A model generated the notes under the pieces. It worked only from the letters and a program-made list of their open reading frames with translations. It did no database searches and was not told the DNA's origin. The translations under genes and the position numbers were made by a program. Shown in pieces: positions 1 through 64,000 of a stretch of DNA of 64,000 nucleotides (its first letter is position 1; each line of letters begins with the position of its first letter). This stretch comes from Streptomyces antibioticus (GTDB lineage: Bacteria; Actinomycetota; Actinomycetes; Streptomycetales; Streptomycetaceae): the NCBI RefSeq assembly GCF_001514065.1, contig NZ_KQ948427.1:62001-126000 (forward strand), in the 5' to 3' direction.

Positions 1-479
1 GGGATGCCGACCCGTTCGGCCGCCTCCGCGTACTCCAGCCGGCAGATGTCCCGGTACACCAACGGCTCGACCAGCAACGGGTGTTCGCGCTCCAGCCGGT
101 CCAGCGCCTCCAGCAGGTCGATCCGCGAACCGGCGATGACACTCGTGGTGCGCGGGTCGGCGCGGAGGTCGTCGACCGTGGGGGCCGGCTGTTCGGCGGA
201 GCGCCGCCTGAGTTCGCGGTACTTCTGCCGGCAGCAGTTGGCCACCACGGTGTGGAGCCAGGTGCCGAAGCGGCTGCGGCCCTCGAACGTGCCGATCTTC
301 CGGGCGACTTGGAGCAGCACGTCCTGCGCGGCCTCCTCGGCGTCCTCGCGGCAGGGCAGGAACCGGCCGCAGCGCCGGACGACCTCGGGGCGGATCGCCG
401 CGAGCAGCGCGTCGAGAGCGGCCCGGTCACCGCCGGCCGCGCGCCGGGCGAGGTCCTCGGTCGGCGGCTGGTCCGGCAC
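1..479 (-). CDS. ECF-type RNA polymerase sigma factor, 3' end cut by window edge
   Basis: Reads off the window edge, so the C-terminus (most of region 4) is missing. The visible 159 residues contain a region 2 segment (CREDAEEAAQDVLLQVARK, then GRSRFGTWLHTVVANCCRQK) typical of sigma-70 family ECF factors, a variable linker, and the beginning of region 4 (LEALDRLEREHPLLVEPLVY, then LEYAEAAERVGI). It would direct RNA polymerase to a small regulon. The start is a GTG at 479 with a GGGAG ribosome site just upstream. It is divergent from the Ser/Thr kinase that starts 45 bp away, so the two may share a control region; a functional link is only inferred. Confidence 0.8.
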   Translation of the reverse strand, partial: MPDQPPTEDLARRAAGGDRAALDALLAAIRPEVVRRCGRFLPCREDAEEAAQDVLLQVARKIGTFEGRSRFGTWLHTVVANCCRQKYRELRRRSAEQPAPTVDDLRADPRTTSVIAGSRIDLLEALDRLEREHPLLVEPLVYRDICRLEYAEAAERVGI

Positions 480-523
480 GGCTGCTCCCTCGGTGTGGTC
501 GGTGCGGCAGGCATGATAGTCGT

Positions 524-1876
524 ATGCACTCCGTCGAGCGGATCGGCCGCTACCGGATCCAACGGCCCCTGGGGGCGGGCGCGTTCGGGACGGTGTGGCT
601 CGCGTACGACGACACGCTCGACGCGCCGGTGGCCGTGAAGGTGCTCGCCGACAACTGGTCGCACCGGCTCGACGTCCGCGAACGCTTCCTGACCGAGGCG
701 CGGTTGCTGCGCCGGGCCGCGTCGCGGCGTGTGGTGCAGGTCCACGACATCGGTGAACTCCCGGACGGCCGACCGTACTTCGTGATGGAGTACGTCGACG
801 GCGGCACTCTCGCCGAGCTGCTCGTCGACGGCCCGCTCCCCGTCGACGAGGCGCTGCGGCTGACGGCGTCGGCGGCACTCGGGGCCGCCGCACTGCACGA
901 GGCCGGGATCGTGCACCGGGACATCAAGCCGTCCAACCTGCTGCTGCGCACCGGCCCTGACGGCGCCCGTCAGGTGCTGCTGGCCGACCTCGGACTGGCC
1001 AAGATCCTGGCCGAGGCGTCGGGGCTGACGCTGGCCGCCGGTTCGGCGGGGTACCGGCCGCCCGAGCAGGCCGAGCCGGGCACCGGCATCGACGCGCGTG
1101 CCGACGTCTACAGCCTGGGCGCGGTCGGCTACCACCTGATCACCGGGGCGGTACCGGCCGCACCCGGCAAGGTGGTACGCCCCGACCGGCTGCGTCCGGG
1201 CCTGGACCCCGGTGTCCGCCGGGCCCTGCTGCGCGCCCTGCGTCCGGACCGTACGCGGCGCTGGCCCGACGCGCGGGCGTTCGCGGCCGAGCTGGAACGG
1301 CTCGCGACGGGACGGCGGTCCCGGCGGCGGCCCGCCCTCCTCGCCGGGTCGGCGGTGACGGCGGCGCTGATCGGCGCGACCTTCGCACTGTGGCCGCACG
1401 GTTCCGCGTCCACCGACCGGCGGATCGTGGACGTGACGGGGCGGGTGTCGGCCGACGTGCCCGCCGCCTGGGCCGGTCAGGTGCGCGACACGGGCTGGGA
1501 CCCGGCCGTCCTCGGTCTGCGCGCCGGGCACGAGCCGGGGTTCGCCATCGCCGACGACCTGGCGAAGTGGCCGGACCTCGGCGCGGGCGTCAACGGCGTC
1601 TTCGCCGGGGTACTGGAACACGGTGACGTGAGAGCCGTGGTGAACCGCCTCGCCCATCCCGAGTGCCACTACGACGGCGCCCGTGACCGCACCCTGGCCG
1701 TGGGGCACGGCAGGGTCCGCACCTGGAGCGACTGCCCGGGCGGCGGCTCGGTCGTCGAGGCCGGGCTCACTCCCCCGGACGGGGGCGGGCGGCCGCAGGT
1801 GTACGTGCAGATCAGGACGGACGGCGACGGTGCGGCGGCTGGGGACGTCCTCGGCTCGGTGCGGGTCGGGGGCTGA
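524..1876 (+). CDS. Membrane-anchored Ser/Thr protein kinase (PknB-type)
   Basis: 450 residues. Kinase domain about residues 8-262: glycine loop GAGAFGTV (17-24), VAVK lysine 39, HRDIKPSN catalytic loop (131-138) with Asp133, and DLG (155-157) in place of the usual DFG. A basic stretch RRSRRRP precedes one membrane helix (about 271-290), followed by an extracytoplasmic domain of about 160 residues without PASTA repeats. It probably senses something outside the membrane and phosphorylates cytoplasmic Ser/Thr targets. No Shine-Dalgarno sequence is visible; a -10-like CATGAT lies a few bases upstream of the ATG, so a leaderless transcript is possible. Divergent from an ECF sigma gene. Confidence 0.9.
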   Translation: MHSVERIGRYRIQRPLGAGAFGTVWLAYDDTLDAPVAVKVLADNWSHRLDVRERFLTEARLLRRAASRRVVQVHDIGELPDGRPYFVMEYVDGGTLAELLVDGPLPVDEALRLTASAALGAAALHEAGIVHRDIKPSNLLLRTGPDGARQVLLADLGLAKILAEASGLTLAAGSAGYRPPEQAEPGTGIDARADVYSLGAVGYHLITGAVPAAPGKVVRPDRLRPGLDPGVRRALLRALRPDRTRRWPDARAFAAELERLATGRRSRRRPALLAGSAVTAALIGATFALWPHGSASTDRRIVDVTGRVSADVPAAWAGQVRDTGWDPAVLGLRAGHEPGFAIADDLAKWPDLGAGVNGVFAGVLEHGDVRAVVNRLAHPECHYDGARDRTLAVGHGRVRTWSDCPGGGSVVEAGLTPPDGGGRPQVYVQIRTDGDGAAAGDVLGSVRVGG

Positions 1877-1954
1877 GGGCGCGAACTTTTCCGGCCGTGG
1901 GCGCATCGGACTCTCATGACGGGGCACAACGCGCCGTACGAGGAGTGAGACGAC

Positions 1955-2623
1955 ATGGTGAACACGTACCGGCCCGTACACCGGGCGGCCCTGCTCGCGA
2001 GCACGGCCGCCTTGCTGAGCCTGCTGACCGCCTGCGGCGGCGGCAGTGGCGGTGAGGGCGACGCGGCAACCGCGCCCTCGACGCTGCCCGGCACCGCCGC
2101 GCCGGCCACCAGCGGCGTGACCTCGGCGACGCCCTCGGTGCCGCCGAGCGCCGGCCCGACCTCGCCCACCCCCTCGGCTCCGCCGACCACGAGCCCGGCC
2201 GCCGGCAGCCGCTGCCACACCTCCGATTTGGAGGCGGTCCTCGGCCGCAACGACCCGGGGGCCGGGCAGGAGAACTTCCCCGTGATCCTCACCAACACGT
2301 CCTCCCGGACCTGCACCGTCCACGGCTATCCGGGCGCCGCCTTCGTCGACGCCGCCGGCAAGCAGCTCGGGCCGGACCCCGAGCGCTCCCCCGGCACGCC
2401 CACGACCGTGCGGCTGGCGCCGGGGCACAGCGCCTGGTCGGGCATCACCTTCGCCAACCCGGAGATCAGCGGCGCCCGCACCGCCAACCCCGACGCCCTG
2501 CTGGTGACACCGCCGGACGAGCGGGAGCCGCTGAAGGTGTCGTGGTCGGCGGGAGAGGTGCCGGTCTCCGGCAACGAGTCCACGGTCTTCCTGACGGTGT
2601 TGGACGAGGGCCCCGGCGCCTGA
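1955..2623 (+). CDS. DUF4232 lipoprotein
   Basis: 222 residues. The N-terminus is a lipoprotein signal: basic start, hydrophobic core and LTAC lipobox, followed by a Gly/Ser stretch and a long Pro/Thr/Ser/Ala linker (about residues 35-85). The C-terminal domain (about 87-220) has two Cys typical of DUF4232 (SRCHTSDL near 89 and SSRTCTVHGYPG near 117). Expected to be anchored to the outer face of the membrane; the family has no established function. Start ATG is preceded by CGAGGAG. It follows the kinase on the same strand with a 78-bp gap, so co-transcription is possible. Confidence 0.85.
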   Translation: MVNTYRPVHRAALLASTAALLSLLTACGGGSGGEGDAATAPSTLPGTAAPATSGVTSATPSVPPSAGPTSPTPSAPPTTSPAAGSRCHTSDLEAVLGRNDPGAGQENFPVILTNTSSRTCTVHGYPGAAFVDAAGKQLGPDPERSPGTPTTVRLAPGHSAWSGITFANPEISGARTANPDALLVTPPDEREPLKVSWSAGEVPVSGNESTVFLTVLDEGPGA

Positions 2624-2702
2624 CTCCCCTACCACCGGCGTCTCTTACCCGCGCCTGTTCTCATGAGCGGGCACGGCTCGAACCCGCTCCGAAGGATTCC
2701 CC

Positions 2703-3959
2703 CTGAACACCCCGCTCGCCGAAGTCCTGTCCATAGCACTGCTCGTCGCCGTACTCGCCTGGGCCGTGAGCCGTCCACGCGGTCTGCCGGAGGCGGTGCT
2801 GGCGGTCCCGGCGGCCGGGCTCGCGATCGCCACCGGAGCCATCTCGCCTCAGCACGCGTGGGCCGAGGCCGAACGGCTCGGACCGGTGGTCGGCTTTCTC
2901 GCGGCGGTGCTCGTGCTCGCCCACTTCTGTGACGTCGAGGGGCTCTTCCGGGCGTGCGGCGCATGGATGTCCCGCCGGGCCGCCGGCCGCCCCGGCACCC
3001 TGCTGGCCTCGGTGTTCGTGCTCGCGTCGGCGATCACGGCGGTCCTCAGCCTGGACGCCACCGTGGTGCTGCTCACGCCGGTCGTGCTGGCCACCGCGGC
3101 CCGCAGCGGCGTACGGGCCCGACCGCACCTCTACGCCTGTGCACACCTGTCGAACACCGCGTCCCTGCTGCTGCCGGTGTCCAACCTGACCAACCTGCTG
3201 GCCTTCGAGGCGAGCGGTCTGAGCTTCACCCGGTTCGCGGCCCTCATGGCGCTGCCCTGGCTGGTCGCGATCGGCGCCGAGTACCTGGTGTTCCGGCGCT
3301 ACTTCGCGGACGACCTCGTGGCCACCGTCACGGCTCCCGACACCGGTGAGGCGCCCGAGCTGCCGGTGTTCGCGCTCGTCACCGTCGGCTGCACGCTCGC
3401 CGGGTTCGTGGTGGCGTCCGCCGTCGGTGTCGAGCCGGCGTGGGTGGCGCTCGTGGGCGCGCTGGTGCTGGCCGGCCGGGCGCTGGTACGGCGGCGGGCC
3501 ACGCCGCTCACCGTGGTGAAGGCCGCCGCGCCGGGGTTCCTGGCGTTCGTGCTCGCCCTCGGCGTGGTGGTGCGCGCGGTCGTCGACAACGGCCTCGCCG
3601 AGGCCCTGCGCCAGGTGATCCCGGCGGGGTCCGGGGTGGTGGCGCTGCTCGGGATCGCCGCGCTGGCCGCCGTGCTGGCGAACCTCATCAACAACCTGCC
3701 CGCGGTGCTGGTCCTGCTGCCGCTCACCGCGGCGGCCGGGCCCGGGGCGGTGCTCGCGGTGCTGATCGGCGTCAACATCGGCCCGAACCTGACGTACGCC
3801 GGTTCGCTGGCGACGCTGCTGTGGCGGCGGATCGTGCAGCGCGACGGCCAGGACGTCGAACTCGGCGAGTTCACCCGGCTCGGCCTGCTCGCCGTCCCCG
3901 CCGCGCTGGTGCCGGCGACGCTGGCCCTGTGGGGTTCGATCCAGCTGATCGGGGCCTGA
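2703..3959 (+). CDS. ArsB/SLC13-type ion permease
   Basis: 418 residues if translation begins at the CTG at 2703, which has a GAAGGA ribosome site at good spacing and gives the family N-terminus NTPLAEVLSIALLVAVLAWA; the first ATG/GTG in frame (GTG 2766) would remove the first membrane helix. About ten to eleven hydrophobic segments are visible in two halves, with the family-typical SLDATVVLLTPV in the first half and NLINNLPAVLVLLPL in the second. Family members export arsenite or carry anions; the substrate here is not deducible, and no arsR or arsC gene is adjacent. Ends 11 bp from a convergent gene. Confidence 0.8.
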   Translation: MNTPLAEVLSIALLVAVLAWAVSRPRGLPEAVLAVPAAGLAIATGAISPQHAWAEAERLGPVVGFLAAVLVLAHFCDVEGLFRACGAWMSRRAAGRPGTLLASVFVLASAITAVLSLDATVVLLTPVVLATAARSGVRARPHLYACAHLSNTASLLLPVSNLTNLLAFEASGLSFTRFAALMALPWLVAIGAEYLVFRRYFADDLVATVTAPDTGEAPELPVFALVTVGCTLAGFVVASAVGVEPAWVALVGALVLAGRALVRRRATPLTVVKAAAPGFLAFVLALGVVVRAVVDNGLAEALRQVIPAGSGVVALLGIAALAAVLANLINNLPAVLVLLPLTAAAGPGAVLAVLIGVNIGPNLTYAGSLATLLWRRIVQRDGQDVELGEFTRLGLLAVPAALVPATLALWGSIQLIGA

Positions 3960-3970
3960 GCGGCGCCGGG

Positions 3971-5875
3971 TCAGCGCCGGCCGCCGCCGTACCCTCCGTA
4001 CCCGCCGTAGCCCCCGTACCCACCGCCGTACCCGTACCCGTACCCGCCGCCGTACTGACCGTCCCCGCCGCAGGAGTTCGTGTAGTAGCAGGGGACATCG
4101 GTCGGATACGCACCGCCGGGGGTCGGCGCCGCCGTCGACGGAGTCGTGGACGGCGTCGGCGTCGGGGTCGCCTTCTTCGGGGTGGGCGTGGGGGTCGGCG
4201 TCGGGGTGGGCTCGGCCACCGCGTCCCAGTTGACCCACTCCATCTGGAGGTCGGCCTTCGAGGTGTCGAAGACCCAGCGCTGGACGGCGGTGTCGTCCTC
4301 GCGGGACTTCAGGACCAGGGCGCCGGTGCCGTCGGTGGCGGCGGGGGTCAGGGCCAGGTCCTCGTCCCAGCGCGGCACCAGGTTGCCGCGGGCCGTGAAG
4401 TCGTACCGGACGTCCTCGTCCTCGGCCTTCCCGGCGCCGCTGCACTGGGCCAGCTGCACCGAGTAGCCGAGGTGGGAGTCGAGGCAGAGCTCGGGGTCGG
4501 CGGAACTGCGCAGCAGTCCGTCGGTCTCGTACGTCCACTGCTGCGCGGCGTCCGAGGAGCAGTCGGTGACCTCGGTCTCGGCGCCCTTGACGGCCTTCTT
4601 GCCGGCGATGGCGACACAGAGCCCGGAGTCGACGTTGTGGATCCGGCCGCTCAGGGTGCCCTGCCCCTTCTTGCCCGCGCCCACCAGGGCCGGGTCGGTG
4701 GTGGAGTGGTCCGTACCGGTGCCCGGCGTGTCGGAGGCGCGGGCGCCCGCAGCCGGGGCGGTGTCGTCACCGTCACTCATGGACCACAGGACCAGCGGCA
4801 GGACGACGAGGGCACCGGCGGTCGCGGTGAGGTTGCGGCGGCGGGCGGCGGCCTTCTTCGCCGAGAGCCGTCTGTGGCTTCTTCGCGTCGGCGCGGGGCT
4901 TGCGGCACGCGAAGCGGGCGGTGCGCCGGGGACGGAAGGGGCGGTACGGGGAAGGGGCGGCGTGTCGAAGAAGGGCTCGCCCGCGATGATGTGGGCGGCG
5001 GCGGCCGCCGGCGCCTCCGGCAGCGGTGCGTCCGCCGCCTCCTGGGCGGCCCGGGTCTCCGCGTAGGCGCGCCCGCCCCAGCCGAGGACCGCCTCGGCCA
5101 GGGCGATGCCGAGGCCCTGGTCGTTGAACTGGTTCAGCTGGTCGGCGGATTGCCGGCAGTGCTTGCAGCGGTCCAGGTGGGCGCGCAGGTCGGGGTCGAC
5201 GTCGATGCCGCCGCGCCGGTAGGTGACGTCGAGCATCCGCAGGAAGCTGCGGCACTCCTGCTCGGGCGCGAGTTCGCGGTGGACCTGGAGGCACTCCTCG
5301 CGCAACCGCTCGCGGGCGCGGCCCAGTTCGACGCGGACGTCCTCCTCGTCCAGGCCCAACAGGGCGCCGGGTATCTCCAGCGATTCGCCCTCGACCTCGC
5401 TGTGCCACAGCAGCGCGCGGGCGGACTGGGGCAGCCGCTGGAACGCGCCGGACAGCAGCCGCCGGCCGGCGGGCGGCAGCAGCCGGGCCGAGGCCCGCTC
5501 CCCGTGGCCGTTCTCGGAGCGCAGTTCGGGGTGGAGTTGTTCGCGTCGGCGGTCGGTGTCCCATTCGGCGGCGATGCGGCGCACGGTGACGAGGATCTGC
5601 GGGCGCCACGCGGCCGTCGGTCCGTTGTGCCGCAGCGACTCGCCGAAGAGCCGGGTGAATGCGGCGGTGGTGAGCATTCCGGCGGAACGCGGCCCGTCGG
5701 TGCACAGCCGGGCATAGACGTAGGCCGCTTCCCAGTGCCGGTCGAGGAGTTCACCGACGGGGTGGAGGGCGGGCGCCGTTCCCGTCCACTTCTTCAGTTC
5801 CGCGCTGAGTTGCGCGTCCGTCACGTCGAAGAGGCGAGCCGGAGCGGTGGAATTCGGCAGGCCTGCGTCTTTCAC
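3971..5875 (-). CDS. Sigma-factor-like / zinc-finger / membrane / ricin-lectin fusion protein
   Basis: 634 residues. Residues about 40-200 look like a degenerate sigma-70 protein (region 2-like to 115, region 4-like GAFQRLPQSARALLWHSEVE around 143-162). An anti-sigma zinc-finger-like HLDRCKHC motif follows (233-240). A basic cluster precedes a membrane helix (about 349-366). Outside the membrane there is a ricin-type beta-trefoil region (about 405-540, with SGLCVAI and QQW), a Pro-Thr repeat stretch (555-586) and a Gly-Tyr-rich tail (609-632). The GTG at 5875 is chosen for its GAGAGG ribosome site. Function unknown; the order suggests a cytoplasmic regulator tethered to an external sugar-binding module. 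Confidence 0.75.
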   Translation of the reverse strand: MKDAGLPNSTAPARLFDVTDAQLSAELKKWTGTAPALHPVGELLDRHWEAAYVYARLCTDGPRSAGMLTTAAFTRLFGESLRHNGPTAAWRPQILVTVRRIAAEWDTDRRREQLHPELRSENGHGERASARLLPPAGRRLLSGAFQRLPQSARALLWHSEVEGESLEIPGALLGLDEEDVRVELGRARERLREECLQVHRELAPEQECRSFLRMLDVTYRRGGIDVDPDLRAHLDRCKHCRQSADQLNQFNDQGLGIALAEAVLGWGGRAYAETRAAQEAADAPLPEAPAAAAAHIIAGEPFFDTPPLPRTAPSVPGAPPASRAASPAPTRRSHRRLSAKKAAARRRNLTATAGALVVLPLVLWSMSDGDDTAPAAGARASDTPGTGTDHSTTDPALVGAGKKGQGTLSGRIHNVDSGLCVAIAGKKAVKGAETEVTDCSSDAAQQWTYETDGLLRSSADPELCLDSHLGYSVQLAQCSGAGKAEDEDVRYDFTARGNLVPRWDEDLALTPAATDGTGALVLKSREDDTAVQRWVFDTSKADLQMEWVNWDAVAEPTPTPTPTPTPKKATPTPTPSTTPSTAAPTPGGAYPTDVPCYYTNSCGGDGQYGGGYGYGYGGGYGGYGGYGGYGGGRR

Positions 5876-6192
5876 GGCGGCATTCCTCTCGGGGGCTTGC
5901 ACAAAAAGTCCATACCAATAGGCATGGGGTCCCGCCGACAACAGCTCTTGTGGAGCGTGGGGGATGTACGGGAGGAGTCGCGCGCGAACCGGAATCTCCT
6001 TGTCCGCGCGCCGACAAGGCCCCACCTTTGCACAGGTCAGCGAGATGTAACAAGAGATCCCACGGTTTTGTGCATTGTGTGCGCACCCCGTGCTTTTGAC
6101 GATGAGTCAATATCGAGAACGCCGAGGAAAGCCCTTCCTGCGGCAAACCATTGAACCGCCACTCCAGCGACTGTCCGGCGGGTCCACGCGCG
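5876..6192. other. Intergenic region of about 317 bp, promoter region of the sigma/ricin fusion gene
   Basis: No ORF with a credible start lies here. The stretch is clearly less GC-rich than its surroundings, as expected for promoters. A short dyad TTGAC-N5-GTCAA occurs around 6098-6112. The AraC gene at 6193 ends here, so only the minus-strand fusion gene needs a promoter in this interval. I could not assign -35/-10 elements with confidence. Confidence 0.5.
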
Positions 6193-7113
6193 TCACGTGC
6201 CAACCATTGGGCCGCCGGATCGGTACGCGCCGGGCGGCATACCGAATCGCTCACGGAAGACACGGTGGAAATGGAAGGGGCTCACGAACCCCGAGGCCGT
6301 GGCCACCCGTTCCACCGGCAGGTCGGTGGCCTCCAGCAGTCGCGCGGCGTGCCGCAGCCGCGCCTCGCGCAGGGCACGCATCGGCGACTGCCCGACCTGC
6401 CGGGTGAACAGGTGCGCCAGCCGGGAGGGCGACAGTGCGACACGCCCGGCGAGGGAGTCGACGGTGTGGGGCGCGCCGGGGTCGGCGGCGATGAGTTCCT
6501 GGACGCGGACGATGCGCGGGTCGAGGCCGGGGGCCGGGGGACGCCGGCGTGCGGCCCCGGCCGTGAGCAGGACGATCTCCTCCAGTGCGCACAGGGCGAG
6601 TTCACGCGCGACGGTGTCGTGCGCCACGGCGATGCGGTCGTCCGGGGCCTCGCGTCCCGGCGCCGGTTCCGCGGCGCCGGGAGCCCGGCGGGCGTCCGTG
6701 CGCATCCGGTGGAACGCCGACTCGACGCGGGCGCGCAGGGCGGCCGGGGTCGGGGTGACGACGTAGAGGCCGGCGCCGCGGTCGTACGGGCGCAGCCAGG
6801 GCAGCCAGGAGGGGCGGGCCTGGCAGTGCGCCCACCAGAACCGCCAGTGCGCGGCGTCCGCTGCGACGCCGTAGCCGTGCGGGGAACCCGGCGCGAGGAC
6901 GACGAGGTCGCCGGCCCCGGCCCGGGTCGCGGCCGAGCCGTGGCGCAGTTCCCCGCCGCCGGCCGTGGTCCAGGTGAACAGCCAACTGTCCGAGCCCTGC
7001 GGCCGGTTGACGACGTAGCCCGGCGACTCGTCGTAGCGGCCGAGCACGACCAGGCCCGCGGGCGGCGCGGGCACACCCGGGGCAGCAGTCCCGGGCAGTC
7101 CGTCAGCGGTCAC
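6193..7113 (-). CDS. AraC family transcriptional regulator
   Basis: About 306 residues. N-terminal AraC-type cupin sensing domain (about 15-120, with GDLVVLAPGSPHGYG near 72-86), then two helix-turn-helix motifs at the C-terminus: VDSLAGRVALSPSRLAHLFT and VERVATASGFVSPFHFHRVF with the GFVSPFHFHRVFRERFG signature. The GTG at 7113 has AGGAGG at proper spacing; an ATG six bases earlier lies against that site and is less likely. Divergent from the PhyH-type dioxygenase 70 bp away, a common pairing in which the AraC protein controls the dioxygenase. The effector is unknown. Confidence 0.88.
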   Translation of the reverse strand: MTADGLPGTAAPGVPAPPAGLVVLGRYDESPGYVVNRPQGSDSWLFTWTTAGGGELRHGSAATRAGAGDLVVLAPGSPHGYGVAADAAHWRFWWAHCQARPSWLPWLRPYDRGAGLYVVTPTPAALRARVESAFHRMRTDARRAPGAAEPAPGREAPDDRIAVAHDTVARELALCALEEIVLLTAGAARRRPPAPGLDPRIVRVQELIAADPGAPHTVDSLAGRVALSPSRLAHLFTRQVGQSPMRALREARLRHAARLLEATDLPVERVATASGFVSPFHFHRVFRERFGMPPGAYRSGGPMVGT

Positions 7114-7182
7114 GGGCATCCTCCTCGCATCGCCGCCCACCTAGCGTGACACGCGGATCAACACCGACCGAGGAGTGGACGC

Positions 7183-7980
7183 ATGACCGTCTTGGACAAG
7201 GAAGCCGCCGACCGTGTGAGGCAGTTCGAGGAGGCGGGGTTCCTCGTCGTCCGCGGGCTGTTCGGGGCGGACGAGATCGACCGGCTGTGCGCGGAGTTCA
7301 CGGCCCTGCACGCGGCCGGGCCGGTGCGCGGGCACTTCGAGCCGCGGCCCGGGGACGACCCGCTGGCGGTGTGGCCGCGGGTGATGCAGCCGCACGAGAT
7401 CAACGCGTTCGCCCGGCGGATGCTGCTCGACGCCCGGCTGCGCGGTGTCCTGGAAGGGCTGCTCGGCGAGGAGGTGCTGGCCGCGCAGAGCATGTTCTAC
7501 TTCAAGCCGCCGGGGGCGCGCGGGCAGGCACTGCATCAGGACAACTTCTATCTGCGGGTCGAGCCGGGGACGTGTGTCGCGGCCTGGGTTGCGTGCGATG
7601 TGATCGACCGGGAGAACGGTGGCCTGGAGGTCGTTCCCGGTACGCACCGGATGGACCTGTTCTGCCCGGAGGAGGCGGACGAAGGGGTGTCGTTCGCCCG
7701 GGAGTACGTGCCGCCGCCGGCGGGACTCGCGGCGGTGCCGGTGGACATGGCGCCGGGGGACGTCCTGTTCTTCAACGGCAGTGTGGTGCACGGCTCGCAG
7801 CCGAACCGGAGTGCGTCGCGGTTCCGGCGCTCGTTCATCGGGCACTACGTGGGGGCGTCCGCCGAACGGATCGGCGCGTACTACCGGACGCTGTCGATGC
7901 GGGGAGAGCGGGTCGCCCTGCGGGAGAGCGAGGGCGCGGGTCCCTGCGGGACGGAGTTCGCACCGCAGGGACCGCACTGA
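7183..7980 (+). CDS. Phytanoyl-CoA dioxygenase (PhyH) family oxygenase
   Basis: 265 residues. Fe(II)/2-oxoglutarate-dependent double-stranded beta-helix enzyme. The metal triad is visible as HQD (in QALHQDNFYLRV) and the distal His in NGSVVHGSQPN, followed by the Arg-containing RFRRSFIGHY that binds 2-oxoglutarate. Homologues hydroxylate small metabolites or CoA esters; the substrate here is not evident. GAGGAG precedes the ATG. It faces the AraC regulator across a 69-bp divergent promoter region and ends 7 bp from a convergent aldo/keto reductase. Confidence 0.88.
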   Translation: MTVLDKEAADRVRQFEEAGFLVVRGLFGADEIDRLCAEFTALHAAGPVRGHFEPRPGDDPLAVWPRVMQPHEINAFARRMLLDARLRGVLEGLLGEEVLAAQSMFYFKPPGARGQALHQDNFYLRVEPGTCVAAWVACDVIDRENGGLEVVPGTHRMDLFCPEEADEGVSFAREYVPPPAGLAAVPVDMAPGDVLFFNGSVVHGSQPNRSASRFRRSFIGHYVGASAERIGAYYRTLSMRGERVALRESEGAGPCGTEFAPQGPH

Positions 7981-7987
7981 GGAGCGG

Positions 7988-8959
7988 TTATCCGTGGCCG
8001 ACGATCGGCCGGGCGGTGTACGACTGCTCCAGTTCCTCGATCTCCTTCTCGCTGAGGGCGAGTTCGACCGCCGCGACCGCGTCCTCGATGTGGTGCGGCT
8101 TGCCCGCGCCCACGATCGGGGCCGCCACCGTGTCCTGATGGAGCAGCCAGGCGAGCGCCACCTGGGCCCGGGGGACGCCGCGGTCGCCGGCGATACGGGT
8201 GACCGCCTCGACGATGGTGCGGTCGCCCTCCTGGTAGAGGCGGTTGCCGAAGTTGTCGCCCGCGCTGCGGTCGGTGACCGTGCCCCAGTCCCGGGTCAGC
8301 CGGCCCCGGGCGAGCGGGCTCCAGGGCAGCGCGCTGACGCCCTGGTCGGCGCAGAGCGGGAGCATCTCGCGCTCCTCCTCGCGGTAGAGGAGGTTGTAGT
8401 GGTTCTGCATGGAGACGAACTTCGTCCAGCCGTGCTTCTCCGCCGTGTACTGCATCTTGGAGAACTGCCAGGCGTACATCGAACTGGCCCCGAGGTAGCG
8501 GACCTTGCCCGCCTTGACCAGGTCGTGCAGGGCCTCCATCGTCTCCTCGACCGGGGTGTGCGGGTCGTAGCGGTGGATCTGGTAGAGGTCGACGTAGTCG
8601 GTGCCGAGGCGGGTCAGGCTGTGGTCGATCTCGGTCATGATCGCCTTGCGGGACAGCCCGCCGCCGTTGGGTCCGGGCCGCATCCGGCCGTGCACCTTGG
8701 TGGCGAGGACGATCTCGTCGCGGTCGGCGAAGTCCCGCAGCGCCTTGCCGACGATCTCCTCGCTGGTGCCGTCGGAGTAGACGTTCGCGGTGTCGAAGAA
8801 GTTGATGCCCGCGTCGAGCGCCTGCCGGATCAGCGGCCGGGACGCCTCCTCGTCGAGGGTCCACTCGTGCACGCCGCGGTCGGGCAGGCCGTAGGTCATG
8901 CACCCCAGACAGATCCGCGACACGTCCAGGCCGGTCGAACCGAGCTTCACGTACTGCAT
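7988..8959 (-). CDS. Aldo/keto reductase
   Basis: 323 residues. NADPH-dependent reductase of the AKR (beta/alpha)8 superfamily. The catalytic tetrad is visible: Asp and Tyr in FFDTANVYSDG, Lys in LATKVHG and His in YQIHRYD. The nucleotide-binding C-terminal part includes IVGAGKPHHIEDAV. It is closest in style to the YghZ/AKR11-like oxidoreductases of actinomycetes. Start ATG 8959 has GGAG at suitable spacing; longer in-frame starts upstream lack a better site. It may be co-transcribed with the flavoprotein upstream (70-bp gap). Confidence 0.9.
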   Translation of the reverse strand: MQYVKLGSTGLDVSRICLGCMTYGLPDRGVHEWTLDEEASRPLIRQALDAGINFFDTANVYSDGTSEEIVGKALRDFADRDEIVLATKVHGRMRPGPNGGGLSRKAIMTEIDHSLTRLGTDYVDLYQIHRYDPHTPVEETMEALHDLVKAGKVRYLGASSMYAWQFSKMQYTAEKHGWTKFVSMQNHYNLLYREEEREMLPLCADQGVSALPWSPLARGRLTRDWGTVTDRSAGDNFGNRLYQEGDRTIVEAVTRIAGDRGVPRAQVALAWLLHQDTVAAPIVGAGKPHHIEDAVAAVELALSEKEIEELEQSYTARPIVGHG

Positions 8960-9029
8960 CGTTGCTGCTCCTGCCTTCCGAGTGGTCATGAAGGGGAGCG
9001 TACGGTGTCCGGCCGCGCCCCTCAGCGGC

Positions 9030-9545
9030 TCACCGTCCGAGCAGGTCCAGCGCCTGTTCCCAGCCGAACTCCGCCCCCGGCTCACCCGCGAACGGCGGCC
9101 CGAACCGCACACCCATCCCCCGCAGTCGTATCAGGCTCTCCTGGTAGGCGGGGTGGGCGGCCAACGCATCGGCCACACACGGCAGTACGGCTATGGGGAC
9201 GCCGAGGCCGTACGCCTCGCACAGAGTGGCCACGGCGAGGGTGTCGGCGAGGCCGGCGGCCCATTTGTTGACGGTGTTGAAGGTGGCGGGCGCCACCACG
9301 ACGGCGTCCGGCGGCGGGAAGGGGCGCGGGTCGCCCGGGGTGCGCCAGGCGGAGCGGATCGGGCGGCCGGTCAGCGCCTCCACGGCGGCGGAGTCGAAGA
9401 ACCCGTTCGCCGCGACGGGGGTGGCGATGACGCCGACCTCCCAATTCCGGTGCCGGGCGGCGGTGATGAGTTCGCCGACGTCGGCGGCGATGCCGGCGGC
9501 GCAGACGACGACGTAGAGGAAGGGTTTCTGAACCTGTTCGGTCAC
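9030..9545 (-). CDS. Flavoprotein of the PPC-decarboxylase fold
   Basis: 171 residues with a Rossmann-like core: YVVVCAAGIAADVGELI at the start and APATFNTVNKWAAGLADTLA, the segment that binds FMN in the phosphopantothenoylcysteine decarboxylase/EpiD family. Too short and without the partner domain of Dfp, so a specialised FMN enzyme rather than CoA synthesis is likely. Start is a GTG at 9545, only 9 bp after the preceding NTF2-like gene, so both form an operon that is probably under the TetR regulator encoded opposite. Confidence 0.8.
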   Translation of the reverse strand: MTEQVQKPFLYVVVCAAGIAADVGELITAARHRNWEVGVIATPVAANGFFDSAAVEALTGRPIRSAWRTPGDPRPFPPPDAVVVAPATFNTVNKWAAGLADTLAVATLCEAYGLGVPIAVLPCVADALAAHPAYQESLIRLRGMGVRFGPPFAGEPGAEFGWEQALDLLGR

Positions 9546-9554
9546 TCCGGAACC

Positions 9555-10013
9555 CTACTGAAGGGGGAACGACCGCCCGTGCTCGGCTTCGGGACGCGGG
9601 CCGAAGATGCGGCGGTCCCGCTCCTCGATCGGGACGTCGTTGATGCTGGCCTCGCGCCGGGTCATCAGGCCGTGCCCGTCGAAATCCCAGAGCTCGTTGC
9701 CGTAGCTGCGCCACCACTGGCCGTCGGTGTCGAGGGACTCGTACTGGAAGCGGACGGCGATGCGGTTGCCGTCGAACGCCCACAGGTCCTTGCGCAGGGC
9801 GTACTCCTGCTCGCGCGCCCACTTGGCGGTGAGGAACGCGACGATCTCGTCCCGGCCGGTGACGAAGGTGCCGCGGTTGCGCCACACGGAGTCCTCGGAG
9901 TACGCGAGCGCCACCTTGTGCGGGTCGCGGGTGTTCCAGGCGTCCTCGGCGGCCTGCACCTTCCGGGCGGCGGTCTCACGGGTGAACGGGGGCAGGGGCG
10001 GGCGGTCGGTCAT
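9555..10013 (-). CDS. NTF2-like protein, DUF1348 type
   Basis: 152 residues, a cone-shaped alpha/beta NTF2-like fold. Family signatures are visible: [38 protein letters not shown] and [15 protein letters not shown]. Function of the family is not established; binding or isomerisation of small molecules is usual for the fold. GGAGG precedes the ATG at 10013. First gene of a two-gene minus-strand operon; its promoter region carries two palindromes (10036-10088) shared with the divergent TetR gene. Confidence 0.85.
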
Positions 10014-10035
10014 GTCATCCTCCGTGACCAGAAAG

Positions 10036-10088
10036 GGAGAACGTGCGTTCTCCATGCTGCTGCTACCGTAGGAGAACGCACGTTCTCG
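10036..10088. promoter_or_regulatory. Two TetR-type operator palindromes
   Basis: Site 1 (10036-10053) has arms GGAGAACG and CGTTCTCC around TG. Site 2 (10071-10088) has arms GAGAACG and CGTTCTC around CA. Their centres are 35 bp apart in the 123-bp region between the divergent NTF2-like operon and tetR gene. Size and symmetry fit a TetR dimer bound twice; autoregulation plus control of the operon is inferred. Confidence 0.75.
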
Positions 10089-10136
10089 CGTCAAGGGACG
10101 TCAGTCATCGCCAAGGAGCGTCAAGGAGTGGCCCTC

Positions 10137-10694
10137 ATGGACAGCGCGACCGCCCGGGAGCAGGCACTGGACGCCGCGGAGGAGCTGTTCTACGGCCGCG
10201 GCATCCAGGCCGTCGGCATGGACGACGTCCGTGGCGCGTCCGGTGTCTCCCTCAAGCGGCTCTACCAGCTCTTCCCCGCGAAGGAGCAGCTGGTGGAGGC
10301 CTACCTGGAGCGCCGCGACGTCCGCTGGCGCGGGCGGCTGGCCGAGCACGTGGCGAGGTGCGGGGACCCGCAGGAGCGGATCCTCGCCGTCTTCGACTGG
10401 CTGGAGTCGTGGTTCGGCGAGGACGGTTTCCGCGGCTGCGCGTGGATCAACTCGTACGGCGAACTGGGCGCGACCTCGGCCCGGGTCACGGCCCAGGTGC
10501 GGGCGCACAAAGGGGCGTTCCGGCGGTACCTCGACGGCCTGGTGGCGGACGCGGGACTGCCCGGCGCGTTGGCCGGGCAGCTGTTCCTGCTCGCCGAGGG
10601 GGCGATGGTGACGGCGGGGATCACGGGGAGCACCGCCCCCGCGCGGGAGGCGCGCGAGGCGGCGCGACTGCTGTTGCGGGCCACGGCCCGCTGA
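10137..10694 (+). CDS. TetR/AcrR family regulator
   Basis: 185 residues. N-terminal TetR helix-turn-helix at about residues 5-50 (ALDAAEELFYGRGIQAVGMD followed by VRGASGVSLKRLYQLFPAKE), then a helical ligand domain. AAGGAG lies 8 bp before the ATG. It is divergent from the DUF1348/flavoprotein operon, with two near-identical palindromes in between that are its probable operators. The inducer is unknown. Confidence 0.9.
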   Translation: MDSATAREQALDAAEELFYGRGIQAVGMDDVRGASGVSLKRLYQLFPAKEQLVEAYLERRDVRWRGRLAEHVARCGDPQERILAVFDWLESWFGEDGFRGCAWINSYGELGATSARVTAQVRAHKGAFRRYLDGLVADAGLPGALAGQLFLLAEGAMVTAGITGSTAPAREAREAARLLLRATAR

Positions 10695-10705
10695 CGGTGG
10701 GCCGG

Positions 10706-10894
10706 CTAGGTCACGGTGATGGCGCCCACGGGGCAGGCCCGGGCCGCCTCGCGGATCATCGGGTTCCCGGCGCCGTCCTCCCGGTCGGGCAGCAGGGTGC
10801 TGAATCCGTCGTCGTCCTGGGTGAACACGGCCGGGGCGGCCAGGGCGCACTGGCCGGCGCCGATACAGACGTCCTTGTCGATGTCGATGTGCAT
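10706..10894 (-). CDS. [3Fe-4S] ferredoxin, P450 redox partner
   Basis: 62 residues. The cluster ligands are CIGAGQC near the N-terminus and ACPVGAI near the C-terminus; the middle Cys of the first motif is replaced (CIGAG), which indicates a 3Fe-4S rather than 4Fe-4S centre. Such ferredoxins deliver electrons to CYP105-type P450s in Streptomyces. It lies 13 bp downstream of the P450 gene on the same strand, so it is almost certainly co-transcribed with it. Confidence 0.92.
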   Translation of the reverse strand: MHIDIDKDVCIGAGQCALAAPAVFTQDDDGFSTLLPDREDGAGNPMIREAARACPVGAITVT

Positions 10895-10907
10895 GGCCTT
10901 GAGCCTC

Positions 10908-12122
10908 TTACCAGGTCACGGGGAGTTCCAGCATCCCCTGGATCGTGTCGCCGGGCTTGAAGGGGATCTCGTCCGCGGGGGCGGCGAGACGGAGTGCGGG
11001 CAGCCGGGTGAAGAGGGTGCGCAGGGCGATCTCCATCTCGGCGCGGGCCAGGTTCTGGCCGAGGCACTGGTGGATGCCGAAGCCGAAACCGACGTGGTGG
11101 CGGGCGGAGCGGTGCCAGTCCAGGGTGTCGGGGGCGGGGTAGACGTCCTCGTCACGGTTGATGACCGAGGTCGCGAAGACCACCCCGTCGCCCGCCCGGA
11201 TGGTCTCGCCGCCGGCCTCGATGTCCTCGGTGGCCAGCCGGAGCAGCCCGTCGGCGATCGAGAGCATGCGCATCAGCTCCTCCACGGCGGTGGGCAGCAG
11301 CTCGGGGCGCTCACGCAACTCGGCCAGCCGCTCGGGGTGTTGGAGCAGGGTGAAGGTGCCGAGGGAGATCATGTTGGCGGTCGTCTCGTGTCCGGCGACC
11401 AGCAGGATGGTGGCGAGGGCGATGACGCCGACGCGATCCAACTCCCCGGTGCGCAGCCGGTCGTGGACGAGTTCGTCCAGCACTCCGTCGCCGGGCCGCT
11501 CCTGCTTCAGCTTCTGGTCGATCAACTCCTCGAAGTAGGCGTCGAGTTGATCGCGGGCGTCCTGGGTGTCGGATGCCTTCGGGCCGCGCAGCAGCCTCCG
11601 CGACTGCCCCTCGAAGAAGTCGTGGTCGGCGTACGGCACGCCCAGCAGGGCGCAGATCACCATCGAGGGCACGGGCAGCGCGAAGGCGCTCACCAGCTCG
11701 GCCGGCGGGCCCTGCGCGACCATCGCGTCGAGCCGCTCGTCGACGATCCGCTGGATCTGCGGCCGCAGTTCGGCGGCCCGGCGCAGGGTGAAGCTGGGCA
11801 CCATCATCCGGCGCTGAGTGTGGTGCTCCGGGTCGTCGACGCCGAGCAGGGCAATCCTCCGGTTGCGTACCGCCGCGAAGCGTTCGGTGGGCGCGGGGAA
11901 GTCCGGGCGGGTGCGGTCGGTCGACAGGCGCGGGTCGGTGAGGAGGGTGCGTGCGAGGGCGTGGCCCGTCACCAGCCAGGCCGGCCGGCCGTCGTAGAGG
12001 GTGATGCGGGCCAGCGGGCGGCCGTCGTGCGGGGAGGAGTAGGCGGTGGGCGGGTGGTAGGGGCAGGTGCGGTCCTGCGGATAGGCGACGGGTTCCGTTT
12101 GCGTGGGGGGCGTTGCCGTCAT
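10908..12122 (-). CDS. Cytochrome P450, CYP105-like
   Basis: 404 residues. I-helix oxygen-activation motif LLVAGHETTANM, K-helix EELMR (the ExxR motif is intact), and heme loop FGFGIHQCLGQNLARAE with the thiolate Cys. The N-terminal CPYHPP and the ferredoxin partner immediately downstream are typical of the CYP105 family (xenobiotic or secondary-metabolite hydroxylases such as the SoyC/CYP105D group); the exact subfamily is a guess. Start ATG 12122 has GCGAGG upstream. The upstream region holds a 30-bp tandem repeat and a 19-bp palindrome that may be its operator. Confidence 0.93.
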   Translation of the reverse strand: MTATPPTQTEPVAYPQDRTCPYHPPTAYSSPHDGRPLARITLYDGRPAWLVTGHALARTLLTDPRLSTDRTRPDFPAPTERFAAVRNRRIALLGVDDPEHHTQRRMMVPSFTLRRAAELRPQIQRIVDERLDAMVAQGPPAELVSAFALPVPSMVICALLGVPYADHDFFEGQSRRLLRGPKASDTQDARDQLDAYFEELIDQKLKQERPGDGVLDELVHDRLRTGELDRVGVIALATILLVAGHETTANMISLGTFTLLQHPERLAELRERPELLPTAVEELMRMLSIADGLLRLATEDIEAGGETIRAGDGVVFATSVINRDEDVYPAPDTLDWHRSARHHVGFGFGIHQCLGQNLARAEMEIALRTLFTRLPALRLAAPADEIPFKPGDTIQGMLELPVTW

Positions 12123-12156
12123 GGGAGACCTCGCAGACGAAGTGAGCTTCGTGCCC

Positions 12157-12218
12157 GATGCTTGACGCGGCATCGCGCAGATCTTCGCGATGCTTGACGC
12201 GGCATCGCACGGATCTTC
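12157..12218. repeat. Tandem 30-bp direct repeat upstream of the P450 gene
   Basis: Units at 12157-12186 and 12189-12218 differ at only two positions (32-bp period). Each begins with GATGCTTGACGCGGCATC, which itself has GATGC/GCATC dyad symmetry. The repeats sit 35-96 bp upstream of the P450 start, where regulatory proteins would bind. Confidence 0.85.
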
Positions 12219-12220
12219 AT

Positions 12221-12239
12221 TAGATGCCCGGGGCATCTA
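12221..12239. promoter_or_regulatory. Perfect 19-bp palindrome upstream of the P450 gene
   Basis: TAGATGCCCGGGGCATCTA is a perfect odd palindrome. It carries the same GATGC/GCATC half-sites as the two repeat units next to it, so three copies of one operator-like site are likely present. No regulator gene is adjacent. Confidence 0.6.
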
Positions 12240-12353
12240 TGCGGCGACGAGAAGTTCGGCCAGATCGGTGGCGCCGGGAGGTTGGCCGGGGATGCTCGCT
12301 CGGGAATCGAAAACCGGTTGTGGGCGAAGGCGGCTCCGGCCCAGAATCCCGCC

Positions 12354-12461
12354 ATGCCTACGACGAACCACGCCCTTCTGCCGCTGACCGCCGCCGCCAC
12401 GCCGGTGCGGTTCCAGCAGCAGACCGGCCGTCCGGAGGGACCGACACCTCCCGCCTCGTGA
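12354..12461 (+). CDS. Short ORF overlapping the LysE start, possibly translationally coupled
   Basis: 35 codons from ATG 12354; its TGA overlaps the GTG start of the LysE gene (GTGA). The product is polar with no recognisable domain, and there is no strong ribosome site in front of it. The exact stop/start overlap and the absence of a close ribosome site for LysE suggest translational coupling, but chance is not excluded. Confidence 0.3.
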   Translation: MPTTNHALLPLTAAATPVRFQQQTGRPEGPTPPAS

Positions 12462-13081
12462 CCGGGGCGCTCGTCGCGGGCCTGCTCGCGGGCTACGGCA
12501 TCGCCATGCCCGTCGGCGCGGTCGCGACCTACCTCGTCTCGCTCACCGCCCGTACGTCCCTGCGCACCGGCGTCTGCGCCGCCCTCGGCGTCGCGGCCGC
12601 CGACGGGCTGTACGCCCTGGTGGCCACGGTCGGGGGCACCGCCCTGGCGGCCACGCTGCGTCCGCTGCTCGGGCCGCTGCGCTGGGCCTCGGCACTGCTG
12701 CTGCTCGCGCTGGCGGTACGGGGCGCGGTCGTCGCCGTACGCCAGTACCGCGGCCGTCGCCTCGGCATCCGCACAGAGCCGCCGCCCCCGAGCCCCGCCC
12801 GTGCCTTCCTGTCACTGCTCGGCATCACCCTCCTCAACCCGACCACCGTGATCTACTTCGTGGCCCTGGTCCTCGGCACCCGCACCACGGACCCCGTCCG
12901 GCCGCTGGAGCAGGGCGCGTTCGTCCTGGCGGCCTTCGCCGCGTCCGCGAGCTGGCAGGTCCTGCTGGCCGCGGGCGGGGCACTGCTCGGCCGAACGCTG
13001 ACCGGGCGACGCGGCCGACTGGTGACGGCACTGGCGTCGAGCGCGGTGATCGGGCTGCTTGCGGTGCGGATGATGCGGTGA
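12458..13081 (+). CDS. LysE family exporter
   Basis: 207 residues with about six membrane helices. Signatures of the LysE/RhtB family: AGYGIAMPVGAVATYLVSL at the start (a glycine- and proline-containing first helix) and GITLLNPTTVIYFVALVLG in the middle. The family exports amino acids or related metabolites. The GTG start is chosen because the preserved family N-terminus begins there; GGAGGG lies too far away (about 16 bp), so initiation may depend on coupling with the short upstream ORF. Confidence 0.8.
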   Translation: MTGALVAGLLAGYGIAMPVGAVATYLVSLTARTSLRTGVCAALGVAAADGLYALVATVGGTALAATLRPLLGPLRWASALLLLALAVRGAVVAVRQYRGRRLGIRTEPPPPSPARAFLSLLGITLLNPTTVIYFVALVLGTRTTDPVRPLEQGAFVLAAFAASASWQVLLAAGGALLGRTLTGRRGRLVTALASSAVIGLLAVRMMR

Positions 13082-13367
13082 GGCGGGCGGCGTACGCGGC
13101 GCTCATTGAGCGAGGACTTGGTCGGCGGCTGGCCAGGGCGAAGGCCCGGGCGACGGCGGGTGAGGGGGCGGGACCCGAGCCCCGGCCGGCCAGACGACGG
13201 AGGCCCGAACCACGACCGGCCACGGGCCCGAACTCGAACCACGACCGGCCAGAAGGCCGGAACCCCGGCCACGACCGGCCAGAGGCGAAGGCCCGGGCGA
13301 CCGGCGGTCACGGGGGCGGGGGCCCTGGCGGCGGACGGTCAGGCATCAGGGCCCGGGTGGCGGCTGG
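13082..13367. repeat. GC-rich intergenic stretch with degenerate direct repeats
   Basis: No credible gene. CGACCGGCCA recurs three times between about 13210 and 13285. A longer unit beginning GCGAAGGCCCGGGCGAC occurs near 13139 and near 13285, and a diverged copy (GCGAAGGCCCTGGCGACC) lies at the 3' end of the adjacent NTF2-like gene. It looks like local duplication of that gene end followed by drift. Confidence 0.5.
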
Positions 13368-13805
13368 TCAGGGGGCGAAGGCCCTGGCGACCGCGAGGCT
13401 GTCCTCGTACACGTGGTGGCGGGCGATCAGGCCGGCCTCGACGGTCAGATGGAGGGCGAACCTGGCGCGATAGGAGCGCCCGGTCTCCCGTGCCGTCTGC
13501 CGGATCTCGCCGAGGACCACCGCGTCGGCACCGTCCACCAGGACGCGCTCGATCCGGGTCGTGTCCGCCTCCCCGGGCGCGTGGTGCGCGGCCAGCTCGC
13601 GATAGTGGGCGGCGGCGTCCGCGCGGGTCACGCGGTGGCGGATCCACGGAGTGGCGGCGCGTCCGTGCTCGTCCTCGGGCCAGTCCAGTTTCCAGTCGGC
13701 GTGCTCGGCGTACAGCTCGGCGATCCGCTCCGGGTCGCCCTGGCCGATGCGCCGCAGCAGTTCCGCGATGACCGCGCGGGTCGTGGTCTCGATGGTGGTG
13801 GTCAT
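13368..13805 (-). CDS. NTF2-like/SnoaL-type protein
   Basis: 145 residues of the NTF2-like fold: [20 protein letters not shown] helix start and [20 protein letters not shown] in the middle. Homologues include polyketide cyclases, dehydratases and small-molecule binders; nothing defines the substrate here. ATG 13805 follows a GGGGAGG ribosome site. Its last codons share sequence with the repeats downstream. Confidence 0.75.
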
Positions 13806-13966
13806 GGCCTCTCCTCCCCTTCGGCGGTTGCCACTGTGCCGCGAGGGAGCCCAGCGGGGCGATTACCCCCGAGGTCATGGCGGGATGGATGAATCCGCGG
13901 CGCTCCGGTGTTATGGGCGGCGGTGGCAGTCAGCCGCAGGGACACGACGACGATGGGACGGAAGCC

Positions 13967-14416
13967 ATGCCTCTCGAGGGCCAGTACGAACCCAGCCCGA
14001 CCGCGTGGGTGCGCGAGCAGGTGGAGCTGTACGAGAGCTCCGGCGGTACCGAGGGGACGACCCTGATGGACACCGGCATGCCCGTGATCCTGCTGACGAC
14101 CCTGGGCGCCAAGAGCGGCAGGATCCGCAAGACACCGCTGATGAGGGTCGAGCACGACGGCACGTACGCCGTGGTCGCCTCGCAGGGCGGCGCGCCCACC
14201 CACCCGGTCTGGTACCACAACATCAAGGCCGACCCCCGCGTGGAGCTCCAGGACGGACCCGAGAAGAGCGACAGGACCGCCCGCGAGGTCACCGGCGCCG
14301 AGAAGGCCGAGTGGTGGGAGCGGGCCGTGGCGGCGTATCCCCCGTACGCGGACTACCAGAAGAAGACCGACCGCGAGATCCCGGTCTTCGTCCTGGAACC
14401 GTCCCCGGAGAGCTGA
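13967..14416 (+). CDS. F420-dependent deazaflavin oxidoreductase family protein (DUF385)
   Basis: 149 residues, split-beta-barrel fold. The family signature is clear: [40 protein letters not shown] and [16 protein letters not shown]. The group includes the mycobacterial deazaflavin-dependent nitroreductase (Ddn), which uses reduced F420; members reduce quinones or nitro compounds. ATG 13967 has GGACGGAAG in front. A rho-independent terminator lies at 14510-14540. Confidence 0.88.
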
Positions 14417-14429
14417 CCGACCGGCCCTG

Positions 14430-14545
14430 AAAAGGATCTCAAAAGATCTCTCGAAAAAATTCTGGGACGGGGTGCATGAAGCTCCGTCGGCCGGGCACCA
14501 GAGCCTCAGGCCCCGCCGCGCTCCCCCGTCGCGGCGGGGCTTTCT
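14430..14545 (+). ncRNA. AT-rich segment ending in a terminator; weak ncRNA or 3' UTR candidate
   Basis: Between 14425 and 14475 the sequence is unusually AT-rich for this genome (around AAAAGATCTCTCGAAAAAATTC). It is followed by a small dyad GACGG...CCGTC and then the hairpin at 14510-14540 with a T-rich tail. It may be only the 3' UTR of the upstream gene, or a short separate RNA. No promoter could be assigned confidently. Confidence 0.25.
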
Positions 14546-15549
14546 CGTGCCTCGCGCGCGGGCCGGTCGGTGATGTCGAGGAAGATCTGGTCGGCCTCGG
14601 TGAAGGTGTCGGCGAGGTGTCGCTTGATGCGTACGGCGACCTCCTCGACCTGCTCGCTGTCCAGGCCCGGCACGAGGTCGACGCGGGCCGCCACCAGGAC
14701 CGATTCCAGCCCCGTCTTCATCGTGAACAGTGCCTCCACGCTGTCGATCTCGGGCTGCTCCTGGAGCAGCGCCCGGATCCGGTCGCCCGTCTCCGGGTCG
14801 ACGGCCTCCCCGATCAGCTGGTCGCGCGCCTCACGGCCGAGCCGGTAGGCGACGTAGACGAGCAGCGCCCCGATCGCCAGCGACGCGGACGCCTCCCACA
14901 CGACCTGCCCGGTGACCATGTGCAGAGCCATGCCGGCCATGGCCAGGCTGACGCCCAGCACCGCCGTGCCGTCCTCGGCGACGACCGTGCGCAGCGCCGG
15001 GTCGCGCAGGCCGTCGCTCATGCCGCCCTGCCGGCGCGTCTGGTGGAGCGCCCGCGCCAGCGACGCGCCCTCGGCGACGAAGGCGACGCCCAGGACCACG
15101 AGCCCGGCGATGTATCCGCTGAGCTCCTCCTCGGCTCCGTTGCGCAGCGCCTCGAAGCCCTGGAAGAAGGAGAAGCAGCCGCCCATGACGAAGATCCCCA
15201 CGGCGGCGAGGAGCGACCAGAAGAACCGCTCCTTGCCGTAGCCGAAGGGGTGCCGTCGGTCGGCGGGGCGGCGGCTGCGGCGCAGGGCGGCCAGGAGGAA
15301 GACCTCGTTGAGGCTGTCGGCGACCGAGTGCGCGGCCTCCGACAGCAAGGCCGGGGAGTGCGCGAGCAGACCGCCGACGGCCTTGGCGACGGCGATGACC
15401 AGATTGGCGGCGAGCGCCACCAGGACGGTGACGCGCGTTCTGCGGTCCGCCTTGTGGCCCTCGGTCTCCTGTGCCGGGGCCCCCGGTGATGCCTGGCGCC
15501 GTGTGTACGGGGATGCGTTCGAGGTCGTGTTCGAGGATGTCCCACTCAC
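14506..15549 (-). CDS. Cation diffusion facilitator (CDF) transporter
   Basis: 347 residues, six membrane helices and a cytoplasmic C-terminal domain. HSVADSLNE in helix II and the SFFQGFEALRNG region are family signatures, with RRHPFGYGKERFFWSL between helices II and III. The C-terminal domain (about 235-325) carries DVEALFTMKTGLES-like sequence of CDF regulatory domains. It would export Zn, Mn, Co or Fe in exchange for protons; metal is not deducible. GTG start at 15549. Divergent from the GST gene. Confidence 0.88.
   Translation of the reverse strand: MSGTSSNTTSNASPYTRRQASPGAPAQETEGHKADRRTRVTVLVALAANLVIAVAKAVGGLLAHSPALLSEAAHSVADSLNEVFLLAALRRSRRPADRRHPFGYGKERFFWSLLAAVGIFVMGGCFSFFQGFEALRNGAEEELSGYIAGLVVLGVAFVAEGASLARALHQTRRQGGMSDGLRDPALRTVVAEDGTAVLGVSLAMAGMALHMVTGQVVWEASASLAIGALLVYVAYRLGREARDQLIGEAVDPETGDRIRALLQEQPEIDSVEALFTMKTGLESVLVAARVDLVPGLDSEQVEEVAVRIKRHLADTFTEADQIFLDITDRPAREARESPAATGERGGA
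14510..14540 (+). terminator. Rho-independent terminator
   Basis: Perfect 11-bp stem GCCCCGCCGCG / CGCGGCGGGGC with loop CTCCCCCGT, then TTTCTC. The tail orientation fits termination of plus-strand transcription from the DUF385 gene. It overlaps the last codons of the convergent CDF gene. Confidence 0.8.
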
Positions 15550-15656
15550 CTTCGCCGACTGCCCCGACTGGCGGGGCTCACACGCCGAAATCTGGGAACG
15601 CGGTCATGGAACACCCGCACGGCGACAGTGCACGACAGGGCACGACAGGAGGCGGC

Positions 15657-16685
15657 ATGACTGGCTCGGACGGAGGCAACAGCGCGTACGGGAACCGGAC
15701 GTTCCAGCGGTCCAAGGCCCACTTCACGGACCGGATCACCGCGGACGGCCGCGACGGCTGGCCGGTGGAGCCCGGCCGTTACCGGCTGGTGGTCAGCCGG
15801 GCCTGCCCCTGGGCGAGCCGGGCCCTGGTCTCCCGGCGGCTGCTGGGCCTGGAGAGCGCGCTGTCGCTGGCGGTGGCCGACCCGATCCAGGACGACCGCA
15901 GTTGGCGCTTCACCCTCGACCCCGACGGCCGCGACCCGGTCCTCGGCATCCGGTACCTGAGCGAGGCCTACGACCGACGGGAGGCGGACCACCCGGGCGG
16001 GGTGAGCGTGCCGGCGATCGTGGACGTGCCCAGCGGGAAACTGGTCACCAACGACTACCAGCAGATCACGCTCGACCTCGCCACCGAGTGGCGCGCCCTG
16101 CACCGGGACGGCGCCCCGGACCTGTATCCGGAGGCGCTGCGCGACGAGATCGACGCGGTGATGGCGGACGTCTACGAGGACGTCAACAACGGCGTGTACC
16201 GGGCGGGCTTCGCCACCGAGCAGGCGGAGTACGAGGCCGCCTGCTCGGCGGTGTTCCGACGGCTGGAGCTGCTGACGCCGAGGCTCGCCCGGCAGCGCTA
16301 TCTCGTCGGCGACACCATCACCGAGGCGGACATCCGCCTGTTCACCACGCTGGTGCGTTTCGACGCCGTCTATCACGGCCACTTCAAGTGCAACCGCTGG
16401 AAGCTGGCGGAGAACAAGGTGCTGTGGGGGTACGTCCGCGACCTCTACCAGACGCCGGGCTTCGGTGACACCGTCGACTTCGACCACATCAAGCGGCACT
16501 ACTACCAGGTGCACACCGGCATCAACCCGACGCGGATCGTGCCGCTCGGACCGGATCTGTCGGGCTGGCTGACCCCGCACCACCGCGAGGAGCTGGCCGG
16601 CCGGCCGTTCGGCGACGGGACTCCGCCGGGGCCACCGCCGCCCGACGAGCAGGTGTCACCGCAGGGCCGGCCCACACCGAAGTAG
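15657..16685 (+). CDS. Glutathionyl-hydroquinone reductase-type (xi-class GST family) protein
   Basis: 342 residues. Thioredoxin-like domain with the SRACPWASRALV motif, in which Cys replaces the usual catalytic Tyr/Ser, as in the Omega/Xi (YqjG/PcpF) group. All-helical C-terminal domain about 170-300, including GDTITEADIRLFTTLVRFDAVY. Homologues reduce glutathionyl- or mycothiyl-hydroquinones; streptomycetes use mycothiol, so the real thiol partner is uncertain. ATG 15657 follows AGGAGG. The DUF4235 gene 23 bp downstream may be co-transcribed. Confidence 0.88.
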   Translation: MTGSDGGNSAYGNRTFQRSKAHFTDRITADGRDGWPVEPGRYRLVVSRACPWASRALVSRRLLGLESALSLAVADPIQDDRSWRFTLDPDGRDPVLGIRYLSEAYDRREADHPGGVSVPAIVDVPSGKLVTNDYQQITLDLATEWRALHRDGAPDLYPEALRDEIDAVMADVYEDVNNGVYRAGFATEQAEYEAACSAVFRRLELLTPRLARQRYLVGDTITEADIRLFTTLVRFDAVYHGHFKCNRWKLAENKVLWGYVRDLYQTPGFGDTVDFDHIKRHYYQVHTGINPTRIVPLGPDLSGWLTPHHREELAGRPFGDGTPPGPPPPDEQVSPQGRPTPK

Positions 16686-16708
16686 CGGAACGGACGAAGG
16701 AGAGACGC

Positions 16709-17014
16709 ATGGCCAAGAAGAACAAGAAGAAGATGAAGCTCCCCCTCGCCTACAAGCCCCTCGGTTTCGTGCTGGGCTGGTCGAGCGGGGCGCTGGCCGG
16801 GATCGCGTTCCAGAAGACGTGGAAGGTGATCCGGCACGAGGACAACGCGCCCGACGCCCTGGACCGGGACCGGACCTGGGGCGAGATCCTGTTCGCGGCT
16901 GCCGTGCAGGGCGCGATCTTCGCGGTGGTGCGCAGCGCGGTGGACCGCACGGGCGCGAAGGCCATCGAGCGGTCCACCGGCGTCTGGCCGACCGACGACG
17001 GCGGCCGGGACTGA
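16709..17014 (+). CDS. DUF4235 membrane protein
   Basis: 101 residues. Very basic N-terminus (KKNKKKMK), two hydrophobic segments (about 12-32 and 56-75) separated by a KTWKVIRHEDNAPDALDRDR loop, characteristic of DUF4235. Integral membrane protein of unknown role. Strong GAAGGAGAG ribosome site. It follows the GST gene closely. Confidence 0.85.
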   Translation: MAKKNKKKMKLPLAYKPLGFVLGWSSGALAGIAFQKTWKVIRHEDNAPDALDRDRTWGEILFAAAVQGAIFAVVRSAVDRTGAKAIERSTGVWPTDDGGRD

Positions 17015-17046
17015 CGTAGCGTCAACTCCGCCTGCGCACCCCGCCG

Positions 17047-17439
17047 TCAGCCCGTCTTGGGCGCGGTCGGGGTGACGCGGCGCAGGGTGAAGGAGTGGCC
17101 CGCCGGGTCGGCATAGCCGCGCTCCTCGAACGGGCCCGAGGCGTCCTTCGTCTCCAGCGGGCGCCCGCCGAGCCCGATGACCCTGCGCTCCGCCTCGTCC
17201 AAGTCGTCGACGACGAAGTCGAGATGGGCCTGAAGGGCGTTCTCGGGGCGCGGCCAGCTCGGCGGCGTGGCGTTCATGTCCCGGCGGAAGGCCATCCGCA
17301 TCCCGTCGGCCCCCCTGATCTCGACGCGGTTGGCGGTCGCGTCCGTCTCCTCCCCCTCCAGGAACTCCTTGTAGAACCCGGCGAGCTTCTCCGGCTCGGC
17401 GCAGTCGAGCACCACGACGCCCGCTTTGACCAGTGCCAA
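17047..17439 (-). CDS. VOC (glyoxalase/bleomycin-resistance) family protein
   Basis: 130 residues, two beta-alpha-beta-beta-beta modules: VKAGVVVLDCAEPEKLAGFYKEFL in the first and HLDFVVDDLDEAERRVIGLGG then YADPAGHSFTLRRV in the second. The metal ligands His (AHLDFV) and the acidic residues are only partly conserved, so an enzymatic role is uncertain. Lies 79 bp downstream of the PPOX-type gene on the same strand. Confidence 0.85.
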   Translation of the reverse strand: MALVKAGVVVLDCAEPEKLAGFYKEFLEGEETDATANRVEIRGADGMRMAFRRDMNATPPSWPRPENALQAHLDFVVDDLDEAERRVIGLGGRPLETKDASGPFEERGYADPAGHSFTLRRVTPTAPKTG

Positions 17440-17518
17440 GTCTCCTCCGTACGGTCCGGGGCGCGGGGCGTTCGTGCCCCGCGGCCCTGTACCTCACGGA
17501 TAACCCGGTCCGCCCGGT

Positions 17519-17983
17519 TCAGTCGGCGACCAGCCACTCCCCGTCCCGCATCAGCTCCCGTCCGACGAGCTCGTCGGCCTCCCGCCAGGCCTGGACCCTG
17601 ACCGGACGGACCCTGAAGTACTCGTAGACGGTGGTGAGTTGACGGGGGTCGAAGCCGGTCTTCGCCGCGAAGCGGTCGCCCTCCTCCGGGGAGAGGTCGG
17701 CGAGGGGGATCGTCTCGACGGTGCCCTCGATCATCGTGACGTCCCTGGTCGGCCCGATGCCGAGCCGGGTGCGGCCGGTCGTGCGCAGATTGCGGCCGGT
17801 GGGGCTCTTGGCCGGGGTCGCGAGCAGCAGGGTCGCGCCGTCCCAGAGGAAGGACAGGGGGATGAGGAAGGGCAGCCCGCCGACGGCGTCGGCCGTCGCG
17901 ACCCAGACGTCCTCGTCGTGCTCCAGGCGGTGCAGGGTGTCTTGCTTGCGCTGTTTCGCGGGACGTGCGGGCGGGTTCGCCAT
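17519..17983 (-). CDS. PPOX-class (pyridoxamine oxidase-fold) flavin/F420 protein
   Basis: 154 residues, split beta-barrel: VWVATADAVGGLPFLIPLSFLWDGATLLLATPAKSPTGRNL and ARLGIGPTRDVTMIEGTVE-like segments identify the PPOX superfamily. Members bind FMN, F420 or heme-breakdown products. Cofactor and substrate cannot be read from the sequence. Possibly in one transcription unit with the VOC gene; the TetR gene upstream ends 52 bp away. Confidence 0.8.
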   Translation of the reverse strand: MANPPARPAKQRKQDTLHRLEHDEDVWVATADAVGGLPFLIPLSFLWDGATLLLATPAKSPTGRNLRTTGRTRLGIGPTRDVTMIEGTVETIPLADLSPEEGDRFAAKTGFDPRQLTTVYEYFRVRPVRVQAWREADELVGRELMRDGEWLVAD

Positions 17984-18034
17984 CGGTGGCCGGCCTCCTG
18001 AGGTCGTCGGGAAGGGTCTTGGACAGTCTCGCGG

Positions 18035-18754
18035 TCAGGTCTGCGTCCCGTCCCGGATCTCGGCGAGCCGGGCCGCCGCCGCGCTCAGCAGCAGGTCGAG
18101 TGCCATCGGGTAGGAACTGCGCGGCATGTCCGTCATGAGGTGGCGGGCGGTCGCGGCGATGTGCGGGTGGGTGTCGGCGGGCAGCCGGGCGTACGTCGCC
18201 CGCCACACGGCCGCCTCCGCCTCCCGGGCCGGCCGGGGCAGGGCGGTGCTCGCCGAGTCCAGGGCGGCGAAGGCGAGCGCCTGGTCGACGAAGGCGTGGT
18301 AGATCCGTACCGCCTCGGCGTCGGGGAACCCCGCGTCGCGCAGCACGCCGATGATGGTCTCCACGGCCTGGATCTCGTGGTCGCGCCCGGTCACCCGGTG
18401 CGAGCTGAGGACCGCGGCCCGGGGGTGGGCGAGCGCCCCGGCGTGCATGCGCAGGCCCAGGTCCCGCAGGTCGGCGCGCCAGTCGCCGGTGGGCCGCCAG
18501 CTGCGCAGGGTGCGGCCGATGAGCTCGTCGGCGACGGCGAGCATCAGATCGTCGGTGTGCCGGAAGTACCGGTAGAGGGAGCTGGGGTCGGCGCCGAGGG
18601 CGCGGCCGAGACGGCGCACCGAGAGGGCCTCGGCACCGTGCTCCTCGATCAGCCGCATGGCCGTCTCGACGATCAGCTCCTCGGACAGGACGACGCCCTG
18701 CTTGGTGGGCCGTCTGCGCTGCCGCGCGGTGGACGGGACGACGCGGTCGGTCAT
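18035..18754 (-). CDS. TetR family regulator
   Basis: 239 residues. N-terminal DNA-binding domain with SEELIVETAMRLIEEHGAEA and VRRLGRALGADPSSLYRYFR, then a TetR C-terminal domain. ATG 18754 is preceded by GGAGG. It is divergent from the APC permease/amidohydrolase pair and may regulate it; the promoter region of 126 bp carries the probable tetR promoter at 18783-18811. Confidence 0.88.
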   Translation of the reverse strand: MTDRVVPSTARQRRRPTKQGVVLSEELIVETAMRLIEEHGAEALSVRRLGRALGADPSSLYRYFRHTDDLMLAVADELIGRTLRSWRPTGDWRADLRDLGLRMHAGALAHPRAAVLSSHRVTGRDHEIQAVETIIGVLRDAGFPDAEAVRIYHAFVDQALAFAALDSASTALPRPAREAEAAVWRATYARLPADTHPHIAATARHLMTDMPRSSYPMALDLLLSAAAARLAEIRDGTQT

Positions 18755-18782
18755 GGCGTGCCTCCGTGGGTGCGATGGCCGC

Positions 18783-18811
18783 ACCTTACGACAACACCGT
18801 TGACCTGTTAA
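18783..18811 (-). promoter_or_regulatory. Predicted housekeeping promoter of the tetR gene
   Basis: On the minus strand TTAACA (18811-18806) and TAAGGT (18788-18783) are separated by 17 bp, about 30 bp before the tetR start. The spacer contains the dyad CAAC-ACC-GTTG, a possible autoregulatory site. Confidence 0.55.
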
Positions 18812-18880
18812 CCCCCCGGCCAGTTTCATGTCGCCTCACCGGGGCCGACCAGGCCCCCCGGTGCGAGCGGAGAACCGGCC

Positions 18881-20383
18881 ATGCCCGACACACCCCCAGT
18901 TCACGCGTCTCCCGCGCAGCCGGTGCTGCGCAAGTCCCTCGGCGTCCTGGACGGCGTCGCCATCGCCGCGTCCAGCACGGCCGCGACCACCAGCATCGGC
19001 ATCGGCCTCGGGGTCACGGCCGGGGTCGTCGGGCTGCACCTTCCGGCGATCATGCTGCTGGCGTTCCTGCCGGTCCTCGGCATCGCCGGCGCCTACGCCC
19101 GCCTCAACCGCGTCGAGCCGAACGCCGGCAACGGCTATGTGTGGGTGGGGCGTTCGCTCACTCCCTGGCTGGGCTTCCTGGTCGGCTGGGTGAACATCGT
19201 CGCCACGGTGGCGTTCCTCGCCTACACCACGGCCGTCACCGGCTCGGCCCTGATCCAGCTGGCCGGGGACGCCGGAGTGCACCGGCTCGGCGGCCTGACC
19301 CTGGACCCCGGGTCGACGGCCCAGACGACACTCCTCGGGGTCGTGGTCCTCGCCGCGGTCACCCTGACCGCCGTCACGGGTGTGCGGACCGCGGCACGGT
19401 TGCAGGCCGGGCTGCTGGTCTTCGAGTACGTCGTGCTGCTGGGCTTCTGCGGATACGGCATCGTCACCGGCCCGCACGCCTTCAGCTGGAGCTGGTTCGA
19501 CCCGTTCGCGATCCCGTCGGCGACCGCGCTGGCCCAGGGGCTGCTGCTGTCGGTGTTCTGTTACTGGGGTTTCGAGGCCGCGTTCAGCGTGTCCGAGGAG
19601 GTCCGCGACCCCCGCGACGCCTCGCGGGCCGGCCTGACGACGCTGTTCACGATGCTCGGCCTGTTTCTCCTCGGTTCGATCGCCTTCCAACGCGTCCTGT
19701 CCGAGCAGGAGTTGGCGGGGCACGGCGCGGAGGGCCTGGCGTTCTTCGGCGACCGGCTGGCCGCTCAGCCGCTGGCCGCGCTCCCGCTGGTGGCGCTGAT
19801 GTTCTCGGCGGTCGCCTCGCTCCAGGCAGGCGTGATCCCCACGGCCCGCGGGATGTTCGCGATGAGCCGGGACCGTACGCTCGGGCCGGTGTGGTCCAAG
19901 GTCAGCAGCCGGTACGGCACTCCCGCCGCAGGGACCGTGCTGATCGGCATGCTGGCGGCCGGGGTCGCGCTCCTGGCCCTCGTCATTCCCCGCCTGGCGG
20001 ACATGATCATGGCCACGGTCAGCGCCATCGGCATCGTGGTGGCCCTGTCGTACGCGCTGACCGCCCTCGCGGCCGCCGTCCGCTTCCGTTCGCTGCTGCG
20101 CGAGGACTGGCGGGAGGGCGTCCGGGCCGTGGTGCTGCCGACGCTGAGCGCGCTGGCCCTGCTCGGGCTCGGCGGCTATCTCGGCTGGTCCTTCTACACC
20201 TCCACCGATCACTTCGCGCTCCGCGCGGACAACGGCTGGTTCCTGCTCAGCACTCCCCTGGCGATGATCGCGTCCGGCTTCGTGGCCGCCGCGTGGGCCA
20301 AGTGGGTGCGCGGATCGGCCTACTTCCGCACCGGCGAGGGCACCGACGCGGACTCCCCTCGCCTGCTCCCGACACCTCAGTGA
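18881..20383 (+). CDS. APC superfamily amino-acid permease
   Basis: 500 residues with about twelve membrane helices. LGVLDGVAIAASSTAATTSIGIGLG opens the first helix with the small-residue break typical of APC carriers; FSVSEEVRDPRDASRAGL is the conserved loop after helix 6. Substrate is probably an amino acid or amine. It lies 79 bp upstream of a YtcJ-type amidohydrolase on the same strand, which suggests uptake and hydrolysis of an amide-containing compound. The divergent TetR protein is the likely regulator. Confidence 0.88.
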   Translation: MPDTPPVHASPAQPVLRKSLGVLDGVAIAASSTAATTSIGIGLGVTAGVVGLHLPAIMLLAFLPVLGIAGAYARLNRVEPNAGNGYVWVGRSLTPWLGFLVGWVNIVATVAFLAYTTAVTGSALIQLAGDAGVHRLGGLTLDPGSTAQTTLLGVVVLAAVTLTAVTGVRTAARLQAGLLVFEYVVLLGFCGYGIVTGPHAFSWSWFDPFAIPSATALAQGLLLSVFCYWGFEAAFSVSEEVRDPRDASRAGLTTLFTMLGLFLLGSIAFQRVLSEQELAGHGAEGLAFFGDRLAAQPLAALPLVALMFSAVASLQAGVIPTARGMFAMSRDRTLGPVWSKVSSRYGTPAAGTVLIGMLAAGVALLALVIPRLADMIMATVSAIGIVVALSYALTALAAAVRFRSLLREDWREGVRAVVLPTLSALALLGLGGYLGWSFYTSTDHFALRADNGWFLLSTPLAMIASGFVAAAWAKWVRGSAYFRTGEGTDADSPRLLPTPQ

Positions 20384-20462
20384 GCGCTTCGCCGCCTGTC
20401 TTCCGGACCCCGCGCCCCTTCGAGGCGCGCCGAAGCTCACCCGACCTCCCAGGAAACGGACC

Positions 20463-22103
20463 ATGTACGCAGATCTGCTCTTCACCGGCGGCCCCGTCCT
20501 CACCCCCGAGGGCCGCACCGCGACCGCGGTGGCCGTCAGCGGCGGCCGCATCACCGCCGTAGGACGGGACGAGGTCCTGGACCTGCGCGGGCCGCGGACC
20601 GAAGTGGTCGACCTCGCCGGGCGGTTGCTGCTGCCGGGCTTCCAGGACGCGCATGTGCACCCGGTGCCGGCCGGCCTCGAACTGACGCAGTGCGATCTCA
20701 CCGGCACGAAGACCGCCGCGGAGACCGTCGCCACCGTGCGCGCCTACGCCGACGCGCATCCCGAGCGGGCGTGGATCACCGGCGGCGGCTGGTCCATGGA
20801 GGCCTTCGAGGGCGGCACGCCGACGAAGGAGCTGCTCGACGCGGTCGTCCCCGACCGGCCCGTGTACCTGCCCAACCGCGACCATCACGGCGCCTGGGTC
20901 AACAGCCGCGCCCTCGAACTGGCCGGTGTCACCCGCGACACGCCCGACCCGGCCGACGGACGCATCGAGCGGGACGCCTCGGGCTCGGGCGAGTCGAGCG
21001 GCACCCTCCAGGAAGGGGCGATGCAGCTCGTCGGACGCCTCGCCCCCGCGGCCACCGCGGCCGATCGGCTGGCCGCCCTGTTGCACGCCCAGCGCCATCT
21101 GCACGCGCTCGGCATCACGGCCTGGCAGGACGCGCTCATCGGGGACTTCCTCGGCATGGACGACCCCGCGGAGGCGTATCTGACGGCGGCCCGGGACGGT
21201 TCGCTGACCGCGCGGGTCGTCGGCGCCCTGTGGTGGGACCGGGAGCGCGGGGCCGAGCAGATCCCCGAACTCGTCGAGAGGCGGGCCGCGTTGAGCCACG
21301 GCCGGTTCCGGGCGGGCACGGTCAAGCTGATGCTGGACGGGGTCGCCGAGACCGGGACGGCGGCGCTGCTCGACCCGTACCTGGACCGGTGCGGCTGCGC
21401 CACCGCCAACCGTGGCACCAGCTTCATCGACCCCGGTCAACTCCCCAAGTACGTCACCGAGTTGGACGCGCTCGGCTTCCAGTGCCACTTCCACGCCCTG
21501 GGCGACCGTGCCGTACGCGACGCGCTGGACGCGATCGGAGCCGCGCGCACCGCGAACGGACAGCGCGACACGCGGCCCCACCTGGCACATCTTCAGGTCG
21601 TCCACCCCGACGACGTACCGCGGTTCGCCGCACTCGGCGCCACCGCGAACATCCAGCCGCTGTGGGCGGCGCACGAGCCGCAGATGGACGAGCTGACCAT
21701 CCCCTTCCTGGGGCCCGAACGGGCCGCGTGGCAGTACCCGTTCGGTGCGCTGCTGCGGTCCGGCGCCCGGCTCGCGGCGGGCAGTGACTGGCCGGTGAGC
21801 AGCCCCGATCCACTGGCGGGCATCCATGTCGCGGTCAACCGGCGGGCGCCGGACGAGGACGGCGCGCCGGTGTTCCTGCCCGCCGAACGCATCGCTCTCA
21901 CCGAGGCGTTGACGGCGTACACCGCGGGTTCGGCGTATGTGAACCATCTCGACGACACCGGGGAGGTGCGCGCGGGGGCGCTGGCGGACCTGGTCGTGCT
22001 GGACCGCGACCCGTTCGACATTCCGTCCGCGGAGATCGCGAACACGCGCGTGGCGCTGACGTACGTCGGGGGCGCGCGAGTATACGCAGCTCAAGGGGCA
22101 TGA
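20463..22103 (+). CDS. Metal-dependent amidohydrolase (YtcJ/amidohydrolase 3 family)
   Basis: 546 residues. Metal site LPGFQDAHVHPVPAG (HxH), the second-strand FHALGDRAVRDALDAI and the final AAGSDWPVSSPDPLAGI with its Asp are the hallmarks of YtcJ-like hydrolases. N- and C-terminal beta-sandwich pieces are present (YADLLFTGGPVLTPEG; GALADLVVLDRDPF). It hydrolyses an unknown amide or related bond. Cytoplasmic. Follows the APC permease, probably as one operon. Confidence 0.9.
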   Translation: MYADLLFTGGPVLTPEGRTATAVAVSGGRITAVGRDEVLDLRGPRTEVVDLAGRLLLPGFQDAHVHPVPAGLELTQCDLTGTKTAAETVATVRAYADAHPERAWITGGGWSMEAFEGGTPTKELLDAVVPDRPVYLPNRDHHGAWVNSRALELAGVTRDTPDPADGRIERDASGSGESSGTLQEGAMQLVGRLAPAATAADRLAALLHAQRHLHALGITAWQDALIGDFLGMDDPAEAYLTAARDGSLTARVVGALWWDRERGAEQIPELVERRAALSHGRFRAGTVKLMLDGVAETGTAALLDPYLDRCGCATANRGTSFIDPGQLPKYVTELDALGFQCHFHALGDRAVRDALDAIGAARTANGQRDTRPHLAHLQVVHPDDVPRFAALGATANIQPLWAAHEPQMDELTIPFLGPERAAWQYPFGALLRSGARLAAGSDWPVSSPDPLAGIHVAVNRRAPDEDGAPVFLPAERIALTEALTAYTAGSAYVNHLDDTGEVRAGALADLVVLDRDPFDIPSAEIANTRVALTYVGGARVYAAQGA

Positions 22104-22134
22104 GCAGTAACGGAGATCACGGTCGGGTCACGGC

Positions 22135-22147
22135 GTAGATCATCTAC
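22135..22147. promoter_or_regulatory. 13-bp perfect palindrome
   Basis: GTAGATCATCTAC (odd dyad) lies between the amidohydrolase gene and the DDxxD protein gene, 140 bp upstream of the latter. It could be a small operator. No regulator can be named. Confidence 0.35.
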
Positions 22148-22213
22148 TCTCTGGGAAGTCTCGTTCCGCTTCTCGATTCAACTTTCGCGCCACGAAGGCG
22201 AGTTCGAGTGCAT

Positions 22214-22248
22214 GGGCGGTCTCCCCCTGGACCGCCCAGTCCCAGGGG
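22214..22248 (+). promoter_or_regulatory. Overlapping alternative hairpins in the leader of the DDxxD protein gene
   Basis: Stem A pairs GGGCGGTC (22214-22221) with GACCGCCC (22230-22237). Stem B pairs CCCCTGG (22224-22230) with CCAGGGG (22242-22248). They cannot form together. They sit about 40-70 bp before the start codon, so a switching leader is conceivable, but in such GC-rich DNA chance stems are common. Confidence 0.3.
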
Positions 22249-22286
22249 TGGGGGGTTTCTGCGCGCCGTCTCCCGAAAGGAACCAC

Positions 22287-23993
22287 ATGCCTCAGGCCGT
22301 CACGTCCGACCTGCCCTCCGACGCCCCCACCGGCCACCACCAGTCCACGGAGGCGGCTGCCGCTCTGATCCGCCTCCTGACGCAGCACATCAAGGGGCTC
22401 ACCGAGCGGCACCGAAGTTCCCAGACCTCCGTACACCAGCGATTGGACGAGCTCCGCTCCCCCCAGGGCGGGTCCGCGCTGCGGCTTGAGGGAGCCCTCC
22501 GATCGGCGCGGCCCGCTTACCTGCCCCCCGACGAGCAGGGCCTCGCCCGGCTGCGGCAGCTGGACGCCGGTCTGCGGGTGATAGAGGCCGCCTTCCCCCA
22601 GGTCCGCACCGACGTCGAGATCTGCCGGCTGACCTGCACGATGCTGGAAGGCGCCTGGCGCAGCCGGGCACAGACCCCGCCGCGCGAGGAGGAGCAGGCG
22701 GCGGACTGCGACTGCGCTCTGTGCGGCCGGCTGCCCACACCTCCCGTCCGCACCCTGGGCGACTACGACTGGCGGCACAGCGCCGGCCGTCCGCTCACCG
22801 TCAAGACCTGGCCCTACCGCCGGGAACTCGACAGCGTCCTGACCGGTGGCTGGTCCTGGACCCGGCAGATGAACGACCTGGAGCACGATCTCGGCCACCG
22901 GCACCGCTACGAGGACGACATCCTCGTCTTCCACGAGTACAAACGCGTCATCGACACCATCGACACCAGCCGGCTCACCCAGCTCATCGAGGACCGCCTG
23001 GCCGAGAACTTCAGCACGAACACGGCACGGGCCCTGGTCGCCGGCCTGTTCGCGGCTCACAAGCGGGCCGTCGACGAGTACTGGCTCCAGCAGCACGGCG
23101 CGGGCGACGTCACGCTGCCCCAGTCCAACCCACTGAGCCACAGCACCTATTCGGCGCTCCAGATGATGGACTGCCTGTTCTGGCACGTCGCTCCCGACAC
23201 CGAGCTCTGGCAGGAGGAGAACCTCGCCTCGCTGCTGCTGTGCCGCGTCATCGACGACATGGCCGACGTCCGGGCCGACGCCCTCACCGGCGAGATCAGC
23301 AACTTCTGGCTCGCCGACCTGCCCACCCACACCAAGGCCCTCTACGGCGCCAGTGCCATCGCCCTCGTCAAGTACGGCTGCGCGCCCGAGGCGCACGAAC
23401 CGATGTGGAACACCTGGCTGATGACCACGACCATCGTGTGGATGGGGCTCACCGGCCGCCACGCCCTGTGGTTCGACGGCATCACCGAGGGCCTCCCGCC
23501 CGCCGAGGCCTGTCCGCTGTGCGATCTGCAGCCCAACCCGTGCACCGGCATCCTCACCGACGGCACCGAGCTGACCATCGCACCGCGGGCGACCGTACCG
23601 GCGCTGAGCGCCCGGGCCGCCGAGCTGTCCGCGCGGTGCAGGGACTGGCACCCGCAGGCCTGGGCCCTGTTCGACGCCGAGCTGCACGCCTTCGAGGCCG
23701 TGCACGGACCCTGGTCCGGCGACGTCGACAACGCGTGGGAGATCCTGCGCCGCACCTACATAGCCGGGGTGGAGTCCTCCGTGGCCGCGCCGTCCCCGGG
23801 CCGGGCCCGTGACGTCCAGGTGGACGCCGGCGTGGTCGGGGCCGAGAGGTTCCACGCCCTGCACGACCCGCGGACCGGCAGGGAGGACATCGCGCTGCTG
23901 GCGTACATGTTCGCCTGCGCGCATCCGCATTTCCTGTGGAACGCCATGGGATACGTGCCCACGGACGTGGCCGGGGACTGGCTCGACGGCTGA
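22287..23993 (+). CDS. Unrecognised 568-residue protein with DDxxD motif, convergent to the conservon
   Basis: I do not recognise the family. The protein looks soluble and mainly helical, rich in Trp, His and Asp. Two Cys clusters are visible: CDCALC (141-146) and CPLCDLQPNPC (409-419). Residues 317-330 read LLCRVIDDMADVRA, containing DDMAD, which matches the DDxxD pattern of class I isoprenoid synthases; another acidic/His stretch is NDLEHDLGHRHRYEDD (196-211). No signal peptide or membrane segment. ATG 22287 follows GAAAGGAA. It converges on the conservon P450 across a strong terminator; position suggests a shared pathway but this is unproven. Confidence 0.7.
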   Translation: MPQAVTSDLPSDAPTGHHQSTEAAAALIRLLTQHIKGLTERHRSSQTSVHQRLDELRSPQGGSALRLEGALRSARPAYLPPDEQGLARLRQLDAGLRVIEAAFPQVRTDVEICRLTCTMLEGAWRSRAQTPPREEEQAADCDCALCGRLPTPPVRTLGDYDWRHSAGRPLTVKTWPYRRELDSVLTGGWSWTRQMNDLEHDLGHRHRYEDDILVFHEYKRVIDTIDTSRLTQLIEDRLAENFSTNTARALVAGLFAAHKRAVDEYWLQQHGAGDVTLPQSNPLSHSTYSALQMMDCLFWHVAPDTELWQEENLASLLLCRVIDDMADVRADALTGEISNFWLADLPTHTKALYGASAIALVKYGCAPEAHEPMWNTWLMTTTIVWMGLTGRHALWFDGITEGLPPAEACPLCDLQPNPCTGILTDGTELTIAPRATVPALSARAAELSARCRDWHPQAWALFDAELHAFEAVHGPWSGDVDNAWEILRRTYIAGVESSVAAPSPGRARDVQVDAGVVGAERFHALHDPRTGREDIALLAYMFACAHPHFLWNAMGYVPTDVAGDWLDG

Positions 23994-24000
23994 TCGCGCA

Positions 24001-24048
24001 GACACCGCCGCCGCCCGGGCCGAACTCCTGGCCCGGGCGGCGGCGGTG
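24001..24048. terminator. Strong bidirectional hairpin between convergent genes
   Basis: A perfect 19-bp stem pairs 24003-24021 (beginning CACCGCCGCCGCCCGGG) with 24030-24048 around an 8-nt loop. It lies between the stop of the DDxxD protein gene and the stop of the P450 gene. There is no U tract, so it may act as a GC-rich actinomycete-type terminator or an RNA 3' stabiliser in both directions. Confidence 0.7.
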
Positions 24049-24051
24049 GTG

Positions 24052-25302
24052 TCAGACCGAGAACGCGACCGGCAGGCTGTCGAGCCGGGACTCCCAGGTG
24101 GAGGCGGTCGAGGAGAGCTCCTCCGGCGGCACGGCCAGCCGCAGGCCCGGCAGCCGGTGCAGCAGGACGTCGACACCGATCTCGATGATGGACTGGCCGA
24201 TGCTCTGTCCCGGGCACTCGTGCGGTCCGGAGCTGAACGCCAGGTGCGACTGGTTGCCCTGCACGGTGACGGCCGCGTCGGGCCGTACCTCCGGGTCGAC
24301 GTTGCCGGCGGCCAGACCCAGGATCAGCAGTTCGCCCTCCTGGATGTGGTGGCCGCCCAGTTCCAGGTCGGAGGCGGCGAACCGGCCCGGCAGCACGGAC
24401 AGCGGCGGGGTGTCCCACATGACCTCCTCCACCACGGAGGAGATGGTCAACTGCCCACTGACCAGGCCCGACAGCCGGCCGGCGTCGGTGAGGACCATTT
24501 GCAGCACCCGCGCCAGCAGGTTGCTGGTGGTGGTGTGCGCGGCGATCAGCACCAGACGCAGATGGCTGACGACCTCGTCGTGGTCGAGGCCGGCCGGGTG
24601 CTGGATGAGGGCCGTGGCGAAGTCGGAGCCCGGCTCGGCCCGCTTGCGCTCGGCGAGTTCGGAGAGGATCTGCATGATCCTGCCGTTGTGCTCCAGCGCA
24701 CCCTCGCCGCCCTTGAGGACCTGCGCGCACGACTCGACCAGACGCCGCCCTTCCGCCATGGGAAGGCCCAGGATCCGGGTGAGCACGAGCATCGGCAGGT
24801 ACTCGGCGTAGTCGGCGACCAGGTCGGCGCGCCCGGTGTCGGCGAACGCGTCGATCTGCTTGTTCGCGAAGAACGTGGCATGGCGCCGCACCCCGCGGCT
24901 GGACGCCGCGAGCAGTCCGTCGGTGACCGCGCCGCGCAGCCGGCGGTGCGGTTCGCCGTCCTGGGAGATGCAGTCGGGCCGCCAGCCGATCATCGGGATC
25001 AGCGGATGCGTCTCCGGGATGTGTCCCTCCCGCCAGTCCCGCCAGATCCGTGCGTCCCGGCTGAACTGCCGCGGGTTGTCGAGCACGCGCCGGTTGTCCC
25101 GGTAGCCGAGGACCAGCCACGCGGGCACGTCGCCCTCCAGCAGCACGGGCGCGACCGAACCGTGCTCCTTGCGCAGCCGCTCGTAGATCCCCTGCGGATC
25201 GGTCGCCGCCTCCGGCCCGTACAGCCGCGCGACATCGGCTCCGCCGTGGGCGACGGGGCAGCCGCGCGGAGTGTCGGCGCCGTTTAAGGGCTGATCGGTC
25301 AT
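24052..25302 (-). CDS. cvnE: Conservon cytochrome P450 (CvnE, CYP157-like) lacking the ExxR arginine
   Basis: 416 residues. The heme loop is normal (FSSGPHECPGQ, thiolate Cys363) and the I-helix has AAHTTTSN (254-261). The K-helix reads VEEVMWDTPP: Trp296 stands where the Arg of ExxR should be. As far as I know, CYP157 members found in Streptomyces conservons also lack this Arg, which supports the assignment. The ATG overlaps the stop of cvnD (ATGA), so it is translationally coupled as the last gene of cvnABCDE. Substrate unknown. Confidence 0.88.
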   Translation of the reverse strand: MTDQPLNGADTPRGCPVAHGGADVARLYGPEAATDPQGIYERLRKEHGSVAPVLLEGDVPAWLVLGYRDNRRVLDNPRQFSRDARIWRDWREGHIPETHPLIPMIGWRPDCISQDGEPHRRLRGAVTDGLLAASSRGVRRHATFFANKQIDAFADTGRADLVADYAEYLPMLVLTRILGLPMAEGRRLVESCAQVLKGGEGALEHNGRIMQILSELAERKRAEPGSDFATALIQHPAGLDHDEVVSHLRLVLIAAHTTTSNLLARVLQMVLTDAGRLSGLVSGQLTISSVVEEVMWDTPPLSVLPGRFAASDLELGGHHIQEGELLILGLAAGNVDPEVRPDAAVTVQGNQSHLAFSSGPHECPGQSIGQSIIEIGVDVLLHRLPGLRLAVPPEELSSTASTWESRLDSLPVAFSV

Positions 25303-25904
25303 CGGGACTCCAGAGCGACGGCTGAGCGGTCCTTCAAGTGACGTATCAGGGTGACCAGCACGTCCCGGCTCGATTCCCGGTCGCGGGCGTCGCAGGCCAC
25401 GACCGGGATGTGCTCGGGGATGTCGAGGGCGTCGCGGATCTCCTCGACCGGGTAGTCCTTGGAGTCCGGGAAGACGTTGAGGGCGACGACGAAGGGGACG
25501 TTCTGCCGCTCCATCTCCTCGATCGCCCGGAAGCTGGAGGCGAGCCTGCGGGTGTCCACCAGCACGACCGCGCCGAGCGCCCCCTTGAACAGCCCGTTCC
25601 ACAGGAACCAGAACCGCTCCTGGCCGGGGGTGCCGAACAGGTACAGCATCAGGCTGTCGTTGAGGCCGATCTTGCCGAAGTCCAGGCTGACGGTGGTCTC
25701 CGTCTTCTCCGCGACGCCGATCAGGTGGTCGACGTCGGCGCTGGCCTGGGTGAGGGTCTCCTCGGTGGTCAGCGGCTTGATGTCGCTGACCGAGCGGACC
25801 ATCGTGGTCTTCCCGGTGCCGAAGCCGCCGGCGATCATCACCTTCACCGAGCGGGTGCCCTCGTCACCCGGCCCGCCGGGGTGGTCAAAGCCTTTCAAGT
25901 CCAC
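25299..25904 (-). CDS. cvnD: Conservon small GTPase-like protein CvnD
   Basis: 201 residues. P-loop GGFGTGKTT (26-34), switch-like region ASADVDHLIGVAEKTETTVSLDFG, and FGTPGQERFWFLW, which resembles the DxxG region of Ras-like proteins. NVFPDSKDYP replaces the canonical NKxD, as in MglA/conservon ATP-GTP-binding proteins. The GTG 25904 has GAGGAGG upstream and overlaps the end of cvnC by 20 bp. It would act as the signalling switch of a membrane-bound complex with CvnA-C. Confidence 0.92.
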   Translation of the reverse strand: MDLKGFDHPGGPGDEGTRSVKVMIAGGFGTGKTTMVRSVSDIKPLTTEETLTQASADVDHLIGVAEKTETTVSLDFGKIGLNDSLMLYLFGTPGQERFWFLWNGLFKGALGAVVLVDTRRLASSFRAIEEMERQNVPFVVALNVFPDSKDYPVEEIRDALDIPEHIPVVACDARDRESSRDVLVTLIRHLKDRSAVALESR

Positions 25905-26256
25905 TGAGTACCTCCTCAAGCAGCGCGAGGTCGGGCCCGCGGCGGGCGTCGTGCGCCGGGATGGGGTCACGGGCTTCCACGCGGTCTGCCTCCAGCAGGT
26001 CCGCCAGCAGCACCGCGAGAATGTTGAACGGCAGTCCGAGGTGGGCGCCGAGTTCGGCGACCGACAGCGGATCGCGGCAGCGCCGGAGGATCTCCTCGTG
26101 CTCGTGCTGCATCCCCGGGGCGGGGGCGGTGCGGGAGACGATGAGGGTCGCCACGTCGAGACTCGACGCCGAACCGCCCGGTCCGCTACGTCCTCCGGTG
26201 AGGACGTAGTAACGCTCGAGACCGGACGGGTCCGTGGGCCGGCGGGGAGCACTCAT
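25885..26256 (-). CDS. cvnC: Conservon DUF742 protein CvnC
   Basis: 123 residues. DUF742: RYYVLTGGR near the N-terminus and a winged-helix-like C-terminal half (LSVAELGAHLGLPFNILAVLL). Its ATG overlaps the stop of cvnB (ATGA), and its own end overlaps cvnD, so translation is tightly coupled. It is thought to bridge the roadblock protein and the GTPase in conservon complexes. Confidence 0.92.
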   Translation of the reverse strand: MSAPRRPTDPSGLERYYVLTGGRSGPGGSASSLDVATLIVSRTAPAPGMQHEHEEILRRCRDPLSVAELGAHLGLPFNILAVLLADLLEADRVEARDPIPAHDARRGPDLALLEEVLSGLERL

Positions 26257-26672
26257 GCAGAGTGCTCCTCCAGCCGCGGAGTGGTGCCGAGGAGCTCGCC
26301 CATCCTGCGGGCCAGATCCCTCATCTGGTGCCCGAGCAGGCCCTGGTCGAGGCCTTCCCGGGCGAGCACGCCGAGATACGTCTCCACGCCCGCGCGGACG
26401 ACGAAGAGGTGGCCGCCGTCGACCTCGATCATCGCCAGCCGCAACTGACCCAGCTGTCCGCCGGGCCGGGCGAACTGCTCCGCGACCGGCTGGGCCAGCG
26501 CCTGAAGGCCGGCCACCACCGCCGCGAAGCGGTCCACGTCGTCGGGGTCCTCGGCGCCGAAAGAGGTGATGGCCTTGCCGTCGCTGGAGGCCACGAGGGC
26601 GAAACGGATCTCCGGGATGGACTCCACGAGATCACGGAGCGCCCAGCTCACGTCGGTTCCCTGTTGCGTCAT
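26253..26672 (-). CDS. cvnB: Conservon roadblock/LC7 protein CvnB
   Basis: 139 residues, roadblock/LC7 fold: SWALRDLVESIPEIRFALVASSDGKAI-like start and LRLAMIEVDGGHLFVVRAG in the central strands. MglB-like regulators of small GTPases share this fold, so it probably controls the nucleotide cycle of CvnD. Six bp separate it from cvnA. Confidence 0.93.
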   Translation of the reverse strand: MTQQGTDVSWALRDLVESIPEIRFALVASSDGKAITSFGAEDPDDVDRFAAVVAGLQALAQPVAEQFARPGGQLGQLRLAMIEVDGGHLFVVRAGVETYLGVLAREGLDQGLLGHQMRDLARRMGELLGTTPRLEEHSA

Positions 26673-26678
26673 GTCGAC

Positions 26679-28403
26679 TCAGTCGCTCTCTTCAGTGCGG
26701 TGCTCGGTGGACTCGCGGCCGTCGGCCGAGGCGTCGTTGCCCCGGGCCGGGTCGGACTCGCGTCCGGCGGTGGCGAAGGCGGCCAGGCCGGCGAAGGACG
26801 CGTCCGGCGGGACGGCGGAGACGGCCGACGTCTCCTCCTGGGTCCGCTCGGTGCGCTCGCCCGGCTGGTACCGGGCCTCCTCGCTCCGCCTGCTTCTTCG
26901 CCGGGGCAGTCCGCCGGGCGTGGTCTCCGCGGTCTCGCCGACTTCGACGGTCTCCGCCGCAACGGCGGGGGGCGTCGGGGTCTCCTCCCTGACGGGGGCC
27001 GGGGCGGAGGCCTGCACCGCCGGTGCCGCCGTGGGCAGCGGGCTGAAGTACTTGTGCGGGACCACCACGACCACCGAGGTGCCGAGCCAGGGCGAGTCCG
27101 CGAAGGTGACGCGGATGCCGTAGCGCCGGGCGAGGATGCCGACGACCCGGAGGCCGATGGTGGCGTCCTCGGAGACACCGCCGAGTCCGGGACCGGAGCC
27201 GGTGCCGGCGAGGGCCTGCTCGGCCTCGCGCTTCTTCTCCTCGCTCAGGCCCTTGCCGGAGTCCTGGATCTCGATGCCGACGCCGTTCGGCACCTCCTTG
27301 CCGGAGACGAGCACCGGCTCGGTGGGCGGCGAGTAGCGGGCCGCGTTGTCGAGGAGGTGGGCGAAGATCAGCGTGAGGTGGTCCACCAGGCCGCCGTCGA
27401 CGCCGAGTTCGGGCAACTGGCGTACGTCGATCCGGTGGAAGTCCTTGATCCGGCCGATGCCGCCGCGGACCACGCTGAGCAGCCGCTGCGGTTCCTGCCA
27501 CTGCCGGCCGGGCCGGTCCGAGCCGCCCAGCACGCCGATGCTGGCGGCGAGACAGTCGGCGGGGCCGATCTCCTGGTCGAGTTCCATGAGTCCCCGCGCC
27601 ACGGACGGCAGCCGGCCGTGCTCGCCCTGCATCTCGTGCAGTCGGCCGCGCAGCTTGCTGGTCAGCACGTGGATGCGGTTGCCGATACCGATGACGGCCT
27701 GCTCGGCGGCGGTGGACCGGTCGAGCTCGCGCTCGACGCCGATGAGCGCGGTCCGCAGGACCTTGCGCAGCTCGGTCTGGAGCTCCGAACTCACCTTGGC
27801 GCACTGGTTGGTGGCCGGCAGCAGGTCGTCGACGGCGTCACCGGCGCGCAGTTGCTCCAGTGCCTCGGGCAGCTGCTCGTCGGCGAGCCGGGCGACGGCG
27901 GAGAGCTGGTGGGCCAGCTGCTCCTGCCAGACCTCGGCCTGGTCGGCGAGCTGGGCCTCGTACGACGTGGCCTGGTCGGTCAGCCGGGCCTCGTAGGCGT
28001 GGGCCTGTTCGGCGAGCCGCTCCTCATAACCGGCGACCTGCTCGGCGAGGCGCTCCTCGTAGCCCGCGGCCTGGTCGGCGAGCCGGGCGTCCTGAGCGGC
28101 GTGCTCGGCGGCGAACTTCCGCTCCAGGCCCGCGACATGCTGCTGCCACTGCTGGGAGTGCTCGGCCTGTGCGCTGCGGAAGCCGCTCTCGGCCCGGTGG
28201 AGCTGCTTGCGGGTGCGGACCAGGAGCCGGACGCACACCGAGCTCGCCGCGGTGGCGGCGGCGCCGGCGACGGCCGCGGTTATTCGCTCCGAGCTCATGA
28301 ACGTGGCGGCAACCGTCCCGCCTCCTAAGGCCAGCGGCATCAGCCACCAGCTGTACCAGGCGACCGGGGCCCGCGCCGCCGGCGGCGGAGTGGCGAGTTC
28401 CAT
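26679..28403 (-). CDS. cvnA: Conservon histidine-kinase-like membrane protein CvnA with hendecad coiled coil
   Basis: 574 residues from the ATG at 28403, chosen because GAAGG lies 6 bp before it; the ATG at 28409 abuts that site. Two membrane helices (about 14-36 and 41-62) leave almost no external loop. Residues 110-164 contain five 11-residue repeats of the form DQAxxYEERLA, a continuous coiled coil. The ATPase domain has LDNAARYSPP (351-360), DSGKG (381-385) and GLRVVGILARRYGI. The H-box equivalent reads ELDQEIG (274-280), with Gln277 where related kinases have His, so autophosphorylation is doubtful. The C-terminal 120 residues are disordered. Confidence 0.9.
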   Translation of the reverse strand: MELATPPPAARAPVAWYSWWLMPLALGGGTVAATFMSSERITAAVAGAAATAASSVCVRLLVRTRKQLHRAESGFRSAQAEHSQQWQQHVAGLERKFAAEHAAQDARLADQAAGYEERLAEQVAGYEERLAEQAHAYEARLTDQATSYEAQLADQAEVWQEQLAHQLSAVARLADEQLPEALEQLRAGDAVDDLLPATNQCAKVSSELQTELRKVLRTALIGVERELDRSTAAEQAVIGIGNRIHVLTSKLRGRLHEMQGEHGRLPSVARGLMELDQEIGPADCLAASIGVLGGSDRPGRQWQEPQRLLSVVRGGIGRIKDFHRIDVRQLPELGVDGGLVDHLTLIFAHLLDNAARYSPPTEPVLVSGKEVPNGVGIEIQDSGKGLSEEKKREAEQALAGTGSGPGLGGVSEDATIGLRVVGILARRYGIRVTFADSPWLGTSVVVVVPHKYFSPLPTAAPAVQASAPAPVREETPTPPAVAAETVEVGETAETTPGGLPRRRSRRSEEARYQPGERTERTQEETSAVSAVPPDASFAGLAAFATAGRESDPARGNDASADGRESTEHRTEESD

Positions 28404-28752
28404 CTGCATCCTTCGAGGCAACACGATCGAACAGGGGGATGTGCAAGGGGGGAGCGCACTGTCCAATGCGCACCGCGAGATGACCGGTAACAACCGGATC
28501 AACTCGCGGCGCCGCAGGGGAGCTTATCGGGTTTGAACCCGAAAGGATCAACTCCCGGGACCCGCCGGAGGTGAGGGTTCCGTCACTGTCCGCCAGTATC
28601 GAACAGTCGACAAATGCCCATACTGACCAGCACAGTTGCGAAAACGGACGTTGTCATCGGGTGACAGATCGGCACTCCGCGCCTGTCCGTCGCTGATAAG
28701 CCCTGACGTATTACTGATGGGTATCGTCGCCCTCGTGTCGAAGAGAGCCGCC
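28404..28752. promoter_or_regulatory. Divergent control region between conservon and PucR gene
   Basis: 349 bp without a gene. A dyad TCGGGTTTGAACCCGA spans 28527-28542. A 14-bp direct repeat GGATCAACTCGCGG / GGATCAACTCCCGG occurs at 28496-28509 and 28545-28558, flanking that dyad. A smaller dyad CCGGT-AACA-ACCGG precedes them. These are probable binding sites controlling the conservon. Confidence 0.55.
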
Positions 28753-30006
28753 ATGGTGACCGATGACGGGGGCGGTCCGTTCGCGGAACTCCCCCCGGAT
28801 CTTCACCAACACCTCAGACCGTTCTTCGCCGACATCACCGAGGAGGTCGTACGGGCGATCAGAACCGAGATCCCCGAGTACGCGCGCCCTGCGGACGACA
28901 CGTACATGCAGGGGGTGCACCGGGGTGTGGACCACGCGCTGCGGGGGTTCCTGGAGCGGATGGCGAAACCGGACAGTGACTGGGAGCCGGTGCAGGAGAC
29001 GTACCAGCGCATCGGACGCGGGGAGGCGGAGGAAGGGCGCAGCCTCGACTCGTTCCAGTCGGCGCTCCGGCTCGGTGCGCGCGTGACGTGGCGCCGGGTG
29101 AACGCGCTCGTGAACGCCGATCTGCTGCCGCGCAACGTGCTGGGCGCGTTCGGTGAGGCGCTGTTCCTGCACCTGGACGAGATGGCCGCGGCGACGACGG
29201 CCGGGTACACCGAGGCCCGGCTGCACGCCGCCGGCGAGCTCCAGCAGCGCCGGATGCGCCTGATCGACCTGCTGACCGCCGACCCACCGGCATCGGCGGA
29301 GGCCATCGCGGAACTGGCACACAGCGCACGCTGGCCGCTGCCGAAGTCCCTGGCGGTGCTGGCGATCGACTACGCCCCGCGGACACCACCGCCGACCGCG
29401 CGTGGTGCCCTGGGGCGGCCGGCGTTGCCCGTGCGGGGCCCCATCGTGCCGCCGGAGTTTCTCGCGCGGTTCGATGTGCAGCCCGCCGTGCTGGTGGTGC
29501 CCGACCCCGAGGGGCCCGGGCGGGCGCGGGCGGTGGCCGGGGCGTTGCAGGGGCTGCGGGCCGCGATGGGGCCGACGGTGTCGCTCCAGGAGGGCGCGCG
29601 GTCGTTGCGCTGGGCGTCCGAGGCGCTGGAGCTGGTGCGCCGGGGCGTGCTGTGGGACGCCGAAATGGTGCGCTGCCAGGACCACTTGGCCACGCTTCTG
29701 CTGCTGCGCGACGACGCCCTGGTCGACGCCATGGCCGAACGCCGGCTGCGCCCGCTGGAGCAGGTTCGGCCACCGCAGCGCGAGCGCCTCGCGGAGACGC
29801 TGCTCAGCTGGCTCAGCTCCGGCCACAACGCCAACGAGGTGGCCGTCCGGCTCGCGGTGCACCCGCAGACGGTGCGCTACCGCATGCGCCAGCTGGACGA
29901 GCTGTTCGGGGACCAACTCCAGGACCCCGCGGCCCAGTTCGAGATGATGCTGGCGCTGCGGGCGCTGCAACTGCGCCGGGGCGTCAGAGGGGCCGGCGCA
30001 GAGTGA
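28753..30006 (+). CDS. PucR-type transcriptional regulator
   Basis: 417 residues. The C-terminus has the PucR helix-turn-helix: SSGHNANEVAVRLAVHPQTV followed by RYRMRQLDELFGDQLQDP. The N-terminal half is helical (RsbR-like LHLDEMAAATTAGYTEARLH) with a GGDEF-like CdaR region in between. ATG 28753 follows GAAGAGAG; an upstream ATG at 28717 is in frame but has no ribosome site. Divergent from cvnA. Its last codons overlap the convergent GNAT gene by 23 bp. Confidence 0.85.
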   Translation: MVTDDGGGPFAELPPDLHQHLRPFFADITEEVVRAIRTEIPEYARPADDTYMQGVHRGVDHALRGFLERMAKPDSDWEPVQETYQRIGRGEAEEGRSLDSFQSALRLGARVTWRRVNALVNADLLPRNVLGAFGEALFLHLDEMAAATTAGYTEARLHAAGELQQRRMRLIDLLTADPPASAEAIAELAHSARWPLPKSLAVLAIDYAPRTPPPTARGALGRPALPVRGPIVPPEFLARFDVQPAVLVVPDPEGPGRARAVAGALQGLRAAMGPTVSLQEGARSLRWASEALELVRRGVLWDAEMVRCQDHLATLLLLRDDALVDAMAERRLRPLEQVRPPQRERLAETLLSWLSSGHNANEVAVRLAVHPQTVRYRMRQLDELFGDQLQDPAAQFEMMLALRALQLRRGVRGAGAE

Positions 30007-30460
30007 GCAACTGCGGGCCGAATCCGTTGCGTTCGTAGAAGCGGATGGCGTCCGTGTTGGCGCTGTAGGCGGTCACCTCCACCTGCTCGGCGCCCGCACC
30101 CTTGGCCCAGGCGAGGAACTCCCCCATCAGGCGTGCCCCGGCCCGGGCCCGCCGGTGCGCCGGGCGGACGTACATGCTGATCAGGGTGGCCGAGCCGACC
30201 AGCCGCCTGTCCGTCGGCCCGGTCACCGAACCCATCAGATGCCCGACGACCTGCCCGCCGTGGTCCACCACGAGCACCAGCCGCGTCGGGTCGTCGAGGG
30301 CCGCGGCGAAGGACTCCGCGCCGTGCTCCCGGGGCCAGTCCACGTTGATCGTCGCGTCCCGGGTGCCGCCGTCCTCGGCGAAGAGCCCCGCACTGGAGGC
30401 GACGAGTCCCGGTATGTCCTCCGCACGGGCCCGCCGTACGACCACGTCTGCATCACTCAT
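29984..30460 (-). CDS. GNAT family N-acetyltransferase
   Basis: 158 residues. Acetyl-CoA-binding motif [21 protein letters not shown], followed by VEVTAYSANTDAIRFYERNGF (motif B). The pyrophosphate loop RRARAGAR replaces the usual Q/RxxGxG/A loosely but recognisably. Substrate unknown. The gene overlaps the end of the PucR gene in convergent orientation. Confidence 0.87.
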   Translation of the reverse strand: MSDADVVVRRARAEDIPGLVASSAGLFAEDGGTRDATINVDWPREHGAESFAAALDDPTRLVLVVDHGGQVVGHLMGSVTGPTDRRLVGSATLISMYVRPAHRRARAGARLMGEFLAWAKGAGAEQVEVTAYSANTDAIRFYERNGFGPQLLTLRRPL

Positions 30461-30491
30461 GCCCGCACCCTAGCGACCGCCGCCGACATCA

Positions 30492-30526
30492 TGGACACCT
30501 GTCCAGCTATAGTGGACACCTGTCCA
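30492..30526. promoter_or_regulatory. Two identical operator palindromes for the DUF1304-tetR operon
   Basis: TGGACACCTGTCCA occurs at 30492-30505 and again at 30513-30526. Each is a dyad with arms TGGACA/TGTCCA, and the centres are 21 bp apart, two helical turns. They lie 30-65 bp before the DUF1304 start, where bound TetR would block the promoter. Confidence 0.8.
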
Positions 30527-30555
30527 AGAAAGAGACGCACCCCCCGAGGGAGATC

Positions 30556-30918
30556 ATGGAAGCCGTCGCGAACGTTCTGGTGGGCCTGGTGGCCGCGCTG
30601 CACGCGTACATCCTGTTGATGGAGATGTTCCTGTGGCAGAAGAAGCCCGGGATGCGCTTCCACGGCTTCGACCGGGACATGGCCAAGGCGACCGCCGCGA
30701 TGGCCGCCAACCAGGGTCTCTACAACGGCTTTCTCGCGGCCGGCCTGGTCTGGGGCCTGATCGCCGCCGACCCGACCGGCTTCCGCGCCCAGGTCTTCTT
30801 CCTGTCGTGCGTGATCGTCGCGGGCGTCTACGGCGCGGTCACCGCCAATGTCCGCATCCTCGTCGCGCAGGCCCTGCCCGGTGCGCTGGCACTGGGCGCG
30901 GTCCTGCTGGCGCGGTGA
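30556..30918 (+). CDS. DUF1304 membrane protein
   Basis: 120 residues with four membrane helices. Signatures: VAALHAYILLMEMFLWQKK, then AANQGLYNGFLAAGLVWGL, characteristic of DUF1304. Function unknown; some relatives are linked to stress or small-molecule export. GAGGGAG ribosome site. Its stop overlaps the GTG of the following tetR gene, so the two are coupled and probably autoregulated through the operators at 30492-30526. Confidence 0.87.
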   Translation: MEAVANVLVGLVAALHAYILLMEMFLWQKKPGMRFHGFDRDMAKATAAMAANQGLYNGFLAAGLVWGLIAADPTGFRAQVFFLSCVIVAGVYGAVTANVRILVAQALPGALALGAVLLAR

Positions 30919-31472
30919 CGGCCGCCGAGGACCCGCGGGCGGCCCGGACGCGCGAGAAGCTGCGCCGGGCGCTGCTCGCCGAGTGCGCCGAACGCCCGCT
31001 CGCCGAGGTCGGCGTGGCCGCCCTGGTGCGCCGGGCGGGGGTCGGCCGGGCCACGTTCTACGTCCACTACGCCGACCTGGAGGCCCTGGCCGTCGACGCC
31101 TGCGCCGATGTCGTACGCGAGGCCGTGGAGGCGCTGCACGCCTGGCGCGGCCGGCCCGACCCGGTGCACGCCCCGCCCGCGCTCCCGGAGTTCTTCGCCT
31201 CGCTCGCCCCGCACGCCGGCCTGTACCGGGCCCTGTTGAGCCCGGGCGGCGGCGGTCCGCTGGGCCGGGTGCTGCACCGGGACCTGCGGGCCTACAGCCT
31301 GCGCGAGCGGGAGCTGGCGGGCGCCGCGGACGCCCCGCTGGTGGCCTCGGCGGTCGCCGCCACCTTCGCCGGGGTGCTGGCCGACTGGCTGCACGGACTG
31401 CTGGACGGCGACGCGCGTGACATCGCCGACCAGGTCTGGCAGTTGCTCGTCGCGCTGCACGCGAGCCGGTGA
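30915..31472 (+). CDS. TetR family regulator
   Basis: 185 residues from a GTG that overlaps the DUF1304 stop (GTGA). DNA-binding domain with TREKLRRALLAECAERPLAE and AALVRRAGVGRATFYVHYAD, then a TetR ligand domain. Probable repressor of its own operon through the twin TGGACA/TGTCCA sites. Ends 4 bp from a convergent lipoprotein gene. Confidence 0.88.
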   Translation: MTAAEDPRAARTREKLRRALLAECAERPLAEVGVAALVRRAGVGRATFYVHYADLEALAVDACADVVREAVEALHAWRGRPDPVHAPPALPEFFASLAPHAGLYRALLSPGGGGPLGRVLHRDLRAYSLRERELAGAADAPLVASAVAATFAGVLADWLHGLLDGDARDIADQVWQLLVALHASR

Positions 31473-31476
31473 CGGA

Positions 31477-32328
31477 TCAGGCGCAGAGCTTGCCCGTCAC
31501 CCGCGGCCAGGCCTCCACGCCGTCGGGCGTACGGACGTATGCCGTGCCCTTGTCGGCTGTCAGCCACAACTGCCAGTCCCCCAGGCGGTATCCGGTGTCC
31601 TCGGCGTCGGCGGGCAGGCGGACGTCCCCGTCGTACGGCGTCGCCAGCATGTCGCTGCGCAGCACGCCGTGCGGATCGCGGGCGTAGATCTTGTGGTCCC
31701 TGCGCTCGCCCAGGCCCAGGAAGTGCGCCTCCTGCCAGTCGCAGTGGGCGGGACCGACCGAGCTGTTGATGACGGTGAGCGGCACCCGCTTGCCGCTGCG
31801 GTCCGTCCAGATCTCGTACTCCTGGGAGTCGGTGAAACTCGGTTCGAACTCGGCGGGGTCGCAGGAGGCGCTGGTCTCGGGTCCCCAACCGGGCCTGTTC
31901 TTCCGGTCCTTGGCGACGATCACCGCCACCTTGGTCCGGCCGTCGACGTCGTACGAGAACAGGACGCGGCCGCCCTCCTCGCGCTCCACCCGGTAGCCCT
32001 CCTGCGGCAGGCCGGGCTGCTCGATGTCGAAGTACGCCTTCAGCCCCTCCTCCGGCGTCTCTCCCCCGTCGCCCGCGCTCCACGGCTCGCTGCCGCCGGC
32101 CGTGTCGATCGGCCAGTCGCACTCCAGCGCGCGGGCCGCAGCGCCGGTGTTCACGAGGTCGGAGCGGTCGTCCTTCTCCTCGTCCCAGTCCTTGCCGGCG
32201 ATGTGGAGCGGCCCGCTGTAGGGCGTGGGCGGAGCCATGCCCGTGACCACTAGGTCGCCCCCGGCATCCCCGCATCCCACCGCCGCCACGGCCACCAGCG
32301 CCGTCACGGCCACGAGTCCTCTGCGCAT
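31477..32328 (-). CDS. Putative lipoprotein, family not recognised
   Basis: 283 residues. N-terminal RRGLVAVTALVAVAAVGCG is a lipoprotein signal with a plausible lipobox (AVGC). The mature part is hydrophilic with four Cys (ALECDWP, SASCDPAEF, AHCDWQ, KLCA), probably two disulfides. No catalytic motif. ATG 32328 is preferred over GTG 32334. Expected on the outer membrane face. Confidence 0.75.
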   Translation of the reverse strand: MRRGLVAVTALVAVAAVGCGDAGGDLVVTGMAPPTPYSGPLHIAGKDWDEEKDDRSDLVNTGAAARALECDWPIDTAGGSEPWSAGDGGETPEEGLKAYFDIEQPGLPQEGYRVEREEGGRVLFSYDVDGRTKVAVIVAKDRKNRPGWGPETSASCDPAEFEPSFTDSQEYEIWTDRSGKRVPLTVINSSVGPAHCDWQEAHFLGLGERRDHKIYARDPHGVLRSDMLATPYDGDVRLPADAEDTGYRLGDWQLWLTADKGTAYVRTPDGVEAWPRVTGKLCA

Positions 32329-32389
32329 CCCCACCCCTGTTCACCCGCTGTCCTTGCCGTTCCTCCGACGCGGCAGCGCGGGGAAACGT

Positions 32390-33355
32390 TCAGCGGGCCG
32401 CCTGGAACGTACGCCGGTACGCCTGCGGCGACACCCCGATCGCCGCATGCAGATGCTGGCGCAGCGAGGCGCCGGTGGCGAAGCCGACCGCGCCGGCGAT
32501 CTGGTCCACCGACAGGTCGCTGGACTCCAGCAGGTGGCGGGCGCGGGCGACGCGCTGCTGGATCAGCCAGCGGCCGGGGCTGACGCCGACCTCGTCGTGG
32601 AAGCGGCGGGCGAAGGTGCGCAGACTCATCCGGGCGTGGGCGGCGAGGTCGGTCAGGGCGAGGGGCTCGTCGAGGCGGGTCAGGGCCCACTCGCGGGTGG
32701 CGGCCGTGCTCGTCGCCCCGCTCTCCGGCACCGGCTGTTCGATGTACTGCGCCTGCCCTCCGTCGCGGAACGGCGGCACGACACAGCGACGGGCCACCGC
32801 GTTGGCCAGCTCGCTTCCGTGGTCGGTGCGGACGATGTACAGGCAGACGTCCACGCCGGAGGCAGCGCCGGCCGAGGTGAGGACGCGGCCGTCGTGGACG
32901 AACAGGACGTCCGGGTCCAGGTCGACGTCCGGGTGGAGACGCCGGAACGGCTCGGTCACCTGCCAGTGCGTGGTGGCCCTACGGCCCTTGAGGAGGCCCG
33001 CCGCCGCGAGCACGAAGGCCGCCGTACAGATCGACACGATCCGGGCGTCCGGCCGGATCAGGGCGAGCGCGGCGGCGACCTCGGCGGGCAGCTCGACGGG
33101 GATGTGGTCCGAAGCCATGGACACGACCACCACGGTGTCGGCCGTGGCGAGGATCTCCGGGCCGTGTTCGACCCCGATCGTGAAGTCGGCGTTGCTGCGC
33201 ACCGGCCGGCCGTCGACGCTGCACGTCAGCACCTCGTAGTGCCCGTCGGCGGCGCCGAAGATCCGGCTGGGGATGCCCAGCTCGAAGGGGTAGACGCCCT
33301 CCAGGGCCAGGACCACGACGCGTTCGACCCGCTGCTGCGCACTCATGACACTCAT
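32390..33355 (-). CDS. GlxA-type AraC family regulator (DJ-1/PfpI domain)
   Basis: 321 residues. N-terminal DJ-1/PfpI-like domain (about 10-190) with the nucleophile-elbow segment VSICTAAFVLAAAGLLKGRR, then an AraC helix-turn-helix pair (LTDLAAHARMSLRTFARRFH and VDQIAGAVGFATGASLRQHL). Probable activator; ligand unknown. Divergent from the NADP-dependent oxidoreductase 71 bp away, which is its likely target. Confidence 0.9.
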   Translation of the reverse strand: MSVMSAQQRVERVVVLALEGVYPFELGIPSRIFGAADGHYEVLTCSVDGRPVRSNADFTIGVEHGPEILATADTVVVVSMASDHIPVELPAEVAAALALIRPDARIVSICTAAFVLAAAGLLKGRRATTHWQVTEPFRRLHPDVDLDPDVLFVHDGRVLTSAGAASGVDVCLYIVRTDHGSELANAVARRCVVPPFRDGGQAQYIEQPVPESGATSTAATREWALTRLDEPLALTDLAAHARMSLRTFARRFHDEVGVSPGRWLIQQRVARARHLLESSDLSVDQIAGAVGFATGASLRQHLHAAIGVSPQAYRRTFQAAR

Positions 33356-33426
33356 GGCACGATTCTATCGAAGGTTGGCCATCATGCCATTTTCCGAGGA
33401 GGCGACCCCCGGCAGGCTGGTTGACC

Positions 33427-34377
33427 ATGAGCACTGTGAAGACGATGCGAGCCATCAGCCAGGACGTCCTCGGCGGTCCCGAGGTCCTGAAGGAGATCGA
33501 GGTGGAGCGGCCCGAGCCGCGCACCAACGAGGTACTGGTCCGGGTGCGGGCCGCCGGGGTCAACCCCACCGACTGGAAGCACCGCGCCACCGGCGGTTTC
33601 CTGGGCGAGCCGCCTTTCGTCCTGGGCTGGGACGTCTCCGGCGTGGTCGAGGCGGTCGGGATCGGCGTCGCCCGGTTCAAGCCGGGCGACGAGGTGTTCG
33701 GCATGCTGTCCTACCCGTGGGGGCACGGTTCGCACGCCGAGTACGTCACCGGCCCGGCACGCTGGTTCGCGCACAAGCCGGAATCGATCGACCACACCGA
33801 GGCGGGCGCGCTGCCGCTGGTCTCGCTGACCGCGTGGCAGGCGCTGGTGGAGTACGCCGACGTGCAGCCGGGGCAGCGGGTGCTGATCCACGCGGCGGCC
33901 GGCGGTGTCGGGCATGTGGCGGCGCAGATCGCCAAGGCGCGGGGCGCGTATGTGATCGGCACGGCGAGCGCGGGCAAGCACGAGTTCCTGCGCGGCCTGG
34001 GCGTGGACGAGACGATCGACTACCGCGACACGGAGTTCGCCGAGGCGGTGAAGGACGTCGACGTCGTGCTGGACACGATCGGCGGTGACACGTCCGTGCG
34101 CTCACTGCGGGTGCTGCGGCCGGGCGGGATCGTGGTGTCGATCCTGCCGGTCGGCTCGCCCGAGTTCTTCGAGGAGGCCGAGCGGCTCGGTGTCCGGGCG
34201 CTGCGCATGCTGGTCGACGCCTCGCACAGCGGGATGGCGGCGATCGCGGAACTGGTCGAGGCGGGGAAGCTGCGTGCCACGATCGCCGGCGCCTTCCCGC
34301 TGGCCGACGCCGCCGAGGCGCACGCCCTCGGCGACACCGGCCGGACCACGGGGAAGCTGGTCCTCACGGTCGACTGA
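33427..34377 (+). CDS. NADP-dependent zinc-free alcohol dehydrogenase/quinone reductase
   Basis: 316 residues of the medium-chain dehydrogenase superfamily without zinc ligands. AGVNPTDWKHRATGG identifies the substrate domain; the nucleotide site is AAAGGVGHVAAQIAKARGAY with the AxxGGVG motif of quinone reductases. It reduces quinones or enones with NADPH. Divergent from a GlxA-type regulator. ATG 33427 is chosen over TTG 33421. Confidence 0.9.
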   Translation: MSTVKTMRAISQDVLGGPEVLKEIEVERPEPRTNEVLVRVRAAGVNPTDWKHRATGGFLGEPPFVLGWDVSGVVEAVGIGVARFKPGDEVFGMLSYPWGHGSHAEYVTGPARWFAHKPESIDHTEAGALPLVSLTAWQALVEYADVQPGQRVLIHAAAGGVGHVAAQIAKARGAYVIGTASAGKHEFLRGLGVDETIDYRDTEFAEAVKDVDVVLDTIGGDTSVRSLRVLRPGGIVVSILPVGSPEFFEEAERLGVRALRMLVDASHSGMAAIAELVEAGKLRATIAGAFPLADAAEAHALGDTGRTTGKLVLTVD

Positions 34378-34388
34378 GTCGGACTGCG

Positions 34389-35495
34389 TCAGAAGGTCAG
34401 GACCGGCTTGATCGCCTTGCCGGCTCCCATGTCCCGCACCGCCTGGTCGATGTCCGCGAACGCGTACGTGCTGATCAGGCGGTGCAGCGGGAGTCGTCCC
34501 TCCTTCACCAGCCGGACCAGGGCGGGGATGAAGGACTGTGTCTCGGCGTCACCGAGGGTCAGACCGACGACTCTCTTGCCGCCGAGCAATCCGTTGACGT
34601 CCAGGGCGACTTCGGTGCCGAACGGCGGGGCGCCGACGACGACCAGGGTGCCACGGGCGCCGAGCGCGTCGACGCCCTGGCGGAGCACGCCGACGTTGCC
34701 GGTGGTCTCGACGATGCCGTCGGCGCCCTGGCCGCCGGTGATCGCGGCGAGGGCCTTGCCGAGGTCGTCGTCAACGGCGTTCACCACATGCGTCGCCCCC
34801 AACTCCCTGGCCAGTGCGAGGCGTTCGCCGACCCGGTCGACGGCGACGATCGTCGTGGCGGGGGTCAGGGCGGCGGCCATGACGGCGGACAGGCCGACCG
34901 CTCCGGCGCCGAGGACGACGACCGTGCTGCCGGTGACAGGCTTCAGTACGTTCCAGACCGCGCCGACGCCGGTCTGCACCCCGCAGCCCAGCGGGGCGAT
35001 CGACGTCAGCGGCACCTCGGGGTCGACCTTGACGAGGCTGCGCTCGTCCACCAACGCCCGTTCCGCGAAGGAGGACTGGCCGAAGAAGTGGCCGCCCAGC
35101 GGTGCGCCGCCCCGGCTGATGGTGCTGCTGCCGTCGGCCCGCCGGCCGCCGATGAGGTTGAGCGGCAGCCAGGTGGCGCAGTACGCGGGGTGGCCGCCGT
35201 CGCAGTTGCGGCAGGCCCCGCAGGACGTGAACGACAGCACGACATGGTCGCCCGGCGCGACCCCGGTGACGGCCGGACCCACGGCCTCGACGACCCCGGC
35301 GCCCTCGTGGCCGAGCACCCCGGGGAGCGGGAAGGGCAGGCCGCCACCGGCGACCCCGAGGTCGGTGTGACAGAGCCCGGTGGCCACCATGCGGACGACC
35401 GCCTCGCGGGGTCCCGGCTCGTCGAGTTCGACGTCGGCGAGGGTGAAGGGCGCCCCGCCGGACTCGACGACCGCGGCACGGGTGGAGATGGACAT
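34389..35495 (-). CDS. Zinc-dependent aryl/alkyl alcohol dehydrogenase
   Basis: 368 residues. Catalytic zinc ligands in GLCHTDLG and GHEGAG; structural zinc lobe SCGACRNCDGGHPAYC with four Cys; NAD-binding GAGAVGLSAVMAA. Size and FFGQSSFAERA resemble aryl-alcohol dehydrogenases (XylB/AreB). It lies 40 bp downstream of an aldehyde dehydrogenase, so the pair should convert an alcohol to an acid via the aldehyde. Probably controlled by the MarR protein encoded upstream. Confidence 0.9.
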   Translation of the reverse strand: MSISTRAAVVESGGAPFTLADVELDEPGPREAVVRMVATGLCHTDLGVAGGGLPFPLPGVLGHEGAGVVEAVGPAVTGVAPGDHVVLSFTSCGACRNCDGGHPAYCATWLPLNLIGGRRADGSSTISRGGAPLGGHFFGQSSFAERALVDERSLVKVDPEVPLTSIAPLGCGVQTGVGAVWNVLKPVTGSTVVVLGAGAVGLSAVMAAALTPATTIVAVDRVGERLALARELGATHVVNAVDDDLGKALAAITGGQGADGIVETTGNVGVLRQGVDALGARGTLVVVGAPPFGTEVALDVNGLLGGKRVVGLTLGDAETQSFIPALVRLVKEGRLPLHRLISTYAFADIDQAVRDMGAGKAIKPVLTF

Positions 35496-35535
35496 CGTAC
35501 GAACTCCCTTGTCTTTGCGGCCGGTTCGGGGCGGT

Positions 35536-36990
35536 TCAGCCGAGTGAGACGACGACGGACTTGACCTTGGTGTAGGAGGCGAGCGCCTCGGGGCCGTACT
35601 CGCGGCCGAAGCCGGAGTCCTTGACGCCGCCGAAGGGGACCGCGGGGTCGAGCATCGCCCAGTCGTTGACCCAGACGATGCCCGCCTGGAGCCGGTCGGC
35701 GACGCGGTGGGCGCGGGCGAGGTTGCTGGTCTGGACGCCCGAGGCCAGGCCGTACGGTGTGGAGTTGGCGAGGCGGACGGCCTCGTCCTCGGAGTCGAAG
35801 GGCTGCACGGTGAGGACCGGGCCGAAGATCTCCTCCTGGATCACCCGGGAGTCGTTCGGGAGGTCGGCGATGACGGTGGGCTTGTAGTAGTAGCCGCCGT
35901 CCAGGTCGAGGCGTTCGCCGCCGCAGACGATGCGGCCGCCTTCCTTGCGGGCGAGTTCGACGTACTCCTCGACCTTCTTGAGGTGCTTCTCCCCCGCCAT
36001 CGGGCCGACGACGGTCTCCGGCTGCCGCGGATCGCCCAACGGCACGCCGGGCACGGCCTGTTCGAGGATGCCGAGGAGGGTGCTGTAGACGGAGCGGGCC
36101 ACCAGCAGCCGGGGGCCGCCCATGCAGAACTGGCCGGAGTTGAAGACGAAGGCCTTGATGATCGCGCCGACCGCCTGCTCCAGGTCGGCGTCCTCGAAGA
36201 CGAGGTGGGCCGCGTTGCCGCCCAGTTCCATGGTGACGGGCTTGAGGTTCTCGCCGGCGACGCTCGCGGCGTGCCGGCCGACCGCGGTGGAGCCGGTGAA
36301 GGCGATCTTGTCGACGCCGCTGTGCCGCAGCAGGGCCTCTCCGGCGACCGGTCCGGTGCCGGTGACGACGTTGACCACGCCGTCGGGGACACCGGCCCGC
36401 CGGAACAGCTCGGCCATGTAGAGCGCGCTGAGCGGGGTCTCGTCGGCGGGCTTGTGGACGACCGTGTTGCCCGCCGCGAGCGCCGGGGCGATCTTCGAAC
36501 CGGCCAGGATCAGCGGGAAGTTGAACGGCGTGATCGCGGCGACCACACCGAGCGGCTCGCGCCGGGTGTAGGCGAGGGCGTTCATCGGGGTGTCGCGGTG
36601 GGAGCCGTGCAGGGAGTGGGCGAGGGCGGCGAAGTGCTCGTAGTCGTTGGCCGCGTTGGTGACGTCGACGGCGTGGGCGAGGGTGATCGGCTTGCCGACG
36701 TCGAGGCTCTCCAGGCGGGCGATGTCGTCGGTGTTCTCCCGGATCAGCTCGGCGACGCGGTGCAGCACTCGGCCGCGCTCCCGGCCGCTGAGGCCGGACC
36801 AGGAGCCGTCGTCGTAGGCCTCCCGCGCGGCGCGCACGGCCGCGTCCACGTCGGCGGCGCCCGCCTCGGCGACGGTGGTGACGACCGCGCCCCGCGACGG
36901 GTCGACCACCTCGGTGCGGGCCCCGTCGGCGGCCTCGCGCCACTGTCCGCCGATGAACAGCCGCCCGGGTTCGATCTCGAAGGTGGTCAT
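35536..36990 (-). CDS. NAD(P)-dependent aldehyde dehydrogenase
   Basis: 484 residues. Catalytic Glu in VTMELGGNAAH and nucleophile Cys in NSGQFCMGG; cofactor loop FTGSTAVGR; C-terminal EEIFGPVLTVQPF. It oxidises aldehydes to carboxylic acids; benzaldehyde- or betaine-aldehyde-type substrates are common for this group. ATG 36990 has GAGGAG five bases before it. First gene of a two-gene operon with the alcohol dehydrogenase. Confidence 0.93.
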   Translation of the reverse strand: MTTFEIEPGRLFIGGQWREAADGARTEVVDPSRGAVVTTVAEAGAADVDAAVRAAREAYDDGSWSGLSGRERGRVLHRVAELIRENTDDIARLESLDVGKPITLAHAVDVTNAANDYEHFAALAHSLHGSHRDTPMNALAYTRREPLGVVAAITPFNFPLILAGSKIAPALAAGNTVVHKPADETPLSALYMAELFRRAGVPDGVVNVVTGTGPVAGEALLRHSGVDKIAFTGSTAVGRHAASVAGENLKPVTMELGGNAAHLVFEDADLEQAVGAIIKAFVFNSGQFCMGGPRLLVARSVYSTLLGILEQAVPGVPLGDPRQPETVVGPMAGEKHLKKVEEYVELARKEGGRIVCGGERLDLDGGYYYKPTVIADLPNDSRVIQEEIFGPVLTVQPFDSEDEAVRLANSTPYGLASGVQTSNLARAHRVADRLQAGIVWVNDWAMLDPAVPFGGVKDSGFGREYGPEALASYTKVKSVVVSLG

Positions 36991-37021
36991 CACCACTCCT
37001 CAGCCTCATTGCCAAGATTTC

Positions 37022-37086
37022 AACCAACAGGATTCCTGTTGGTTCGCAGGTATGTCCGCAGTCTCATTACGGACAGGTTTCCTGTC
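37022..37086. promoter_or_regulatory. Two MarR-type operators in the divergent ALDH/marR promoter
   Basis: Site 1 (37022-37044) has perfect 10-bp arms AACCAACAGG and CCTGTTGGTT around ATT. Site 2 (37072-37086) has arms GACAGG and CCTGTC around TTT. Both share the core ACAGG-N3-CCTGT, and the centres are 46 bp apart. They cover both divergent promoters. Confidence 0.8.
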
Positions 37087-37105
37087 AATGCCCTAGGGTG
37101 AAGTC

Positions 37106-37543
37106 ATGCTCGAAACCCAGGCGACCAAGACGGCCCCGTCCCTGCTCTACATGGTCAAACAAGTGGAACTCGTCGTCCGGTCCCACCTCGACGAGCTGGT
37201 CAGACCGTCCGGCATCACGGCACTCCAGTACACCGCGCTGACCGTCCTGGAGCGACACGACGGGCTCTCGGCCGCGCAGCTCGCGCGCGACTCCTTCGTC
37301 ACGGCCCAGTCGATCGCCGATCTCGTCCGGTCACTGGAGAACCGCGAGCTGGTGCGCCGGGAGCGCAATCCGCGCAATCGCCGGGAGCTGCTGATCCTGC
37401 TGACCGATGCCGGGCGCGAGCTGCTCGCGCGGTACGCGGAGCCGGTCCGTGAGCTGGAGGAGCGGATGGTCCGCGACCTCACCGCGCACCAGACCGAGCA
37501 GTTCCGCCAGGCCCTGTCCCGCGCGTGGCACGCCCTGTCCTGA
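37106..37543 (+). CDS. MarR family regulator
   Basis: 145 residues. Winged helix: ITALQYTALTVLERHDGLSA, then AQLARDSFVTAQSIADLVRSLENRELVRRERNPRNRR with the DNA-recognition helix and the wing. Probable repressor of the divergent aldehyde/alcohol dehydrogenase operon and of itself, given the two matching palindromes in between. An aromatic aldehyde, alcohol or acid would be a natural inducer (inference). Confidence 0.9.
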   Translation: MLETQATKTAPSLLYMVKQVELVVRSHLDELVRPSGITALQYTALTVLERHDGLSAAQLARDSFVTAQSIADLVRSLENRELVRRERNPRNRRELLILLTDAGRELLARYAEPVRELEERMVRDLTAHQTEQFRQALSRAWHALS

Positions 37544-37749
37544 AGCTGGGTCGCAATTCACAGACATATGTCAATCGAACATGCTCAAATTCACTCCATC
37601 GAGGGTAACTTGCAGGGCGGGGAAAGAACTTGAACGCACTCCGGGGGCGGTGGCACGGCGGCAGCTCGTACGCTCGCTGCACGATGTCACCCCAGCCCCC
37701 GGTGACCTGCACCCCGTCGCTCGAAGGGCCGGTTGGAGGCGATGTCGTC

Positions 37750-38130
37750 GTGCAGCAGGAACCTGCGCCGATCGGTCGGCACCTGCGCGTCCGCGAGGAC
37801 CGGGGGCACACGGTGCTGGAGTTCCGCGGCGAGATCGACATCGCGGCCGCCCTGGAGATCGTCCCGCACCTGGACCGGGCGACCGGGCGCGAGCACTCCC
37901 GGGTCGTGATCGACCTGCGGCAGGTGGAGTTCTTCGACTGCTCCGGCCTGCGGCTGCTCTACCGCGCCCGCAGCAGGGTGCTCGACCACGACGGGCAGCT
38001 GCGCCTGGTCTGTGTGCACCCCCTCACCCTGCGCATCATGAAGGTCACCGGGCTGCACCGATTACTGCCGCCGCACGCGACGCTGGACGCGGCCCTGGGA
38101 CAGTCCGAGGCCACGTCCGGGTCGCTGTGA
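37750..38130 (+). CDS. STAS domain anti-sigma factor antagonist
   Basis: 126 residues from GTG 37750, which has GGAGG ten bases upstream. STAS fold: LEFRGEIDIAAALEIVPHLDRA, then VVIDLRQVEFFDCSGLRLLYRARSRV, where the DCSGL serine is the site phosphorylated by anti-sigma kinases. It would bind an RsbW-like kinase and free a SigB-type sigma factor; no partner kinase is in the window. Convergent with the EF-Tu gene, 6 bp apart. Confidence 0.88.
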   Translation: MQQEPAPIGRHLRVREDRGHTVLEFRGEIDIAAALEIVPHLDRATGREHSRVVIDLRQVEFFDCSGLRLLYRARSRVLDHDGQLRLVCVHPLTLRIMKVTGLHRLLPPHATLDAALGQSEATSGSL

Positions 38131-38136
38131 CCGGGC

Positions 38137-39330
<1,194 letters not shown>

Positions 39331-39385
39331 TGGGGCCTCCAGGTCACCTGACGGGTGCCGGGCCGAACCCGGCTCTCCCTCCTGT

Positions 39386-40339
39386 CTATTCGCTCGGCCG
39401 CGCGTCGAACAGGGCACTGACGGACTCACCGTTGTGAATGCGCCGCACGGCCTCGGCGAGCGCCGGGGCGATGGACAGGATGCGCAGCTTGTCGGTGCGC
39501 TCCTCCTCGGGCACCGGCACTGTATTGGTGCAGACGATCTCCAGCACGTCGGGCTGCTCCCCGATCCGCTTGAGCGCGCCGGCCGCGAACAGGCCGTGCG
39601 TGCAGGCCACTCGGATCGAGCGGGGCTTCAACTCGCGCAGCCGGTCAAGGAGTTCGAGGACGGTGCTGCCCTTGGCGATCTCGTCGTCCAGGACGATGAC
39701 GTCGCGGTCGGTCACCTCGCCGATGACGTCGCTGATGCTGACCCGGTCGTCCGCGAACCGCTGCTTGGCCCCGGCGGCGACCTGCGCGCCGATGAGCCGG
39801 GCGAACGCGGCGGCCTCCTTGGCGTTGCCGAGGTCCGGGGAGACGACGGTGGTGCGCGAGAGGTCGTACTGCTGGAAGTGCGCGGCCAGTTCCCGCAGCG
39901 CGTGCAGATGGTCGACGGGGACCGAGAAGAAGCCGTGCACCTGCGGCGAGTGCAGGGTCATGGCGAGGACCCGGCTGGCGCCGGCCGACACCATGAGGTC
40001 GGCGACGAGGCGGCCGCCGAGCGAGATGCGGGGCGCGTCCTTCTTGTCGGAGCGGGCGTAGGAGTAGTGCGGCATGACCACGCTGATCCGGCGGGCCGAG
40101 GCGCCGCGGGCCGCGTCGCACATCAGCAGCAGCTCCACGAGGTGCTCCTGGACGGGCTTGACCAGCGGCTGGATCAGGAAGACGTCCCGTTCCCGGCAGT
40201 TGGCCTGGAGCTGCACCTCCAGACAGTCGTTGGCGAACCGGCTGACCCGGGTCGGGCTGAGCGGCACACCGAGATGCGCGCAGACCTCCGCCGCCAGCTC
40301 GGGGTGGGCGCTACCGCTGAACACGGCGATGTCTCGCAC
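39386..40339 (-). CDS. prs: Ribose-phosphate pyrophosphokinase
   Basis: 317 residues. Makes PRPP from ribose 5-phosphate and ATP. The flexible loop [16 protein letters not shown] and the PRPP-binding [13 protein letters not shown] are recognisable, though the latter differs from the usual DDxxDTAGT (here EIAKGST), as in secondary PRPP synthetases. The EF-Tu paralogue follows 55 bp downstream on the same strand, likely in one operon. Four 18-bp repeats lie upstream of the start. Confidence 0.9.
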
Positions 40340-40380
40340 GAACCGCTCCTCGGATGATCATCTCGGGCTGCCGCCCCTCA

Positions 40381-40452
40381 TGCTACTGACCAGCGAAGTG
40401 CTACTGACCGGCGAAGTGCTCGTGACCAGCGAGGTGCTGGTGGCCGGCGATA
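40381..40452. repeat. Four tandem 18-bp repeats in the divergent prs/ribosome-protection promoter
   Basis: Units at 40381, 40399, 40417 and 40435, each 18 bp. Units 1 and 2 are TGCTACTGACCAGCGAAG and TGCTACTGACCGGCGAAG; units 3 and 4 are progressively diverged. They lie 42-113 bp before the prs start and 140-210 bp before the ribosome-protection gene. They are probably a regulatory array; a coding origin was considered but no credible gene covers them. Confidence 0.85.
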
Positions 40453-40525
40453 TTCGCTTGCGTTCCGCCCGCACCGCCCGGCCATGATGGAGCCGTCCGT
40501 GTTCCCTCACGTCAGGAAGACCCGC

Positions 40526-40639
40526 ATGCGCCGACTCCTCGGAATCCCCCAGCCCTTCCACAGGCCCACGGTTCTCGAGGACTCACCCACGCATGCACAC
40601 CCTGAACATCGGAATTCTGGCCCACGTCGACGCCGGTAA
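40526..40639 (+). CDS. Candidate leader peptide ORF upstream of the ribosome-protection gene
   Basis: 37 codons, ATG at 40526 preceded by AGGAAG at ideal spacing. The product begins RRLLGIPQPFHRP and ends with four Arg. It overlaps the first 47 bases of the ribosome-protection gene in another frame. Short ORFs in this position control several antibiotic-resistance genes by ribosome stalling. Whether it is translated is unknown; the good ribosome site is the main evidence. Confidence 0.45.
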   Translation: MRRLLGIPQPFHRPTVLEDSPTHAHPEHRNSGPRRRR

Positions 40640-42449
40640 GACCAGCCTCACCGAGCGGCTGCTGTTCGACCACGGCGCGATCGACCGGCTCGGCAGCGTC
40701 GACGCCGGTGACACCCGTACGGACGACGGGGCGATCGAGCGGCAGCGCGGCATCACCATCCGCTCGGCCGTCGCCGCCTTCACGGTCGGCGACACCCAGG
40801 TCAACCTCATCGACACCCCGGGGCACTCCGACTTCATCGCCGAGGTCGAGCGCGCCCTGGCGGTCCTGGACGGCGCGGTCCTGGTGCTCTCCGCCGTGGA
40901 GGGCGTCCAGGCGCAGACCCGCGTCCTGATGCGCACCCTGCGCCGGCTGCGGCTGCCCACGCTCGTCTTCGTCAACAAGGTCGACCGGGCGGGCGCCCGC
41001 GCGGACGGCCTGCTCGACGACGTCCGGCGCAGACTGACCCCGCACGTCGCGCCGCTCACCACGGTCCGCGACATCGGCACTCCGCGGGCCCGCGTGACCG
41101 CGCTGCCGCTCGCCTCCCTGGCCGAGCCCCTGGCCGACGTCGACCCGGACATCCTCGCGGCGGTCGTCGACGGCCCCGCGCCCACTCCGGCCGACCTGCA
41201 CAAGGCCCTCGCCGCACACACCGCCGACGGCTCCTTCCACCCCGTCCTCTTCGGCTCCGCGCTCGGCGGCGAGGGCGTCGGCGACCTGGTCGACGCCCTG
41301 GTCCGGCTCGTCCCGCCGGCACCCACAGCGGCGGGCGGCCCGCCGCGCGGCACGGTGTTCGCCGTCCGGCCCGGCCCCGGAGGCGAGCGCACGGCGTATC
41401 TCCGGCTCTACGACGGCGAGGTGACGGAGCGTCAAAGACTCACGCTGCTGCGCCGCGACGCCGACGGCCGGACCGCCGAGGTCTCCGGCCGGGTCACGCG
41501 CCTGGACGTCATCGGCGGCAGCGGACCACTCACCGCCGGGAACATCGCGGCGCTGACCGGTCTCGCGGGCGTCCGCGTGGGTGACCGGCTGGGTGAACTC
41601 ACCGAGCAGGAGGCCCAGTTCGCGCCGCCGACCCTGGAGACGGTGGTCACCGCCCGCCGCCCCGAGCAGGCGGCCCGGCTCCGCGCCGCGCTGCTCGCCC
41701 TGGCCGACCAGGACCCGCTGATCCACGCCCGCCCGGCGGCCGACGGCAGCACCGCGCTGCTGCTGTACGGCGAGGTCCAGATGGAGGTGCTGGCGGCCGG
41801 CCTGGCCCAGGACTTCGGCATCGAGGCGGACTTCGCACCGGGCCGGGTGCGGTTCCTGGAGCGCCCGCGCGGGGTCGGCGAGGCCTGCGAGGAGAACCCC
41901 TGGCTCGACGGCACCCGCCACTGGGCGACGATCGGGCTGCGCGTGGAACCGGGTGAGCGGGGATCCGGCGGGGTGTTCACGTACGAGACCGAACTCGGCG
42001 CCCTCCCCCGGGCCTTCCACCAGGCCGTCGAGGACACCGTGCACATGAGCATGCGCACCGGGCTGAGCGGCGCCGCCGTGACGGACTACCGGGTCACCCT
42101 GATCCGCTCCGGTTTCGTCGCCCCGCTCAGCACCGCCGGGGACTTCCGCGGGCTCACCCCGTACGTGCTGCGCCGTGCCCTGGAGCGGGCCCGGACGAGG
42201 CTCTTCGAGCCGTACCACGCCTTCGAGACGGAGGTCCCGCTCGACGCACTGGCGCCGGTGACCGCGCAACTCGCCTCCTTGGGAGCGGAGTTCACCGGCA
42301 CGACCGGCGGCGGCACGGCGTGGGTGATCACCGGCGAGCTGCCGGCCCGGCGGGTGCGCGAGATGGAGCTGCGACTGCCCGGTCTCACGCACGGGGAGGG
42401 GATGTGGTGGTCCCGTACGTCCGGCGACCGCGAACTGCGCGCGCACTGA
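40593..42449 (+). CDS. TetM/OtrA-type ribosome-protection GTPase
   Basis: 618 residues, EF-G-like. G motifs: GILAHVDAGKTSL (8-20), RGITI, DTPGHSDF and NKVDR. The domain order G-II-III-IV-V is retained; domain V ends around LRLPGLTHGEGMWWSR. Length fits Tet(M)/Otr(A) (about 640) rather than EF-G (about 700), because the G' insert is missing. Such proteins remove tetracycline from the ribosome; streptomycetes carry divergent chromosomal versions whose real role may differ. Divergent from prs-tuf, with a leader ORF and repeats upstream. Confidence 0.9.
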   Translation: MHTLNIGILAHVDAGKTSLTERLLFDHGAIDRLGSVDAGDTRTDDGAIERQRGITIRSAVAAFTVGDTQVNLIDTPGHSDFIAEVERALAVLDGAVLVLSAVEGVQAQTRVLMRTLRRLRLPTLVFVNKVDRAGARADGLLDDVRRRLTPHVAPLTTVRDIGTPRARVTALPLASLAEPLADVDPDILAAVVDGPAPTPADLHKALAAHTADGSFHPVLFGSALGGEGVGDLVDALVRLVPPAPTAAGGPPRGTVFAVRPGPGGERTAYLRLYDGEVTERQRLTLLRRDADGRTAEVSGRVTRLDVIGGSGPLTAGNIAALTGLAGVRVGDRLGELTEQEAQFAPPTLETVVTARRPEQAARLRAALLALADQDPLIHARPAADGSTALLLYGEVQMEVLAAGLAQDFGIEADFAPGRVRFLERPRGVGEACEENPWLDGTRHWATIGLRVEPGERGSGGVFTYETELGALPRAFHQAVEDTVHMSMRTGLSGAAVTDYRVTLIRSGFVAPLSTAGDFRGLTPYVLRRALERARTRLFEPYHAFETEVPLDALAPVTAQLASLGAEFTGTTGGGTAWVITGELPARRVREMELRLPGLTHGEGMWWSRTSGDRELRAH

Positions 42450-42458
42450 CCGGCGTGG

Positions 42459-43649
42459 TCACCACGACACCGGCAGCCGCGAGGGGCTGCGGGTCATCTG
42501 TCCCACCCGCCACTCGATCGTCTCCGGCGTGAACTCGGCCCGCAGCTGCGGGAAGCGGGCGGCGAGGTGGTGCAGGGCGAGTTCGAGTTCAAGGCGGGCC
42601 AGCCAGGCGCCGAGGCAGTGGTGGGGTCCGGCGCCGAAGGCGATGCTGGGTGAGGTGAGGGGCGCGGACAGGTCGGGCGGCCCCGGCGGGAAGACGTCGG
42701 GGTCACGGCCGGCGGCGTTGGTCTGGACGGCGACCACGCCGCCCGCGGGGATCAGCACCCCGCCGACCTCGACGTCCGCGACCGCACGCCGGATCAGACC
42801 GGGCAGCACCCGCCCCTCGCTGAGCGGCACGGTGCGCAGCAGCTGCTCGGCCGCGGTCGCCGCGGCCTCCTCGTCACGGGCGAGCAGCGGCCAGCCGTCG
42901 CGCCCGTCGGTGAGGAGGTAGACGACGGCGTTGCCGAGGGCGCTCATGGTGGTCTCGTGCCCGGCCACCACCAGGCCCAGCGTGAGGGTGATCAACTGCC
43001 TTTCCTCGATGCCGAGTTCGTCACCGGCCGCGACCAGGCCGCTGACCAGGTCGTCGCCCGGCTCCCTGCGCCGCTCGGCGATCAGCCCGGCGGCGAAGAC
43101 GCCGAACTCCGTCATGGCCGCCACGACCTCCTCGGCCGTGTGGGCGCCACCGGACAGGGCGTGGTCGGCCCAGTGACGGATGCGGTCGCGGTCCAGGTGG
43201 TCGAGCCCCATGAGCCGGCAGATCACGGACACCGGCAGGGGCCGGGTGAACCCCTCGATGATGTCGGCGGGCCGGGGCCGGGCCGCGAAGTCGTCGAGCA
43301 GCGAGGCCACCACGGACCCCACCCAGGGCCGCCAGCGGGCGACGGCCCGCGGGGTGAACGCCCGCTGGACGGTGCCGCGCAGCCGCTGGTGGGCAGGGCC
43401 GTCCTGGTTGACCAGCCCGTCGGGGTTGTCGAGCAGATTCGGTACGACGAGCAGCGGCGGGGCGGTCTCCGCGTGCAGCGACCGCCGGTCGAACCGGGGG
43501 TCCATGAGCACCTGCCGCACCTCGGCGTACCGCGTCACGAGCCACACCGGGGTGCCGGTGGCGAGGGTGACGAGCCGGGGCGGCCCGGACTCGGGAAGGC
43601 TGATGCGATGCATGGGACGTAACGGCCTGGACGCGCTCTCCGCACTCAT
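42459..43649 (-). CDS. Cytochrome P450
   Basis: 396 residues. I-helix VVAGHETTMSAL, K-helix EQLLR (ExxR intact), heme loop FGAGPHHCLGAWLARLE. A soluble class I bacterial P450 requiring a ferredoxin and reductase; none is adjacent. Family number cannot be assigned by eye; it is not close to the CYP105 at 10.9 kb. It ends 9 bp from the ribosome-protection gene in convergent orientation. Substrate unknown. Confidence 0.93.
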   Translation of the reverse strand: MSAESASRPLRPMHRISLPESGPPRLVTLATGTPVWLVTRYAEVRQVLMDPRFDRRSLHAETAPPLLVVPNLLDNPDGLVNQDGPAHQRLRGTVQRAFTPRAVARWRPWVGSVVASLLDDFAARPRPADIIEGFTRPLPVSVICRLMGLDHLDRDRIRHWADHALSGGAHTAEEVVAAMTEFGVFAAGLIAERRREPGDDLVSGLVAAGDELGIEERQLITLTLGLVVAGHETTMSALGNAVVYLLTDGRDGWPLLARDEEAAATAAEQLLRTVPLSEGRVLPGLIRRAVADVEVGGVLIPAGGVVAVQTNAAGRDPDVFPPGPPDLSAPLTSPSIAFGAGPHHCLGAWLARLELELALHHLAARFPQLRAEFTPETIEWRVGQMTRSPSRLPVSW

Positions 43650-43791
43650 CCGGTTCTCCAGACGTGCCGTTCAGAAAGGCTTTCCACGCTAGTGCGCCGC
43701 CCGCGCTCCCGTCAGGGCGTCAATCGGCCAACGCCCCGGTCTGCCAAGGGCTTTGGGGGGCATTCGTTGAAGAAGGAAGGAGGGCCGTCGC

Positions 43792-44490
43792 ATGACGACT
43801 CCCACTAGGAGCACGACTCCCACTAGGCGCGTGACTCCCATCAGGCGCATGTCCAAACGCATGCCCGGCTGGGCGAAGCTGGTGAGTGCCGTCGTTCTGG
43901 TGCTCGTCGTGTTCTTCGCCGGTATCCGCTTCAGCCTGCTCCCGGGCCTCAAGGACCTGTTCGGCACCGAGACCCGTGACCGTTCGGGGCCCGCTCTGCT
44001 CCAGTCCATCCAGGACATCAGCCGTTACGACGCCGCCTCCGGCAACTTCCAGGTCGTCGTGGACCTGGAGAAGGACGCCAAGTACCTGCCCGACGCGATC
44101 CGCGGCACCCGCACCCTGTACGTCGGGGCGGGCACCGTCGACGCCTTCGTGGACCTCGGCAAGTTGGGCGAGAACGACGTCAAGGTAAACGACGACCGTA
44201 CGTCCGCCACGCTGGTGCTGCCGCACGCCCAGCTCGGCAAGCCCGCCCTCGACGCCGACCGCTCCTACGCGGTGTCGAAGCAGCGCGGTCTCCTGGACCG
44301 CCTGGGCGATCTGTTCTCGGACAACCCCAACGGCGAGCAGGCCGTGCAGAAGCTCGCGGTGAAACACATCCGCGACGCGGCGAAGGAGAGCGCGCTGACC
44401 GGGCGCGCCGAGAAGAACACCACGGACATGCTCGAAGGTCTGCTGCGTTCGCTCGGCTTCAAGGAGGTGAAGGTCACCTACAAGGCCTGA
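43792..44490 (+). CDS. DUF4230 membrane-anchored protein
   Basis: 232 residues. A basic, repetitive N-terminus (TTPTRS TTPTRR VTPIRR) precedes one membrane helix (about 30-48). The external part matches DUF4230: LLQSIQDISRYDAASGNFQV, VDAFVDLGKLGENDVKV. Function unknown. GAAGGAGGG ribosome site. The N-terminal repeats are encoded by three 18-bp direct repeats. It abuts the end of the antiporter operon (convergent, no gap). Confidence 0.85.
   Translation: MTTPTRSTTPTRRVTPIRRMSKRMPGWAKLVSAVVLVLVVFFAGIRFSLLPGLKDLFGTETRDRSGPALLQSIQDISRYDAASGNFQVVVDLEKDAKYLPDAIRGTRTLYVGAGTVDAFVDLGKLGENDVKVNDDRTSATLVLPHAQLGKPALDADRSYAVSKQRGLLDRLGDLFSDNPNGEQAVQKLAVKHIRDAAKESALTGRAEKNTTDMLEGLLRSLGFKEVKVTYKA
43795..43848 (+). 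repeat. Three in-frame 18-bp direct repeats in the DUF4230 gene
   Basis: Units ACGACTCCCACTAGGAGC, ACGACTCCCACTAGGCGC and GTGACTCCCATCAGGCGC start right after the ATG. They encode six-residue Thr-Pro-Arg repeats in the cytoplasmic tail and could vary in copy number by slippage. Confidence 0.9.
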
Positions 44491-46254
44491 TCAGGGGGTC
44501 AGAATGCCCGGCAGGGCCAGCGCCCCGAGCAGTCCGGCGCCGACCAGCAGCCAGGCCACGTAGTCCCCGATGTGCCCGGACTGGAGCCGGCGCAGCGGCA
44601 GCGCCCAGCCCGGGGCGGCGAGCAGCTTCGGGCGGGTGACCGCCACCGCGGCGAGGCCCGTGGCCAGCAGCGTGGAGGTGATCCCCAGCAGGACACCGAG
44701 CGGCGTCCAGTGCACCGGGGCCACCACGACCCCGCCGGACCCGGCTTCGTTCACGGCGTGGGCGACCACGTCGCCGAAGCCGGGTGCCACGCCGACCGTG
44801 AGTGACCCGGCGAGCAGCAGGGCCGGGACCGCCGTCATCGTGCCGGGGACCCGGCGCAGCCGTTGCCCGGTCTCGGGCTCCTCGCCGGAGCCGGTCGTCT
44901 CGTAGCCGCCCTCGTCGGACGGCCTGGGCCCGAGCCCGAGGAACACGCGGGCGGCGACGCGCAGTACGGCACCGGCCGTGACGGCGCTGACGGCGACGTA
45001 GAGCACGGTGAGGGGCCCGCCCGCGGCCTCCTCGGTGAGGGCCTTGCCGAGCGCCGTGCCGAAGGGCGGCAGCCCGGCGAGTCCGAGGGCGCCCAGGGTG
45101 AACAGCACGGCGACACCGCGCAGTTGCCGTGCCTTGCCGTGCAGGGCGTGTTCGTCGACGCTGCCGTAGCGGTCGAGGAGGATGCCGGTGCAGGCGAACA
45201 GCGCGGCCTTCACCCCGGCGTGGCCGAGGAGGTACAGGGCGACGCCGTCGTCGGCCTCGGGCTCGAGGAGGCCGATGCCGATGAGGAACAGGCCGGTGTG
45301 GGCGACGGTCGAGTAGGCGAGCAGGCGTTTGATGTGGCGCTGGTACCAGCACATGACGGCGCCGACCGCGGCGGTCAGCACGCCGAGCACGACGAGCAGC
45401 CGGTGCAGGTCGGCGGCCGGGACGCCGCCGGGCCCGGAGAACACGGTGGTGTAGACCCGCCACACGCCGTAGGTGCCGAGTTCGACCATCACGCCGGACA
45501 GCACCATGCACACCGGGGTGGGCGCGACGGCGTGCGCGTCGGGCAGCCAGAAGTGGAAGGGGACGGCGGCGGCCTTCACCAGCAGCGCGGTGAGGACGAG
45601 GACGAAGGCGCCGAGAACGAGCGCGTCGGGCGGGCCGTGCGCGTCGAGGCCCCGCCCGATCTGGGTCAGCGCCAGCTCGCCGGTGCGGGCGTACAGCAGC
45701 CCGATGCCCATCAGCAGGGCGTACCCGCCCAGCGAGGTGATGACGGCGAAGGTGAGGGCGCCCTGCACCGCTTTGGCCTCCTCCACGCGGTGGCCGGTGA
45801 GGGCGTAGGCGCACACGCTCATCAGCTCGAACCACACGAAGGCGTTGAACAGGTCGCCCGCGAGCGCGAAGCCGCACATGCCGGCCTGGAAGAGCAGCAT
45901 CAGCGCGGGGAAGGAGCCCGCGTGCCGGCGCGGCGGTTCGTCGAAGTAGTGCCAGGAGTAAGTGAGCGCCGCGAGGGTCAGCAGCGAGGCGAGCGCGGCC
46001 ATGCCGAGGCCGGGTCCGTCGCCGACGAGGACGATGCCGACGCTCTCGCCGTTCACGGGCACCCAGCCGCCGGCCCACTCGACCATGGGCGGCGAGGAGT
46101 CGAGCAGCAGCACGATCGCGAGGGCGGCCGTGCCCGCCGACGCCGCACAGCCGGTGGACTCGGCGACGACACGGGGCAGTCGGCGGCCCCCGGCGACCAG
46201 CAGCGCGGCCCCGAGCAGGGGGACGGCGACGAGGAGCGGCAGCAGGTCGTTCAT
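44491..46254 (-). CDS. mrpD: Cation/H+ antiporter subunit D (NuoM/MrpD-like)
   Basis: 587 residues with about fourteen membrane helices. It is the only proton-pumping NuoL/M/N-type subunit in the operon: [20 protein letters not shown] (Glu-containing helix), [20 protein letters not shown] and [15 protein letters not shown] are the key antiporter motifs. Coupled by overlap to the C subunit (its ATG and the C stop share bases). Last gene of the operon. Confidence 0.9.
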
Positions 46255-46601
46255 CAGCCGCGCAGCTCCGAGAGTGCGTCGGGGTCGACCGTGCCGTGCC
46301 GCTTGGAGACCTGTACGACGAGGGCGAGCAGCAGCGCGGTGACGGTGGCGCCGACCACGACGTCGGTCAGGGTCAGCGCCTGGACGACCGGGTCGACGAC
46401 CGGCCGGGAGCCGGGCTGCACATCGGAGAAGACCGGTGCGGTCGCGTGGTCGCGGTAGCCGACGGCCAGCAGCAGGACGTAGGTGGCGGACTGGCACACG
46501 GCCAGACAGCCGACGGCGTGGATCAGATTGCGGCTGGTGGCGAGGCCGTAGCAGCCGGCCAGGAAGATCCACGCGGCGACGAGGTACGGCAGGACGCCCA
46601 T
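46254..46601 (-). CDS. mrpC: Antiporter subunit C (NuoK/MrpC-like)
   Basis: 115 residues with three membrane helices: [20 protein letters not shown], then [20 protein letters not shown] and [21 protein letters not shown], the last being the strong MrpC/NuoK signature. ATG 46601 overlaps the stop of the B subunit (ATGA). Confidence 0.9.
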
Positions 46602-47335
46602 CACTTCCCCTCCTCGATCTCGACGGCCTGGTCCAGGAAGCGGGCGAGCAGCACCACGACCGCGCAGGCGACCTCCATGCCGACGGCGGCGTTCAGCAGC
46701 GGGACGGTGCCGCCGGAGGAGAGCGTGTTGAACGTGCCGTACGGCAGCAGCGTGTTGGCGAGGAAGGCGGTGCCGCCGATCAGGCCCGCGATGCCGGTGA
46801 CGAGGTAGGCGGAGACGGCGAGCGCGTCGCCGACCTCGTAGAGGCCGACCGGGCGGATGCGCTCCAGGGCGCGGTAGTCGGCGCCCAGGTAGAGCAGGTG
46901 CAGGGAGGTCGCGGCGACGACGCCGCCCTGGAAGCCGCCGCCGGGGCTGAGCTGGCCGTGGGCGATGACGTAGAGGCCGGTGAGCAGGGCGACGGGGAGC
47001 ACGGCGAGGGCGTAGCGGCGGACCGGGAGGGCCACGGGCTCGGGTTCGGGGCGGGCGCGGTGTTCGTCGCGCGTCTGGCGCAGCAGGACCACACACCCGA
47101 GGACGGCCGCGAACAGGATGCTGATCTCGCCGAGGGTGTCGAAGGCCCGCTGGTCGAAGTTGATGGAGGCGATGGTGTTGGCGGTGTGCCGGGCGAGGGA
47201 CTCGCGCACGGCCCGGTCACCGTAGGGGTGCCGGGTGCCGCCGAAGGCCGGCAGGTCGAGGCAGGCGGCCACGAGCAGCGCGGCGAGAGCGCCGCCGCCG
47301 ACGGCCACGAGCCACAGCCGGGCACGCCGGCTCAC
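46601..47335 (-). CDS. mrpB: Antiporter subunit B with MrpA C-terminal-like domain
   Basis: 244 residues. N-terminal helix and an external loop including [26 protein letters not shown] (as at the C-terminus of MrpA or MbhE), then the MnhB domain: [20 protein letters not shown] is the family signature. GTG 47335 overlaps the stop of the gene before it (GTGA). Part of a membrane cation/proton antiporter. Confidence 0.9.
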
Positions 47336-47592
47336 TCCTGGCGCCCCTTGTCCTGGGCGCGCCGTCTGACCTTGCGGACCGTCAGCAGCAGCAACAGCGG
47401 GGTGAGCGCGGAGCCCACGGCGAGCTGCGACAGGCCCACGTCCGGCGCTTGCAGCACCGTGAACAGCACGGCGAGGACGACGCCGAGGACGGACAGCACG
47501 AGCGCCTGGCGCTCCGGGTCGCGGACCGCGACGGCCGTGGTGGCGGTGGCGCCGACCAGCAGGAGGACGACGACGATCACGGCGTCAGCCAC
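47332..47592 (-). CDS. MbhD-like (DUF4040) antiporter subunit
   Basis: 86 residues, three helices. LVLSVLGVVLAVLFTVLQAPDVGLSQLAVGSALTP has the QAPDVALTE-type motif of the MbhD/MrpA C-terminal segment. In classical Mrp systems this is part of subunit A; here it stands alone, as in Mbh-type complexes. Overlaps both neighbours. Confidence 0.85.
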   Translation of the reverse strand: MADAVIVVVLLLVGATATTAVAVRDPERQALVLSVLGVVLAVLFTVLQAPDVGLSQLAVGSALTPLLLLLTVRKVRRRAQDKGRQE

Positions 47593-48037
47593 GGCCGGCC
47601 CCGGGGAATCCGCCGGACAGCGCGCGGGAGGCGAGGACGTTGCCGCCGATCAGCAACGCCCCGATCACGAGGAGTTTCACCATTTCCGGGCTCGGCCCGG
47701 TGGCCGCGCACACGGCCCCGACGACCACGGCGCCGAACCCGGCGACGACCCAGGTCACGCCCCAGGCGCGGGGCGGGTCGTCGGCCAGGTCGTCGGCGAG
47801 CAGCCGGGCGAAGACGAGGGTGCCGACGGGGCCGAGCAGCGCGAGCACCAGGGCGAGATCGACGTACGACGGCCGGGCGTACCCCTGGGACAGCAGCAGG
47901 AGGGCTGGGCAGGCCAGCGCGGTCGACATGTTCTGGGCCACCACCCGGCGGCGCAGCGGACCGGTGGCGACTCCCCACAGGGCGGTGCCCAGGCCCGTGC
48001 CGAGCGCGACGGTCGCGGCGAGGATCCAGCCGTTCAC
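47585..48037 (-). CDS. Fused MrpF-MrpG-like antiporter subunit
   Basis: 150 residues. Residues 1-85 resemble MrpF (GPLRRRVVAQNMSTALACPA, YVDLALVLALLGPVGTLVFARLL). Residues about 90-145 resemble the last helices of MrpG (MVKLLVIGALLIGGNVLASRAL). The LPDVYTRLHAATK-like loop of MrpG is absent. GTG start overlaps the preceding stop. Confidence 0.7.
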   Translation of the reverse strand: MNGWILAATVALGTGLGTALWGVATGPLRRRVVAQNMSTALACPALLLLSQGYARPSYVDLALVLALLGPVGTLVFARLLADDLADDPPRAWGVTWVVAGFGAVVVGAVCAATGPSPEMVKLLVIGALLIGGNVLASRALSGGFPGAGRG

Positions 48038-48216
48038 CGGGCACTCACCACCCGCCGGGCGGCGGTGGCCGCGAGCGCCGCCACACCCGCGACGCTCGCG
48101 CCGACCACGCGTTCCAGGGTGTCGACCGTGCTGATGAGGACCAGCCACAGCGCGGCGAGCGCACACCACCAGGCCAGGGCCTCGGCCGCGAGGAGGAGCG
48201 TCGTACGCCGGTTCAT
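48034..48216 (-). CDS. Short MrpE-like membrane protein, first gene of the antiporter operon
   Basis: 60 residues, two membrane helices (WWCALAALWLVLISTV and GASVAGVAALAATAA). Classical MrpE has about 160 residues, so this is either a strongly reduced version or an unrelated accessory protein. ATG 48216 has GAGGAGG. Position before the F/G-like gene is what suggests subunit E. Confidence 0.55.
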   Translation of the reverse strand: MNRRTTLLLAAEALAWWCALAALWLVLISTVDTLERVVGASVAGVAALAATAARRVVSAR

Positions 48217-48435
48217 GCGCCACCTCCTCGGGACCTGCCGGCACGGCTTGCGCGTCATCCAAACACCGTCCCGGCGACGGGTGGCGGCGGCGCGCGCGGG
48301 TCTCAGCCCGGAGTGCCCCGCCCGTACGAAGGGAAACCGCGGGGCCCCGCGACCGGACCCGGGCGGCGCCGCATTCTCGGCGGGTTCGGGGGTAATCGCC
48401 TTACGACGCAGGGAAGTTGAAGACTGGAGGATCGC

Positions 48436-48984
48436 ATGGCCCGAGCAGCGCTACGTCCGCGTTCCGCGTTCCGCCTGCGCACCACCAGGTCCGACAAGCC
48501 CGACAAGCCCGAACCCGAGCCGGCGGCCAAACCGCGGCGCAGCCCTCTCGCGGTCGTCCGCCGCGCGGTGGCGATGGTGGCCGCGTTCGCCTTCATGGTC
48601 GCGTTCGCGGTGGTGCTGGCCCGGCTGACCCTGGAGCCGTCGCCCGCGTCGGAGGCACTGACCCATACCAATCTGCACCCGGGCCGCTCCCTGCGGGCCT
48701 ATCTCGACCAGCCCGAACTGCGGGACGCCGTCAAGCAGATCGGCGGCAACATCCTGCTGGGGGTCCCGTTCGGCGTCCTGGTGCCGATCCTCGCGCCGCG
48801 GACCCGCGGGGTGCTGCGGGTGCTCCTGCTGACGGCCATCGTGATGCTGCTGGTGGAGTTCGCGCAGGGCGCGCTGATCACGGGGCGGGCCTTCGACATC
48901 GACGACGTCATCCTGAACACCACGGGGGCGCTGATCGGCTACCTGCTGCTGGGGCGCCGGCTGAGCCGGGCGGTGCACCGCTGA
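48436..48984 (+). CDS. VanZ family membrane protein
   Basis: 182 residues. A long basic N-terminus, one helix (about 45-65), then the VanZ core: IGGNILLGVPFGVLVPIL, VMLLVEFAQGAL and FDIDDVILNTTGALIGYLL, the family signature. VanZ gives low-level teicoplanin resistance in some bacteria; in streptomycetes the role is unknown. GGAGG before the ATG. Ends 3 bp from the convergent TauE gene. Confidence 0.88.
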   Translation: MARAALRPRSAFRLRTTRSDKPDKPEPEPAAKPRRSPLAVVRRAVAMVAAFAFMVAFAVVLARLTLEPSPASEALTHTNLHPGRSLRAYLDQPELRDAVKQIGGNILLGVPFGVLVPILAPRTRGVLRVLLLTAIVMLLVEFAQGALITGRAFDIDDVILNTTGALIGYLLLGRRLSRAVHR

Positions 48985-48987
48985 GGG

Positions 48988-49761
48988 TCAGCGCGTCGAC
49001 AGCTGGACGACGGCCACGGTGCCGACCACCACGATGAGGGTGCGCAGGACCGCCGGACGCAACCGGCGGCCTGCCGCGGCCCCGAGCTGCCCGCCGGCGG
49101 CGGACCCGACCGCGAGCAGCGCGACGGCCGTCCAGTCGAAGTCGGCGGCGAAGAGGAAGAAGAGCGCGGCTACGGTGTTCACCAGGGCGACGAGGACGTT
49201 CTTGACGGCGTTGAGGCGTTGCAGACCGTCGTCGAGGCGCAGGCCCATCAGGGAGACGTAGATGATCCCCTGGGCGGCGGAGAAGTAGCCGCCGTAGACG
49301 CTCGCCAGGGTCAGCCCGACGAACAGCGGCGGGCCGCCGTCGGCCCGCACGGCGCTCCGGCCGGTGCCGCCGCGGCGCTCGCGGAGCCGTCGGCCGATGA
49401 GCGGCTGGAGGGCGACCAGCACGAGCGCGAGGCCCACCAGCACCGGCACGATCGTCTCGAACGCCGCGGCCGGCAGGACCAGCAACAGGGTGGCGCCCGT
49501 GAGACCGCCGAGCACGGCGCCGGCGCTCCACTTGAGCACCCGGCCGCGCTGTCCCACGAGTTCCTTGCGGTACCCGATGGCGGCGCTGATCGAGCCGGGG
49601 ACCAGGCCGAGCGCGTTGGAGACGGCGGCGGTCACCGGGGGCAGGCCGGTCGCGAGCAGCACCGGGAAGCTGATGAGCGTGCCCGACCCGACGGCGGCGT
49701 TGACCGCACCGGCGCCGACGCCCGCGGCGAGGACGGCGAGTATCTCTCCGAGGCCTTCCAT
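48988..49761 (-). CDS. TauE/SafE family permease
   Basis: 257 residues with about eight membrane helices. GAVNAAVGSGTLISFPVLLATGLPPVTAAVSNALG is the first TauE repeat; VYGGYFSAAQGIIYVSLMG starts the second. The family exports sulfite, sulfoacetate or related anions; the direction and substrate here are not evident. Confidence 0.9.
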   Translation of the reverse strand: MEGLGEILAVLAAGVGAGAVNAAVGSGTLISFPVLLATGLPPVTAAVSNALGLVPGSISAAIGYRKELVGQRGRVLKWSAGAVLGGLTGATLLLVLPAAAFETIVPVLVGLALVLVALQPLIGRRLRERRGGTGRSAVRADGGPPLFVGLTLASVYGGYFSAAQGIIYVSLMGLRLDDGLQRLNAVKNVLVALVNTVAALFFLFAADFDWTAVALLAVGSAAGGQLGAAAGRRLRPAVLRTLIVVVGTVAVVQLSTR

Positions 49762-49810
49762 GGGGCGATCTTAGGAACCGGAGGCTTCGGCGTCGGCCGA
49801 AGTGTCAACT

Positions 49811-49858
49811 GCTGGTCTGTACCAAGGTATTGACGGGCCCTTATCTCACTTCTTAAAT
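49811..49858 (+). promoter_or_regulatory. Promoter of the GH16 gene with a DasR-like dyad
   Basis: TTGACG (49830-49835) and TTAAAT (49853-49858) are separated by 17 bp, a good housekeeping promoter. GCTGGTCTGTACCAAG at 49811-49826 matches the remembered DasR consensus ACTGGTCTAGACCAGT at 11 of 16 positions, so GlcNAc-linked or similar control is possible. Confidence 0.55.
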
Positions 49859-49901
49859 CAAGAGGCGACGCCTTCAACCCCCACCTCAGGAAGGGAGAGC
49901 C

Positions 49902-51134
49902 GTGACAGCCCCACGCCTGCTCCGGAAGTGCCTGTTCGCCGCTCTGTCCGCCGTCCTCGTGGCCACCGCCGCCACCGGCTCCGCGCAGGCGCAGCAGCCT
50001 GCCGACGCCATCGCCGCGGCGGTGAGCTTCTCCGACACCTTCGACGGCCCCGCCGGCGCCTCCGTCGACACCTCGAAGTGGCAGATCGAGACCGGCGACA
50101 ACGTCAACAACCACGAACGGCAGTACTACACGGCGGGCAACCGGAACGCCGCCCTCGACGGCCAGGGCCATCTGGTCATCACGGCCCGCCGCGAGAACCC
50201 CGCCAACTACCAGTGCTGGTACGGCACCTGCCAGTACACCTCGGCCCGGCTGAACACCTCGGGGAAGTTCACCGCGCAGTACGGGCACGTCGAGGCGCGC
50301 ATGAAGATCCCGCGCGGGCAGGGCATGTGGCCGGCGTTCTGGATGCTCGGCACCCCGGTCAACTGGCCGGACTCCGGCGAGATCGACGTCATGGAGAACG
50401 TCGGCTTCGAGCCCTCCACCGTGCACGGCACGATCCACGGCCCCGGCTACTCGGGTTCCGGCGGCATCGGCGCGGCCTACAGCCTCCCGGGCGGGCAGGC
50501 CTTCGCGGACGCCTTCCACACCTTCGCCGTCGACTGGGCACCGGACTCGATCACCTGGTCCGTCGACGGCACCGTCTATCAGCGGCGCACCCCGGCCGAC
50601 CTGGGCGGCCGCACCTGGGTGTTCAACAAGCCGTTCTTCCTGATCCTGAACCTCGCGGTCGGCGGCTACTGGCCCGGCGACCCCGACGGCTCCACCGCCT
50701 TCCCGCAGCAGCTGGTGGTGGACCACGTCTCGGTGACCACCGGCGACACCGCCACCGGCGCCGCGATCAAGGGCCTCGCCGGCAAGTGCGTCGACGTCGC
50801 CGGCGCGAATCCCGCGAACGGCACCCCCGTACAGCTCTACGACTGCAACGGCACCGCCGCCCAGCAGTGGACGGCCGGCGCCGACGGCACGCTCCGCGCG
50901 CTCGGCAAGTGCCTCGACGTGACGGGCGGCGCCACCGCGGACGGGACCGCCGTGCAGCTCTACGACTGCAACGGCACCGCCGCCCAGCGCTGGACGGTCA
51001 CCGCCGCGCACGACATCGTCAACCCGCAGGCCGACAAGTGCCTGGACGTGACCGGCAACAGCTCGGCCAACGGCACCCGGCTGCAGATCTGGACCTGCAC
51101 GGGCGGCGCCAACCAGAAATGGACGGTCGGCTGA
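49902..51134 (+). CDS. Secreted GH16 beta-glucanase with ricin-type lectin domain
   Basis: 410 residues. Sec signal peptide (about 1-30, cleavage after AQA). GH16 catalytic domain about 40-280 with the EIDVME active-site motif (160-165), both Glu being catalytic. Laminarinase-type W residues (GMWPAFWMLG) are present. The C-terminal CBM13/ricin domain (about 288-409) has three QxW repeats (QQW 321, QRW 362, QKW 405). It probably degrades beta-1,3-glucans of fungi or plants outside the cell. GTG start with AGGAAGGGAG. Confidence 0.92.
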   Translation: MTAPRLLRKCLFAALSAVLVATAATGSAQAQQPADAIAAAVSFSDTFDGPAGASVDTSKWQIETGDNVNNHERQYYTAGNRNAALDGQGHLVITARRENPANYQCWYGTCQYTSARLNTSGKFTAQYGHVEARMKIPRGQGMWPAFWMLGTPVNWPDSGEIDVMENVGFEPSTVHGTIHGPGYSGSGGIGAAYSLPGGQAFADAFHTFAVDWAPDSITWSVDGTVYQRRTPADLGGRTWVFNKPFFLILNLAVGGYWPGDPDGSTAFPQQLVVDHVSVTTGDTATGAAIKGLAGKCVDVAGANPANGTPVQLYDCNGTAAQQWTAGADGTLRALGKCLDVTGGATADGTAVQLYDCNGTAAQRWTVTAAHDIVNPQADKCLDVTGNSSANGTRLQIWTCTGGANQKWTVG

Positions 51135-51154
51135 CCGGCCGGCCGCCGGTCAGG
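51132..51154. terminator. Hairpin at the GH16 stop codon
   Basis: CTGACCGGC and GCCGGTCAG (9 bp) around loop CGGCC overlap the GH16 stop and the end of the convergent small gene. No T tail; a GC-rich terminator is likely. Confidence 0.55.
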
Positions 51155-51392
51155 GCTGGTGCCGGGTCCAGGTGAACTTGTCGCCGCCCACCCAGCGGAC
51201 CACGTCCGGGTCGTCCAGGTCGTGGACCGTGATGCCGAACGCGGCGGCGGCTTCCAGGACGTCGATGACGGTCTTCGCCTCACCGACCACTTCTCCATCG
51301 ATCTCCACGATGCGGAACGGCGGCGTACCGGGCTGCACCCCGAGCACCAGGATCCGCGGGTGGGAGATGTGCGGACTCGCGACTTCGGTCAT
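51150..51392 (-). CDS. Small conserved hypothetical protein
   Basis: 80 residues: ILVLGVQPGTPPFRIVEIDGEVVGEAKTVIDVLE suggests an alpha/beta fold, followed by HDLDDPDVVRWVGGDKFTW. I cannot name the family. An ATG at 51413 would add seven residues; neither start has a clear ribosome site, so the transcript may be leaderless. Divergent from the PHP gene. Confidence 0.65.
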   Translation of the reverse strand: MTEVASPHISHPRILVLGVQPGTPPFRIVEIDGEVVGEAKTVIDVLEAAAAFGITVHDLDDPDVVRWVGGDKFTWTRHQP

Positions 51393-51457
51393 GCAATAGA
51401 GCGTAGAACGCATTCCGGACAGGGGAACCCTGAAGGGGACGCCGCGGAGGTGGTGGC

Positions 51458-52498
51458 ATGGAGCCGGTGCAGGCGCTCGACCGGATCGCCTTCCTGCTGG
51501 AACGCTCCCTCGCGCCCACCTACCGGGTGCGCGCCTTCCGTACAGCCGCCCGGGTGCTGGCCGGCCTGCCGGAGGCGGAGCTGCGCGAGCGGGCGGCCGC
51601 CGGGACACTGGAAGCGCTGAAAGGCGTCGGTCCGAAAACCGCGCAGGTGGCGGTCGAGGCGCTGGCCGGGCGGGTGCCGGGCTACCTGGAGAAGCTGGAG
51701 GCCGAGGCGGCGAAACGGCCTGCCGTCCAGGGCGGCGAGAAGCTGCGGGCCCTGCTGCGCGGCGACTGCCATCTGCACTCCGACTGGTCGGACGGGGGCA
51801 GCCCGATCGAGGAGATGGGCCGGACGGCGGCGGAACTGGGCCACGAGTGGGCCGTGCTCACCGACCACTCCCCGCGCCTGACCGTGGCCCGTGGCCTCTC
51901 CCCCGAGCGGCTGCGCGAGCAGCTGGACGTGGTGGCGGGGCTGAACGCGACCTGGGCCCCGTTCCGGCTGCTCACCGGCATCGAGTGCGACATCCTCGAC
52001 GACGGCTCGCTCGACCAGGAGGAGGAACTGCTGGAGCGGCTGGACGTCGTGGTCGTCTCCGTGCACTCCAAGCTGCGGATGGACGCCCGCTCGATGACCC
52101 GCCGCATGGTGGCCGCCGTACGCAATCCGCACGCGGACGTCCTCGGGCACTGCACCGGACGGCTGGTCACCGGGCGCGGGCGGCCGGAGTCGGAGTTCGA
52201 CGCGGACGAGGTGTTCGCCGCGTGCGCGGAGTCCGGCACGGCCGTGGAGATCAACAGCCGCCCCGAGCGGCTCGACCCGCCCCGCCGGCTGCTGCGCCGG
52301 GCCGTGGCCGCGGGCACGCTCTTCTCGATCGACACCGACGCGCACGCGCCCGGGCAGCTCGACTGGCAGATCCTCGGCTGCGCCCGCGCCGAGGAGTGCG
52401 AGGTGCCCGCCGAGCGGGTGATCACCACATGGTCCCTGGAGGAGCTGCTCACCTGGACCCGGGAGCGCCGGACGCCGCCCCGAGTGATCCGCTCGTGA
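51458..52498 (+). CDS. PHP-domain hydrolase with helix-hairpin-helix (PolX C-terminal-like)
   Basis: 346 residues. Residues 1-75 form a helix-hairpin-helix module of the Pol beta/PolX type (LEALKGVGPKTAQVAVEAL). The PHP domain (about 105-340) has CHLHSDWSDGG, LTDHSPRL, VSVHSK, LGHCTGR and DTDAHAPGQLDW metal ligands. The nucleotidyltransferase part of PolX is absent. Probable phosphoesterase, perhaps in DNA repair. Ribosome site GCGGAGGTGG. Confidence 0.87.
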   Translation: MEPVQALDRIAFLLERSLAPTYRVRAFRTAARVLAGLPEAELRERAAAGTLEALKGVGPKTAQVAVEALAGRVPGYLEKLEAEAAKRPAVQGGEKLRALLRGDCHLHSDWSDGGSPIEEMGRTAAELGHEWAVLTDHSPRLTVARGLSPERLREQLDVVAGLNATWAPFRLLTGIECDILDDGSLDQEEELLERLDVVVVSVHSKLRMDARSMTRRMVAAVRNPHADVLGHCTGRLVTGRGRPESEFDADEVFAACAESGTAVEINSRPERLDPPRRLLRRAVAAGTLFSIDTDAHAPGQLDWQILGCARAEECEVPAERVITTWSLEELLTWTRERRTPPRVIRS

Positions 52499-52538
52499 AG
52501 TGGTACCCGTGCGGTGAAGCGAGGGAAGGACGGGGCGC

Positions 52539-53213
52539 ATGGAACGGGCGGCCGTGTTCGACGTCGACGGCACACTCGTCGACACCAACCATCTGCATGT
52601 GACCACCTGGTGGGAGGCCTTCCGCCAGGCGGGGCACCACGTGCCGATGCACGCCGTGCACCGCGCGGTGGGGCTCGGCTCCGAGGATCTGATCGCGCAT
52701 CTGCTCGGCGACGACCGCGACAAGGACCAGGACGAGCAGCTCAGCGCCGCACACAAGGCCCTCTACGGGCAGTACTTCGACCGGCTGCCCCCGCTGCGGG
52801 ACGCCGGACGGCTGCTGCGGCGCCTGGACCACGAGGGCTGGGCCGTGGTGCTCGCGACCTCGGCGGGCGGCGCCGAGCTGTCCGCGCTGCGCCGGGCGAT
52901 CGGCGCGGACGACGCGATCAGGGCGACCGCGAGCGCCGACGACGTCACGGAGGGCAAGCCCGCCCCGGAGCCCGTCGAGCACGCCCTGGAACTGGCGGGC
53001 GTCCCCGCCGAGCGGGCCGTCTTCCTCGGCGACACGGTCTGGGACATGCAGGCGGGCAGCCGGGCCGGGGTGCGTTGCGTGGGCGTCCTGTGCGGCGGCA
53101 TCCCGCGCGCCGCCCTCGTCGGGGCGGGCGCGGAGGCGGTCTACGACGACCCCGCCGACCTGCTCTCCTCGCTCGCGGACAGCCCGTTCGCCTGGCTTCC
53201 GTTCGGCCAGTGA
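52539..53213 (+). CDS. HAD family phosphatase
   Basis: 224 residues. Motif I FDVDGTLVDTNHLHVTTWW (nucleophile Asp), motif II LATSAGG, motif III Lys in EGKPAPEP, motif IV FLGDTVWDM. C1-type cap domain about 18-85, as in phosphoglycolate or beta-phosphoglucomutase-like enzymes. Substrate unknown. It follows the PHP gene by 40 bp on the same strand. Confidence 0.9.
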   Translation: MERAAVFDVDGTLVDTNHLHVTTWWEAFRQAGHHVPMHAVHRAVGLGSEDLIAHLLGDDRDKDQDEQLSAAHKALYGQYFDRLPPLRDAGRLLRRLDHEGWAVVLATSAGGAELSALRRAIGADDAIRATASADDVTEGKPAPEPVEHALELAGVPAERAVFLGDTVWDMQAGSRAGVRCVGVLCGGIPRAALVGAGAEAVYDDPADLLSSLADSPFAWLPFGQ

Positions 53214-53260
53214 CGTACCTCACGCCATAACGCGACAGTCCGGGGAACACCCAGGGGTGG

Positions 53261-53289
53261 TTGCCCGTTGAACGACACGTGGGTACGGA
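53261..53289 (+). promoter_or_regulatory. Promoter of the candidate ncRNA
   Basis: TTGCCC (53261-53266), a 17-bp spacer, then TACGGA (53284-53289). It sits in the noncoding gap after the HAD gene and predicts a transcription start near 53296. Confidence 0.6.
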
Positions 53290-53295
53290 TGGGAC

Positions 53296-53441
53296 AGTGT
53301 CCCCGGGCCTCACCTTTTGCCCACAGGGACGATCGTTCGGCTGAAGCCCTGTGGAGCCTTTCGCCGAGAGGCGACCGCCGTCCGTGCCCACCACAGACCG
53401 CCCCGACCGTGATTCCCCCGTCCGGTCGGGGCTTTCTCTTG
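53296..53441 (+). ncRNA. Candidate structured small RNA, about 145 nt
   Basis: No ORF of note. Three hairpins in order: CCACAGGG (53321-53328) with CCCTGTGG (53347-53354); TCGCC-GAGA-GGCGA (53361-53374); and a terminator, GCCCCGACCG (53400-53409) with CGGTCGGGGC (53423-53432), followed by TTTCTCTTG. A promoter with 17-bp spacing lies just upstream. Promoter, structure and terminator together support an independent RNA. It does not match any riboswitch I can recall; it could also be a 5' leader for the SDR gene, but the terminator and the separate SDR promoter argue against that. Confidence 0.6.
53400..53440 (+). terminator. Rho-independent terminator of the candidate ncRNA
   Basis: 10-bp stem with a 13-nt loop containing CCCCCGTC, then TTTCTCTTG. 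The loop and tail resemble the terminator at 14510-14540. Confidence 0.8.
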
Positions 53442-53464
53442 TCCGGTTCACCTGCGGCCCGCAC

Positions 53465-53495
53465 TTGACTTCGAGCGCACTCCAATTCGTAGCGT
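53465..53495 (+). promoter_or_regulatory. MerR-type promoter with 19-bp spacer for the SDR gene
   Basis: TTGACT (53465-53470) and TAGCGT (53490-53495) are 19 bp apart. The spacer holds the dyad TTCGAG-CGCA-CTCCAA (53470-53485). Over-long spacers with a central dyad are the hallmark of promoters activated by MerR-family regulators. The -10 is 7 bp before the ATG, so the mRNA should be leaderless. Confidence 0.7.
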
Positions 53496-53502
53496 TCCGG
53501 GC

Positions 53503-54465
53503 ATGAGCACTGCACAGCACAAGATCGGTTCGGGGTACGACGCCCACAGCACGGCCGACGACGTCCTCGCCGGCATCGACCTGACCGGGAAGCTCGCCGT
53601 CGTCACCGGCGGCTACTCGGGACTCGGCCTGGAGACCACCCGTGCGCTCACCAAGGCGGGCGCCCGCGTGCTCGTCCCGGCCCGCCGCCCGGACACCGCC
53701 CGTGAGGCGCTGGCGGGCATCGACGGCGTCGAGGTGGACACCCTCGACCTCGGTGACCTGGACAGCGTGCGCGCCTTCGCCGACCGCTTCCTCGCCTCCG
53801 GCCGCACCATCGACCTGATGATCGACAACGCCGGGATCATGGCCTGCCCCGAGACCCGGGTGGGCCCCGGCTGGGAGGCCCAGTTCGCCACCAATCACCT
53901 CGGTCACTTCGCCCTGGTCAACCGGCTGTGGCCGGCGATCGCACCCGGCGGCGCCCGCGTGGTCTCGGTGTCCTCGCGCGCCCACCACTTCTCCGGGATG
54001 CGCTGGGACGACGTCCACTGGCGGCAGGGCTACGACAAGTGGGAGGCGTACGGGCAGGCGAAGACCGCGAACGTCCTGTTCGCCGTCCACCTCGACAAGC
54101 TCGGCGCCGACCAGGGCGTACGCGCCTTCTCGCTCCACCCCGGCGGCATCCACACCCCGCTCCAGCGCCACATCCCCAAGGAGGAGATGATCGAGCGCGG
54201 CTGGATCGACGAGGACGGCACCCTCCTCAACCCCGGCTCCTTCAAGACCCCGGAGCAGGGCGCGGCCACCCAGGTGTGGGCGGCGACGTCGCCGCAGCTG
54301 GACGGCCTGGGCGGGGTCTACCTGGAGGACTGCGACATCGCCGAGCCCGCCGTCGACGGCGATGTGAGCGGCGGCGTCAAGGCCTGGGCGATCGACCCGG
54401 AGCAGGCGGCGCGCCTGTGGGAGCTGTCGGCGGAGCTGACGGGCGTGAACGCCTTCGCCTCCTAG
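53503..54465 (+). CDS. Short-chain dehydrogenase/reductase
   Basis: 320 residues. Cofactor loop VVTGGYSGLGLETTRAL, DNAGIM, active-site Ser in VSVSSRAHH and Tyr/Lys in YDKWEAYGQAKTANVLF (YxxxK written as YGQAK). Resembles retinol-dehydrogenase/WWOX-like SDRs. Substrate unknown. Expression should depend on a MerR-family activator not encoded nearby, and translation is probably leaderless. Confidence 0.9.
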   Translation: MSTAQHKIGSGYDAHSTADDVLAGIDLTGKLAVVTGGYSGLGLETTRALTKAGARVLVPARRPDTAREALAGIDGVEVDTLDLGDLDSVRAFADRFLASGRTIDLMIDNAGIMACPETRVGPGWEAQFATNHLGHFALVNRLWPAIAPGGARVVSVSSRAHHFSGMRWDDVHWRQGYDKWEAYGQAKTANVLFAVHLDKLGADQGVRAFSLHPGGIHTPLQRHIPKEEMIERGWIDEDGTLLNPGSFKTPEQGAATQVWAATSPQLDGLGGVYLEDCDIAEPAVDGDVSGGVKAWAIDPEQAARLWELSAELTGVNAFAS

Positions 54466-54471
54466 ACGGCC

Positions 54472-55995
54472 TCAGTCGTCTTCCCCCGCGGCCGCGGGGT
54501 CGGGCTCCTCGCCGACGGTGTACGTGTCCTTGACCTTCACCTCGGAGACCCCGCGGCCCTCCGGGAAGACCCGCCGCCAGTCACCGATCACATGCAGCTC
54601 GTCGGTGCCCATGGCGCGGACGACCGTGAGGCCCTCCTCGTGGGCCTTGAGCGCCTTCATCCAGAGGTTGGCGAAGGCCTGCGAGCGGATGAGGTGCATC
54701 CAGTCGGGGCGGTACAGCTCCCGGTTGTAGTTCGACTCCCCCATGGTGGAGACGAACTTGGAGTACATCGCCTTCACGTACTCCAGCGTCACGTCGTCGT
54801 CCTCGGCGATCGCCCGGTCCCGGGCCTCCTTCAGCGCGACCCGGAACTTCTCCAGCAGGCCTTCGGTGGCGCCTGAGGTGAACGACTCGTGGATCTCCGG
54901 CGGGTCGCACAGCCCGTACTTCGGCCCCGACAGGCGCAGCAGGAGCCGCAGGGTCGGTTCGGTGACCCAGAGCGGGCCGGGCTCGTCGCGGTTGCCGATC
55001 GGGTTCGGCAGCTCGGCCTCGTGGTCCCAGGCCGGCGGGGTGATCAGATGGACGCCGGCGCGGCGGCGGTCGTGGTCGAAGCCGGTGGAGTGCTCCAGCT
55101 GACCGATCGGCAGATGGGTCTTGAGCGCCGACAGATACGCGCCGTTGATGTCGAGCGCGGTCACCTCGTGCAGGCCCGGCGGGAGTTCGGTGCGGGCCCA
55201 CTTGGGGCGGGCCTCCCAGATGCGGTCGGCGCCGCGCGCGGTCTGCTTGCGCAGGATGTCCGGGATCCAGGGGTGCGCGACGACGTCGTACCGGCCGCCC
55301 TTGCGGGTCTCGTCCAGCAGCGCCATGGCGTCCGGGATGGCCTTCTTCACCAGCGCCGCGGTCGCGGCCTCCAGGTCCCCGCCGTGCTGGGCGAGGGCGC
55401 CGGCGACCGCGGAGGCGATGAGGTCGGGCTCCTGGGAGGCGGCGGCCTGCATACGGCGTCCTACGGGGACGACGCGGACGGGGGCGGGGGCGGGGGCCTG
55501 CTGCTTCTTCGGCTCGGGAACGGGCTCTTTCTGCGGCTCGGGTTCCGGAGCCGGCGCCGCCGGTGTCGTCGTACCGCAGTCGGCCGGGTCGAGGTGCTGC
55601 GGGAAGCCGGCAACCTGGTGGTGGGCGGGGGCCCCGCAGAGAACGCAGGGCTGCGGCGCGGCGAGGGCCTCGACCTCATCGGTCTCGCCCGTGTCCACCT
55701 CATCGGTCTCGGGCTCTACGTCCTCCTCGGCCGCCTTCTCCTCCTCCGCAGGGTCCGCCAGCTTGGCCTGGGCGCCCTCCAGGAAGTACGCGTACTTCTC
55801 GCGCACCTCCCCGCTCGGGTCCCGCCCCGCCTCCCAGCCGCCCACGGTCGAGGGGCTCACCCCGAGGGCCTGGGCCACCTGGGCACGGGAGAGGTTGAGG
55901 CCCTCGCGCAGGGCGCGCCGTACGTCGACCGGCGGCAGCGGCACCTCCTGGCGGGCGCCGGCCAGCAGGGCGTCGATCGCGTCGAAGTCCGTCAT
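54472..55995 (-). CDS. Tap-like protein: XRE helix-turn-helix plus polymerase-palm-like domain
   Basis: 507 residues. Residues 18-75 are an XRE helix-turn-helix (LNLSRAQVAQALGVSPSTVG, then GWEAGRDPSGEVREKYAYFL) of the style seen in telomere-associated Tap proteins. A possible zinc site follows (PCVLC 116-120, HLDPADC 134-140), then a Pro/Glu-rich linker (145-180). In the C-terminal half, LDINGAYLSALK (281-292) resembles polymerase motif A, YVKAMYSKFVSTMGESNYN (406-424) motif B, and MGTDELHVIG (462-471) motif C. The gene is coupled to the small XRE gene upstream (ATGA overlap). Role in DNA end maintenance is a hypothesis. Confidence 0.6.
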   Translation of the reverse strand: MTDFDAIDALLAGARQEVPLPPVDVRRALREGLNLSRAQVAQALGVSPSTVGGWEAGRDPSGEVREKYAYFLEGAQAKLADPAEEEKAAEEDVEPETDEVDTGETDEVEALAAPQPCVLCGAPAHHQVAGFPQHLDPADCGTTTPAAPAPEPEPQKEPVPEPKKQQAPAPAPVRVVPVGRRMQAAASQEPDLIASAVAGALAQHGGDLEAATAALVKKAIPDAMALLDETRKGGRYDVVAHPWIPDILRKQTARGADRIWEARPKWARTELPPGLHEVTALDINGAYLSALKTHLPIGQLEHSTGFDHDRRRAGVHLITPPAWDHEAELPNPIGNRDEPGPLWVTEPTLRLLLRLSGPKYGLCDPPEIHESFTSGATEGLLEKFRVALKEARDRAIAEDDDVTLEYVKAMYSKFVSTMGESNYNRELYRPDWMHLIRSQAFANLWMKALKAHEEGLTVVRAMGTDELHVIGDWRRVFPEGRGVSEVKVKDTYTVGEEPDPAAAGEDD

Positions 55996-56273
55996 CGGGC
56001 CACCGCCCTCGGGCCACCGGAGCGGCGCTTCCGTACGGGCAGGGTCTCGCAGGCCCTGGTGGGGCCGGCGAGGAGGTCGAGGACGTCGATGCCGAAGTGC
56101 GCGGCGAGCGCGTCGCAGTCGGCCAGGCTCCAGGCGGCGCTGCCGGACTGGCGGCGGCTCACCTGCGCCTGGCTCACGCCGAGCGCGACGGCGACGTCCG
56201 CCTGTGACTCACCCGTCGCGTGCATCAACGCGGCCACCGACGACCTCACCCGTTCTCCCAAGGACAGTCCCAC
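55992..56273 (-). CDS. Small XRE-type DNA-binding protein
   Basis: About 93 residues from GTG 56273; ATG 56297 is an alternative start. Helix-turn-helix: ESQADVAVALGVSQAQVSRRQSG, followed by ALAAHFGIDVLDLLAG, the usual fifth helix. The basic C-terminus (VRKRRSGGPRAVAR) may be disordered. Its stop overlaps the ATG of the Tap-like gene, so the two act together. Confidence 0.75.
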   Translation of the reverse strand: MGLSLGERVRSSVAALMHATGESQADVAVALGVSQAQVSRRQSGSAAWSLADCDALAAHFGIDVLDLLAGPTRACETLPVRKRRSGGPRAVAR

Positions 56274-56399
56274 CCCGCCAACCCTACCCGGCCTCATGCG
56301 TCAGCCGTATGAAGCATGCCGTCCACGCATGGGCGCGTCGGGTCCGGCTGCCCGGGTACTCGGGTGCTCCCCCGCAGCGCAGGCCCGAGAGGAGCCAAG

Positions 56400-57428
56400 G
56401 TGAGCAGCACAACGGGCAGCAGGATCGTCGTCACGGGCGCCACCGGCAACGTAGGCACCAGTGTGGTGCGGCTCCTGTCGGAGGATCCGGACGTCGGTTC
56501 CGTGGTGGGGCTGGCACGCCGGGCCCCCGAGTGGTCGCCGCCGAAGACGGACTGGGTCACGGTCGACCTGTCCTCCGAGGAGACGGATCTGGCGGCGGAG
56601 TTCGCCGGTGCGTCCGCCGTGGTGCATCTGGCCTGGGCGTTCCAGCCGACGCATGATCCGGCGGTCACCTGGCGCACCAACGTCCTCGGGTCCATCCGGG
56701 TGTTCGAGGCGGTGGCCGCGGCCAAGGTGCCGACGCTGGTGCACACGTCGTCGGTGGGCGCGTACTCACCGGGGCCGAAGGACGAGGCCGTGGACGAGTC
56801 GTGGCCGACGCACGGCTGGCCGGATGCCGCGTACTGCCGGGAGAAGGCCTATCTGGAGCGGGCCCTGGACACGTTCGAGCGCGACCACCCCGAGGTGCGG
56901 GTGGTGCGGATGCGGCCGGCGTTCCTGTTCAAGCGGGAGTCGGCGAGCGAGCAGCGCCGTATCTTCGGCGGCCGTTTCCTGCCCGGGCCGCTGGTCCGTC
57001 CGGAGCTGCTGCCGTTCCTGCCGGACATCCCGGGCCTGCGGGTGCAGGCCCTGCACACGGACGACGCGGCCAAGGCGTACCGGCTGGCCCTGCGCTCAGA
57101 AGCCCGCGGCGCCTTCAACCTGGCCGCGGAGCCGCTGGTGGACGCGGAGCTGCTGGGCGAGCTGCTCGGCGCCCGCCCGGTCCGCCTGCCCCGCACCGCG
57201 GCCCGCTCGGCGATCGCCGCGGCCTGGGGCCTCCATCTGCTGCCCGCCTCTCCGCACCTCTTCGACGCGGTCCTGCGCCTGCCCCTCATGGACTGCACCC
57301 GCGCCCGCACAGAACTCCGCTGGCGCCCGGACCACACGGCGACCGAGGTGCTGGAGGAGTTCCTGAAGGGGTTCCAACAGGGGGCCGGGGCGGACACGGT
57401 GCCGATGCGGGGGCGGAAGGCGGGCTGA
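56400..57428 (+). CDS. NAD-dependent epimerase/dehydratase family protein
   Basis: 342 residues, extended SDR: IVVTGATGNVGTSVV nucleotide loop, VHLAWAFQPTHDP, HTSSVGAYSPG and a YCREK catalytic pair. The C-terminal substrate part is variable. Probably a sugar-nucleotide or small-molecule oxidoreductase; substrate unknown. GTG start after GAGAGGAG. Divergent from the XRE/Tap-like pair. Confidence 0.87.
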   Translation: MSSTTGSRIVVTGATGNVGTSVVRLLSEDPDVGSVVGLARRAPEWSPPKTDWVTVDLSSEETDLAAEFAGASAVVHLAWAFQPTHDPAVTWRTNVLGSIRVFEAVAAAKVPTLVHTSSVGAYSPGPKDEAVDESWPTHGWPDAAYCREKAYLERALDTFERDHPEVRVVRMRPAFLFKRESASEQRRIFGGRFLPGPLVRPELLPFLPDIPGLRVQALHTDDAAKAYRLALRSEARGAFNLAAEPLVDAELLGELLGARPVRLPRTAARSAIAAAWGLHLLPASPHLFDAVLRLPLMDCTRARTELRWRPDHTATEVLEEFLKGFQQGAGADTVPMRGRKAG

Positions 57429-57445
57429 GGCGGCGCGCACGCAGC

Positions 57446-57488
57446 TGATCGCGGGCCGGGAGACCGGCTGAGCCCGGGCCCGCATCAG
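57446..57488. terminator. Hairpin after the epimerase gene
   Basis: TGATCGCGGGCC near 57446-57457 pairs, with one mismatch, with GGGCCCGCATCA near 57475-57487. No T tract. It separates the epimerase from the convergent small gene. Confidence 0.5.
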
Positions 57489-57501
57489 TGGACGTTCTCC
57501 G

Positions 57502-57735
57502 TCAGTCGGACGGCTCCTGTGGTTCCGGATGTTCGGGGTGCACGGTGGCGGAGTGGGGTGCGCCCTGGCGGCCCGTGCCTGCCTGGTCCGTGTCGGGGAC
57601 GTCGGTGGTGGGTTCGTTCTCGTCGGGCGGTTCGGGGGTCGCGTCCCAGCGGTCCTCGCCCTGTCCGGCCTGCTGGTCCGGCAGGTCCCTCGGGACGGGT
57701 TCGCCGTCCGGGCCCCGGCGGTGCTTGTCGGCCAC
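57502..57735 (-). CDS. Small hydrophilic protein, probably disordered
   Basis: 77 residues, very rich in Pro, Asp, Glu, Gln and Thr, with no hydrophobic core. GTG 57735 has GGGAGG at ideal spacing, which is the main reason for believing the gene. No family recognised. Follows the ROK gene on the same strand with an 83-bp gap. Confidence 0.6.
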   Translation of the reverse strand: MADKHRRGPDGEPVPRDLPDQQAGQGEDRWDATPEPPDENEPTTDVPDTDQAGTGRQGAPHSATVHPEHPEPQEPSD

Positions 57736-57818
57736 GGCGTCCTCCCTTCGCGTCGTGGGGAGACACGCGAGTACCTCCGCCGGTCGCCGGTGAAACCCGG
57801 TGACCGGCATGCGGGCGC

Positions 57819-59108
57819 TCAGTGCGGGCTCCGCTCCTCCAGGGCCGTGCGCCAGGCGGGGTGCGGTCCCTCGGGGGCGGGTTCGGGGCGGCGGCCGCCG
57901 CGGGCGAAGAAGTCGGCGAGCGGCAGGATCGCGGCGCCGACGGTGACCGCGTCGGGGCCGAGCCGGCCGAGGTCGATGGTGACCTTCTCGGCCGGGTGCC
58001 GCAGGGCGTACGAGGCCGCGTGGCGGCGTACGGCGGGCAGGAAGCGGGTGCCCAGCTGGAGGCCCGCCCAGCCGCCGATGAGGATGCGCTCGGGCTGGAA
58101 GAGGTTGATCAGGTCGGACAGGCCCGCGCCCAGGTACTCGGCGGTCTCCTCCAGCACGGCCAGCGCGACCGGGTCGGCGGCGCTGTCGTCGGCCGGGTAG
58201 GCGGCGGCGAGCATCGCGGTCAGTGCCGTCTCCTCGTCGGTGCCCTCGGGTGGCCGGCCGCCCTCCTCGCGCCAGCGGTCGAGCAGCGACTCGGCGCCCG
58301 CGTACGCCTCCAGGCAGCCGAGCGCGCCGCAGCGGCAGCGGCGGCCCCGCACCCGTACCGTCAGATGCCCCCACTCGACCGCCCGGCCGTTCTCCACCTC
58401 GGGCGTGACCAGGCAGGCGCCGACGCCGGAGCCGAAGAGGACGACGACCGCGTTGTGCGCGCCGCGTCCGCCGCCGAACCACATCTCGGCCTGGCCGAGG
58501 GTCTTGGCGCCGTTGTCGATGAAGTACCGGACCGTATCGGGGAGTCGGGAGGTCGAGCGGAGCAGGGCCTCCAGCGGGACCGCGTCCCAGCCGATGGTCT
58601 GGCCGTGGACCACCGCGCCCCGCTCGGGGGTGCGCTCCACGATGCCGGGGACACCGATGCCGACGCCGAGGAGCTGCTCGGGGGCGATGCCCGCGTCGGC
58701 GAGCACCTCGGCGACGCCGTCGCGGATGTGCCCGACGATGACCTCGACGTCGTAACGCTGCTGGGTCAACGGCCGTTCGGCGCGGGCCAGTTCGGTGAGC
58801 GTCAGGTCGAACAGCTCGACGCGGACCCGGGTCTCGCCGACGTCGACGCCGATCATGTGGCCGCTGCCGGGGGCCACGCGCAGCAGGGTGCGGGGGCGGC
58901 CGCCGTCGGAGTCGACGCTGCCCGCCTCCTCCAGCAGGCCGTCGGCGACGAGATCGGCGACGACGTTGCTGACCGAGCCGGAGCTGAGGCCGGTCGCCGG
59001 GCCGAGTTCGAAGCGGCTGAGGGGTCCGTCGAAGTAGAGCCGTTGCAGCACGGCTGTCCGGTTGGCCCGCCTCAGATCGCGTACCGTGCGCCCGTTCCGC
59101 CCCGCCAT
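57819..59108 (-). CDS. ROK family transcriptional regulator
   Basis: 429 residues. N-terminal winged helix (NRTAVLQRLYFDGPLSRFEL, then GLSSGSVSNVVADLVADGLL), then the ROK sugar-kinase fold: GVDVGETRVRVELFDLT (ATP loop), GVGIGVPGIV, and the zinc motif CRCGALGCLEAYAG. NagC/XylR-type repressor responding to a sugar. ATG 59108 after GGGGAG. No sugar-uptake operon is adjacent, so it likely acts at a distance. Confidence 0.92.
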   Translation of the reverse strand: MAGRNGRTVRDLRRANRTAVLQRLYFDGPLSRFELGPATGLSSGSVSNVVADLVADGLLEEAGSVDSDGGRPRTLLRVAPGSGHMIGVDVGETRVRVELFDLTLTELARAERPLTQQRYDVEVIVGHIRDGVAEVLADAGIAPEQLLGVGIGVPGIVERTPERGAVVHGQTIGWDAVPLEALLRSTSRLPDTVRYFIDNGAKTLGQAEMWFGGGRGAHNAVVVLFGSGVGACLVTPEVENGRAVEWGHLTVRVRGRRCRCGALGCLEAYAGAESLLDRWREEGGRPPEGTDEETALTAMLAAAYPADDSAADPVALAVLEETAEYLGAGLSDLINLFQPERILIGGWAGLQLGTRFLPAVRRHAASYALRHPAEKVTIDLGRLGPDAVTVGAAILPLADFFARGGRRPEPAPEGPHPAWRTALEERSPH

Positions 59109-59183
59109 GTGGCTCCCCTCCGACCCCTGTCCGACCTGCAACATACCGCTGCGAGGGCACGAAAGGCGACTTTCCCCACCCTC

Positions 59184-59970
59184 TTAATTCACGATGTGAA
59201 CTATGACGGGGGTCTCCGTCTCACGCTCGGACTCCGCGACGGGGGCGCCGTAGCGGGCGAGGGTGTGCCAGACCATCTTCAGGTCCTGGAGGTCGTGGCG
59301 GCCGGTGCGGGCGGCGTTGCCGATGAGTCTCGGGTCGATGTGGCCGTCCTCGGCGATCCGGGCGCCGAGTTCGGCGTACTCCTCGCCCCGGTAGGCCGCA
59401 CGCCGGCACAGCTCCGACACGCTGAGCCGGTAGCCGGGGTGCCATTCGACCGGGCAGGGCAGCAGCCGGGCCGCCGCCTCGACGGGCGTGCCGCGGTAGC
59501 AGGCGTCCAGCACGAGCGCCTCCACGTCCCCGGCGAGGGTGACGCCGCCGTGGATCTGGGCCTCGATGTAGTCGTTGAGGGCGTCCTGGTCGTCCGCCTC
59601 GGCCAGGGCGATGAGGGACATCCCGGCGGCCACACCGAAGTGGACCGGCTCGGCGGCGCTGTCCGGATAGCAGAAGGTGGCTCGGGGCAGCGCGGTGCCG
59701 GTCAGCCGGAAAGGATGCGGCTCTCCCAGCGCCAGCGGTCGCCACCCGGGTGCGCGGTGAGGCCGCCGTTGCTTGTGCCGGTCACGAACTGGGAGTGGTA
59801 GCTGCCGTCCCGCAACAGCGCCTCCAGGATGGGCAGCCCGCCGGTCAGCCGGTCGGGTGGAAGTTCAGCGTGATGCGTATGTCGGGGTCGACGGCCGGTC
59901 CCGACGACAGTGCCGCCACGTGCCGCAGCGCCGCCCGGGCCCTCGGTGACCGGATGCCCTCGAAATTCAC
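59184..59970 (-). pseudogene. Decayed DUF3626 gene
   Basis: The remembered DUF3626 sequence is recognisable in three pieces in different frames. Piece 1 starts at GTG 59970 after GAGGAGG and runs to ITLNFHPTG, where one G seems lost (CACCCGACC for CACCCGGACC), ending in TGA. Piece 2 continues as DRLTGGLPILEALLRDG to RWRWESRI, then stops. Piece 3 resumes as LTGTALPRATFCYPDSAAEP after an apparent deletion of about 30 codons and runs to 59184. One frameshift plus one internal deletion point to a true pseudogene. Confidence 0.75.
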
Positions 59971-60073
59971 TGGCTCCTCCTCGGGGGGGTCGACTACCCT
60001 GGCGGAACCTAGGGGCACTAGGTAATTCGCCCACTTGTTTCGCATGAAGCAAGACTCCCAAGGAGGCTCTTCC

Positions 60074-60568
60074 ATGAGATCACTGACCGAGCACGACATC
60101 CGCAATGCTTTCGTCAATTGCTCCAAAGGAGAGGCCAAGCGTCTGACCGTGCCGCGCGATCTCGACGAACGCCCTTGGGACGACCTGGACTTCCTCGGCT
60201 GGCGAGATCCCGGAGCGCCGGACCGCAGTTACCTGGTCGCCGAGCGGCGCGGGCGGCCCGTCGCCCTGAGCATGCGACTCGCGTCCGCGCACCGCGGCTT
60301 TCTGCACCGCAGCATGTGCTCGCTGTGCCTGACGACCCACCCGGGCGGCGGCGTCGCGCTGATGACCGCACGCAAGGCGGGCGCGGCCGGGCGCGACGGC
60401 AACTCGGTCGGCCTGTACATGTGCTCCGACCTGGCCTGTTCGCTGTACGTCCGGGGCAAGAAGGTGCCGCAGAGCACGCTGCGGATCGAGGAGAGCCTGA
60501 CGCTGGACGAACAGATCGCCCGCACCACGGGCAATCTGTCCGCCTTCCTCGACAAGCTGGACGCCTGA
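60074..60568 (+). CDS. FBP-domain (FusB-like, EF-G-binding) zinc protein
   Basis: 164 residues. N-terminal helical part with FVNCSKGEAKRLTVP, then a treble-clef zinc finger: SMCSLCLTTH and YMCSDLACSLYVRG (Cys pairs). FusB-type proteins bind EF-G and help it leave the ribosome, giving fusidic-acid tolerance; actinobacterial FBP proteins are annotated by homology only. AAGGAGG before ATG 60074. Convergent with the quinone reductase, 1 bp apart. Confidence 0.87.
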   Translation: MRSLTEHDIRNAFVNCSKGEAKRLTVPRDLDERPWDDLDFLGWRDPGAPDRSYLVAERRGRPVALSMRLASAHRGFLHRSMCSLCLTTHPGGGVALMTARKAGAAGRDGNSVGLYMCSDLACSLYVRGKKVPQSTLRIEESLTLDEQIARTTGNLSAFLDKLDA

Positions 60569-60569
60569 C

Positions 60570-61571
60570 TCAGTCCAGGGCACCCACGGCCAGCACGATC
60601 TTGCCGCGGTTCGCCCTGTTCTCCAGCCGCTCGTGCGCGGTGCGCGCCTGCGCGAGCGGCAGCACCGTCTCGACCGGCACCCGGTACACGCCCGCGGCGA
60701 CCCGGTCGGCCAGTTCCCGCAGGTCGGCCCGGGGGTCGTAGCCCTGCAACTGCCGGTTGGTGAGCTGGAAGCCGTGGATCGTCACGTTCTTCGGGTAGAA
60801 GTCGCGGGTGTCGATCGTGCTGGGCTCCAGCGCCACGTTGGCGAGCGCGACGACCCGGCCCCCCTGCCCGACCTGGCGCAGGCTCCGGCCGAAGGACGCG
60901 CCCCCGACGGTGTCGAGGACGACCTCGGCACCACGCCCGCCGGTCAGCCGCAGCACCTCCTCGACCTCGGCGTCTCCGGGGTGCGCGGAGGTGTCGAGGA
61001 CGGCGTCCGCCCCGAACTCCCCGGCCCAGGCGGCCTTCTCGGCCGATCCGGCGAGCGCGATCACCCGGGCCCCCGCGTCGGCGGCGATCTGCACGGCCGC
61101 GGTGCCGACCCCGCTCGCCGCGGCCTTCACCACGATGGTGTCGTCCTTGCCGACCCGGGCGAGGTGCCGCACGCAGTACCAGGCGGAGAGCCACGCGATG
61201 GGCAGAGCGGCCGCCTCGACCAGGCTCACACCGTCGGGCAGCGCCACCACCTGGGTGGCGGGCACCACGGCCGACTCGGCGTAGAAGCCAGGGGACTTCC
61301 CCGCGTCCAGGGCGACGACCCGCTGCCCGGCCTCAAGCCCTTCCACGCCCTCCCCCAGCTCGGCGATCACACCGGACGCCTCGGCGCCCGGAATCAGCGG
61401 GGGCTTGCCGGCGCGGTGATAGACACCGCGCCTGACGAGGGCGTCGGCGCGGTTCACGCCGGCCGCCGCGACCCGTAGGAGCACCTCCCCCGGTCCCGGC
61501 ACCGGTTCCGGCACCTCGACCTCGACCAGCACCTCGGGCCCGCCGAACTCGTCGATCCGCACCGCACGCAT
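60570..61571 (-). CDS. NADPH:quinone reductase
   Basis: 333 residues, zinc-free medium-chain dehydrogenase: AAGVNRADALVRRGVYHRAG, and the NADPH site KAAASGVGTAAVQIAADAGA. Reduces quinones or similar electrophiles. ATG 61571. It is divergent from a CGNR regulator, with a large dyad between them (61596-61637), so regulation by that protein is likely. Confidence 0.9.
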   Translation of the reverse strand: MRAVRIDEFGGPEVLVEVEVPEPVPGPGEVLLRVAAAGVNRADALVRRGVYHRAGKPPLIPGAEASGVIAELGEGVEGLEAGQRVVALDAGKSPGFYAESAVVPATQVVALPDGVSLVEAAALPIAWLSAWYCVRHLARVGKDDTIVVKAAASGVGTAAVQIAADAGARVIALAGSAEKAAWAGEFGADAVLDTSAHPGDAEVEEVLRLTGGRGAEVVLDTVGGASFGRSLRQVGQGGRVVALANVALEPSTIDTRDFYPKNVTIHGFQLTNRQLQGYDPRADLRELADRVAAGVYRVPVETVLPLAQARTAHERLENRANRGKIVLAVGALD

Positions 61572-61595
61572 ACCCCACCCGCTCTCACACGTCGC

Positions 61596-61637
61596 TGACA
61601 CCTCTTGAACAGGTGTCACCTTGCGACACTGGTTCAA
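61596..61637. promoter_or_regulatory. Compound operator between the quinone reductase and CGNR genes
   Basis: TTGAACAGGTGTC (61605-61617) and GACACTGGTTCAA (61625-61637) form a dyad matching at 11 of 13 positions. Overlapping it, TGACACC (61596-61602) and GGTGTCA (61612-61618) form a perfect 7-bp dyad. Probable binding site for the CGNR protein. Confidence 0.65.
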
Positions 61638-61642
61638 GGGGT

Positions 61643-61671
61643 GTCAAGGTCTGGCCCCCTGCGGGTAGGCT
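61643..61671 (+). promoter_or_regulatory. Promoter giving a leaderless CGNR transcript
   Basis: TAGGCT (61666-61671) lies 7 bp before the GTG start; a weak -35 (GTCAAG, 61643-61648) is 17 bp upstream. The start codon would be at or next to +1. Confidence 0.5.
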
Positions 61672-61678
61672 CGGCGTC

Positions 61679-62260
61679 GTGACCACGACCAGCCCCGACC
61701 CCGATCTCGTCTTCCCGTTCATCGGGGGCCGCCCCTGCCTGAACTTCGTCGCCACGCTCGGCAAACGGCACGCCACGCCCAAGGAGCGGCTGCCGGACAC
61801 CGCCGCCCTGGCGCGCTGGCTGACCCAGGCGGAGCTGGCCGCGGGCGAGGAGCCGGTGCGGGTGACCTCACGGGATCTCGCGGACGCCCGGCTGCTGCGC
61901 GAGGCCGTCCACCGTTTCGTGCGGGCCGCCATGGCGGGGCAGGGGCCGGACGCGGCCGATGTCGGGCTGATCAACGCCACGGCGGCGCGGCCGGACCTGG
62001 CACCCCAGTGGGGCGCGGTGCGCTGGACGGCGCGGCATCCCGCGCGGGCGGCCCTGGCCACCGTCGCGCGGGATGCCGTACTGCTGGCGAGCGGGCCGCT
62101 GATGGCGCGGGTCAAGGAGTGTGAGAACCCGGAGTGTTCCCTGCTGTTCCTCGACGACTCCCAGGCCCGGCGGCGGCGTTGGTGCTCGATGGAGCGGTGC
62201 GGCAACCTCGCGAAGATCGCCGGCTACCGGTCCCGCAGCCGGGCCGTGGGCAGCGCCTGA
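61679..62260 (+). CDS. CGNR zinc-finger transcriptional regulator
   Basis: 193 residues. N-terminal ABATE domain (FIGGRPCLNFVATLG, typical), C-terminal CGNR zinc finger: ECENPECSLLFLDDSQ and RRWCSMERCGNLAK with four Cys. DNA-binding regulator; ligand unknown. GTG 61679 has no ribosome site but a -10 box close by, so the transcript is probably leaderless. Likely target is the divergent quinone reductase. Confidence 0.9.
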   Translation: MTTTSPDPDLVFPFIGGRPCLNFVATLGKRHATPKERLPDTAALARWLTQAELAAGEEPVRVTSRDLADARLLREAVHRFVRAAMAGQGPDAADVGLINATAARPDLAPQWGAVRWTARHPARAALATVARDAVLLASGPLMARVKECENPECSLLFLDDSQARRRRWCSMERCGNLAKIAGYRSRSRAVGSA

Positions 62261-62270
62261 CCTCGGGGTT

Positions 62271-62855
62271 TCAGGGCTTCCAGTGCGGGTCGCGGCCGAG
62301 GAAGGCGAGCAGGGACTCGGCGTGTCCCGCGCCTTCCGGGACCTGCCGTGCCGGGGCGAACACCTGGTAGGCGTCGCGGAGATGGTCCACGAGGTGGTCC
62401 GCGACCGGCCGGATGCCCTCGGCCAGCTCCTCCGGGAGCGGCAGGTCCTGGCCCGTCGCGACGGCGATGTCCCAGGCGTGCACGGCCGCGTCCATCGCGG
62501 CCGCCGCGGCGGCGAACGGCAGGGGCAGCGGGCCAAGGGGCGTGGGCACCGCCTCGCTGTCCGCGGGCAGCCCCGCGTAGGCGGCCGCCACCGCCCGCAG
62601 CACCTCGTCGAGCTGCGCCGACGGGTCCGCGGCGAGGGCGTCCTCGGGGTGGAAGGGATCGGAGTCGGGGCACCCGCCGGTGATCGCGAGACCGTAGCCC
62701 TGCTGGTCGATGCGCGCGTGGTTGAACACCTGGCGGGCCGTCCACTCGCTGCACGGCGTCGCCGCTCCCCACGCCACCGCCGGCACCCCCGCGACCACCT
62801 CACGGAGATAGTCGTGCGCACCTGTGAGAACCTCGAACCCTCGGGTGTCCGCCAT
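62271..62855 (-). CDS. DinB/mycothiol-dependent-type metal-binding protein (TIGR03086 family)
   Basis: 194 residues, four-helix bundle of the maleylpyruvate-isomerase/DinB superfamily: TPCSEWTARQVFNHA (first His), AVHAWDIAVATGQDL (HxWD signature) and the C-terminal HLVDHLRDAYQVFAPA. Relatives use mycothiol, fitting an actinomycete. ATG 62855 after GGGAGA. Divergent from the FUSC exporter across a perfect 8-bp dyad. Confidence 0.88.
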   Translation of the reverse strand: MADTRGFEVLTGAHDYLREVVAGVPAVAWGAATPCSEWTARQVFNHARIDQQGYGLAITGGCPDSDPFHPEDALAADPSAQLDEVLRAVAAAYAGLPADSEAVPTPLGPLPLPFAAAAAAMDAAVHAWDIAVATGQDLPLPEELAEGIRPVADHLVDHLRDAYQVFAPARQVPEGAGHAESLLAFLGRDPHWKP

Positions 62856-62908
62856 CACCGGTCTCCCCTCTTGCCGCCGATCTGCTGTTGCCAACAATCT
62901 AGGCACCC

Positions 62909-62931
62909 TTGCGGACAGTTACGGTCCGCAA
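62909..62931. promoter_or_regulatory. Operator-like dyad in the divergent TIGR03086/FUSC region
   Basis: TTGCGGAC (62909-62916) and GTCCGCAA (62924-62931) are perfect 8-bp arms with a 7-bp spacer. It covers the first possible start codon of the exporter gene, which favours a later start for that gene. Confidence 0.6.
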
Positions 62932-62972
62932 TGAGTACGACCCCGCACATGTGGAAGAGGAACAGCCTGAGG

Positions 62973-64000
62973 ATGCTGGATGTACGTGAGTGGATGACGC
63001 CCCTGCTGCGCTTCGTGAAGCGACGCAGAGACCCCGCGGTCGTCCACGCGGTGCGGTCCGCGGCCGCGGCGACGATCGCGTACGTCATCGCGCTGCGCCT
63101 GAGCCCGGAGCCGGCCCCGCTGACCGCGCCCCTGACCGCGCTGCTGGTCGTCCAGGTCACCCTCTACGCGACGCTCACCAACGGCATCCGCCGGGTCAAC
63201 TCCGTGGTCGCCGGTGTGCTGGTCGCCATCGCCTTCAGCCTGCTGGTCGGACTGACCTGGTGGAGCCTCGGGCTGCTGATCCTGGCCTCGCTGGCGGTGG
63301 GGCATCTGGTGAAGGTCGACGAGTACGTGCCCGAGGTGGCGATCAGCGCGATGCTGGTCCTCGGGGTGACGACGGTCGGGGACACCGCGTGGGCGCGGGT
63401 GCTGGAGACGCTGATCGGGGCGGTCGTCGGCCTCGGCCTCAACCTGCTGTTCGCGCCACCGGTGTGGGTGGACGAGGCGGGCGAGTCGATCGAGGATCTG
63501 GCCCGCCGGGTACGCCAGTTGATGCTGCGCATGGGCGAGGAGGCCGCGGGCCGCACACCCGTGGAGCGCGCGCGGGAGCGGCTGCACGAGGCACGCCGGC
63601 TCGACCACGACATCGTCGAGGTGGACGCCGCCCTGAGGCAGGCCGAGGACAGCCTGCGGCTCAATCCGCGCGTCCGGGAGGGACTGCTGCACCGGGTGGT
63701 GCTGCGCACCGGCCTGGACACACTGGAGATCTGCACGGTCGTGCTGCGGGTCCTCGCCCGCACCTTCGCCGACCTCGCCAAGGAACGCGACCCCGAGCCC
63801 TTGTTCGGCGCGCAGTCGGGCGCCGCCGTGGACCAGTTGCTGTCCGAGATCGCGGACGCCATCGTCAGCTTCGCGGTGCTGGTCACCGCCCATGTCAGCC
63901 AGAGCGCCGAGTCGGCCGAGGAGCGGCTCGCCTCCGAGCTGCGGCAGGCCGCGGCCACCCGCGACAAGCTCGCCCAGCTGCTCCTGGAGGAGGTGCAGCG
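62973..64000 (+). CDS. FUSC/aromatic acid exporter family membrane protein, 3' end cut by window
   Basis: At least 342 residues, running off the window. N-terminal membrane bundle (about 35-150): VRSAAAATIAYVIALRLSPE, LTALLVVQVTLYATLTNGI, GRVNSV-type loop (RRVNSVVAGV), LETLIGAVVGLGLNLLFAPP. A cytoplasmic helical domain follows. FUSC proteins export aromatic acids or related compounds. The ATG at 62973 follows GAGGAA; an ATG at 62931 is in frame but overlaps a dyad and lacks a ribosome site, so the start is uncertain. Confidence 0.8.
   Translation, partial: MLDVREWMTPLLRFVKRRRDPAVVHAVRSAAAATIAYVIALRLSPEPAPLTAPLTALLVVQVTLYATLTNGIRRVNSVVAGVLVAIAFSLLVGLTWWSLGLLILASLAVGHLVKVDEYVPEVAISAMLVLGVTTVGDTAWARVLETLIGAVVGLGLNLLFAPPVWVDEAGESIEDLARRVRQLMLRMGEEAAGRTPVERARERLHEARRLDHDIVEVDAALRQAEDSLRLNPRVREGLLHRVVLRTGLDTLEICTVVLRVLARTFADLAKERDPEPLFGAQSGAAVDQLLSEIADAIVSFAVLVTAHVSQSAESAEERLASELRQAAATRDKLAQLLLEEVQ

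Follow-up and report, generated by a model that had tools for sequence, protein, structure and literature searches.

Conservons of Streptomyces have been described together with the CvnE accessory protein, which accompanies CvnA proteins devoid of sensory domains and may act as their sensory input, and the available part of the same paper describes conservon inputs and the role of CvnE as unknown (PMC13343842, 2026). A conservon link to isoprenoid chemistry has one precedent, the conservon-linked indole prenyltransferase clusters, for which signalling has been suggested in the portion of the paper available to us (PMC3617294); our literature search, from which subscription papers were mostly absent, found no report of a conservon paired with a terpene synthase. 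Published motifs at the ExxR site of CYP157 P450s are of the EVLW or EQSLW type. To our knowledge, the purpose of most Streptomyces sesquiterpenes is unclear, and the caryolanol and epicubenol synthases of S. griseus have reportedly been the subject of earlier papers.

The locus in Streptomyces antibioticus

The locus analysed here lies in a stretch of 64,000 nucleotides of Streptomyces antibioticus DNA, hereafter the window. An earlier note, made from the sequence alone, had described a complete cvnA-E conservon facing a 568-residue DDxxD protein (here X) across a hairpin, and coordinates, domain matches and folding energy bear this description out. The features are as follows.

22287-23993, plus strand: X, ATG to TGA, 568 aa, an orphan DDxxD protein in a terpene-synthase slot
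22063..22341, plus strand: homologue of a synthase 5' region, spanning the X start (blastn with the TS148 5' region, and alignment)
24003..24048, no strand: hairpin between the convergent stop codons of X and cvnE (folding energy and sequence)
24052-25302, minus strand: cvnE, 416 aa, P450 with the heme Cys and with Trp replacing the ExxR Arg (CYP157-like)
25299-25904, minus strand: cvnD, 201 aa from GTG, small GTPase (ATP_bind_1)
25885-26256, minus strand: cvnC, 123 aa, DUF742 protein
26253-26672, minus strand: cvnB, 139 aa, Roadblock/LC7 protein
26679-28403, minus strand: cvnA, 574 aa, histidine-kinase-like (HATPase_c)

The ordered cvnA-D core of a conservon (AGPS), namely kinase-like, Roadblock, DUF742 and small GTPase proteins, is thus present, with a gap of 6 nt from cvnA to cvnB, overlaps of 4 nt in cvnB/cvnC and cvnD/cvnE, and an overlap of 20 nt in cvnC/cvnD. 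HATPase_c is the sole Pfam domain of CvnA above cut-off, Pfam detecting no sensory domain in it, and this CvnA is paired with a CvnE that matches P450 above cut-off, as in conservons with this accessory. The 58 nt between X and cvnE contain a stem of about 19-20 bp, and the hairpin (-56.4 kcal/mol, z -7.0, equalled by 0 of 200 shuffles) is probably a terminator serving both genes.

Distribution and conservation of X

The earlier note could not place X, and it does remain unplaceable by sequence: it has no Pfam or NCBIfam match and no significant PDB sequence match, a profile search of PDB returning one match at E 2. Relatives of X were found in a single genus, Streptomyces, and none in the plasmids or viral contigs searched. 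An order-level search gave matches in 28 of 293 genomes, all of one genus; the weakest (G208) was rejected as a chance local match and the other 27 were already in hand, as were both matches of a class-level search (2 of 246).

Within this distribution, X and the conservon behave as a unit kept together by evolution, as the earlier note had proposed, since, of the 41 genomes that carry X, 38 have it next to the conservon and 40 contain the orthologous conservon P450. A wide occurrence of X without any conservon, which would have spoken against such a unit, was looked for and not found: the X neighbourhood lacks a conservon in 3 of 41 genomes, two of which hold the orthologous conservon elsewhere. 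The genome without the orthologous P450 carries an X of 51% (L105). For the window X, the dN/dS ratio (Nei-Gojobori) is 0.24-0.33 in comparisons with five homologues that are 75-91% identical to it and 0.49 with a homologue of 57% identity, while the remaining 15 X pairs lie mostly at 0.3-0.6, with a maximum of 0.75; by its sequence, X is a conserved gene.

X in the place of a terpene synthase

Orthologues were counted in 246 genomes of one genus (Streptomyces), an orthologous cvnE being one of at least 68% identity (the next best reaching 54%) and the eudesmol synthase being called at E 1e-100 or better. The orthologous conservon P450 occurs in 48 of these genomes; 21 of the 48 have X and 27 have 7-epi-alpha-eudesmol synthase, a canonical class I enzyme, and none has both, so that the two genome lists are disjoint and their sum is exactly the 48. 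Beyond cvnE, the next gene found is the synthase in 24 of the 27, with the synthase 3-5 kb off in two and a contig end in one, and the NCBIfam profile of this enzyme (NF041564) is matched above cut-off by three of the four proteins scanned. X and the synthase do not exclude each other in all genomes, because G449 has both, a synthase beside cvnE and X elsewhere.

The two types of locus share their upstream sequence. The 5' region of the synthase gene TS148 (-224 to +55 around the ATG) matches the window on the same strand with 82% identity over 283 nt (blastn, E 3e-70), and the former synthase start codon now serves X in the window. With six synthase queries (the TS137 start positions, shifted because that gene is shorter, being left out), the synthase 5' region was found ahead of the X gene at 41 of the 45 X loci, the best E per locus ranging from 5e-26 to 8e-95. 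In a tree built from cvnE, the X loci fall within the synthase loci, with three label changes by parsimony, two of them forced by well-supported branches; for this tree, 9 of the 100 rows, being identical to others, were removed, L138 was labelled as synthase by hand, its synthase being on another contig, and three X loci of the cvnA side received a separate label. These genome comparisons show X to have replaced the coding region of the synthase in this slot while the upstream region was retained, and we infer that this region acts as the X promoter.

Terpene synthases also recur at paralogous P450 conservons, as shown by comparison of their gene neighbourhoods: one faces 14 of 20 sampled loci and is lacking from the other six, in a non-random sample made up of the 16 best-scoring loci of the under-60% band (14 with a synthase) and four lower picks (none with a synthase). 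L260 likewise faces a terpene synthase.

Several X loci are arranged differently. In L058, L059 and L104, X lies on the cvnA side and has no synthase upstream region, and L097 and L101 contain lone X copies bearing the synthase 5' remnant. Sesquiterpene-type P450s were seen in only three X loci among the stretches read (L053, L088 and L101); P450s nearest to albaflavenone monooxygenase / pentalenene oxygenase are found next to X in L101 and between X and cvnE in L053. In L053 and L161, the sesquiterpene-type P450 is an extra gene besides cvnE.

Motifs and fold of X

The DDxxD motif of X is DDMAD (residues 323-327). A protein composed like X would contain about 0.2 DDxxD motifs by chance, so that the motif by itself means little; the longer DDxxDxxxD pattern (323-331), spotted post hoc, has a chance expectation of 0.015. 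D324 and D327 are invariant among X homologues, and D323 is replaced by Asn (NDxxD) in the divergent L058 and L059. On reading the conserved alignment columns, no canonical NSE motif was found C-terminal to DDxxD; an NDxxxD lies N-terminal of it, at 196-201, and a partial DDILxxxxxKR at 210-220. The latter, taken with DDMxDxRxD at 323-331, may suggest an IPPS-like protein. The cysteines of CxCxxC and CxxCx6C are invariant in X, and we know of no class I terpene synthases of which such cysteines are a feature.

X matches neither the terpene synthase profiles nor NF041564, and as a trans-prenyl diphosphate synthase it lacks both a profile match and the two DDxxD motifs, having one DDxxDxxxD. In HMM comparisons with terpene and prenyl diphosphate synthases, X scores no higher than its own shuffled versions. 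Alignment by hhalign with both enzyme groups was negative and is uninformative, because the positive control, in which the synthase was compared with prenyl diphosphate synthase, was equally negative. AlphaFold models from 14 and 15 sequences are mostly helical and unusable, with a pLDDT of 41.5 in both, and Foldseek with the first of these low-confidence models gave eight meaningless matches, none at E 0.001. For the suggestion in the earlier note that X makes a terpenoid, the outcome is divided: identity as a terpene synthase is not established, given the weak motif, the negative profiles and the unusable models, and the link to terpenoid metabolism is stronger than could be known from the window, because X holds the place and the upstream region of a sesquiterpene synthase.

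The CvnE P450

All 91 aligned CvnE proteins have Trp at the position of the ExxR Arg, as in CYP157 (EEVMW in the window), and CvnE keeps the heme cysteine, which together is the CYP157 motif pattern of heme Cys present and ExxR Arg absent. The missing Arg would suit a role in sensing or modulation no less than one in catalysis, and a simple modification of the product by the P450, as had been supposed, is therefore doubtful. Co-adaptation of CvnE with its partner was not seen, because only one alignment column distinguishes the synthase group from the two X clades, and this column fails in a third X lineage, L041.

Proposed mechanism and alternatives

Our preferred explanation, to which we assign a probability of about one half, is that the P450 conservon works in signalling together with a partner gene for making a terpenoid, that X, the successor of the synthase at this locus, is probably a terpenoid producer itself, and that CvnE binds the product and gates CvnA. 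The locus would have two parts, a P450-type conservon (the CvnA kinase, CvnB, CvnC, the CvnD GTPase and a CvnE lacking the ExxR Arg) and, convergent with it, a gene whose enzyme forms a terpenoid; in the main locus group this enzyme was, before X, 7-epi-alpha-eudesmol synthase. In the present lineage the unrelated X took over from the synthase coding region, with the upstream region and, in the window, the start codon being kept, and X would most likely convert an isoprenyl diphosphate into a different terpenoid. CvnE would bind this product, perhaps oxidising it slowly, and its state would gate the sensor-less CvnA, which would switch CvnD via CvnB and CvnC. The arrangement points to a terpene-like molecule as the input of the conservon signalling system. 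A bolder version, which we advance only tentatively, is that X founds a class of terpene-forming enzymes unrecognisable by sequence and that CvnE proteins are P450-derived terpenoid receptors, giving bacteria a G-protein pathway with which to sense a volatile of their own making and whose ligand was changed by a synthase swap at one locus.

That the locus is biosynthetic only, X or the synthase making a terpenoid, CvnE being an ordinary tailoring oxygenase and the conservon merely regulating the pair, was the view of the earlier note; the heme cysteine of CvnE agrees with it, and Streptomyces terpene synthases clustered with P450s that modify their products are known from the part of the literature available (PMC6604706). 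We nevertheless find it somewhat unlikely, given that the K-helix arginine is missing in 91 of 91 CvnE, that cvnE forms part of the conservon operon and converges on X, and that a sesquiterpene-type P450, where present (L053, L161), is additional to cvnE. Alternatively, X might make or handle a non-terpenoid molecule, or be a protein partner of the conservon, having taken the slot by giving the same CvnE a different input, as its lack of detectable homology to isoprenoid enzymes, its invariant CxCxxC and CxxCx6C cysteines and the different arrangement in L058, L059 and L104 would allow; but the slot holds terpene synthases at the orthologous and many paralogous conservons, and sesquiterpene-type P450s adjoin X in L053 and L101, which makes this unlikely. 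Highly improbable is that X is a passenger whose insertion into the synthase gene was followed by spread through recombination, with no joint work with the conservon: the dN/dS of 0.24-0.33 in most pairs of the window X, the shared presence of X and the orthologous conservon P450 in 40 of 41 genomes and the tie of divergent X to the conservon in another arrangement all argue against an origin to which the synthase 5' remnants upstream of X, including those of the lone copies L097 and L101, would otherwise point.

The recurrent association of terpene synthases with P450 conservons offers a concrete, testable partner both for conservon input and for the role of sesquiterpenes, and the swap may open the way to a so far unrecognised terpenoid enzyme family, which would escape genome mining by motif or profile.

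Comparison with known systems

The nearest described conservons, S. coelicolor cvn9-12 (AGPS with CvnE), share with this locus the cvnA-D order, a CvnA without sensory domain and a P450 as fifth member; here, in contrast, a terpenoid-type gene faces cvnE, a link absent from the available parts of the papers on those systems (PMC13343842, PMC8510531). The 7-epi-alpha-eudesmol synthase (NF041564) occupies the same slot behind a homologous upstream region in sister genomes, whereas X has only that region and the first codons in common with it and is otherwise unrelated by sequence. CvnE resembles the CYP157 P450s in its Trp for the ExxR arginine and its conservon linkage. In the indole prenyltransferase clusters, as far as the accessible text describes them, a conservon likewise stands beside biosynthetic genes that attach isoprenoids, but the enzyme class and gene order are different and some clusters include a tryptophanase (PMC3617294).

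The conservon locus and the distribution of X

The earlier note had placed an orphan DDxxD protein, here called X, opposite a complete conservon, the minus-strand operon encoding kinase-like CvnA, Roadblock CvnB, DUF742 protein CvnC, GTPase CvnD and P450 CvnE, and every part of this layout was found where the note had put it.

22287-23993, plus strand: X, 568 aa, convergent with cvnE
28636-30006: PucR-type (HTH_30) regulator, divergent from cvnA

The cvnA-E genes are compact, with overlaps of 4 nt at both cvnB/cvnC and cvnD/cvnE, 20 nt at cvnC/cvnD and a 6-nt gap between cvnA and cvnB, and the 58 nt between X and cvnE contain a very stable hairpin. Pfam and NCBIfam gave no family for X at E values up to 1, a single-sequence search of the PDB returned no relative, and a PDB profile search returned one match, to an unrelated protein (E 2). 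No segment of X reaches the hydrophobicity of a typical membrane helix (the highest mean over 19 residues is 1.1). Its dN/dS is 0.24-0.49 when the window's copy is compared with six homologues and reaches 0.75 among the remaining pairs, consistent with purifying selection. Two similar CxLC motifs with invariant cysteines (residues 140-154 and 406-420 in the window) give a weak self-match and, judged by sequence, may mark either a repeat within the protein or a metal site.

X is present in 21 of 246 Streptomyces genomes (genus sample) and in 27 of 394 genomes, within one of 17 genera, of the family sample; the order and class samples yielded no genuine further X, and its named relatives (14 loci) are all from Streptomyces, the nearest being S. 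justiciae (91%). The genus and family samples overlap by 7 genomes, leaving 41 distinct X genomes, each of which had its X neighbourhood examined. The cvnA-E operon adjoins X in 38, and X is directly convergent with cvnE in 34. At L058, L059 and L104, X lies on the cvnA side, divergent from cvnA, and is divergent in sequence too (55-58%), with NDxxD replacing DDxxD in the first two. At L053 (10176-14953), X and cvnE are separated by one P450 gene; this P450 is of sesquiterpene type, and a duplicate of X's final 69 residues sits next to cvnE, perhaps a trace of recombination inserting an X-P450 cassette. X stands without an adjoining conservon in three genomes (L097, L101, L105): the first two have the orthologous conservon elsewhere (cvnE 84% and 82%), and the third has paralogous conservons only. 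The stretch at L105 (8812-12950) contains the most divergent X (51%), with no conservon near and a different P450 divergent from it.

Exchange of X and eudesmol synthase

At an identity of at least 68%, against 54% for the next match, orthologues of cvnE were found in 48 of the 246 genus genomes, among them all 21 with X. The neighbourhoods of all 27 others were examined. In 26 of them a terpene synthase lies past cvnE, as its immediate neighbour in 24 and 3-5 kb away in two (L140, L149); the 27th has cvnE at the end of its contig and the synthase on a different one. All five slot synthases scanned belong to PF19086, and three of four exceeded the curated NCBIfam cut-off for 7-epi-alpha-eudesmol synthase, the fourth scoring 673 vs 680 bits. 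A genome-wide search (E 1e-100) found the synthase in exactly the same 27 of 246 genomes, so each of the 48 has either X or the synthase and none has both. Outside this sample, G449 has both, with the synthase next to cvnE and X at another place; in G576 the stretch examined shows no synthase next to cvnE. At L161 (7535-10269) the eudesmol synthase has a P450 on each flank, one being CvnE and the other a divergent P450 that is 68% identical to that of L101.

The X loci compared number 45, one from each of the 41 genomes and four from named relatives. At 41 of these 45, including the lone X copies L097 and L101, the sequence immediately before X matches the 5' region of the synthase in the same orientation, with a best E per locus between 5e-26 and 8e-95; it is absent upstream of X at L058, L059, L104 and L105. 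Among the matches listed, 25 extend beyond the synthase ATG and stop before X, and 10 end short of that ATG. In six loci (window, L026, L038, L050, L055, L096) the start of X is the synthase ATG and first codons, and longer synthase remnants persist at L098 (residues 1-45) and L101 (residues 1-117, 42% identical). This retention indicates that X replaced the coding region and kept the upstream region, which presumably drives X. In a 91-row tree of cvnE, the X loci fall within the synthase loci; well-supported branches force two label changes, and parsimony requires three. X may have been gained repeatedly, or gained with later returns to the synthase, and under either history the slot has changed hands more than once. 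The synthase losses agree with the suggestion, in the accessible part of PMC10509563, that the eudesmol synthase branch may be beginning to degenerate.

Paralogous P450 conservons

Among 20 paralogous loci (identity to the window's proteins over aligned parts 46-55% for cvnE and 31-41% for cvnA), a terpene synthase directly faces the conservon in 14, as it does in an additional paralogue, L260. Ten of these synthases were scanned; nine have as nearest NCBIfam match isoafricanol synthase (1), family 2 encapsulin cargo cyclase (5) or selinadiene synthase (3), all below curated cut-offs, and that of L244 has no match at E 1e-40. The window's own genome, at 10 Mb, has four synthase-family matches, so chance synthase neighbours are expected to be rare. 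In three of the six synthase-free loci (L254, L256, L257) a common alternative neighbour of about 448 aa lies on the strand of cvnE and by eye resembles a GH4-type enzyme.

A possible role for X and CvnE

We put the probability that X is an isoprenoid enzyme at about 0.6. A terpenoid product is favoured by the slot and the common upstream region, and also by the albaflavenone-monooxygenase-like P450s beside X in L101 and between X and cvnE in L053, which at 325 and 321 bits vs a curated cut-off of 700 are nearest kin only; the aspartate motifs favour it weakly. Sequence profiles and the structure model give no support for X as a terpenoid enzyme. In the X-type conservon locus L088, a P450 (17610-18962) with 92% identity to that of L101 is found past the cvnA end.

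CvnE has Trp at the position of the ExxR Arg in 91 of 91 sequences, and the heme Cys is kept in all 90 rows listed of the 91. The orthologous motif is E-x-M/L-W; in 21 paralogous CvnE the Glu is shifted by one residue towards the N-terminus (EQVLW type), like CYP157C1 (EQSLW). According to the accessible text of PMC3599690, which cites Rupasinghe 2006, Trp in place of the ExxR Arg is characteristic of CYP157, a family whose genes are known to be linked to conservons. CvnE and CvnF accessories, as the available portion of PMC13343842 describes, accompany CvnA proteins without sensory domains, and a role as sensory input or modulator has been proposed for them; a gene for terpenoid formation opposite cvnE would thus be a natural ligand source. 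We consider it an even bet that CvnE is a ligand sensor.

In the literature on conservons with terpene, sesquiterpene or prenyltransferase, no published report was found of the conservon-terpene synthase pairing or of the exchange of synthase for X, and PMC8510531, PMC6408508, PMC6428758 and PMC13367870, in their accessible parts, have no bearing on the pairing. Eudesmol synthase is among the ten that PMC6604706 names as the genus's main terpene synthases; in a word search, that text does not mention neighbourhood, synteny, context or histidine kinase. A precedent for a tie between conservons and isoprenoid chemistry is provided by the indole prenyltransferase clusters that adjoin conservons, as published in PMC3617294 (accessible part).
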